This document shows, one piece after another, positions 1 to 31,005 of a stretch of 31,005 nt of DNA. This stretch comes from a virus, in the IMG/VR virus record IMGVR_UViG_3300049491_000041, positions 1-31,005 of that record, one strand, 5' to 3'. The stretch's first letter is position 1, and every line of letters starts with the position of its first letter. The position numbers were made by a program, and so were the translations under genes. The notes below the pieces were generated by a model, which saw nothing but the letters and a program-made list of their open reading frames with translations, had not been told where the DNA came from and searched no databases.

Positions 1-2
1 AT

Positions 3-362
3 CAAAAAGCTGCAACGCAGTCTCGCATGTTTCTGCTGCACGAGCGCGTGGCAGACATGTTCCTCAAGATCATTGAGAAGCACAACAAGATGATGGACGT
101 AATGGATGGCATGGTCGAGGGCAACCTTGACAAAGACACCGTTACGGACGAGGTGCTGAACTCATTCATCGAACAAGGCGCTATGCCATCCCCGGCTATG
201 ATGTCCGCTATCACGAAGTTCCTCAAGGACAACGAGATCATGTTCGAGCGTGAGAAGATCGAAGAAGTGTCCGCACAACAGCGCGCACTGGAAGAACGCA
301 AACGGCAGCGTCCCAATCTGGACAACCTGCTTGCATTTCCCGCTGTAGGTAACGGCGGATGA
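3..362 (+). CDS. Terminase small subunit (DNA maturase A, T7 gp18-like), 5' end outside window
   Basis: Probable small terminase, which in T7-like phages recognises concatemeric DNA and hands it to the large subunit for packaging. The frame is open from the window edge; an ATG at 27 exists but has no Shine-Dalgarno sequence, so the true start probably lies upstream. The product is highly charged and helical, with a Glu/Lys/Arg-rich C-terminal half (EERKRQRP). The identification rests mainly on position: its stop overlaps the large terminase start as ATGA (359-362). The family is poorly conserved in sequence, so the functional call is inferred from context and size. Confidence 0.7.
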   Translation, partial: QKAATQSRMFLLHERVADMFLKIIEKHNKMMDVMDGMVEGNLDKDTVTDEVLNSFIEQGAMPSPAMMSAITKFLKDNEIMFEREKIEEVSAQQRALEERKRQRPNLDNLLAFPAVGNGG

Positions 363-2128
363 ACCAAGAAGAAAGATGGGCGGCACTTCGATCCTTGCAA
401 GAGGAATACGAGGAGTTCCGCCCATTCCTGTATGACGTGATGACCTCGATCCTCGGGTTTGATTGCTCACCGCTTCAACTCGACATCGCGCTGTATCTTC
501 AATTCGGTCCAACCTACCGGATGATCCAAGCGCAACGTGGTCAGGCAAAGACCACCATCACTGGCATCTACGCTGTGTGGCGGTTGATCCACAACCCATC
601 AACTCGTGTGCTGATCGTATCGGCAGGCGGCGACATGGCATCGGAAATATCGAACTGGGTGATCCAAATCATCGACAACATGCCTGAACTGGAATGCCTA
701 CGGGCAGACCCGTCACATGGTGACAGATCGAGCATCGAAGCATATGACGTGCATTGGCAGTTGAAGGGGCCGGAGAAATCCCCGAGCATTGCCAGCGTGG
801 GTATCACATCGAACATGCAGGGCAAGCGCGCCGACATCTTGATTGCGGACGACATCGAGTCATCGAAGAACTCGCAAACCGAGACTATGAGAGCGCGACT
901 GAAACACCTTACACTGGACTTCTCGTCCATCTGCGCCACTGGTGACATCATCTACCTTGGCACTCCGCAGAGCATCGACAGCGTGTATAACTCCTTGGTA
1001 TCCAAGGGCTTCGATATTCGTATCTGGCCGGGGCGTTTCCCCACACTCAAGGAAGAACCCAACTATGGCGCGTTCCTCGCACCGTTCATTCGTGACGCAA
1101 TGAAAGCCAATCCGGCTTTGCGTAGCGGCGGCGGCATGCTTGGCGACAGGGGCCATCCGACTGACCCGATCCTGATGTCCGAGCAGACCCTTCGCAAGAA
1201 GGAAATGGCACAGGGCAAAGCCTACTTCCAACTGCAACACATGTTGGATACCAGATTGGCAGACGAGGACAGGTTCCCGCTCAAAGTGAGCCAAATCCTG
1301 TTCATGCACATACCGGAGAAATCCGCGCCAATCGAACTCAACTTCATTCAGTCTCCCGAATGCCGCATTTCCACACCCGCAGACTTCCCCATCGAAGCGC
1401 CGCTGTATCGTGTCCATAGTTTCGGGCAAGAGTTCGGTGCATTCCAAGGGTCGTATATGCATGTGGACCCTGCTGGTGGTGGGCAGAATGGTGACGAAAC
1501 TGCATGGGCCGTAACCCGCATGATGGCTGGCAAGGTGTATGTGGTGGGCTGCGGCAGCGTTCCCGGTGGTGTTTCCAAGGAAGCATTCTTGGCACTCACT
1601 GCTATAGCAAAGCGGCTCAAGCCAAACCGTATCGGCGTCGAAAAGAACTTCGGCAATGGTGCATTCGGCAGTATCTGGCAACCGTATCTACTCAAGGAGC
1701 ATCTTGCTACCATTGAGGACGTATGGGAAAGCGGCCAGAAAGAACTGCGTATCATCGACTTGATTGAACCCCTGATTGGTTCCAGCAGGTTGGTTATGGA
1801 CATATCCCTGATCGAAGAAGATCAACGGCTGTGCCTGCAATATCCCGTGCAAGACCGCAGCAGCTTCTCCCTGTTCTACCAGATGTCGCGCATCACGCGT
1901 GACAAAGGCGCACTCCGCCACGATGACCGACTTGATGCCCTTGCGGGTGCATGCCGTCCGTGGGTCGAGGCACTGAAACAGGACGAGGACAAAGTGGCAT
2001 TGCAAGCGAAACGCAATAAATACCACGCGATGATGAAGAACCCGCTTGGCGACGGACGACCGTGGCCCGGCTATGTCCAATCCCTTGGAGGCAAGAGTAT
2101 ACTCTCCAGAATGCACAGGAAGTTCTAA
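359..2128 (+). CDS. terL: Terminase large subunit (DNA maturase B, T7 gp19-like)
   Basis: The 589-residue packaging motor ATPase and nuclease that cuts concatemers and pumps DNA into the prohead. Walker A is AQRGQAKTT at residues 58-66. Walker B is DILIADDIE at about 159-167, followed by the GTPQ coupling segment near 201. The C-terminal RNase H-like nuclease begins with MHVDPAGGG (Asp370) and ends with HDDRLDA (Asp522, Asp523, Asp526), the expected acidic set. Length is close to T7 gp19. The start overlaps the small terminase (ATGA) and the stop overlaps the next gene (TAATG), so the three are probably translationally coupled. Confidence 0.97.
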   Translation: MNQEERWAALRSLQEEYEEFRPFLYDVMTSILGFDCSPLQLDIALYLQFGPTYRMIQAQRGQAKTTITGIYAVWRLIHNPSTRVLIVSAGGDMASEISNWVIQIIDNMPELECLRADPSHGDRSSIEAYDVHWQLKGPEKSPSIASVGITSNMQGKRADILIADDIESSKNSQTETMRARLKHLTLDFSSICATGDIIYLGTPQSIDSVYNSLVSKGFDIRIWPGRFPTLKEEPNYGAFLAPFIRDAMKANPALRSGGGMLGDRGHPTDPILMSEQTLRKKEMAQGKAYFQLQHMLDTRLADEDRFPLKVSQILFMHIPEKSAPIELNFIQSPECRISTPADFPIEAPLYRVHSFGQEFGAFQGSYMHVDPAGGGQNGDETAWAVTRMMAGKVYVVGCGSVPGGVSKEAFLALTAIAKRLKPNRIGVEKNFGNGAFGSIWQPYLLKEHLATIEDVWESGQKELRIIDLIEPLIGSSRLVMDISLIEEDQRLCLQYPVQDRSSFSLFYQMSRITRDKGALRHDDRLDALAGACRPWVEALKQDEDKVALQAKRNKYHAMMKNPLGDGRPWPGYVQSLGGKSILSRMHRKF

Positions 2129-2502
2129 TGACTGACCAGCAAAACCCCGTCGAAGCCCCGGCTGAAAAAGCCACCACCCTGACCGCCCCCGTATGGCCGC
2201 GTGACATTTATGGCATTTCGTCCGGCCTTCGCCGTGAAATCGCCCGCACTGCTGGCCGCCTGAATGGCGACCCCAACAAGATGGCCGTGTTTATGGCCAC
2301 CCTTCGCGCTGGCGCTGAATGGGGTCATTCCCGCATGGAAGTGCAAGCCAAACTGAAATCCGCAAACATGGAGCGCCAATATGACCGACAAGATCGTGCC
2401 CTCGCGGACAACGCAAGCACTGACTTCAAAAATGGCGATGCTGAAACTGCTGCTGAACGGGCCGCTCGGCAAGATCATGCAGGCGTTGGCAATCGGAAGT
2501 AA
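2128..2502 (+). CDS. Unknown protein, overlaps endolysin
   Basis: A 124-residue protein I do not recognise. The start is the ATG of the TAATG junction with the large terminase stop. It begins with a Pro/Ala/Thr-rich stretch to about residue 25, then becomes charged and helical, with Arg- and Ala-rich segments (RREIARTAGRLNGD, ETAAERAARQ). There is no signal peptide or membrane segment, so it is not an obvious spanin, although the terminase-lysis junction is a usual spanin location. Its last 122 bases overlap the endolysin in another frame. It could be a minor structural or lysis-accessory protein; nothing seen decides this. Confidence 0.7.
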   Translation: MTDQQNPVEAPAEKATTLTAPVWPRDIYGISSGLRREIARTAGRLNGDPNKMAVFMATLRAGAEWGHSRMEVQAKLKSANMERQYDRQDRALADNASTDFKNGDAETAAERAARQDHAGVGNRK

Positions 2503-3112
2503 CATGCAGTTCGACTTCCCCGAGTTCAAGCACCTGATGCGAGAGCCGTTCAAGGCAGGCGCACTGGATGGGATACAGAAGATCGTGGATTACGGCAATC
2601 GCCAAGGCGTGACACGCGAACAGCTTGCTTACGTCCTTGCAACTGTCTGGCACGAAACAGCCGGGTGGATGCAGCCCATTCGTGAGGGCGCAGTCAGGTA
2701 TGGCCCGTCCTATACCGATGCGGCAGCACAACGCGCAGTTGCTGCGATCTATGCCAAGGGGATTATCACTTGGAACTACGCCAAGGTTTCCCCCAAGACT
2801 GGCAAGTCGTATTATGGTCGTGGCTTGTGCCAGATCACGCATGAGGAAAACTACGCGAAGTTCTCGCCCATCGTTGGTGTGGACCTTGTGAAAGACCCCG
2901 ATAAGGCGCTTGAGTGGCCCATCGCGTTGTGCATCCTGTTCACCGGGATGAAGCGCGGCATGTTCCGCAAAGACGAGAGCCTTGCTACCATCGACGGCGT
3001 GAATACCAAAGATGACTGGTATGAGGCGCGTGACATTATCAACGGCGATAAACGCAAGAATGGCGTTGCAATCGCAAACATCGCGGCAGTGTTCTATGCC
3101 GCACTGAGGTAA
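2381..3112 (+). CDS. Endolysin, glycoside hydrolase family 19 (chitinase/lysozyme-like)
   Basis: A 243-residue peptidoglycan hydrolase that would cleave the host wall glycan at lysis. GH19 features are visible: VWHETAGWMQPIREG with the presumed catalytic Glu92, and YYGRGLCQITHEENY at 144-158, the substrate-cleft signature of this family. The ATG at 2381 has GGAG at 2370-2373, seven bases upstream, which supports this start although it lies 122 bases inside the upstream gene; in-frame Met18 and Met20 are alternatives. Residues 20-38 are hydrophobic and could be a weak signal-anchor, but this is uncertain. The holin-like gene lies downstream at 3888. Confidence 0.92.
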   Translation: MTDKIVPSRTTQALTSKMAMLKLLLNGPLGKIMQALAIGSNMQFDFPEFKHLMREPFKAGALDGIQKIVDYGNRQGVTREQLAYVLATVWHETAGWMQPIREGAVRYGPSYTDAAAQRAVAAIYAKGIITWNYAKVSPKTGKSYYGRGLCQITHEENYAKFSPIVGVDLVKDPDKALEWPIALCILFTGMKRGMFRKDESLATIDGVNTKDDWYEARDIINGDKRKNGVAIANIAAVFYAALR

Positions 3113-3117
3113 GTTCA

Positions 3118-3618
3118 ATGGCTACTGTTACCGCCACCTATGCATGGGTTGCCCGCACGTTCGCAACCGATGTCAAGATCACCGGCGTTGCTGGTGTTGT
3201 GAAGATCGCCCCCAATGGCACCGTGAATGAGGATGCTGGTGTTCGCCTGAAAGGGCAAGAGTTCTTCCCCGCTGGAACGTATATGTTCCGTGGTCCCGGC
3301 TCGTTCACCACCACCCCGTATGTCGAGTTGAAGGCCCCGCCTCCGTTCGTTGTTGCTGACTGGAGCATTGCCGACAGTGCCACCGCGAACGCGCTGACCC
3401 TGACGATTTCCGCTCTGCCCGCCACCAATGGGTTCACCTTGAAGAAATTCCAGTGGACCAAGGATGCTGGTGTCACTTGGACCGACATCACGCGCAAGAC
3501 GGCTGGCACCGAGACGTTGCCGTGTGGTTCCACGGGTTCCAAGACCATCCAACTGCGTCAACTGACCGAGCAAGGTTACTCGATCGGGTCTGATGCCAAG
3601 TCGGCCACCGTGGTCTAA
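3118..3618 (+). CDS. Unknown beta-rich protein, possible Ig-like virion accessory
   Basis: A 166-residue protein, Thr/Val/Ala/Gly-rich with alternating polar and hydrophobic residues typical of beta sandwiches. The C-terminal half (FQWTKDAGVTWTDI, KTIQLRQLTEQGYSI) resembles Ig-like or fibronectin-like domains often appended to phage surface proteins. The N-terminal half (about 1-75) reads as a separate small beta domain ending in a Pro-rich hinge (ELKAPPPF). There are no transmembrane segments. It lies between endolysin and holin and its stop overlaps the next start as TAATG. A capsid or tail decoration role is an inference. Confidence 0.78.
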   Translation: MATVTATYAWVARTFATDVKITGVAGVVKIAPNGTVNEDAGVRLKGQEFFPAGTYMFRGPGSFTTTPYVELKAPPPFVVADWSIADSATANALTLTISALPATNGFTLKKFQWTKDAGVTWTDITRKTAGTETLPCGSTGSKTIQLRQLTEQGYSIGSDAKSATVV

Positions 3619-3875
3619 TGGCCGCACTGACTGCTAAGACTGCTCTCACCGAGGATTATCAGCTTGTTGCTGATGCCGTGGTGAGGGCGGTCGCAAGGGC
3701 TTCCAAGACTGCCACGATTTGCATCGTTCCTGATGGTGCAACTGCACCCGCAAACAGTGCTCCGGGTATCGTGCTGGCATGTCCTGAGCCGTTTGACTTC
3801 GGCCCTCTCGGGTCTGCATGCGATGTGTATGCAAAGGGTGATGGAAACATCGTCCTGTTCACCAATACCGTGTAA
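3618..3875 (+). CDS. Small unknown protein
   Basis: An 85-residue product, Ala/Thr/Val-rich and predicted mostly beta after a helical start (DYQLVADAVVRAVARAS). It contains two cysteines (ICIVPDG and LACPEPF) and no membrane segment. It begins at the TAATG overlap with the preceding beta-rich protein, so the two are probably made together and may act on the same particle. It is followed 12 bases later by the holin-like gene, which has its own ribosome binding site. I do not recognise a family. Confidence 0.68.
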   Translation: MAALTAKTALTEDYQLVADAVVRAVARASKTATICIVPDGATAPANSAPGIVLACPEPFDFGPLGSACDVYAKGDGNIVLFTNTV

Positions 3876-3887
3876 CAAGGAGTTCAC

Positions 3888-4154
3888 ATGAACGTTTTCA
3901 CTGCTCTGATCCTGCGCTTCATAGCGTTTGCACTGGTCACTTATGCCGGTGTGTCTCTGGAATGGGCTGTTATGCTCACTTCCGACCCCGAATTGGTGGG
4001 TCTGCTGAATGCCACCATTGGTGCTGGCGTTGTGGTAGTCACCGAGGAACTCTCCAAGCGGGTGGGTCCGGGGCTATCCAAGTTGCTGCTGTCTTTGGCA
4101 ACGAAATATGCTGCCAAACAGTCGGAAAAGCTGATCCTGCACAAGCCGGATTGA
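3888..4154 (+). CDS. Holin-like small membrane protein
   Basis: An 88-residue protein with two hydrophobic segments, about residues 5-27 (LILRFIAFALVTYAGVSLEW) and 36-53 (VGLLNATIGAGVVVV), and a basic C-terminal tail (KYAAKQSEKLILHKP). This is the plan of a class II holin, which would permeabilise the inner membrane and release or activate the endolysin at 2381. A good ribosome binding site (AAGGAG) precedes the ATG. It is the last convincing gene before the long non-coding region, so it probably ends the late transcription unit. Holins share little sequence, so the call rests on topology and neighbourhood. Confidence 0.75.
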   Translation: MNVFTALILRFIAFALVTYAGVSLEWAVMLTSDPELVGLLNATIGAGVVVVTEELSKRVGPGLSKLLLSLATKYAAKQSEKLILHKPD

Positions 4155-4164
4155 CCCCGATTTC

Positions 4165-4194
4165 CGGCCCGTGGAGCGCGTTCTCTGCGGGCCG
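4165..4194 (+). terminator. Hairpin after the holin-like gene, possible late terminator
   Basis: A perfect 7-bp stem (CGGCCCG 4165-4171 with CGGGCCG 4188-4194) and a 16-base loop, starting 11 bases after the holin stop. No T-run follows, so it is not a classical intrinsic terminator; it could be an RNA processing site or 3' end stabiliser. Confidence 0.4.
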
Positions 4195-4315
4195 TCACTA
4201 CCATCGCGCTCAGACCGTGTTACCTATCAGGCGGCTGGCTCCGTGGCGGGATCGGTGCATTCCGCAGGGTTTCCGGCTTGCATTCGCCCGGTGCAATCTC
4301 GGAGCGTTGCGGGAG

Positions 4316-4390
4316 AACTCGCCATATGAACTCCGCGTATAAACTCCATGCTACAACTCAGGTCAACTCTCAGTATGAACTCAGGGTCGG
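4316..4390. repeat. Six-copy AACTC short-repeat array with 13-bp period
   Basis: AACTC occurs at 4316, 4329, 4342, 4355, 4365 and 4378, giving spacings of 13, 13, 13, 10 and 13 bases. Bases between copies are partly similar (ATATG, GTATA and GTATG recur; two units continue as AGGTC and AGGGTC). T7 carries arrays of a short repeat next to its terminal repeats, with a spacing of roughly one helical turn, so this may mark or organise the right genome end. That role is an inference. Confidence 0.75.
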
Positions 4391-4395
4391 CAAGG

Positions 4396-4410
4396 ATTTT
4401 TGATAAAAAT
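4396..4410. repeat. AT-only inverted repeat
   Basis: ATTTTT and AAAAAT flank a three-base centre, just after the AACTC array. It is a small, easily melted palindrome in otherwise GC-balanced DNA. Function is unknown; it could help mark an end or an entry site. Confidence 0.4.
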
Positions 4411-4466
4411 TTGTATGGGGGTATCAATCAAACAGTCGCGCGTGAGTTTCCCCCATGCGGGCACCC

Positions 4467-4616
4467 GCGCTACACACACGCCTACACGCGCAATCGCACA
4501 CGCATACACGGGCGCACATACGCATACACGCACATCACGCACATGCACATACGCGCCTACACAGGCGCTCACACGCATAGGCGCATGCACTCGCACATAC
4601 ATACGCGCGCGATTGT
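4467..4616. repeat. CA/CG alternating pyrimidine-purine tract 1
   Basis: About 150 bases built from overlapping ACACGC, CACATA, ATACGC and GCGC units in near-continuous pyrimidine-purine alternation, ending in ACGCGCGCG. It does not code: frames through it are repetitive and have no start signals. Such alternation is prone to left-handed (Z) DNA under supercoiling. A related tract follows at 4825-4957. Confidence 0.8.
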
Positions 4617-4695
4617 CTGCCCTATCAATCACCTTTGCAAGCCAGTATCAACCGGATCATGCACTATCATTTAGCATGTGATAAATCTGCCACAC

Positions 4696-4718
4696 TCGTG
4701 TTCCCAGTATAGGAAGGG
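4696..4718 (+). promoter_or_regulatory. Candidate phage RNA polymerase promoter, copy A
   Basis: A 23-base element containing TTCCCAGTATAGGAAGGG, matching 24536-24558 at 21 of 23 positions. The 3' half resembles the T7 promoter core (CACTATAGGGAGA): TATA followed directly by G, predicting +1 at 4712. It faces the early and replication genes. A 27-base block at 4750-4776 is also conserved with copy B. These are the only two matches I find, one at the left end and one after the RNA polymerase gene, as expected for a phage-specific promoter. Confidence 0.7.
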
Positions 4719-4749
4719 ATAACCGAATATCCAATGATTTCAATGGGTT

Positions 4750-4776
4750 ATGCATGAGGCCAGATCAGTTAACATG
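4750..4776 (+). repeat. Conserved 27-base block downstream of promoter-like element, copy A
   Basis: Contains ATGCATGAGGCCAGATC and GTTAACATG and is identical to 24585-24611 except for one A/G. It starts 38 bases after the predicted +1. It could be a conserved 5' transcript element, an RNase III site or part of the promoter itself. Confidence 0.75.
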
Positions 4777-4824
4777 CTAAGTCTTTGATATTGTTAGATA
4801 AATCCTTGTCTTGATCCAAAGGAT

Positions 4825-4957
4825 AAACACACACGCACATCATGCGCCTAGCACATACACGCGCAAGCCCGCGTAACACACATACGCGCATGTGAGTATA
4901 ACTACACACACGCATGATGTGATCCATAACCGCGCATGCATACACACGCACACGCGA
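4825..4957. repeat. CA/CG alternating pyrimidine-purine tract 2
   Basis: A second tract of ACACAC, CGCACA, TACGCG and GCATGCA units in near-alternating pyrimidine-purine order, about 130 bases. It lies on the other side of promoter-like copy A from tract 1, so the element is bracketed by two Z-prone tracts. No coding potential is seen. Confidence 0.75.
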
Positions 4958-5093
4958 CCCTAGCTAAACCATTGATAACACACACAAATAACTTTCTTTG
5001 TGAGTTACTCTAACCCATTGATTTCATTACATTCTTTCTTTCAAGTATCTCACAAGGCATTGATATTCCTTGCATATTTTCCATGCATAGCAG

Positions 5094-5122
5094 TTGACAA
5101 TCAAAACGACGTAGGGCATACA
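5094..5122 (+). promoter_or_regulatory. Candidate host sigma70-type early promoter
   Basis: A perfect TTGACA at 5094-5099 is followed 17 bases later by CATACA (5117-5122), a weak -10 with 3 of 6 consensus bases. It lies after an AT-rich stretch and before the first early gene, where T7-like phages place host promoters. The weak -10 lowers confidence. Confidence 0.4.
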
Positions 5123-5218
5123 GATCACACAACGAAACAAGACGTGACAGCGGGTTAAGACCTAGTAACGTTTGGTTTCCATGCTCTTAGGGTCTGGTGG
5201 TAATTGCCCGCCTATCCT

Positions 5219-5237
5219 GAACCTTTGACAGAGGTTC
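5219..5237 (+). promoter_or_regulatory. Leader hairpin upstream of the early genes
   Basis: GAACCT (5219-5224) and AGGTTC (5232-5237) form a perfect 6-bp stem with a 7-base loop. It would lie in the 5' leader of an early transcript started near 5130. The role is unknown; RNA processing is possible. Confidence 0.4.
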
Positions 5238-5461
5238 GCCTTATAGTGCCTGACTGGTGTATGACCATGTAATCCGTGGATGCTGCCAGCACGCCGAAAC
5301 CGCATAAACACTTGCTGTGTGTATGTCCTAGCACGGTTGCGACCTACAGCCTAACGGTCTGGTCAATGCTGATGGACAGATAGCGCAAGCTAGTAATGCG
5401 GTTGATCATGCTGCCCTTGTTCACACGAGGTTAGCACAGTCAACCGATATAAGGTGATACC

Positions 5462-5638
5462 ATGACTAAGGGCCAACGCAAGGCAATGCGCCGTGCTACG
5501 TCCAGTGACATCGCAAAACGCTTCCCGAAAGGTGGCAATGATCCTCTTGGGTCAACGGTGACACTTGGCAACAGTTTCCGGTCTGTGGATAGCCTTGATT
5601 TCAAGGTTATCAAAACAGGGACTATGAAGCGCAAATGA
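5462..5638 (+). CDS. Small basic early protein
   Basis: A 58-residue basic protein, the first gene after the left-end control region. It begins MTKGQRKAMRRATSSDIAKR and ends KTGTMKRK, so both ends are positively charged. AAGGTGAT at 5451-5458 precedes the ATG and its stop overlaps the next start as ATGA, so it is well supported as a gene. Small basic first-expressed proteins of phages often act on host nucleic acids or transcription; here that is only a suggestion from position and charge. No family recognised. Confidence 0.7.
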   Translation: MTKGQRKAMRRATSSDIAKRFPKGGNDPLGSTVTLGNSFRSVDSLDFKVIKTGTMKRK

Positions 5639-5832
5639 AAGACGTGACACCTAAGACCGCTGAACAGCGGCAAGCGATTGCTTATCTGTGGATAAGCGTT
5701 GCTATCAATGCAGTGTTCTATGCGCTGCTTTTCATCTTCGCTAAGTCATGGGTGGTGACAGTGTTTCTCTGCCACCTGATCCTTGGCGCAGTGCTGATTG
5801 CTGGCAGCATCTTTCTGGCAACCCGCAAGTAA
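5635..5832 (+). CDS. Small two-span membrane protein
   Basis: A 65-residue early protein with a polar N-terminus (MKDVTPKTAEQRQ) and two transmembrane segments, about 16-36 and 40-62, joined by a short turn containing KSW, and a short basic end (ATRK). It overlaps the preceding small basic gene by ATGA, so the two form one translational unit. An early membrane protein could affect superinfection or the host envelope, but no family is recognised and it is too far from the lysis genes to be called a holin. Confidence 0.72.
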   Translation: MKDVTPKTAEQRQAIAYLWISVAINAVFYALLFIFAKSWVVTVFLCHLILGAVLIAGSIFLATRK

Positions 5833-5855
5833 GCCCTACAGTCTCCACTGACTAT

Positions 5856-5893
5856 TGCTGATGTGCAAGAGGCCACACGCTTCTACATCAGCA
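5856..5893 (+). promoter_or_regulatory. Leader hairpin before the 5931 gene
   Basis: TGCTGATGT (5856-5864) and ACATCAGCA (5885-5893) form a perfect 9-bp stem; AAG and CTT inside can extend it past a small internal loop. A second hairpin, GTCAC 5897-5901 with GTGAC 5913-5917, lies just before the ribosome binding site. Probably an RNA processing or stability element. Confidence 0.55.
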
Positions 5894-5930
5894 GCAGTCA
5901 CGCTGCATCACAGTGACATGGAGACACAAG

Positions 5931-6482
5931 ATGACGAAACTGACCTACTCGTATGCTATGAACGCTGCTGCGATGGACGCTGGCATCACTGCCATCGGCA
6001 AGCGCAGTGCCACGCTCATGCAGGACGTGCAGAAGATCGCTGTTTCGATCCTGCGGGATATGAAGCAGCACGGTGACAAGCCCACGGCTGTCAAGCGGGC
6101 CAATGGCCTGTGCGCTGCCTTGGGTGCAGGGATGCGGGCCAATGCTTTGCGGCTGTGGTTCGAGACGCTGGCACCGATGGTGTGGAACGACAAGGAAAAG
6201 ACGCTGACCTATGGTCACAGCGCCACCTCTCCGGTGCGCGACACCAAGGACATCGACGTGGACAAGTGCATCGCTTCGCCGTGGCAGTTGGCCGATGGCG
6301 GCGAAAAGCCCTACAAGCCGATTGACAACTGGTCCGCACAACTCGCTTCGATCATCAAGCGGGCGCATGAGGACATCAAGGCGATGGGCGACAAGTCCAA
6401 GGTGAACAAGGCGCAACTGCTGGTGCTGGAAGGCATGGCAGAAGGCAAGCCGCTGGCAACGCTGGTCGGCGCGGCCAACTAA
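5931..6482 (+). CDS. Unknown helical early protein
   Basis: A 183-residue protein. The start is the ATG at 5931 with GGAGA six bases upstream; an in-frame GTG at 5913 would add six residues but lacks a better signal. Residues 1-75 are helical (AMDAGITAIGKRSATLMQDVQKIAVSIL cannot be assigned to a family), followed by LWFETLAPMVWNDKEKTL, a polar middle and a helical C-terminus. It resembles in outline a group of uncharacterised podovirus proteins of similar size that start with a helical repeat, but I cannot name the family with confidence. It stands alone between two structured gaps. Confidence 0.8.
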   Translation: MTKLTYSYAMNAAAMDAGITAIGKRSATLMQDVQKIAVSILRDMKQHGDKPTAVKRANGLCAALGAGMRANALRLWFETLAPMVWNDKEKTLTYGHSATSPVRDTKDIDVDKCIASPWQLADGGEKPYKPIDNWSAQLASIIKRAHEDIKAMGDKSKVNKAQLLVLEGMAEGKPLATLVGAAN

Positions 6483-6494
6483 GGCTGTATAACG

Positions 6495-6566
6495 GCAACC
6501 CGCACTGCTCATGCAGACTTGGCGCTTCGCTGCGTCATGGGATAGCGGGTTGCTTATTATGCAACC
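6495..6566 (+). promoter_or_regulatory. Switch-like leader with three complementary arms
   Basis: GCAACCCGC (6495-6503) pairs perfectly with GCGGGTTGC (6545-6553). The same GGTTGC (6548-6553) can instead pair with GCAACC (6561-6566) across a TTATTAT loop. The second hairpin ends five bases before AAGGG, the ribosome binding site of the 6582 gene. The pairings are mutually exclusive, as in attenuators. The function is inferred. Confidence 0.6.
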
Positions 6567-6581
6567 ACGAAAGGGCATAAC

Positions 6582-6818
6582 ATGGGTTTGATTAAGACGC
6601 TGTTGAGTTTAAGGCTCAACCCGAGACGCATGCATCAGGTGCTGTATCAGGCACCCGGTTTCCTGCATGGCACCTATATGCTGCAACAGCATGGTGATAT
6701 AACCCACGCACACCTTGTGGCACACGCTGTCCAGATGCGGTATGGTCCGGGTATGGTGTTGCTTGGTGATGCCATGCACGCTGTTTCCATGTCCATCAAG
6801 GTGGTGGAGATACGTTGA
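6582..6818 (+). CDS. Small unknown early protein
   Basis: A 78-residue His- and Met-rich protein (MHQVLYQAPGFLHGTYMLQQHGDITHAHLVAHAVQM). AAGGG six bases before the ATG supports the start, and the gene follows directly on the switch-like leader at 6495-6566. Its stop overlaps the next start as TGATG. The His-rich middle could bind metal, but no standard zinc motif is present. It begins a run of four overlapping small genes to 7966. Family unknown. Confidence 0.65.
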   Translation: MGLIKTLLSLRLNPRRMHQVLYQAPGFLHGTYMLQQHGDITHAHLVAHAVQMRYGPGMVLLGDAMHAVSMSIKVVEIR

Positions 6819-7177
6819 TGCTTGGCCTGATCCTCGCTGCCACCTGTGTCGTTACCACGCTGCGGGTGATGAAGGCCAAGACAATGTTCGGGCTTGCAAC
6901 GCCGATCGACATCGGCTTCACGGGATTGCTGGTATGGATGTTCCACGGAACTCTTGCTGGCATGGCTGGCGCTGCCACTGGTGGGCTTGCCCTTGCTGTG
7001 TTCCTCACCGTTGGCCGCTGGTTGTTCGGCTACAACAAAGTGAGTGTGAAACGCCGCAAGGTTGTGCATACCGATGTGCCGTCACCAATGGGGACATGGT
7101 TCCGCCGCTGGTGGCAGCGCCTGAAAGGCAAATCAGGCGGTGCTTATGCCGCTGCAATGGAAAGGGCTAACACATGA
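6818..7177 (+). CDS. Small membrane protein with basic tail
   Basis: A 119-residue product. Hydrophobic segments lie at about 1-14 (LGLILAATCVVTT), 30-48 and 49-70 (Gly/Ala-rich, ending VFLTVGRWLFGY). A strongly basic, Trp-rich cytoplasmic-type tail follows (KRRKVV, TWFRRWWQRLKGK). The ATG overlaps the upstream stop (TGATG) and its own stop overlaps the next start (ATGA). It is probably an inner membrane protein; the basic tail could contact lipid head groups or nucleic acid. Not related by eye to the holin-like protein at 3888. Confidence 0.7.
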   Translation: MLGLILAATCVVTTLRVMKAKTMFGLATPIDIGFTGLLVWMFHGTLAGMAGAATGGLALAVFLTVGRWLFGYNKVSVKRRKVVHTDVPSPMGTWFRRWWQRLKGKSGGAYAAAMERANT

Positions 7178-7383
7178 TTGGCGGCGGATACCAGTCGAGG
7201 CAGTCGGTAATGATTTCGATCGAAGCAGACGCAGCGCGGAGTGATCGTGACATGCAATGGTCTGATCACTCGATCAGCTACAAAGCGGGTCAGATGTTTG
7301 ACCAGTTTAAGCGCATGAACGCTGCGGATCAAAGGCAGTTGATTGCGATGTTCGACAAGCACAAAAGGGAGTTGTCAGCATGA
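7174..7383 (+). CDS. Small unknown early protein
   Basis: A 69-residue soluble protein. The N-terminal half is polar (GGGYQSRQSVMISIEADAAR) and the C-terminal half is a charged helix (AADQRQLIAMFDKHKRELSA). Both ends are set by ATGA overlaps with its neighbours, which is the main support for it being real. No family or motif recognised; no membrane segment. Confidence 0.65.
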   Translation: MIGGGYQSRQSVMISIEADAARSDRDMQWSDHSISYKAGQMFDQFKRMNAADQRQLIAMFDKHKRELSA

Positions 7384-7691
7384 TTGGCGATGTGATTACC
7401 GCATGCTTTTTTGGCATGTCGAGTGTTGCCGCTGTTCAGACAGCAGATGGATATGACCTGCGTATCCACAATGCACAAACCAACACAGTTGCGCCGCAGT
7501 CCTGCACAATGGACCTTGGTGACGTGGTGGTTGAGGTGTTGTGGATCGCTGGTCCGACATCGCCTGAACAGCCTGATGGTGTGTATGTCACGGTATCACC
7601 GGGATGGCAGGCATACCCAAACAACGTGCAAGTGCCGGAGAACAACCACGAGCATATGCACATCTTTGTAACACAGGAGTTGCTTGGCTGA
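7380..7691 (+). CDS. Small unknown protein with hydrophobic N-terminus
   Basis: A 103-residue protein. Residues 4-19 (DVITACFFGMSSVAAV) are hydrophobic, followed by a beta-rich, Pro- and Val-containing body (VVVEVLWIAGPTSPEQ, VYVTVSPGW) and a His-rich segment near the end (ENNHEHMHIF). The N-terminus lacks the positive charge of a typical signal peptide, so export is uncertain. It starts in an ATGA overlap and stops in a TGATG overlap with the Cys-rich protein at 7691. Family unknown. Confidence 0.65.
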   Translation: MIGDVITACFFGMSSVAAVQTADGYDLRIHNAQTNTVAPQSCTMDLGDVVVEVLWIAGPTSPEQPDGVYVTVSPGWQAYPNNVQVPENNHEHMHIFVTQELLG

Positions 7692-7966
7692 TGGATGGGT
7701 GGACGAAGGACGAGAAGGCGGGATGCTTGCGCTACCCCGCAGTGAACACAGGCACGGTCACGCAACACCGCGCTATCTGCACCAACGGCACATGCGGCAA
7801 CCAGATGGCGCTGACATATGATCGTGTGAGTGGAGAAGCACGGCAGGACTGGCAACGTGCCGACTGTGGGCAGCACCATGCATGCGTCAAGCGCATCCTT
7901 GGTCCGCTGTCTGACTTCAAGGAACACAAAGGGCCGACGCACTTGGCACCTGAACTGTTCATGTAA
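7691..7966 (+). CDS. Small Cys/His-rich protein, possible zinc-binding
   Basis: A 91-residue protein starting at the ATG of the TGATG junction with the preceding gene. It carries Cys12 and two CxxxxC-like pairs, CTNGTC and CGQHHAC, with two adjacent histidines in the second, suggesting a small zinc-binding fold. The remainder is polar. Small zinc proteins in early phage regions sometimes bind host polymerase or nucleic acids; that is inference here. It is the last gene of the 6582-7966 run and is followed by a structured gap. Confidence 0.65.
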   Translation: MDGWTKDEKAGCLRYPAVNTGTVTQHRAICTNGTCGNQMALTYDRVSGEARQDWQRADCGQHHACVKRILGPLSDFKEHKGPTHLAPELFM

Positions 7967-7972
7967 CACCAC

Positions 7973-7998
7973 GCCCACGGGATTTAGTTCTCGTGGGC
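7973..7998 (+). promoter_or_regulatory. Strong hairpin after the 6582-7966 run
   Basis: GCCCACGGGA (7973-7982) pairs with TCTCGTGGGC (7989-7998) through ten base pairs, including one G-T, around a six-base loop. It starts six bases after the stop. No T-run follows, so a processing or 3' stabilising role is as likely as termination. Confidence 0.6.
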
Positions 7999-8012
7999 AG
8001 TTGGTTCTCACG

Positions 8013-8083
8013 GATGATGCGGCCCACTGGACCCGCTGACGGCTTTGAACACCGTCTGTGGGGTGGGAGTTCAACGCATCATC
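8013..8083 (+). promoter_or_regulatory. 71-base nested stem structure (structured leader or small RNA)
   Basis: Three nested stems: GATGATGCG 8013-8021 with CGCATCATC 8075-8083, CCCAC 8023-8027 with GTGGG 8058-8062, and GACGG 8038-8042 with CCGTC 8052-8056. All are perfect. The length and outer stem recall a tRNA but no T arm can be formed, so it is not a tRNA. It lies 36 bases before the 8119 gene and may be a processing site or regulatory RNA. Confidence 0.55.
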
Positions 8084-8118
8084 TTTGTGTATCAACTGGC
8101 AATAGAAGGAACATGCCA

Positions 8119-8493
8119 ATGATCGCTATCTCGGAAATGCTCAAGACGGCCGTGTGGCTGAACTGGGACGACGCCTTTCGTGTCTGCATGATGATCAAGT
8201 CGAGGACCAGCCTGCGTGTGCTGGTCACACCACACTATGACGGCCTTGAGCAAGACGGTTACTGCATTGTCACCATCCACCATAACGGTGTGGATATGTC
8301 GGTGCGGAACACCATCAAGATGGGCCTGATTGCGGCGCTGTGCGCTCGGCATGACCTGCCCGCCGACGATGTGAAGGCCAAGAAGTTCTATGGCCCGCGC
8401 TTCAACGACTACCCCTACTTCGCTGAGGGCATGCCCAAGGCCAATGTCAGGGCCGAGATTGCGGGGCCTGTCACCAGTGGCGGACCCCGCTGA
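8119..8493 (+). CDS. Unknown early protein
   Basis: A 124-residue protein from the ATG at 8119, which lies eight bases after AGAAGGA (8104-8110); the in-frame ATG at 8113 is only two bases from that site and is less likely. The sequence is mixed alpha/beta, with hydrophobic strands (LRVLVTPHY, GYCIVTIHHNGVDM) followed by a helix (IKMGLIAALCARHDL). No catalytic motif recognised. It opens a second run of early genes to 10132 and is preceded by two strong RNA structures. Confidence 0.75.
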   Translation: MIAISEMLKTAVWLNWDDAFRVCMMIKSRTSLRVLVTPHYDGLEQDGYCIVTIHHNGVDMSVRNTIKMGLIAALCARHDLPADDVKAKKFYGPRFNDYPYFAEGMPKANVRAEIAGPVTSGGPR

Positions 8494-8530
8494 CATAGGC
8501 AGGCTGCTGCTAGAAGATGACGGAACACCG

Positions 8531-8695
8531 ATGCTTTACATATCCAAGGACACTGCGGAGTATAAGGCATCGGTTATGTCTCAACAGCGGGGCGTAACTG
8601 CAAGAGTGCGCGCTTACTACAAGCGCGGTGAGATGCTCGGGTATGTCATCCGAGTGCAAGTCGATGTGCATAAGCAAATGGAGAACGCACAATGA
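8531..8695 (+). CDS. Small unknown protein, start uncertain
   Basis: A 54-residue product from the ATG at 8531. An in-frame GTG at 8477 would add 18 residues including ADIGRLLLEDDGTP, which reads plausibly, and would overlap the upstream gene by 17 bases. The body is basic and helical (GVTARVRAYYKRGEML) with a final strand (GYVIRVQVDVHKQ). The stop overlaps the next start as ATGA, which supports the reading frame. Family unknown. Confidence 0.5.
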   Translation: MLYISKDTAEYKASVMSQQRGVTARVRAYYKRGEMLGYVIRVQVDVHKQMENAQ

Positions 8696-8976
8696 AAGTC
8701 AAGGTTGGTTTGGTTGGGCATGGCGTCATGTCCAGTGTGATGGGTGAGAATGGCAAGCCCGTTGAGAAGTTCATCGCTGATACGGTGACGATCTATCTCG
8801 ACGGCCCGGATGCCAATGGCAAACCCAATGCCGAAACCGAGAACATGCACGAGGGCAACTACATTGCCGTGGCTTTGGCCATCGCAAGGAAGCGGTTGCA
8901 GACCGAGGTGTTTCCGGTAGACATCGAGAAAGCGAAGTGGCTGCCCGCTCGTCCCGTCAAGAAGGGGAGCAACTGA
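8692..8976 (+). CDS. Small unknown early protein
   Basis: A 94-residue soluble protein starting in an ATGA overlap. It has a beta-rich N-terminus (MKVKVGLVGHGVMSSVM), an acidic, Asn-rich middle (DGPDANGKPNAETENM), a helix (YIAVALAIARKRLQ) and a basic end (PARPVKKGSN). No enzyme motif recognised. It is followed one base later by the 8978 gene, so it lies within a continuous early operon. Confidence 0.7.
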   Translation: MKVKVGLVGHGVMSSVMGENGKPVEKFIADTVTIYLDGPDANGKPNAETENMHEGNYIAVALAIARKRLQTEVFPVDIEKAKWLPARPVKKGSN

Positions 8977-8977
8977 C

Positions 8978-9166
8978 ATGCGGTTGACCTCGTATCTGAT
9001 GAAGGACCACAAGGGCGTGGCAAAGATCGTCACCACGGCCACCTATGATGCGCCGCACAAGCTGCAAGGCACCCCGATGAAACCGCATCGGCCTCGGCGT
9101 GTGTGGGATCAACTGCGCTCGTCCACCTTTGGCCGCACCCGGCCTGTGTTCGGAGGGCGTGTGTGA
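8978..9166 (+). CDS. Small basic protein
   Basis: A 62-residue basic protein, rich in Arg, Lys, Pro and Thr (KPHRPRRVWDQLRSSTFGRTRP). It starts one base after the upstream stop and ends in a TGATG overlap with the next gene. The composition would suit nucleic-acid or RNA polymerase binding, but no family is recognised. Short, so coding support comes mainly from the tight junctions. Confidence 0.6.
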   Translation: MRLTSYLMKDHKGVAKIVTTATYDAPHKLQGTPMKPHRPRRVWDQLRSSTFGRTRPVFGGRV

Positions 9167-9549
9167 TGAACGCAATCGAACTGGAACTGTTGCGGTGTGC
9201 AATCGAACTGCGGTTGTGGGTGCACGTCGTGATGCAAGACGGTGACTGGGGCTGCGCCACGTTCGACGGCACATGCGGCATCTGCTCCAATCTCGACCTC
9301 TTGGCCGACACCAAGATCGTGCAGCATGGGTTTGAGGCAGAACTGCAAGACATCGTTGAGCAGTGGCCGCGCTACAGTGGGCATGTTGCATACCCTGTGC
9401 CCTCGACCGACGACGAAACCCCGGCCAATCACATCTATCATATGGTGGATCGTGATGATCGGTGGCTGGAAGGCGACTATGCGGAACTGCGTCGCGACCT
9501 GCTGGACTTCATCATTAAAACCTTGGAGGACAAGAATGCGGAAAGCTGA
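9166..9549 (+). CDS. Unknown acidic early protein
   Basis: A 127-residue acidic protein starting at the TGATG junction. It has four cysteines near the N-terminal half (LRCAIEL, WGCATFDGTCGICSN), a Trp-containing middle and a helical acidic C-terminus (LRRDLLDFIIKTLEDK). The cysteine cluster could form a metal site, but spacing does not match a standard zinc finger. Its last 14 bases overlap the 9536 gene. Family unknown. Confidence 0.72.
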   Translation: MNAIELELLRCAIELRLWVHVVMQDGDWGCATFDGTCGICSNLDLLADTKIVQHGFEAELQDIVEQWPRYSGHVAYPVPSTDDETPANHIYHMVDRDDRWLEGDYAELRRDLLDFIIKTLEDKNAES

Positions 9550-10132
9550 TGGCGTGACCAACTACAGCAGCCCGAATGGCATGCATGTGCTGTTCTGTGC
9601 TGATGCACAATGGCGTGGTGGCCTGCTGGATGACATCTTCACCACGCTTGGCATCCCGTTCGAGAAGGGCGAAGGTTCGTATCAAGGCGTGATCGAACCT
9701 GTGTATGCCATCGAGTATGGCAGGTTCTGGTCGGAAGTCTATGTCAAGATCAAGCCGTTCATCGAGCAGCAGGAAACGTTCCTGATCTTGGGGCACCTGC
9801 TGGCTATGAACTGGCGGCATGCCGATCTGTATTACCAAGCGACTGGCGAAGTCAAGCGCATGGGAACGTGGAAGGAAACTGGCAATGTCCGTGGCCATAC
9901 CGGATGGTCGAAGTTCCACGGGCATTACTTCATCGTGAAGAACAACCCGGCACCCGACCGTGGAACGCAGATCGAACGCTATGAAGCGCAGATGCTGTAT
10001 GATCTTCGCAATGCACTCCGCGATGTGCTTGGCCCGCGACTGAACCAAGCGCAAGGCCAACTGCTGTTCAAGGCAACGCAGATGCTGAAAGGCAAGACGC
10101 TGGTTGACGGCACGAAACTGCTCGGCCCGTGA
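9536..10132 (+). CDS. Unknown early protein, 198 aa
   Basis: The largest protein of the early block. The ATG at 9536 has GGAGGA five bases upstream inside the previous gene, a strong start. Residues 10-60 contain FCADAQWRGGLLDDIFTTLG; the middle is aromatic-rich (YGRFWSEVYVKIKPFIEQ, LAMNWRHADLYYQAT) and residues 110-135 are His/Gly-rich (GHTGWSKFHGHYFIV); the C-terminus is helical (AQMLYDLRNALRDVLG). No signature I can assign. It closes the run that begins at 8119. Confidence 0.78.
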   Translation: MRKADGVTNYSSPNGMHVLFCADAQWRGGLLDDIFTTLGIPFEKGEGSYQGVIEPVYAIEYGRFWSEVYVKIKPFIEQQETFLILGHLLAMNWRHADLYYQATGEVKRMGTWKETGNVRGHTGWSKFHGHYFIVKNNPAPDRGTQIERYEAQMLYDLRNALRDVLGPRLNQAQGQLLFKATQMLKGKTLVDGTKLLGP

Positions 10133-10142
10133 ATATCGCTGA

Positions 10143-10209
10143 GGGTTGCACAATCTGGTGCAACCCGAATGCCGTGTCCACGACACGATCCCCGGTGCAA
10201 CAACGCACC
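10143..10209 (+). promoter_or_regulatory. Three-hairpin leader before the 10236 gene
   Basis: Perfect hairpins: GGGTTGCAC/GTGCAACCC (10143-10166), CGTGTC/GACACG (10173-10187) and GGTGC/GCACC (10194-10209). The first arm GTTGCAC can also pair with a second GTGCAAC at 10195-10201, which would break the first and third hairpins. No T-run follows. It shares the GGTTGC/GCAACC theme with the 6495 leader. Confidence 0.55.
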
Positions 10210-10235
10210 TAACCTTCTACCATATGGAGAACTAC

Positions 10236-10649
10236 ATGTCCAATCTGTTCAACTTCGCTGACCTGTCCGACCTGCCCCAGAACCTGCGCGAGAAGCTGGA
10301 AACGTCCACGCTCGACAACGCGAAGAAGTATGCGGATGTGGTCAAGGCTGGTGCGGCGGCGGGCTTCAAGTCCCTGAGCATTCGCCAGATCGAAGCCGTT
10401 GCCACCCGCGCCGCCAAGGCTGGCGAACTGGGCTTTGTCGCTGGTTCGGAAATCCCGACCACCACGACCGTCCGCAACTATCTGAACGAGGCCGTCAAGC
10501 TGAAACTGATCGGCAAACCGACCCGCAACTCGTATTCGGCGGACACGTCCGTCGTTGTCGAGGGCGACGATGATGACGAGGTTGACGCCCCGGTTGCGGC
10601 CACCACGGTGGACCCGGCTGTTGCGGATGACCCGCTGGCTGGCCTGTGA
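10236..10649 (+). CDS. Unknown helical protein with acidic tail
   Basis: A 137-residue protein. The start is the ATG at 10236 with GGAGA five bases upstream. Residues 1-95 are mostly helical with a possible DNA-binding core (SLSIRQIEAVATRAAKAGELG and TTVRNYLNEAVKLKLIG, the second resembling a helix-turn-helix reading). The C-terminus is strongly acidic (EGDDDDEVDAP) and ends DDPLAGL, very like the end of the 19659 protein (DDVLAGLGL). An acidic tail with a hydrophobic end is typical of phage single-strand binding proteins that contact replication enzymes. A regulatory or replication role is inferred. Confidence 0.78.
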   Translation: MSNLFNFADLSDLPQNLREKLETSTLDNAKKYADVVKAGAAAGFKSLSIRQIEAVATRAAKAGELGFVAGSEIPTTTTVRNYLNEAVKLKLIGKPTRNSYSADTSVVVEGDDDDEVDAPVAATTVDPAVADDPLAGL

Positions 10650-10661
10650 TCTGATGTGATT

Positions 10662-10684
10662 GGTGGGGCCTCGGCCCCGCCTTT
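10662..10684 (+). terminator. GC-rich hairpin, possible weak intrinsic terminator
   Basis: GGTGGGGC (10662-10669) pairs with GCCCCGCC (10674-10681) around CTCG, with one G-T pair, followed by TTT. It lies 12 bases after the stop of the 10236 gene. The stem is very stable but the T-run is only three bases, so partial termination or processing is possible. Confidence 0.55.
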
Positions 10685-10798
10685 CATCTGTGGCAACATA
10701 GCAGCACGGCCACACCCCAACCTTGTAGCATGTGAAAACACACCATAGGTGTTTAGCGCAGTGCGGGACTATGCTGCCTCAAATGAAAGGGTATCATC

Positions 10799-11131
10799 AT
10801 GACGATGACCAAGACACAGAAGTTTCTGAACGACATTCTGGATGCGCGCATTCGCTGCAAAGCGGTGCATCGGTTGATGCATACGAAGCTGACCCCGGAG
10901 TTGACCATCGCTCACGACTCGATGTTCACGCTGGCACAGACGCTGCATTACCATTACCCCTGCATCACCGTGAGGCCGGGCCATGTGTTCTACGAAGGTG
11001 CGAAGTATGACGCATACTTCGACTCGCAGTCGTTCCAACTGTATGAGGATGCAAATGACGTGGCAGGACTTGGCGAACTCGTTGCCAACGGGCGGCAAGC
11101 GGAAGTTCCAGCATTGCGGGAAGGACGCTAG
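10799..11131 (+). CDS. Unknown protein upstream of primase
   Basis: A 110-residue protein. GAAAGGG seven bases before the ATG at 10799 supports the start. The N-terminal half is helical and basic (FLNDILDARIRCKAVHRLMHTKL), followed by an aromatic, His-rich strand region (LHYHYPCITVRPGHVFYEGAKYDAY cannot be placed in a family). Its last 77 bases overlap the start of the primase in another frame. It begins the replication module, so a replication-associated role is possible. Confidence 0.72.
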   Translation: MTMTKTQKFLNDILDARIRCKAVHRLMHTKLTPELTIAHDSMFTLAQTLHYHYPCITVRPGHVFYEGAKYDAYFDSQSFQLYEDANDVAGLGELVANGRQAEVPALREGR

Positions 11132-11843
11132 TGCAAGCGTTTGGAAGTCAGTATCAGGAATATCTTTTAAGTGCTATCGCTGCGACGATACCGGGTATGA
11201 ACCGTTTGGAGTGCGAAGCCTTGCTGATGCTCTTGAAGCACGGACCGCACTTGACCGCATTCCTTTACGGATCACAAAAATACCTGAGGGAAGCACACGA
11301 CTTGACGATGCTGCGGTCCCACCCGAAGCCCAACTGTGGGTGTTGCGGGCAGGCATGACACCAACTGAAGCCAGCACAGTGTATGGCTTCAGATGGCATG
11401 AACAAACACGGCGTGTATTTGTGCCGATCAATCCACGGGCTGTCCTTGCGAGGGCTGTCTTTGGTGAGCGGCCCAAGTATAAGCTGTTCGGAGAACTACA
11501 GACGACAGCATACACAGTGCAGGGTAAAGACCCGTTAGTCATTGTTGAAGATGTGCTGTCGGCAATCAAGGTAGGCAAGGCCGGGTATAAGGCAGTCGCC
11601 ATTCTTGGCACCTCCATAAACTCCACCATCTTAGCGCCCCTAGCGATGCGACAGCGCGACATCGTAATCTGGCTTGATCCAGATAGTGCGGGGATGGCTG
11701 GTAGGCAGGCGGTCAAGAAGGCGCTGGCTTTATATCCGGCTAAAGTCCGTTATGCACGAACGACGGACGCGCGTGATCCCAAGTATGTCTCGCGCGAGGA
11801 CATCAAGAGCGTGATTGAGGAAACCATGAAGCATGACAGTTGA
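11055..11843 (+). CDS. DNA primase (zinc-binding plus TOPRIM domains)
   Basis: A 262-residue primase that would make RNA primers for lagging-strand synthesis. A zinc-binding N-terminus is visible (HCG at 20-22, CYRC at 40-43). The TOPRIM fold follows, with Glu165 in VIVEDVLSAIK and Asp208/Asp210 in IVIWLDPDSAGMAG. T7 gp4 fuses primase and helicase; here they are two genes, as in phiKMV-like phages. The ATG at 11055 has GAGGA five bases upstream and overlaps the preceding gene by 77 bases. The stop overlaps the helicase by 11 bases, which suggests coupled production. Confidence 0.9.
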   Translation: MTWQDLANSLPTGGKRKFQHCGKDASASVWKSVSGISFKCYRCDDTGYEPFGVRSLADALEARTALDRIPLRITKIPEGSTRLDDAAVPPEAQLWVLRAGMTPTEASTVYGFRWHEQTRRVFVPINPRAVLARAVFGERPKYKLFGELQTTAYTVQGKDPLVIVEDVLSAIKVGKAGYKAVAILGTSINSTILAPLAMRQRDIVIWLDPDSAGMAGRQAVKKALALYPAKVRYARTTDARDPKYVSREDIKSVIEETMKHDS

Positions 11844-13113
11844 CGTGACCATACTGCGAATGCTCAAGAACAAGGCAGACTTTCGCCGTGTATTTGGACG
11901 CATTCCAGAGGCCGCGCTGAACGCAGAGACGAGGGCCATCCTCGACGACTATAGGAAATACTTCGACAAGTTTCCTGAACATGATGTCGTTGACATGGCC
12001 ACGTTTATTCCGATGTTCAGGGTGTGGCACAATACCCTAACGCCCGAGAAGCGCACGATGTATGAAATGGTTCTGGCTGGTGTTGCCAAAGACGTGGCAC
12101 CTGCTGACCGTGACGTTATCATGCGTCAAATCCTCGAACTGCGGCTTGCCACTGAACTGGGGCATGCACTTACGCAGTTTGACGCGGGCGATCTACCCAA
12201 TATCAACGCGGTGTTGGACGACCTGCAACGGCAGTTCAAAGCCGATGCACAGATCAATGACAAGCTGTTTATTGACACAGACATCCACGACATCTTGGAC
12301 GAGGAAACGGATGACAAAGGTTTACGTTGGCGGCTGGACTGCCTAAACAATTCCATGCGTCCTCTACGACCCGGCGACTTTGGCATCATTGCAGGCAGAC
12401 CTGACAAAGGCAAGACTTCGTTTATCGCAAGCGAGGTTAGCTTTCTTGCACAGCAACTGCCCGAAGGAAGAAACGTTCTCTGGCTCAATAACGAGGGACC
12501 GGGGAAGCGTATCATACCTCGCTTTTGGCAAGCTACCCTAGGAGCGACCATGACGGAAATGCTTGTGTTGCGTAAGGCAGGCAAGCTGAAAGAACCGTTC
12601 ATCAAGTTGCAGGGCCGCATCGACAAGCTGCGGGTAAAGGACATTCACGGGATGGACAACTATTCCGTGGAACAGATCATCGAGCAGAACAAGGCTGATG
12701 TGGTCATCTATGACATGATCGACAACATTCACGGGTTCGGCAACGAGAGCCGGACGGACCAGCGCCTCGAAGAAATGTATAAATGGGGACGCGAACTAGC
12801 TGTGAGTATGGGCCACGTTGGCATTGCGACATCGCAGATCAGCGCGGATGGGGCGAACATGCAGTTCCCGCAAATGCACATGCTCAAGGACAGCAAGACA
12901 GGCAAACAAGGTGCCTGTGACTTCCAGATCATGATTGGCTCAAAGGATGACCCCGGTTGGGCAGCAGTCCGTTGGGTTACAATCCCGAAGAACAAACTTA
13001 GGCGCGATGGACACCCATCTGACCCTCGCGCTGCTGTCAACTTTGACCCGGCAAGGGTCAGGTTCACCGACATCGACCAATCAGCCGTTGATGGAGACGC
13101 AGATGCAGAATGA
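11833..13113 (+). CDS. Replicative DNA helicase (RecA-fold, T7 gp4B/DnaB-like)
   Basis: A 426-residue ring helicase that would unwind DNA ahead of the 17341 polymerase. Walker A is GRPDKGKTS at 188-196, Glu221 follows in WLNNEGPGKR, and Walker B is VVIYDMID at 290-297. An ASP-box-like segment GIATSQISADG follows in the expected place. The N-terminal 150 residues form a helical domain that could contact the separate primase. The C-terminus is acidic (DQSAVDGDADAE), as in T7 gp4, where the acidic tail contacts DNA polymerase. The gene overlaps primase upstream and the metallophosphoesterase downstream. Confidence 0.92.
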   Translation: MTVDVTILRMLKNKADFRRVFGRIPEAALNAETRAILDDYRKYFDKFPEHDVVDMATFIPMFRVWHNTLTPEKRTMYEMVLAGVAKDVAPADRDVIMRQILELRLATELGHALTQFDAGDLPNINAVLDDLQRQFKADAQINDKLFIDTDIHDILDEETDDKGLRWRLDCLNNSMRPLRPGDFGIIAGRPDKGKTSFIASEVSFLAQQLPEGRNVLWLNNEGPGKRIIPRFWQATLGATMTEMLVLRKAGKLKEPFIKLQGRIDKLRVKDIHGMDNYSVEQIIEQNKADVVIYDMIDNIHGFGNESRTDQRLEEMYKWGRELAVSMGHVGIATSQISADGANMQFPQMHMLKDSKTGKQGACDFQIMIGSKDDPGWAAVRWVTIPKNKLRRDGHPSDPRAAVNFDPARVRFTDIDQSAVDGDADAE

Positions 13114-14554
13114 AGAACATAATCACGAGATTGGCGGTGAACTTTCATCGCCAGTCGCACGGCGCGTGAGGACCGAGGCAACAACCTTGGTGTTCACAGT
13201 AGCGCAGAACAACACCAAGCTGCACGAGAGGTTCTGGCAGTCGCTGATGCGGTTCGTTGAATACAAACAGGCGGAACTGCACATCGCGCGGATCACCTAT
13301 GTCAAGGCGATGCAGGGTTCTGCAAAGCCGGGCACGAAGAAGTGGACCGACGATGACCGCATGTGGTATGACCCACGGATCACCCCGTATATCTCGGATC
13401 AAGCGGTGCAGGTTGCGCCCGATCTGGTATGGTGCGGAGAACTGAACATTATCCCGACGCGGGTTGACCCACTGTCAAACCTGCTGTCATACACCCGCAA
13501 CGCATCCGGTATCGTTCCGCATGTGAAGATGGGGATGAAGTCCGTGCCAACGATGAAGGGGCATGATCGTAAGTTCATGTATACCACCGGAACCGTGACG
13601 CAACGGAACTACATTCAGAAGGCAGCAGGGCAGATCGCAGAGTTCCACCATGTGTTCGGTGCTGTGATCGTCGAGGTTGATGCTGATGGCCGCTGGTGGG
13701 CACGACAGATCAATGCAGATACCTATGGCGTGTTCTATGACAAGACCACTCGGTATTCACCAGAGGGAGTATCACATGGCTGGCCCGTTGAAGCGATGGT
13801 GCATGGCGACATTCACATCGGCAAGGCGAACAATGCTTTGCTTGACACTGTGTTCATGGCTGGCGGTGTCGTGGATCAACTACGACCGAAGCATCAGTTC
13901 TTTCACGATCTGGTTGACTTCACGCCGCGAAATCACCACAACATAGACGACCCGCATTACCTCTGGTCAAAAGAGGCGCAGAAGTCTGTGGAGAGCGAGT
14001 TCGATGCAGCGGCTATGCTGTTACATCATGCAGAGCGTTCGTGGTCCACGTCGCACGTCGTGGTCAGCAACCACGACACTGCAATCAGCAGGTGGCTGCG
14101 GAACACCGTTGCATTCTGGGACGCAAAGAACGTCAAGTATTGGCTCGAAATGAACCAGTATGTGATCGGCAAACTCCACCACGGAGAAAAGCCGCACCCG
14201 TTCCTGTATGCGTTGCAAAGGGCACGACCCGGCCAGTTCCACCTGATTGACGAGGACGAGAGTTTCCGCATTCACGATGTGGAGTTTGGCCTGCATGGGC
14301 ACCTCGGTCCGAATGGCAGCAGGGGATCACCGAAGAACCTGAGCGCAATCGGTAAGGCTTGCACGGCGCACACGCACAGTGCTGGCATAATCGAAGGCGT
14401 ATACACAACCGGGGTTTATGGCAACCTTGACATGGGCTACAACAAAGGCCCCTCGTCGTGGTCGCATGCATTCGTTGTGCAGTATGCCAACGGAAAGCGG
14501 GCCATCTACACTTTCAACGGCCTGATGCCGTGGAGGAACTACGAGAATGTCTGA
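13103..14554 (+). CDS. Calcineurin-like metallophosphoesterase
   Basis: A 483-residue protein with the metal-binding motifs of the metallophosphoesterase superfamily: GDIHIG (Asp236, His238), SNHD (Asn323, His324, Asp325), LHGHLG (His398, His400) and AHTH (His423, His425). This dinuclear metal fold cleaves phosphodiesters or phosphomonoesters; a DNA or nucleotide substrate is likely given the replication setting, but is not shown. The ATG at 13103 has GGAG seven bases upstream; an ATG at 13091 is an alternative. It overlaps the helicase end by 11 bases and the next gene by 8. Residues 1-130 show no recognised domain. Confidence 0.85.
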   Translation: MQNEEHNHEIGGELSSPVARRVRTEATTLVFTVAQNNTKLHERFWQSLMRFVEYKQAELHIARITYVKAMQGSAKPGTKKWTDDDRMWYDPRITPYISDQAVQVAPDLVWCGELNIIPTRVDPLSNLLSYTRNASGIVPHVKMGMKSVPTMKGHDRKFMYTTGTVTQRNYIQKAAGQIAEFHHVFGAVIVEVDADGRWWARQINADTYGVFYDKTTRYSPEGVSHGWPVEAMVHGDIHIGKANNALLDTVFMAGGVVDQLRPKHQFFHDLVDFTPRNHHNIDDPHYLWSKEAQKSVESEFDAAAMLLHHAERSWSTSHVVVSNHDTAISRWLRNTVAFWDAKNVKYWLEMNQYVIGKLHHGEKPHPFLYALQRARPGQFHLIDEDESFRIHDVEFGLHGHLGPNGSRGSPKNLSAIGKACTAHTHSAGIIEGVYTTGVYGNLDMGYNKGPSSWSHAFVVQYANGKRAIYTFNGLMPWRNYENV

Positions 14555-14996
14555 CAAGAAGCTGGTATATCTTATCGGCTCACTGCGTAACCCGAACATC
14601 GTCGCACTGGCAAACAGCATTGAAGCTGCGTTGCCCGTGCGTGTGTTCGATGATTGGCAATGTGCTGGTGAACACGCCGATGACGCATGGAGAGATCATG
14701 AAAAAGCACGAGGACACACCTACATCGAGGCACTCAAAAGACCCGCAGCGCAGCACGTATTCCAGTTCGACAAGAAATGGATTGATCTTTCTGTTGCTGT
14801 GGTTCTTGTGTGCCCTGCTGGTAAGTCTGGGCACCTAGAGTTCGGATACGCAATCGGACGTGGCAAACCCGGTTTCATTCTGCTGGATGATCCCGAGCGT
14901 TGGGACGTTATGTATCAGTTCGCAACAGGTGTTACGCACGATACCGACGAACTTATCCAGCGCCTTCGTGAAGAACAAGGTGTGTGCTACGGATGA
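14547..14996 (+). CDS. Nucleoside 2-deoxyribosyltransferase-like protein
   Basis: A 149-residue protein with the pattern of the nucleoside 2-deoxyribosyltransferase / dNMP N-glycosidase family, which exchanges or removes bases on deoxyribose. Seen: YLIGSLRNP at 8-16, FDDW at 34-37, Asp80 in WIDLSVAVVLV, and GHLEFGYAIGRGKP at 95-108, where Glu98 sits where the catalytic Glu is found. Length matches the family. It overlaps both neighbours, so it is in the replication operon. Likely role: nucleotide salvage, pool adjustment or a step in making a modified nucleotide. Substrate unknown. Confidence 0.82.
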   Translation: MSDKKLVYLIGSLRNPNIVALANSIEAALPVRVFDDWQCAGEHADDAWRDHEKARGHTYIEALKRPAAQHVFQFDKKWIDLSVAVVLVCPAGKSGHLEFGYAIGRGKPGFILLDDPERWDVMYQFATGVTHDTDELIQRLREEQGVCYG

Positions 14997-15607
14997 TCGT
15001 CATCCCTGAACTGCAAAAGGTTGTGATCATGCCGCCACGCAGCGGCAGCACAGCTTTGAAGGCCGCATTGCTCGGCACCTATCCGCTTGCGTATGCACCG
15101 TATCGGCATGGCGAGTGGAACATGGTCAACCATCTGCGTGACAGCAGCGTGGCACGGACTTACACCGCAGTCTACCCGCTGCGAAACCCACTCGAACGGA
15201 TGATCTCTTTGTGGCGCTACATGCAGGACGTAAGCCCGCAGCGCAATCCGAGGGCACCGCAAGAGTGGATCGACAGAGTGCGGGCAGATGCGTCGAGGAC
15301 GTTCACGCACTGGCTGCACACATCGAATGAACTGTTTAACGAGAGCAGAGCATCGCCCGAAAGCTATTACTGCACATGGTTCTCGGTGCCTGCTGCCCGC
15401 AAGGATGCACGTTACTTCTTGCAGGACTGCCCGGCATTTGAAGTGCTGCGGTTTGGCGATGTCAGGGATTACAAGAGCATGCTTGGCATCGAAATTCCTG
15501 CACTCGACAACGCCTCAACGTTCCGCGATGCCGTTGTGTCACATCGTGATACAGCGTTCATTGAGGAGCATCACCACACCGACATGATACTGATGGGGAC
15601 GAAATGA
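14993..15607 (+). CDS. Sulfotransferase-like protein
   Basis: A 204-residue protein with the two PAPS-binding signatures of the sulfotransferase family: PPRSGSTAL at 14-22 (5'-phosphosulfate loop) and LRNPLERMIS at 63-72 (3'-phosphate motif with Arg64 and Ser72). Such enzymes move a sulfuryl group from PAPS to a glycan, lipid or small molecule. The start overlaps the upstream stop as ATGA, and its own stop overlaps the 15604 gene. There is no signal peptide or membrane anchor, so it is cytoplasmic. Its acceptor is unknown; host surface glycan or a nucleotide are both possible. Confidence 0.82.
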   Translation: MIVIPELQKVVIMPPRSGSTALKAALLGTYPLAYAPYRHGEWNMVNHLRDSSVARTYTAVYPLRNPLERMISLWRYMQDVSPQRNPRAPQEWIDRVRADASRTFTHWLHTSNELFNESRASPESYYCTWFSVPAARKDARYFLQDCPAFEVLRFGDVRDYKSMLGIEIPALDNASTFRDAVVSHRDTAFIEEHHHTDMILMGTK

Positions 15608-15858
15608 CGCGTATCATTGCGGCGCATTACGACAAGTGCATGATGGCCTACTTTCTACGGCTGTCAGACGGAACGCAGATCATGAGCGTTCCTGTTGATG
15701 CACCGTCAACAATTCCGCGTGTTGAAAGGAAACGGCATGAGCGATCAGAAATTCAAGGCAGACGCGGGCAAAGCAAAGCCCGACCTGCTTTTCATGGGCT
15801 TCGCACGGTCATTGCGACTTGTGCAGGCTACCTTGGAATACGGCGCACAAAAGTATGA
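15604..15858 (+). CDS. Small doubtful protein overlapping the diphosphohydrolase gene
   Basis: An 84-residue frame starting in an ATGA overlap with the sulfotransferase stop, with GGGGA just upstream. Its first 44 residues (YFLRLSDGTQIMSVPVDAP) fall in a region with no other gene and read like a small protein. Its last 122 bases overlap the 15737 gene in another frame and look like shadow sequence (Arg-rich). The start signals support translation, but the full length may not be meaningful. Family unknown. Confidence 0.42.
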   Translation: MTRIIAAHYDKCMMAYFLRLSDGTQIMSVPVDAPSTIPRVERKRHERSEIQGRRGQSKARPAFHGLRTVIATCAGYLGIRRTKV

Positions 15859-16132
15859 GGAACATTCGTGGCGGCAAGTGCCCAACGGAGAGGACCGATA
15901 CTTCCGTGCAGGTGAGCGTCATCACCAAGAGCGACTGATCGGTGCTGCTGGTCAGTTCACCCCGACTATCGAGTTCTGCGACCACGAAAGTGGCCTGCCC
16001 CACATTGCACACGAGGTGTTCAACCTTCTGTGCCTGATGGAACTGGCATTGCAGAACTCAGATGATCCTGATGCATTGCTCAAGCAGTTGTGTCAGTTCA
16101 ATCCGCCACCCACTGCACACAAGGAGGCATGA
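15737..16132 (+). CDS. dATP/dGTP diphosphohydrolase-like protein (MazG-like nucleotide hydrolase)
   Basis: A 131-residue protein resembling the phage dATP/dGTP diphosphohydrolase family (formerly DUF5664): DAGKAKPDLLFMGFARSL, ATLEYGAQKY at 31-40, the RHHQERL helix at 61-67 and HESGLPHIAHEVFNLLCLME at 83-102, with metal-binding type Glu/Asp/His residues. It would hydrolyse purine dNTPs to monophosphate and pyrophosphate, altering the pool. AAGGAA precedes the ATG at 15737. It lies beside the deoxyribosyltransferase-like gene. Substrate preference cannot be read from sequence. Confidence 0.82.
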   Translation: MSDQKFKADAGKAKPDLLFMGFARSLRLVQATLEYGAQKYEEHSWRQVPNGEDRYFRAGERHHQERLIGAAGQFTPTIEFCDHESGLPHIAHEVFNLLCLMELALQNSDDPDALLKQLCQFNPPPTAHKEA

Positions 16133-16293
16133 TGGGACAAGTTACCGTGTATACCAAGACCAAAGACAACCCGACGTGGATGCCGCAGCAGACCTATGCC
16201 AACTCCCGCCTTGCCAATGAGGCATGCGGCAAGATGAAGGCGCAGGCAGAAGCCGATGGCAAAATCCTCTACTGCAAGATGGAGCGCAAATGA
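16132..16293 (+). CDS. Small unknown protein upstream of ligase
   Basis: A 53-residue protein. AAGGAGG at 16121-16127 is best spaced for the ATG at 16132; the ATG at 16129 is an alternative giving one extra Met. It reads as two strands and a helix (QVTVYTKTKDNPTW, NEACGKMKAQAEADG) with a basic end, and contains two cysteines. It overlaps the previous stop and the ligase start (ATGA). No family recognised. Confidence 0.6.
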   Translation: MGQVTVYTKTKDNPTWMPQQTYANSRLANEACGKMKAQAEADGKILYCKMERK

Positions 16294-17156
16294 GCGGCGA
16301 GTCAATCGCACTAGCCAAGCACCTCGACTTGGATAAGATGAGTTTCCCGGCGTGGTTCTCCGAGAAGCTGGACGGCGTTCCTATCCATATGACAATCGAA
16401 TGCAATGCAGGAGAGTGGCGTGTGAGCATGGTGACGCGGCAATGGGAGCCTGCACTATCCTGTATCAACTACGGCATCAGGTTTGTGCAATACAACCAAG
16501 ACGTGTTGCAGATTGGTAGGCAATACCACTTCGTGTTCGAGGTGACGCACGAGACACTGACTGGGTTCAAAGACATCAGCGGCGTTGTCCGCCGACAGTC
16601 GCACCAAGAAGGTCTGGTGTTCAACCTGTTCGACTATGACGCCTTCATGCCGCATGTGAAGAACTCTGGCAGAGGCTTTGGCGACAGGATGAACGAGTGC
16701 ATGCATGACTTCCAGATGCCGCCGTCATTCCACACCATACATCAGGTGCTGTATCCCGATGCAGAAAGCCTGCAAGATGCACTGGACAACACACCGATAG
16801 GCCTCAAGCAAGAGGGCTGGATCATTCGTGCTGCTGACGCAGTGTGGAAACCCGGCACTCGCCACTGGGACTATCAGAAAGTAGTGAAGGAGCCTACCAT
16901 TGATCTTTGGATCGTTTCTGCAAGCGAAGGCACAGGCAAATTCGCTGGCGGCGTCGGCCGCTTTGAGGCGGCGTATCGCGGAGCAACAATCGGCATCGGA
17001 CCCGGCAAGCAAACCACTGCTGAACGAGCCGCAGCACTCCACGGCAAGTATCCGCGCATGGCTTGCATCAAATACAAGCCAGATGACGGATATGAAGCAC
17101 TTCGTCAACCGACTTTCCAATGCTGGCGTGACGATAAGAGTGAGGCTGACGCTTGA
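16290..17156 (+). CDS. ATP-dependent DNA ligase
   Basis: A 288-residue ligase that would join Okazaki fragments and nicks. Motif I is EKLDGVP with adenylated Lys26. Later nucleotidyltransferase motifs are seen as FVFEVTHETL (motif III region), EGWIIRAADAVW (motif IV) and DYQKVVKEPTIDLWIV (motif V), followed by an OB-fold C-terminus ending FQCWRDDKSEADA. It is shorter than T7 ligase but includes the core domains. The start lies in an ATGA overlap and is supported by the close position of motif I to the N-terminus, as in phage ligases. Confidence 0.92.
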   Translation: MSGESIALAKHLDLDKMSFPAWFSEKLDGVPIHMTIECNAGEWRVSMVTRQWEPALSCINYGIRFVQYNQDVLQIGRQYHFVFEVTHETLTGFKDISGVVRRQSHQEGLVFNLFDYDAFMPHVKNSGRGFGDRMNECMHDFQMPPSFHTIHQVLYPDAESLQDALDNTPIGLKQEGWIIRAADAVWKPGTRHWDYQKVVKEPTIDLWIVSASEGTGKFAGGVGRFEAAYRGATIGIGPGKQTTAERAAALHGKYPRMACIKYKPDDGYEALRQPTFQCWRDDKSEADA

Positions 17157-17341
17157 AGATCAAGGTTGATGTTTACAAAGAACCCGATGTGCATATTGCA
17201 GTGCAAATTGCACTAAGGTTTGCTCGCGAGTTCCCTGATAGTCAGGGGCATGCCGATGGTGTGGCGTATACGGTCGGAAATTTAAGACTGTTTGCTTATC
17301 GCACCAGCGGTTCGATGATCACAGTAAGGGAAATCGGCTAA
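17153..17341 (+). CDS. Small unknown protein, TTG start
   Basis: A 62-residue product between ligase and DNA polymerase. No ATG fits; the TTG at 17153 overlaps the ligase stop and has GAGG eight bases upstream. The sequence is compact and protein-like (KVDVYKEPDVHIAVQIALRF, YTVGNLRLFAYRT), with its stop sharing TAATG with the polymerase start, which argues for coupling. Function unknown. Confidence 0.58.
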   Translation: MKIKVDVYKEPDVHIAVQIALRFAREFPDSQGHADGVAYTVGNLRLFAYRTSGSMITVREIG

Positions 17342-19650
17342 TGGCATACATGGCTTTCGACAACGAGACAGAGACGCATCACGGGTTCAAGCGCAAGTCC
17401 AACCCGTTCCTGCCCGACAACTACATCGTCATGCGTGGCCGTCAAGTCGAGGGCCAAGGCCGCAACTCTTGGGATCACTTCAAGAGCAAGGACAAAGTGA
17501 CGCCAATCATCATTCCCGATAATGTCGATGTGCTGTATGGGTTCAACATCAAGTTCGACCTACTGTATGAAATGATGGTGCCCGGTGGCTATGAAGTCAT
17601 CAAGGCGTTCATCAACAGAGGCGGCAAGATTTGGGATGGGCAATATGCCAAGTATCTGGTGGAGGGGCAACTCCAGAAATACCAGATATGTGCGATGGAC
17701 GACATCATCGAGGAATACGGTGGCACCAAGAAGATCGACGGCGTTAAGGCGCTGTGGCAAGCCGGTGTATTGACGAGTGAGATTGACCCGGACTTGTTGC
17801 TTGACTACTTGGTTGGCAGCGAAGCGGAACACAGACGCGGTGGGGACATTGGTAACACAATCCTTATCTGCGAGGGGACAAGAGAACAAGCCCGCAAGCT
17901 GAACATGTTTACCGCGATTGAGCGGCGCATGGACGGCCTGATGGCAACGACTGAGATGGAATATCGTGGCTTGAAGATCGACATCGCCCGTGCCAAGAAA
18001 GACATGGCAAAGCGTATGGCGGAACTGGCCGTGATACAGGAACGGTTGGCACAGCATGTGTCTACCATCCCCGCGGAAGTCAAGTTCAACTGGGGTTCAG
18101 GGACGCATGTATCCTGCCTGCTGTTTGGAGGCACGATTAAGTATGAAAAGCAAGACACTTATGTTGATCCGAACACGGGACAGCTTGCACGACTCAAAGC
18201 AACTGCACGATGGCCCCTATTTAGAGGTAAGCCTGTTGATCCCGCAAAGCTGCCTGAAAGGGGATTTGTGGAACTCCCTGATGGGTCTTGGCGTCATCCC
18301 AATCTCGACCAAGACCGCTTCCAAAGTGGCAAGAAGTCTGGTGAAGGAAAGTTTAAGTCGGTTGATGTTGAAGGCCCGCTAAAGGTCAAGTATCAAGACT
18401 TCTTTTACGAACTGCCTCGCATGACCGAGCCAGAGGAAGAATGGAAAACTGCGCTCACTGATGGCATGGGCAAGCCCGTGTATTCCACCGACAAGGATAC
18501 CGTCGAAGAACTTGGTGTGCGCGACATACCATTCCTCAAAGACTTTGCCATGCAGGCAAAGCTGGAGAAGGACTTGGGCACATACTATGCACGGTGGCAC
18601 GAGAAGAAGAAAGAGTATGTGGGCATGCTCACCTGTGTTGATCCCGTCAGTCTGATGGTGCATCACTCGTTGAACCACACCAGCACAGTCACGACCCGGT
18701 TGTCGTCGTCTAACCCGAACATGCAGAATATCCCTCGCGGCGATAAGTCCGAAGTCAAGGCGATGTTCGTTAGCAGGTTTGGGGCAGAAGGCCGCATGCT
18801 GGAGATTGACTACAGCCAGCTTGAGGTTGTTGTGCAGGGCCTGCTGTCGCTTGATCCGCAACTGGTCAAAGACCTCAATGCGAAGATCGACTTCCACTGC
18901 AAGCGTGTGTCCGCTAAGTTTGGCATCAGTTACGAGGAAGCAGTCTACAAGTGCAAGTCCGACGAGTTCAAGGCTGCATTCCCCGAGGAGTTCAAGACGT
19001 GGAAGAACCGACGCACAGGCGTTAAGGAGTTCTCGTTCCAACGGGCATACGGTGCTGGCGCTGCTGCAATCGCATTCGCAACTGGCATGCCGATTGACGA
19101 TGTGAAAGCACTGATCGAGAACGAGGACATCATGTATCCCGGCATCACCCGGTTCAACGACCGCGTGTCCCGCGATGTGCAACACTCCGCTAAACCGTTC
19201 CGCGACGGTGAGCGTGGTTGGAAGATGTATCGCCGTGGGCAGTATCAAGCACCCACTGGCACGATCTACAAGTTCCGCTCTTGGGATGCACCGGCATTCA
19301 TGGCGAAGCAAGGGATCACAGATACGTTTAGCCCGCCAGAGATGAAGAATTACCCGGTTCAAGGCACGGGCGGTGAGTTGGTTCAGTTGGTGCTTGGGAT
19401 GCTGCTTCGCACGTTCTACAAGCGGAACAACTGGAATGACCGCGCCTTCCTTGTGAACACGGTGCATGACTGCGTGTGGATCGACTGCCACATCAGCGTG
19501 TATAAAGAGGTTGGTGAAGTGGCACTGAAAGTTATGCAGGCTATCCCTCAATACTTGAAGCACTTCTACAACATTGACTGCCCCGTGCCATTCCCTGCTG
19601 AGGCAGAGGCTGGCCTTAACATGCTCGAACTCAACGAGCATCTGCACTAG
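17341..19650 (+). CDS. Family A DNA polymerase with 3'-5' exonuclease (T7 gp5-like)
   Basis: A 769-residue replicative polymerase. Proofreading exonuclease: FDNETE (Asp7, Glu9) and YGFNIKFDLLYE (Asn69, Asp73); the third motif near Asp169 (RRGGDIGNT) lacks the usual Tyr, with Arg165 in that place by eye. Polymerase: motif A LEIDYSQLE (Asp490); motif B RTGVKEFSFQRAYG (Arg558, Lys562, Phe566, Tyr570); motif C TVHDCVW (Asp710). Phe566 aligns with E. coli Pol I Phe762, where T7 has Tyr526. Length is somewhat greater than T7 gp5. It starts at a TAATG junction with AAGGGA upstream. Confidence 0.97.
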   Translation: MAYMAFDNETETHHGFKRKSNPFLPDNYIVMRGRQVEGQGRNSWDHFKSKDKVTPIIIPDNVDVLYGFNIKFDLLYEMMVPGGYEVIKAFINRGGKIWDGQYAKYLVEGQLQKYQICAMDDIIEEYGGTKKIDGVKALWQAGVLTSEIDPDLLLDYLVGSEAEHRRGGDIGNTILICEGTREQARKLNMFTAIERRMDGLMATTEMEYRGLKIDIARAKKDMAKRMAELAVIQERLAQHVSTIPAEVKFNWGSGTHVSCLLFGGTIKYEKQDTYVDPNTGQLARLKATARWPLFRGKPVDPAKLPERGFVELPDGSWRHPNLDQDRFQSGKKSGEGKFKSVDVEGPLKVKYQDFFYELPRMTEPEEEWKTALTDGMGKPVYSTDKDTVEELGVRDIPFLKDFAMQAKLEKDLGTYYARWHEKKKEYVGMLTCVDPVSLMVHHSLNHTSTVTTRLSSSNPNMQNIPRGDKSEVKAMFVSRFGAEGRMLEIDYSQLEVVVQGLLSLDPQLVKDLNAKIDFHCKRVSAKFGISYEEAVYKCKSDEFKAAFPEEFKTWKNRRTGVKEFSFQRAYGAGAAAIAFATGMPIDDVKALIENEDIMYPGITRFNDRVSRDVQHSAKPFRDGERGWKMYRRGQYQAPTGTIYKFRSWDAPAFMAKQGITDTFSPPEMKNYPVQGTGGELVQLVLGMLLRTFYKRNNWNDRAFLVNTVHDCVWIDCHISVYKEVGEVALKVMQAIPQYLKHFYNIDCPVPFPAEAEAGLNMLELNEHLH

Positions 19651-19658
19651 GAGCAAAC

Positions 19659-20591
19659 ATGAACGCATTGTTGGCGCAAGCCAAGACCACGACCGTTGAC
19701 CATACCAAAGTCACCGAAGGCATTACCTTTGAAACCCCGCCTGCTGGACCCTCGATGGCCCGCTTCGTCGGATATGTGGAGGTTGGCAAGCAACCGCAGG
19801 AGTTCGATGGTAAGCCCAAGAACCCGGCACTGGAATGCTATGTGTTCTTTGAACTGAACTCGAAGAAGCACATGCGGACCTTTGAGGTGGACGGCGTTGA
19901 AAAGACCTCGTTCAACCGCATCCAGCAGTCGCTGCCCGTCTACACCAATTCCAAGGCAGGCTTCCACAAGCTGTTCGAGAGCATGCGTGCTGGCCGTGAC
20001 GGGATCACCCACATGGCGCACATGCTTGGCGAACCGTTCAAGATCGACGTGGTTCACAACACTGTTGGTGAGGGCGACAAAAAGAAAACCTACGCGAACA
20101 TGAAGGACGCGAATGGTTGGAAGATCGGTCCGCCGATGGTGACGAAGTATAACGACGAGGGTGAACCCGTTGAAACCGTTATGCTGCCCGTGCCGGAACC
20201 CACGCAATCGCTGATGCTGCTGCTGTGGGATACCCCGAGCAAAGAGCAGTGGGACAGCATCTTCATTGATGGCGTTCGCAAGACCAAGGTGAATGGCGTT
20301 GAGACGGAAGTCAGCAAGAACTGGCTGCAAGAACTGTGCATGAAAGCCGTGGACTTCAAAGGGTCCGCAGTCGAGGGCCTGTTGACGGGCGGCGATGCTC
20401 TGGCCGACGAATTGTCGGGTGGCATGTTCGATGATCTGCCTGCCGATCCGGCCCCGGACACGGGCGCTGAGAAGCAAGCCGACAAGCCCGCGCCGGAAGT
20501 GAAGGCGGAAACCAAGACTGCTGACAGGCCCGCTCCGACGCCCACCGAGAGCAAGAGCGCGGATGACGTTCTGGCAGGTCTGGGCCTCTGA
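19659..20591 (+). CDS. Probable ssDNA-binding / replication accessory protein
   Basis: A 310-residue protein between DNA polymerase and exonuclease. Residues 15-235 are a mixed beta domain (FVGYVEVGKQPQEFDGK, LECYVFFELNSKK). The last 70 residues are a flexible, charged Pro/Ala/Lys/Glu linker ending in SADDVLAGLGL, similar to the end of the 10236 protein. A core plus disordered tail with a conserved acidic-hydrophobic tip is the plan of T7 gp2.5 and bacterial SSB. phiKMV-like phages have an unassigned protein of similar size here. The SSB role is inference from architecture and position. Confidence 0.72.
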   Translation: MNALLAQAKTTTVDHTKVTEGITFETPPAGPSMARFVGYVEVGKQPQEFDGKPKNPALECYVFFELNSKKHMRTFEVDGVEKTSFNRIQQSLPVYTNSKAGFHKLFESMRAGRDGITHMAHMLGEPFKIDVVHNTVGEGDKKKTYANMKDANGWKIGPPMVTKYNDEGEPVETVMLPVPEPTQSLMLLLWDTPSKEQWDSIFIDGVRKTKVNGVETEVSKNWLQELCMKAVDFKGSAVEGLLTGGDALADELSGGMFDDLPADPAPDTGAEKQADKPAPEVKAETKTADRPAPTPTESKSADDVLAGLGL

Positions 20592-21667
20592 TGACCAACG
20601 CCGCACTGGCACAGTTTGGGGTGACAGGTGCAAACCTGTCGCCTCAAGCAAAGGTTGGCCGCCCACGGGTAGCCACGAAGATTGCCCACATCGACGGCGA
20701 CTTTATCTCGTATCAGATCGCAGCAGATACCAAGGATGAAACCGAGGGACGACGCCCGCTGCGAACGCTCGAATACAAGATGGAGCAAATCCAAGACATC
20801 GCAATGGAGATCATGGAACGTGCAGGCGCAGGCAAGTTCGTTTTGCATATCACTCCGAGTGGTAGCACCAAGGGTGGACGTGCGGACCAAGTTGTCCAGA
20901 AGGAATACCAAGCCAACCGAGCAGACCGCGAGAAGCCCGAGCATCTGGATCAAGTCCGGTATGCCATTGGCTCTGGTGCTTGGCAGTATGGACACGGCAT
21001 GGTGCATCTTATCCGTGAGGCCGATGACGGCATGACGATGGCGGCTGTGAATGACATCGACAACGTGATCATTTGCAGCAAGGATAAAGACCTCCGCATG
21101 GCACCGGGATGGCACATGGATATGGACACCGATGAATTGGTGTTTGTCCGTCCCGACGAGTTCGGCACCATCTGGTTGGATGACACCAAGTCCAGCAAGA
21201 AGCTGGTAGGTTGGGGACCGAAGTTCTTCTGGGCACAGTGCCTGATGGGCGACACGGTTGACAACATTGCTGGCCTGCCTGTGATGGCGGGCTGTGACGT
21301 TGAACGCATCAACAAGCCCGAGTTGTATAGGCAGAACGTCCAGCTTAAGCGGGCGCTCAAAGATGATCCCGCTCAACCCACCATCCAGCGTATCAACTCG
21401 CAGTGGGCAAAGCAAGGCAAGGTCGGCGCTGTAGCTGCGTTCAATGTTCTCAAGGACATCGACAACAACAAGGACGCATTCAACGAAGTGCGGACCCTGT
21501 TCCAGAACGTCGAGGACGTTGGACATGGCGGGTATGTGTTCCGGCATTGGAAAACCAACCAGCAGGTCACACCCACGAATGCACTGCTTGGCGACATGCT
21601 TGCACTGTGGATGCGGCATACCGATGATCCCAAAGACGTGATCCGTTGGTTGAAGCAGTTCGTCTAA
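20591..21667 (+). CDS. 5'-3' exonuclease (T7 gp6-like, FEN family)
   Basis: A 358-residue structure-specific nuclease that would remove RNA primers and degrade host DNA for nucleotides. Acidic motifs: AHIDGDF (Asp35, Asp37), IICSKDKDLRM (Asp165, Asp167) and MGDTVDNIAGLP (Asp221, Asp224); the last is the helix-hairpin-helix entry typical of the FEN family. It starts in a TGATG overlap with the preceding gene and ends 22 bases inside the endonuclease VII frame, so these replication and recombination nucleases are probably coupled. Confidence 0.94.
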   Translation: MTNAALAQFGVTGANLSPQAKVGRPRVATKIAHIDGDFISYQIAADTKDETEGRRPLRTLEYKMEQIQDIAMEIMERAGAGKFVLHITPSGSTKGGRADQVVQKEYQANRADREKPEHLDQVRYAIGSGAWQYGHGMVHLIREADDGMTMAAVNDIDNVIICSKDKDLRMAPGWHMDMDTDELVFVRPDEFGTIWLDDTKSSKKLVGWGPKFFWAQCLMGDTVDNIAGLPVMAGCDVERINKPELYRQNVQLKRALKDDPAQPTIQRINSQWAKQGKVGAVAAFNVLKDIDNNKDAFNEVRTLFQNVEDVGHGGYVFRHWKTNQQVTPTNALLGDMLALWMRHTDDPKDVIRWLKQFV

Positions 21668-22041
21668 AGACTTCTCAGATTGCACAGGCAAGAGCCTTAC
21701 TGCAAAAGGCGCAAGACAACAAGTGCGCCCTGTGCAAGAGAGAGTTTGGGCCGAAGGTCGTGGGATGCTTAGATCATAACCATGCGACGGGGTTTATTCG
21801 AGGCGTGTTGTGTCTGGCATGCAACCGCTTTGAAGGTCAGGTCAACAACCGTGTGATGATGGCAGGGCAACGACAGACACCCGTTGAGTTCCTGCATGCA
21901 CTGGCTGCATACTGGGAGAAGCATGAGACACCGCAAACGCGGTTCCTGCACCCAACCCACAAGACCAATGAAGAAAAGGTTGCAGCAATCAAGGCTGCTG
22001 CAAAGCGCAGATACGCCGCTAAAAAGAAAGGTGCTAAATGA
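21646..22041 (+). CDS. Recombination endonuclease VII
   Basis: A 131-residue Holliday junction / branched DNA resolvase of the T4 gp49 type, needed to clear branched DNA before packaging. The zinc-binding Cys27/Cys30 and Cys56/Cys59 pairs frame the His-Asn-His nuclease site DHNHATG (43-49), with Asn60 after the last Cys (LCLACN). The C-terminus is Lys/Ala-rich (AAAKRRYAAKKKGAK), suited to DNA binding. No ATG fits; a TTG at 21646 overlaps the exonuclease end. It ends in an ATGA overlap with RNA polymerase. Confidence 0.93.
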   Translation: MVEAVRLKTSQIAQARALLQKAQDNKCALCKREFGPKVVGCLDHNHATGFIRGVLCLACNRFEGQVNNRVMMAGQRQTPVEFLHALAAYWEKHETPQTRFLHPTHKTNEEKVAAIKAAAKRRYAAKKKGAK

Positions 22042-24521
22042 CAGATACTCTCCGTGACCCAAGCGATGTGATGCGTCAAATCGAATGGGAAGATCACATG
22101 CTGCGCAGAGGCGTTGATCGCTTCATGTCGGCACAAACCCAAGCACGAGAAGAAGGACGTGGTGACGAGGCACATGCCGAACGCCGCATGCTATCGCATT
22201 ACTTGCTTGCGGTTGCGGAGGGCATCGAAGCATTCACCGAAGTCACGCAATACTCGCATGACAATTCCGAGAAGCAAATGCTGCGCGCTTTGCCATCGAA
22301 GATGACGGCCATGCTTACCCTCAAAGGCATCCTGTCAGAACTACACAATCCTCGCATACCGCTTGCCGCATTGGCACAGAGTATTGGTGCGCGAGTTGAG
22401 GACGAAATTATGATGCAGAAGTTCCACGCAGAGCATGGGACATACTTCGAGGAGATTGTTCGCAAGATCGACAGCAAGCATTCGTTCTCGCGGGAGTATA
22501 AGCGCAAGAGCATCGAAGGCTCACTGCGTAATCAGAAGGGGGAACAGATAGATCGCTGGACAACAGCGCAGCGTTACAAGCTAGGCCAGCGGTTGATCCA
22601 CATTGCATCGCAGGTGTGCGACCTGTTCGAGATTAATGCGATTGCATCGCAGCGCAGTGGCGGCACGTTCATTCGCGCAACCGACAAGTGCCTGATGTGG
22701 ATGCGGGATTTCGAGGCAGAAATGAGCATCATGTTCCCCGATAGGATGCCCATGCTGATCCCACCTGATCCGTGGACCAATGCACAGGAGGGCGGCTACA
22801 TCACACCGCATCTGCGTAAGATGACGCCGCTGATCATCAAGTCGCCAATGGCAACGGCCAACAACACAGGCTGGATGGACCTGTATAACAACGCAAACAT
22901 GCCCAAGGTGTATCGAGGCATCAACGCTTTGCAGGACACCAAGTGGGGCATCAACGATGCGGTGCTGCGTGTGCTGCGACAAGTGATGGAGAAGAACCTC
23001 GGCACGGGTGTCCCGCGTAGTGACCCGTATGAGTTCCCTGTATGTCCGCTTGGCGATGGTGTCAAGCCTGCGTCACTCGACCCAACCAGCGCGGAAATGG
23101 AAGCGTTCAATATGTGGAAGGGTGAAATGCGAACCATGCATGAACTCGAAGCAGAGCGCCGCGCTAAGATCGTCAACGTAAGCCGGATCATTCGCATGGC
23201 GGGTGAAATGGAGAACACGGAGTTTCACTATGTTTACCGCTGCGATTTCCGTGGCCGAGTGTATTGCGCCACAAGTGGACTATCACCGCAAGGAACAGAA
23301 CTTGCAAAAGCACTTCTTCGCTTTGCTGAGGGAAAACCACTTGGAGAGAGGGGATGGTATTGGTTCCGTGTTGCCGGTGCTAATAGATATGGCAAGGACA
23401 AGGTTAGCTTTGATGATCGGGTCAAATGGATTGATGAGTGCGGTGACACTTGGAAGCAGTGTGCAGTGGACCCAATCGGAACTCGCGAGATTTGGGGTAA
23501 AGCTGACGACCCCTACAGTTTTCTCGCATGGTGTTATGAGTATTGGGGTGCAAGCCAATGTCGAAATCCAGCTACCTTTATCTCTCACCTTCCGATCGGT
23601 ATGGATGGATCGTGTAATGGATTGCAACACTTCTCTGCAATGCTACGAGATGGAGTTGGAGGGTCGGCAGTCAATCTTGTTCCGGCACAGAAACCTTCTG
23701 ACATTTACCAACGAGTTGCCGATGTCATGTCTGACCGACTCAGAGCCATGCCCGACAATCCGTATGCAGTCAGATGGCTTGCCCTGTTCCACCAGCTTGG
23801 GCTGGGAGGCGCGCCAAGGGCGCTGACAAAGAAACCAGTGATGACCCTACCGTATGGGTCAACGGAGCGAACAGCATGCGACAGCGTGATGCAGTGGTAT
23901 CTGGAGAATGGGCAGGGGTTCTTCCCCAAAGCAGAAGCGTTCAAACACGCACTGTTTCTTACGCCTATCTTATGGACGAGCATTGGCGATGTAGTTATTG
24001 CAGCAAGGGCAGCTATGGCTTGGATACGCAAGTGTGCAGGTATTGTAGCCCGCTCAGGCCAGCCACTTGAATACACCAGCCTGCTTGGTTTCCCAGTGCG
24101 GCAGATCAACGAGAAGATGAAGTCGGAGATTATCACCACATACCTTAGTGGCAGGCTACGCATCGCCATTGATGTGCCGACTGGTGAGATTGACAGCCTC
24201 AAGATGCAGAATGGTTCGTCGCCTAACTACGTCCACCACGGCGATGCAACGCACATGATCATGTCAATCAACGGCATGCTGGACGAGGACATCACTTCAT
24301 TCGCAATGATCCACGACGACTACGGCACACACGCATGCTACATCGAGGCTATGCATCGGGTCATCCGGCGCGAGTTCTTGGTGTTGTATATGAACCGCAA
24401 TGCACTGCTTGAGTTCAAGCGGCAGCTAGAGTTGAACAGCGGTTGCGAGTTGCCAGACCCACCTGAATACGGAACGCTTGATCTGTCAGGTGTTACGGAC
24501 AGTGCATATTTCTTTTCTTGA
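22038..24521 (+). CDS. Phage single-subunit DNA-directed RNA polymerase (T7 gp1-like)
   Basis: An 827-residue T7-type RNA polymerase that would transcribe phage genes from its own promoter. Motifs: YRCDFRGRVY (template-binding), MDGSCNGLQHFSAMLRD (catalytic Asp523), TKKPVMTLPYGST (Arg594, Lys598, Met602, Tyr606) and IHDDYGT (catalytic Asp760; T7 has HDSFGT). The C-terminus is SAYFFS where T7 ends FAFA. It is shorter than T7 RNAP. Its place after the replication genes and before the virion genes is the phiKMV order. Candidate target promoters are at 4696 and 24536. Confidence 0.97.
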   Translation: MTDTLRDPSDVMRQIEWEDHMLRRGVDRFMSAQTQAREEGRGDEAHAERRMLSHYLLAVAEGIEAFTEVTQYSHDNSEKQMLRALPSKMTAMLTLKGILSELHNPRIPLAALAQSIGARVEDEIMMQKFHAEHGTYFEEIVRKIDSKHSFSREYKRKSIEGSLRNQKGEQIDRWTTAQRYKLGQRLIHIASQVCDLFEINAIASQRSGGTFIRATDKCLMWMRDFEAEMSIMFPDRMPMLIPPDPWTNAQEGGYITPHLRKMTPLIIKSPMATANNTGWMDLYNNANMPKVYRGINALQDTKWGINDAVLRVLRQVMEKNLGTGVPRSDPYEFPVCPLGDGVKPASLDPTSAEMEAFNMWKGEMRTMHELEAERRAKIVNVSRIIRMAGEMENTEFHYVYRCDFRGRVYCATSGLSPQGTELAKALLRFAEGKPLGERGWYWFRVAGANRYGKDKVSFDDRVKWIDECGDTWKQCAVDPIGTREIWGKADDPYSFLAWCYEYWGASQCRNPATFISHLPIGMDGSCNGLQHFSAMLRDGVGGSAVNLVPAQKPSDIYQRVADVMSDRLRAMPDNPYAVRWLALFHQLGLGGAPRALTKKPVMTLPYGSTERTACDSVMQWYLENGQGFFPKAEAFKHALFLTPILWTSIGDVVIAARAAMAWIRKCAGIVARSGQPLEYTSLLGFPVRQINEKMKSEIITTYLSGRLRIAIDVPTGEIDSLKMQNGSSPNYVHHGDATHMIMSINGMLDEDITSFAMIHDDYGTHACYIEAMHRVIRREFLVLYMNRNALLEFKRQLELNSGCELPDPPEYGTLDLSGVTDSAYFFS

Positions 24522-24530
24522 TTGCGGCTC

Positions 24531-24579
24531 CCCGGTCGGTTTCCCAGTATAGGAAGGGTGGTTTCCCTTGCCGACCGGG
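24531..24579 (+). promoter_or_regulatory. Inverted repeat enclosing promoter-like copy B
   Basis: CCCGGTCGG (24531-24539) and CCGACCGGG (24571-24579) are a perfect 9-bp inverted repeat with a 31-base interval holding most of the copy B promoter element. It starts 10 bases after the RNA polymerase stop. Copy A at 4696 has no matching flanks. It could act as a terminator or processing hairpin for the upstream transcript. Confidence 0.55.
24536..24558 (+). promoter_or_regulatory. Candidate phage RNA polymerase promoter, copy B (late genes)
   Basis: Second copy of the 23-base element (TTCCCAGTATAGGAAGGG core) seen at 4696-4718; predicted +1 at 24552. It sits directly after the RNA polymerase gene and directs transcription into the small accessory genes and the virion operon. 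The downstream 27-base block is also repeated (24585-24611). Confidence 0.7.
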
Positions 24580-24584
24580 CAGAA

Positions 24585-24611
24585 ATGCATGAGGCCAGAT
24601 CGGTTAACATG
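24585..24611 (+). repeat. Conserved 27-base block downstream of promoter-like element, copy B
   Basis: Same as 4750-4776 at 26 of 27 bases (ATGCATGAGGCCAGATC followed by GTTAACATG with one A/G change). It lies 33 bases after the predicted +1, before the ribosome binding site of the 24640 gene. Confidence 0.75.
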
Positions 24612-24639
24612 TAAAGCTGCAATACAGAAGGATAACAAT

Positions 24640-24882
24640 ATGCCCATGCAAACCATGAGTGCATTGGATGCTGTTGATCTTGTGGCTGAATACATTGCTC
24701 ATGGATTGACAATACCGATGACACTCAAAGGAGTTCTCGATGCTGAAACGCTCGCGGCTCTAAACGAAGTAGAGGAACTGCTTAATGGCCCTCACGACAT
24801 CGAAAATCCCCATGAACCCTGCATCGCAGGCATTCATTCACCGCCTGATGATGTTCAGCGCACCCAAACGCTTCAAGGGTGA
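24640..24882 (+). CDS. Small unknown protein, first gene after late promoter
   Basis: An 80-residue product starting at the ATG at 24640, with AAGGAT seven bases upstream. The N-terminal 48 residues form an acidic helical protein (DAVDLVAEYIAHGL, DAETLAALNEVEELL); the last 32 residues overlap the 24785 gene in another frame. It would be the first translated product of transcripts from 24552. No family recognised. Confidence 0.58.
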   Translation: MPMQTMSALDAVDLVAEYIAHGLTIPMTLKGVLDAETLAALNEVEELLNGPHDIENPHEPCIAGIHSPPDDVQRTQTLQG

Positions 24883-25042
24883 TAGCACCTCATTCGACAT
24901 GGGCTATGAACAATGCAAGCGCGATCTGCGGGCACTGGTGACAAACCTTGTGCCGGATGCTGTTGCGAACGAGGAAACCAACGAACCCACCGCCAATCCG
25001 GTAGATGAAGGTCAACGCTGGTTTGACTGGTTCAAGCGATGA
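24785..25042 (+). CDS. Small unknown protein
   Basis: An 85-residue protein. The ATG at 24785 has GAGG about nine bases upstream; an internal ATG at 24812 would reduce the 98-base overlap with the previous gene. Sequence features: a basic segment (HRLMMFSAPKRFKG), a helix (MGYEQCKRDLRALVTNL), an acidic Pro/Asn-rich linker and a Trp-rich end (QRWFDWFKR). The stop overlaps the acetyltransferase start as ATGA. Function unknown. Confidence 0.65.
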   Translation: MALTTSKIPMNPASQAFIHRLMMFSAPKRFKGDSTSFDMGYEQCKRDLRALVTNLVPDAVANEETNEPTANPVDEGQRWFDWFKR

Positions 25043-25455
25043 TCCGGCAAGCAACAATCGAGGACGCAGAATACATCATGCATCTGGCGGTAACATTCAG
25101 CAAGCAGTATGGTGTGCCGCGTCCATCCGATAAGGCTGCTGCGATGCTCAATGAATGTATCTATAACGGATCAGTGTTTGTTGAGGACCGCAATGGCGTG
25201 ATACTCGGATGCATGGTCGGCCATGTCATGCCGCACCCATTCATGGATTACACCGTCCTAGCCACCTTGTTCTTTTACTCGGTTGGCTACGAGGGACTGA
25301 AAATGATACGGCGCTTCATCCAATACGGAAGGGAGCAAGGTGTCGATGCAATCAATGCCAGCACACATGCAAAGGTTAACTCCGAGCGTGACCGACGCTT
25401 AATGACCCTGCTGGGCTTTGAGGCAACGGAAGTGGGTTGGCATCTTAACCTATAA
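25039..25455 (+). CDS. GNAT-family N-acetyltransferase-like protein
   Basis: A 138-residue protein with the GNAT outline: MIRQATIEDAEYIMHLA at the N-terminus, a central strand pair (GSVFVEDRNGVILGCMVG), the helix YEGLKMIRRFIQYGREQG in the acetyl-CoA region and RLMTLLGFEATEVGW at the C-terminus. The standard pyrophosphate loop R/QxxGxG/A is not clear, so activity is uncertain. Many podoviruses carry a similar gene just before the virion genes. The target could be a host or virion protein. Starts in an ATGA overlap. Confidence 0.78.
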   Translation: MIRQATIEDAEYIMHLAVTFSKQYGVPRPSDKAAAMLNECIYNGSVFVEDRNGVILGCMVGHVMPHPFMDYTVLATLFFYSVGYEGLKMIRRFIQYGREQGVDAINASTHAKVNSERDRRLMTLLGFEATEVGWHLNL

Positions 25456-25464
25456 GGATGCGAA

Positions 25465-25764
25465 ATGCCACAGGCACTTCCACTGATCTTTGCAGGCATC
25501 GGAGCAGCCAGTGCTGTTGCTGGTGTTGTCTCGGCCAACAAGGCTAGGCAAGAAACTGCGGCACGAGCAGCCGAGCAGGAACTCGCGGCAAAGAATGCAG
25601 GCGCACTGGATAGCACGGCGCAGAACGCCGATGCGAACTTTGTGCTTGGCACGAAAGACCCGAAGAAAAAGGCAGCACAAGTCGGCACGGCAACGACTGG
25701 CAAAGCTGTCACGTCAACTCAGAAGGCTGGCGGCATCAGTGCATCTAGCGTAGGCGGGCTGTAA
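25465..25764 (+). CDS. Small virion-like protein, possible T7 gp7.3/gp6.7-type
   Basis: A 99-residue Ala/Gly/Lys-rich protein placed directly before the portal gene, where T7 has its small virion proteins gp6.7 and gp7.3. The N-terminus has a hydrophobic stretch (LIFAGIGAASAVAGVVSA at 7-24), followed by an Ala-rich helix (QETAARAAEQELAAKNAG) and a basic, Gly/Ser-rich end (QKAGGISASSVGGL) reminiscent of T7 gp7.3. AAGGAT precedes the ATG and the stop shares TAATG with the portal start. Role in the particle is inferred. Confidence 0.7.
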   Translation: MPQALPLIFAGIGAASAVAGVVSANKARQETAARAAEQELAAKNAGALDSTAQNADANFVLGTKDPKKKAAQVGTATTGKAVTSTQKAGGISASSVGGL

Positions 25765-27341
25765 TGTCGGAGTTCATCGCACCGCAGCCGGGCCAGTATG
25801 AGGACAACAAGAATATCCGGTCAGTATGGGATGCGATGGATATGAGCAAGGGCGACCTTATTGATCGCTCCAAAGAATATGCTCGTCTCACCGTGCCCTC
25901 GATCTGCCCGCAAGATAACGCAGGCAACACGGAACAAGAACATGCCAACGTGATGATTGGTCCCCGCGTGGTTAACTTCCTCGCGCACAAACTGATCAAC
26001 ACAATGTTTCCGCATGATCGCCCGTTCTTCAAGATCACGATCAAGCCGCAAATCGAGTTCGATCTTTCCAAGCAGGTTGACCAAGCCACAATCGACAAGT
26101 CCAAAACGGACATCGAAGAACGTGGCATTCAGGTTGGCAAGCTGGCTATGTCGAAGTTGGACATGATCCAATACCGCCCCGTTGCTATCGAAGCTGCCAA
26201 GCACTTGATCGTGACAGGGAACGCTGTGATCCGGCGACTGCCCAATGGCAAGCGAGTTGTGTATGGCGTAAAGTCATTCGGCATCTGGCGCAACATTGAC
26301 GGCTCACCGTATGACATGATCGTTAAGGACTTGTCGCGCTTTGACGCATTGGACTTGGACGTGCAAGACAGAGTTAAGGCACAACGAGTTGGTGTGCAGC
26401 CGTATGACATCGTGGCGTTGTATTCACGTTGGCGTTGGGATGCACGAGCAGGCAAGTGGGAGTTCACCCAAGCTGTTGATGATGTCAACATTGGCACTTT
26501 CTCACTGGTTGCAGAGCGAGACTTCCCGCTAATCCCGCTGACATGGACACTTGCAAGAGGCGAGAACTATGGCCGTGGGCTTGTCGAGGACAACATCGCA
26601 GCGTTCAGTTCTATTGACGTTTCCACCACCGCATTGCTGGACCTGATGGGCATAGCTGCTGACATCAAGTTCTTTGTCAATCCGGGGTCTGTCGTTGATA
26701 TTCAAGAACTGGTCAACTCAAAGCGAGGCACCTACCATCTTGGCGCAGAAGGCGATGTGACATCACCCAATGTTAGCCAGCAGAAGATGGCCGACATGCG
26801 AGTGATGGCAGAGAGCATTGCAAACTGGGAGCGTAATCTCAGTGCAGCATTCCTAATGTCATCCGGCAGTGTCCGTGATGCAGAGCGTGTGACCGCAGAA
26901 GAAATCCGGTTCTATGCCAAGGAAATCGAGAGCGCGTATGGCGGACTGTATTCCATGCTGTCAAAAGTATGGCAACTGTTCGAGGCCACATGGGCTATCG
27001 GAAAGATTGAGCAAGGACTGCCGAAGTTTGTTGATGTCTTGATCACCACCGGATTGGATGCACTTTCGCAAGAGAGCGCGCTGGACAATCTCGGTAGGTC
27101 GTTCCAGATGCTCTCCATTCTTAACGGAACACCCCCAGAGGTTTTGGGCACGTTGGACCTGTCCGCGATTGCTCGGTTCATCTTTATGAACAACAACCTC
27201 CCATTCAACCAGTTCACCCTGAGTGCAGACCAACTCGCAGAGCGGCAAGCGCAACAACAAGCGCAAATGCAGCAGCAAGTTGACATGCAGAAGCATGCCG
27301 ACGTATCGAAGGCAGTCGCGCAGGGTGCGGCGAAACAATAA
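25764..27341 (+). CDS. Portal protein (head-tail connector, T7 gp8-like)
   Basis: A 525-residue portal that would form the twelve-fold ring at the packaging vertex, binding the terminase during packaging and the tail afterwards. Segments typical of T7-type portals are present: TVPSICPQ near 50, GPRVVNFLAHKLINTMFP at 72-89, TWTLARGENYGRGLVED near 270 and the long Gln-rich C-terminal helix (ERQAQQQAQMQQQVDMQK). Length is close to T7 gp8. It begins at a TAATG junction and is followed by the scaffold after nine bases. Confidence 0.96.
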   Translation: MSEFIAPQPGQYEDNKNIRSVWDAMDMSKGDLIDRSKEYARLTVPSICPQDNAGNTEQEHANVMIGPRVVNFLAHKLINTMFPHDRPFFKITIKPQIEFDLSKQVDQATIDKSKTDIEERGIQVGKLAMSKLDMIQYRPVAIEAAKHLIVTGNAVIRRLPNGKRVVYGVKSFGIWRNIDGSPYDMIVKDLSRFDALDLDVQDRVKAQRVGVQPYDIVALYSRWRWDARAGKWEFTQAVDDVNIGTFSLVAERDFPLIPLTWTLARGENYGRGLVEDNIAAFSSIDVSTTALLDLMGIAADIKFFVNPGSVVDIQELVNSKRGTYHLGAEGDVTSPNVSQQKMADMRVMAESIANWERNLSAAFLMSSGSVRDAERVTAEEIRFYAKEIESAYGGLYSMLSKVWQLFEATWAIGKIEQGLPKFVDVLITTGLDALSQESALDNLGRSFQMLSILNGTPPEVLGTLDLSAIARFIFMNNNLPFNQFTLSADQLAERQAQQQAQMQQQVDMQKHADVSKAVAQGAAKQ

Positions 27342-27350
27342 GGATACCCA

Positions 27351-28190
27351 ATGCCCGATACCTCAGCACCCGACCTGACGCCTGATCCTTCGGCTGATAC
27401 CAACCCGCCACTGAGCAAGACGACGCCAGTTGGCAACCCCGCACCGCCTGCGCCGCAAGCCAAGGCACCTGTGGAAGAAAAGCCCAAAGAGGAAGCAAAG
27501 CAGGAAGCTGAACAGAAGCCCGATGAAAAGGCAGACGAGAAGCCCGCCGACAAGCCCGATGAAGATGCGCCGCTCGACCATACCGTATGGGGCGATGCTG
27601 GCACCGAGAATGGCAACGCCATCCTGTCCGTGCTGCAAAACTCTGGTGTGACCGTTGATGATGCCAAGGCCCTGCTGTTCGATGCAATGGTTGCTGGCGA
27701 TGTCACCAAGATCGACAAGGCCGCACTCGAAGCCAAGGTTGGAAAGGCGAAAGCGACCATTATCCTGACGGGTGTGAAGAACGAAATCAAAGGCCGTCAA
27801 GAAGCCGCACAAGCCATCGTATCAGAAATGCACACCGAAGTTGGTGGCAAAGAGAACTGGACGAAGGTTGCAGAATGGGCCAACAAGAATGTGCCAGAGG
27901 CAGACCTGAATGAACTCCGCGCAATGATTGACGCAGGAGGCCGACAGGCAAAACTCGCAGCGAAAGAACTGAAATCGCTGTATGAGAAAGCTGATGGCAA
28001 CTCGTCGTTGCAACACGACGAGAAACTTCCGGGGAACAATCCACCGACCCAGACCACTGCACCGCTTTCCGGTCCGCAGTATGTCAACAAGCTGAAAGAA
28101 CTCAACGTGAAGTTCAACGGCAACCCTCCCGATAACATGCGTAATGCGTTGCTCAAAGCACGTCAAGAAGGCCGCAAGCGCGGTCTGTAA
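27351..28190 (+). CDS. Capsid assembly scaffolding protein (T7 gp9-like)
   Basis: A 279-residue scaffold that would guide prohead assembly and leave before DNA entry. The first 75 residues are low-complexity, Pro/Ala/Glu/Lys/Asp-rich (EEKPKEEAKQEAEQKPDEK), followed by helical segments (KAKATIILTGVKNEIKGRQE, LAAKELKSLYEKADGN) and a basic C-terminal helix (LLKARQEGRKRGL), the usual capsid-binding end. AAGGAT precedes the ATG. Position between portal and capsid is diagnostic; sequence alone would be less so. Confidence 0.93.
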   Translation: MPDTSAPDLTPDPSADTNPPLSKTTPVGNPAPPAPQAKAPVEEKPKEEAKQEAEQKPDEKADEKPADKPDEDAPLDHTVWGDAGTENGNAILSVLQNSGVTVDDAKALLFDAMVAGDVTKIDKAALEAKVGKAKATIILTGVKNEIKGRQEAAQAIVSEMHTEVGGKENWTKVAEWANKNVPEADLNELRAMIDAGGRQAKLAAKELKSLYEKADGNSSLQHDEKLPGNNPPTQTTAPLSGPQYVNKLKELNVKFNGNPPDNMRNALLKARQEGRKRGL

Positions 28191-28216
28191 CGCACACAAC
28201 CTGAAAAGGACATACT

Positions 28217-29164
28217 ATGGCTTACCCGGAAACTGACGGCACGAACCTGAGTGATCTGGCCCGCGACGAAATGATCGAGCATTACGCTGGTGAAGTCGAT
28301 GGCCAATTCGCCAAGGCTTCCATCATGCGTCAATTCGTGCAGGTGAAACCCGTTCGCGGCACCGACACGCTGATCAACCGTCGCGTTGGTCGCACCCAAC
28401 TGCAAGCACTGGTTGATGGTGTTCCGCCCTCCCCGACCAAGACCAAGTTCGGTCGCGTCTCGGTGACGGTTGATACCACCATCATCGCCCGTGACATTCG
28501 TTCGCAACTGAACGAGTTCCAAACCGACTTCAATGCCCGTGCTGAACTGGGTATGGATCACGGCAAGGAACTGGGCAAGTTCTTCGATGAAGCACTGCTG
28601 ATCCAAGCTGCCAAGGGTGCCGCGCAATCCGCACCCGCCGACCTCAATTCGGCCATCGGCGCTGGTCAGGTGGAAACCCTTGCCACTGCTGGCGATGAAC
28701 TGGACCCCGATCTGCTGTATGCATCGGTTGCTACGATCATCACCGAAATGCAGGAAGCGGAAGTTGACACCGACAGTTCGGCTGTGTTCGTTCGCCCCAC
28801 GCAGTATGACGTGCTGCTGAACTGCGACAAGCTGATCGACAAGGACTTCTCGCGTGACAATGGCGACTTCGCCAATGGCACCGTCAAGACGATCAAGGGT
28901 GTTCCGATTGTGATGACGACCCGCATCCCGGTTGCTGCGATTGCCTCGCACAAACTGGGCTCGGACTACAACTGGACTTCGACCGAAGCCAAGACCGTGG
29001 CGATCATCACCCACCCGCAATCGCTGCTGGTCGGTGAGACGATCCCGCTGACCTCGCGTGTGTTCTTCGACAACATCTCGTTGAACTGGTTCATCGACAG
29101 CTATATGGCTTTCGGTGCATCGCCGCGCCGTCCCGATGTGTCGGGCGTGGTCCGCTCGGCCTAA
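28217..29164 (+). CDS. Major capsid protein (T7 gp10-like)
   Basis: A 315-residue HK97-fold capsid protein. Seen: DEMIEHYAGEVDGQFAKAS near the N-terminus, VKPVRGTDTLINRRVGRT, and FVRPTQYDVLLNCDKLIDKD in the central domain; these are typical of T7-type capsid proteins. AAAGGA precedes the ATG. The stop is followed by a strong intrinsic terminator, as after T7 gene 10. No frameshift-extended form is obvious. Codon use is more biased to C-ending codons than in its neighbours, consistent with high expression. Confidence 0.97.
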   Translation: MAYPETDGTNLSDLARDEMIEHYAGEVDGQFAKASIMRQFVQVKPVRGTDTLINRRVGRTQLQALVDGVPPSPTKTKFGRVSVTVDTTIIARDIRSQLNEFQTDFNARAELGMDHGKELGKFFDEALLIQAAKGAAQSAPADLNSAIGAGQVETLATAGDELDPDLLYASVATIITEMQEAEVDTDSSAVFVRPTQYDVLLNCDKLIDKDFSRDNGDFANGTVKTIKGVPIVMTTRIPVAAIASHKLGSDYNWTSTEAKTVAIITHPQSLLVGETIPLTSRVFFDNISLNWFIDSYMAFGASPRRPDVSGVVRSA

Positions 29165-29172
29165 CGACAATC

Positions 29173-29209
29173 GCCCGCTGTTGCCTCTGTGCAATGGCGG
29201 GCCTTTTTT
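29173..29209 (+). terminator. Intrinsic terminator after the capsid gene
   Basis: GCCCGC (29173-29178) pairs with GCGGGC (29197-29202) and, inside it, TTGC (29181-29184) pairs with GCAA (29191-29194), followed by C and six T. It starts nine bases after the capsid stop. This is the position of the main T7 late terminator. A second hairpin GCGCC/GGCGC (29219-29233) follows before the next ribosome binding site. Confidence 0.88.
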
Positions 29210-29259
29210 ATTACGCGCGCGCCCGTGAGGCGCATGTCTAATAGAAAAGGAGAGTAATC

Positions 29260-29829
29260 ATGCCCACTGAACTGGACACTGTAAATCGTATGCTCAGTGC
29301 CGCAGGATTGGCTCCTGTGGCAGATGCATCAACCCAACACCCATCCTACAAACGTGCAAGAACGAAGCTGCTGCAAGTCAGCGCAACGATCCAGTCGTCA
29401 GGGTATTGGTTTAACAAGTCAGCAATCACCCTGCAACCAACTGTGGAAGGCAAGGTGTATGTTCCGCAAAAGGCCGTGCATGTAAACACGACAGAAGATG
29501 CGGACAAGGCAGTTGTTATGCGCGGCCCGCTCATGTATGACCTTGACAATCGGACTTACATTTTGTCCAGAGACATCAAGGCCGTTATGATCGAAGTGTT
29601 GGACTTCAACGTATTGCCGATGCCTGTTGCAGACTTTATCGCCGCAAGAGCAGTGATGGAGTTCTTTGTCGATCAGGGTGGACAAGACCCGAAACTGTCG
29701 ATGTATCGTTTGCTTGCAAATGAGGCAGAGATTAAGTTCAAGAAAGAAGTCTTGGCGAACCACCGACCAATCCAGCCGTCTTGGCGGCGCACGAGAACGT
29801 GGAACAACATCTACGCTCGTTACGAATAG
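29260..29829 (+). CDS. Tail tubular protein A (T7 gp11-like)
   Basis: A 189-residue adaptor/tail tube protein that would join the portal to the tail nozzle. It begins MPTELDTVNRMLSAAGLAPV, a typical start for this family, and contains SSGYWFNKSAITLQP-type and AARAVMEFF segments with helices at both ends. GAAAAGGAGAG precedes the ATG. Its gene follows the capsid terminator, so its message depends on read-through, and it precedes tail tubular B by nine bases. Confidence 0.94.
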   Translation: MPTELDTVNRMLSAAGLAPVADASTQHPSYKRARTKLLQVSATIQSSGYWFNKSAITLQPTVEGKVYVPQKAVHVNTTEDADKAVVMRGPLMYDLDNRTYILSRDIKAVMIEVLDFNVLPMPVADFIAARAVMEFFVDQGGQDPKLSMYRLLANEAEIKFKKEVLANHRPIQPSWRRTRTWNNIYARYE

Positions 29830-29838
29830 GAGTGAAAC

Positions 29839-31005
29839 ATGGCAACCGAAAGCCTCGGTTTCTTGCTGCAAGGTGTGAGCCAGCAGCAACCCAAAGTCCG
29901 TAGTGCGGGCCAAGTCACGGAGCAGGTCAACTTCCTGTCTGATGTGAACCGTGGTCTGACAACGCGGCCCGGCACTGAACGGCTCGGGGCATTGAGTGCC
30001 ATCACTCCCGACGATAGCCGCTCGTTCACAATTCGGATCAACGATGTTCCGTATCGTGTTGTGCTTGAAGATGGCAAGCGACCTTCGGTGTATGATTACA
30101 CGGGGGCAACCGTCGCAGTTAGCGGGTCGTCAACCAACGACTACATCAGCACCAATGCTGCGGTCTACACCTATGACAACACTGTCTATATCACCAACCG
30201 TGATTTCATTGTTGACACTGATGCCACGACCTACACCAACATGGTGACGCAGAATTGGGGCTTTGTGTATTCGCTCGGCGGTCTGTATAACCGGACCTAT
30301 GAAGTGAAGCTGACTGTTGCATCCACGCAAGTCACGGGAACATACACCACGCCTGACGGCACGAATGCTGGCGATCCTGACAAAGCAACTGCGGACTACA
30401 TTATCACGCAACTCAATACCTCGCTTGATGCTGCACTTGCAAGTGCTTCGATCGCCACAGTTACGATCACGCGCAAAGAAAACCACCTGCGCATCAAGTC
30501 CACTGCGAACAACCTGACCGACATCACCACCAAAGACGGTGAAGGATCAACGGTTCTGCGCGGCGGGATAGCAAAGGCAGAGACCCTTGCAGACATGCCC
30601 AAGTATTCGGCACAGGGCGACCTGTTGAAGATATACGGCGCGACTGATAGTGCCGACGACTTCTGGATGCGGTTTGTTGTGGATGGCATATCGGACACTT
30701 CCGGCAACGTTGGCACGGGCTATGGAAGCCCCGGTGCATGGCGGGAATACTTCGATGTGACTGTTCCAGTTACGTTTGATCCGCTCACAATGCCGCATGT
30801 GCTGACATACAGCGCAGGCTCGTTTGCATTTGGGCCGCAGACTTGGGAGCATCGGCAGGTTGGCAATGAGGATAGCAACCCAACGCCTAGCTTTGTTGGG
30901 TATGCAATCCGTGACATCAGAGAGTTCCAAAGCCGACTGGCATTTGCCACCAGCGCAGGCACTGTCGTAATGTCCAAGACGGACGGCCCCACTGATTTCT
31001 GGCGC
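29839..31005 (+). CDS. Tail tubular protein B (T7 gp12-like), 3' end outside window
   Basis: The first 389 codons of the tail nozzle protein; the frame stays open to the window edge. It begins MATESLGFLLQGVSQQQPKV, followed by QVNFLSDVNRGLTTRPGTE, which is characteristic of this family, and has beta-rich repeats through the rest (TYTNMVTQNWGFVYSLGG). TAGGAG six bases before the ATG at 29839 supports the start. T7 gp12 is about 794 residues, so roughly half is present. It would form the lower tail and fibre attachment site. Confidence 0.95.
   Translation, partial: MATESLGFLLQGVSQQQPKVRSAGQVTEQVNFLSDVNRGLTTRPGTERLGALSAITPDDSRSFTIRINDVPYRVVLEDGKRPSVYDYTGATVAVSGSSTNDYISTNAAVYTYDNTVYITNRDFIVDTDATTYTNMVTQNWGFVYSLGGLYNRTYEVKLTVASTQVTGTYTTPDGTNAGDPDKATADYIITQLNTSLDAALASASIATVTITRKENHLRIKSTANNLTDITTKDGEGSTVLRGGIAKAETLADMPKYSAQGDLLKIYGATDSADDFWMRFVVDGISDTSGNVGTGYGSPGAWREYFDVTVPVTFDPLTMPHVLTYSAGSFAFGPQTWEHRQVGNEDSNPTPSFVGYAIRDIREFQSRLAFATSAGTVVMSKTDGPTDFWR

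What the first reader, a model, noticed from the sequence alone, without database searches (positions are those of the whole stretch)
4316..4390. AACTC array with 13-bp spacing at the probable right genome end
Six AACTC copies are spaced 13, 13, 13, 10 and 13 bases apart in non-coding DNA just past the last late gene. T7 has short-repeat arrays flanking its terminal repeats. A differently sequenced array at the matching location suggests a conserved layout with a diverged motif, possibly read by terminase or replication proteins.
Basis: partly seen in the sequence, partly recalled or inferred. Interest (0 to 1): 0.72.

Follow-up and report, generated by a model that had tools for sequence, protein, structure and literature searches.

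The report
Repeat array beside phage DNA end
In this T7-like phage, six copies of a five-letter DNA word, mostly 13 letters apart, sit about 40 letters before the point where the packaging enzyme is predicted to cut the genome; phage T7 has the same layout with a different word, so the array is probably an optional helper of the genome-cutting site.

Summary
The array is real: AACTC at 4316, 4329, 4342, 4355, 4365 and 4378 (spacing 13,13,13,10,13), in non-coding DNA, not explained by chance. The window is a 31-kb fragment of a T7-family phage (Autographiviridae) and crosses the junction between its right and left genome ends. By alignment with Paso and Palo (ends predicted from reads by PhageTerm), T3 and T7, the terminus is predicted at 4423/4424 (GGGGGTA|TCAATC), 41 bp after the array. 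The nearest relatives (L001, L005) have 13-bp-period AACT(C/T)GG arrays at the same place, although the neighbouring protein is only 34-35% identical. T7's own left array (CCTAAAG) also runs at 13 bp. Paracoccus, Agrobacterium, Rhizobium and marine phages have arrays at 10-14 bp with other motifs. Across 36 termini besides the window and L005, 10-14-bp spacing is enriched (Fisher 5e-15); 5-9 or 14-20 bp is not. The array is not universal: 15 of 36 are individually significant, 3 of 14 in a set chosen blind to arrays; L119/L120, phiKMV and SP6 lack it while keeping the core end signal. Best reading: a diverged counterpart of T7's SRR repeats, an optional part of the maturation/packaging site. 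Which protein reads it is untested.

The parts
4316..4382 (+). Array of six AACTC copies (4316, 4329, 4342, 4355, 4365, 4378), spacing 13,13,13,10,13; counterpart of the T7 right-end short-repeat array (SRR)
   Evidence: same-place arrays in L001 and L005
4390..4419 (+). AT-rich element of the end core (GCAAGGATTTTTGATAAAAATTTGTATGGG), counterpart of GAAAATGACAAATTTTTACG in L001, L005 and Paso and of T7's CCATAAAAATCTGAGTGA
4423..4424 (.). Predicted physical terminus, GGGGGTA|TCAATC (DTR starts at 4424)
   Evidence: Alignment with Paso and Palo record ends (PhageTerm-predicted repeats), T7 ..GACTA|TCTCACAG and T3 ..GGGTA|TCTCATAG
4444..4456 (+). Conserved post-cut block GAGTTTCCCCCAT, about 21 nt after the cut as in T7, Paso and Palo
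4424..4621 (.). Predicted direct terminal repeat, about 198 bp; right boundary tentative
   Evidence: Palo, T3 and T7 DTRs are followed directly by ATCTGTT; the window counterpart CTATCAATCA begins at 4622. Inference
4454..4586 (+). CACGCG/CGCGCA-type low-complexity repeats at 10-14 bp spacing inside the predicted DTR
   Evidence: L001 has a 12-bp array at the same place
3888..4154 (+). Last likely late ORF (88 aa, hydrophobic), syntenic with the ORF before the array in L001 and L005 (34-35% identity)
3..362 (+). Terminase small subunit, cut by the window start (Pfam DNA_Packaging_2, PF11123)
359..2128 (+). Terminase large subunit, T7 type (PF22530; PHROG terminase large subunit)

Best explanation
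The array is this phage's counterpart of T7's right-end short-repeat array (SRR): an optional, fast-diverging part of the genome-maturation and packaging site. Established here by sequence: a non-coding direct-repeat array with about 13-bp period lies directly before the predicted terminus, then an AT-rich element, the cut GGGTA|TC and, about 21 nt on, the TTTCCCCCAT block, in the order seen in T7. Inferred: in the concatemer a multimer of the maturation machinery (TerS and/or TerL, possibly helped by phage RNA polymerase stalled at the concatemer junction) binds successive copies every ~1.2 helical turns and so positions cleavage at 4423/4424. I put about 0.9 on its being the end-flanking array and about 0.5 on its being contacted by the terminase complex.
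For: Terminus: Paso's record has a PhageTerm repeat at 1-371 and Palo's at 1-260 (PMC7844081); their junctions read GCGGGTA|TCTAATAC and GGGCATA|TCTAATAC after an AT-rich AAATTTT element and CTCAG copies. T7 and T3 junctions match this, and T3's first bases were read-mapped (PMC3896407). ATCTGTT directly follows the DTR in T7, T3 and Palo; it is the class II pause/termination sequence found at the concatemer junction (PMC11617373). Array: L001 and L005 carry 13-bp arrays at the same place though the preceding protein is 34-35% identical. T7 SRL spacing is 13,13,12,13,13 and then 13 five times. Over 36 termini excluding the window and L005, 10-14-bp chains upstream of the cut are enriched (Fisher 4.7e-15, 15/36 at p<0.05), while 5-9, 14-18 and 16-20 bp are not. 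A blind set of 14 termini gives Fisher 7e-4. Constant core with variable spacers suggests selection on motif and phase. Packaging specificity between T3 and T7 maps within 5% of the termini and involves gp19 (PMC3276506).
Against: The array is not universal: L119/L120 (65% TerL identity) keep the core end and lack it; phiKMV and SP6 likewise; 11 of 14 blind termini are not significant. On a TerL tree its presence is scattered (6 changes for 12 rows, like shuffled labels). Motifs differ even between phages with related TerS (Paso CTCAG, X3_9 CCGTG), so simple TerS sequence reading is not evident. T3 and T7 gp18 are interchangeable (PMC3276506). The window's AACTC does not recur in its own left-end region, unlike CCTAAAG in T7. 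No binding or cleavage data exist for this phage.
Confidence: 0.6

Rival explanations
1. Tandem-slippage by-product: short repeats arise and decay in unconstrained DNA near phage ends and have no function.
For: Patchy presence with no clustering on the TerL tree; fast motif turnover; other low-complexity repeats nearby inside the DTR; L119/L120, phiKMV and SP6 lack it.
Against: The 5-bp core is invariant while spacers diverge; the same 13-bp period at the same place in window, L001, L005 and in T7; enrichment is confined to 10-14 bp spacing.
Confidence: 0.25
2. Replication or recombination element: the array binds a phage or host replication protein, or aids annealing of ends into concatemers or protects the ends.
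For: An AT-rich stretch lies next to it; arrays flank both sides of the end in several phages; T7's right-end region holds phiOR, which is also an origin (general knowledge).
Against: No initiator gene or known initiator box was identified; the array lies outside the predicted DTR, so it is not part of the annealed repeat; no measurement distinguishes this.
Confidence: 0.1
3. RNA-level or promoter element (terminator, pause hairpin or late promoter).
For: It lies just after the last late gene, where terminators occur; L119/L120 have an inverted repeat at that place.
Against: RNA folding is no better than shuffled sequence (z -0.55); no promoter or terminator match there; no Rfam match; direct, not inverted, repeats.
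Confidence: 0.05

Closest known systems
T7 short-repeat arrays SRR/SRL flanking the terminal repeat (names from general knowledge; CCTAAAG sequence measured here in NC_001604)
   Same: Non-coding direct-repeat array directly before the right DTR, about 13-bp period (T7 SRL 13,13,12,13,13 and 13x5), then an AT-rich element..TA|TC cut and a GTTCCCCCATAGG block.
   Different: Motif AACTC, not CCTAAAG; six copies only; the motif does not recur in the left-end region; T7's SRR spacing is less regular than the window's.
End regions of Rhizobium phages Paso and Palo (PhageTerm-predicted DTRs 371 and 260 bp)
   Same: CTCAG copies (Paso 13,12,13; Palo 21,11) just before AAATTTT..TA|TCTAA; the window's copies 4 and 6 read AACTCAGG.
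   Different: Fewer copies; neither array reaches p<0.05 on its own; no array is annotated in the records fetched.
Terminase recognition sites (lambda cosB, SPP1 pac)
   Same: Repeated binding motifs beside a terminase cut site (general knowledge).
   Different: Unrelated sequence and spacing; binding here untested.

Membership tests
T7-type SRR/SRL end-flanking arrays | Location directly next to the direct terminal repeat, in non-coding DNA after the last late gene | tested here: met
   Predicted cut 4423/4424 from Paso, Palo, T3 and T7 alignment; array ends at 4382. The end is predicted, not read-mapped, for this phage
T7-type SRR/SRL end-flanking arrays | Short direct repeats with about 12-13 bp period | tested here: met
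   Spacing 13,13,13,10,13; T7 SRL 13
T7-type SRR/SRL end-flanking arrays | CCTAAAG motif | tested here: not met
   Motif is AACTC
T7-type SRR/SRL end-flanking arrays | Same motif on both sides of the DTR | tested here: not met
   No AACTC cluster in the window's left-end region; other repeats lie inside the predicted DTR
Autographiviridae end signal (AT-rich element, cut, TTCCCCCATAGG-type block) | Order and offsets as in T7, Paso and Palo | tested here: met
   GGGGGTA|TCAATC at 4423/4424, GAGTTTCCCCCAT at 4444
Terminase recognition site (pac/cos-type) | Bound by TerS or TerL and needed for cutting at the end | not testable with these tools
   Needs binding and cutting assays
Iteron-type replication origin | Near-identical long iterons bound by an initiator encoded nearby | tested here: not met
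   Only a 5-bp core is shared between copies; none of the window proteins scanned was an iteron initiator, though not every ORF was scanned

The most novel reading that the evidence does not exclude
End-flanking arrays of T7-family phages form a fast-evolving self-recognition code: each lineage carries its own 5-6-bp word at a shared ~13-bp spacing, read by its own maturation/terminase complex, so that related phages in one cell cut and package their own concatemers.
Probability: 0.2. Interest if true: 0.75.

Novelty: new variant of a known kind. Interest (0 to 1): 0.5.

Why it matters
A review of the terminase small subunit states that how it reads DNA is unresolved (PMC9611059), and I know of no established function for T7's end-flanking repeats. 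A second, differently worded set of arrays with the same spacing, found in phages of alphaproteobacteria and others, and absent in some near relatives, gives natural variants for testing whether spacing, motif or neither matters. It also gives a sequence rule (AATTTT..GGGTA|TCTA..about 20 nt..TTTCCCCCAT) that predicts physical ends in autographivirus contigs without read data.

Tried and rejected
DNA search of 3800-6000 against the phage collection: no match. Protein search with the ORF beside the array: no match. A tight end pattern in viral contigs gave 0 hits; the looser one gave 9, including a T7-type phage. An AACTC x3 pattern at 13-bp spacing gave 82 contigs, too many to inform at 15 specified bases; I did not examine them for terminase genes. 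Coding origin of the array: the ORFs overlapping it (3962-4342, 4348-4674) are mechanical; the syntenic protein stops at 4154. RNA structure, promoters, tRNA, Rfam: nothing. Universality of the array: rejected. Co-evolution of motif with TerS: compared by eye on alignment A2 only, no clear link; not tested statistically. Structure prediction was not run: it would not show DNA reading. No paper found in the library describes these arrays outside T7, but subscription papers are missing and only a few hits were read.

Full report
What is there. The window carries a T7-family gene layout: terminase small subunit cut by the window start (PF11123), terminase large subunit 359-2128, an endolysin with a chitinase-type domain at 2381-3112, small ORFs, then about 1.7 kb without convincing genes, then early and replication genes, single-subunit RNA polymerase 22038-24521, connector 25764-27341, capsid 28217-29164. 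The record is a 31005-base virus fragment. Terminase relatives are Autographiviridae, at about 61% identity or less in named phages, the nearest mostly of alphaproteobacterial hosts, and 70-74% in L005 and L001.

AACTC lies at 4316, 4329, 4342, 4355, 4365 and 4378. No 5-mer in 100 locally shuffled windows reached six copies in 67 bp. The core is invariant and the spacers are not, which speaks against a fresh tandem duplication.

Where the genome ends. Paso's record bears a PhageTerm-predicted repeat at 1-371 and Palo's one at 1-260 (PMC7844081). Joining their record ends gives ..AAATTTTTACGTGCGGGTA|TCTAATACACC..CAGTTTCCCCCATAGGG for Paso and ..AAAATTTTGTGTGGGCATA|TCTAATACC..AGATTTCCCCCATAGG for Palo. 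T7 reads ..AAAAATCTGAGTGACTA|TCTCACAG..GTTCCCCCATAGGGG and T3 ..AAAAATCTGAATGGGTA|TCTCATAG; T3's first bases were mapped by sequencing (PMC3896407). The window reads ..AAAAATTTGTATGGGGGTA|TCAATC..GAGTTTCCCCCAT, so the terminus is predicted between 4423 and 4424, with the block after the cut at the same offset to within a base of Paso's. T7, T3 and Palo all have ATCTGTT directly after their DTR, the class II sequence of the concatemer junction (PMC11617373). The window has CTATCAATCACC at 4622 in a comparable place, also found in L001, so I predict a DTR of about 198 bp; that boundary is weaker.

The array in relatives. L001 and L005 have arrays of AACT(C/T)GG type at 13-bp period at the same place, though the protein just before is only 34-35% identical to the window's. 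Other arrays by eye or score: Paso CTCAG 13,12,13; MedPE-SWcel-C56 CTCAGG 13,10; ParKuw1 CGTCAG 13,12; ParMal1 CGACAG 13,12; Atu_ph02 and Alfirin CCCGT-type 13,13,12; X3_9 CCGTG-type; L003 CTCTGG 11,12,11; L134 CTGGG 10,12,12. T7's left array measured here is 13,13,12,13,13 and later 13 five times.

Statistics. I scored the best chain of near-identical 6-mers at a given spacing in the 95 bp from -125 to -30 of each terminus against dinucleotide shuffles. In the first set of 15 (without window and L005), 10-14-bp spacing gave Fisher 2.5e-14, 5-9 and 15-19 bp nothing, 20-24 bp 0.06 and 25-29 bp 0.003. The region and spacing class were chosen after I had seen some of these arrays, so I collected 14 further termini by the end signal alone: 3 of 14 at p<0.05, Fisher 7e-4. 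All 36 together (again without window and L005): Fisher 4.7e-15, 15/36, with no signal at 5-9, 14-18 or 16-20 bp and weak excess at 20-28 bp, about twice the period. Some termini are related, so these values are approximate. In a tile control over the same loci, most of the highest-scoring other tiles lie on the left-end side of the cut, recalling T7's SRL.

Limits. L119/L120 keep the end core but have no array; phiKMV and SP6 too. Presence is scattered over the TerL tree, needing 6 changes, no fewer than shuffled labels. So the core is the constant part and the array an accessory. I first thought the array might be general; the blind set corrected that.

Mechanism. Most likely the array is contacted by the maturation/terminase complex in the concatemer and helps place the right-end cut. 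This rests on position, period and analogy with T7; nothing here shows binding. In T3/T7, packaging specificity lies within 5% of the ends and involves gp19, the large subunit, while gp18 is interchangeable (PMC3276506), so the large subunit or the paused polymerase is as good a candidate as TerS. The chief rival is that such arrays are slippage products without function.

Known or new. The layout is that of T7's SRR/SRL; the motif, copy number and host group differ. I call it a new variant of a known kind.

Noticed in passing
L101 (Agrobacterium phage Alfirin, OR997969) 4297-4531 and 4672-4906: The end core is present twice: a 235-bp stretch (17 bp before to 218 bp after the predicted cut) is duplicated 375 bp apart; only the first copy has the repeat array upstream. 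A natural test of whether the array is needed.
   Followed up: partly
window 4454-4586; L001 about 8285-8400: Low-complexity CACGCG/CGCATACACG repeats inside the predicted DTR; in L001 the same place holds near-perfect 12-bp repeats (GTATGCCCGCCC grading into GGATACACGCCC).
   Followed up: partly
L095 (RHEph02), L102 (X3_9), L097 (Paso) about 410-570 bp after the cut; L093 (Atu_ph02) likewise: Left-end arrays of TAGATA (12-13 bp) or GATGGA (11 bp), resembling T7's SRL but with a motif shared between genera.
   Followed up: no
L102 (X3_9) on both sides of the cut at 12964: CCGTG-type copies occur before the cut and, as AGCCGT at 13,12,13,13,13, after it: the same word on both sides, as in T7.
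   Followed up: partly
window about 4640-5890; L001 9150-9500 against L005 3770-4110: More than 1 kb of left-end DNA without convincing genes or Rfam matches; parts are well conserved between L001 and L005 and might encode an RNA.
   Followed up: no
window 12935-14554: Protein matching PHROG 'DNA transfer protein'; the Palo paper reports a homolog of the T5 A1 DNA-transfer protein in that phage.
   Followed up: no
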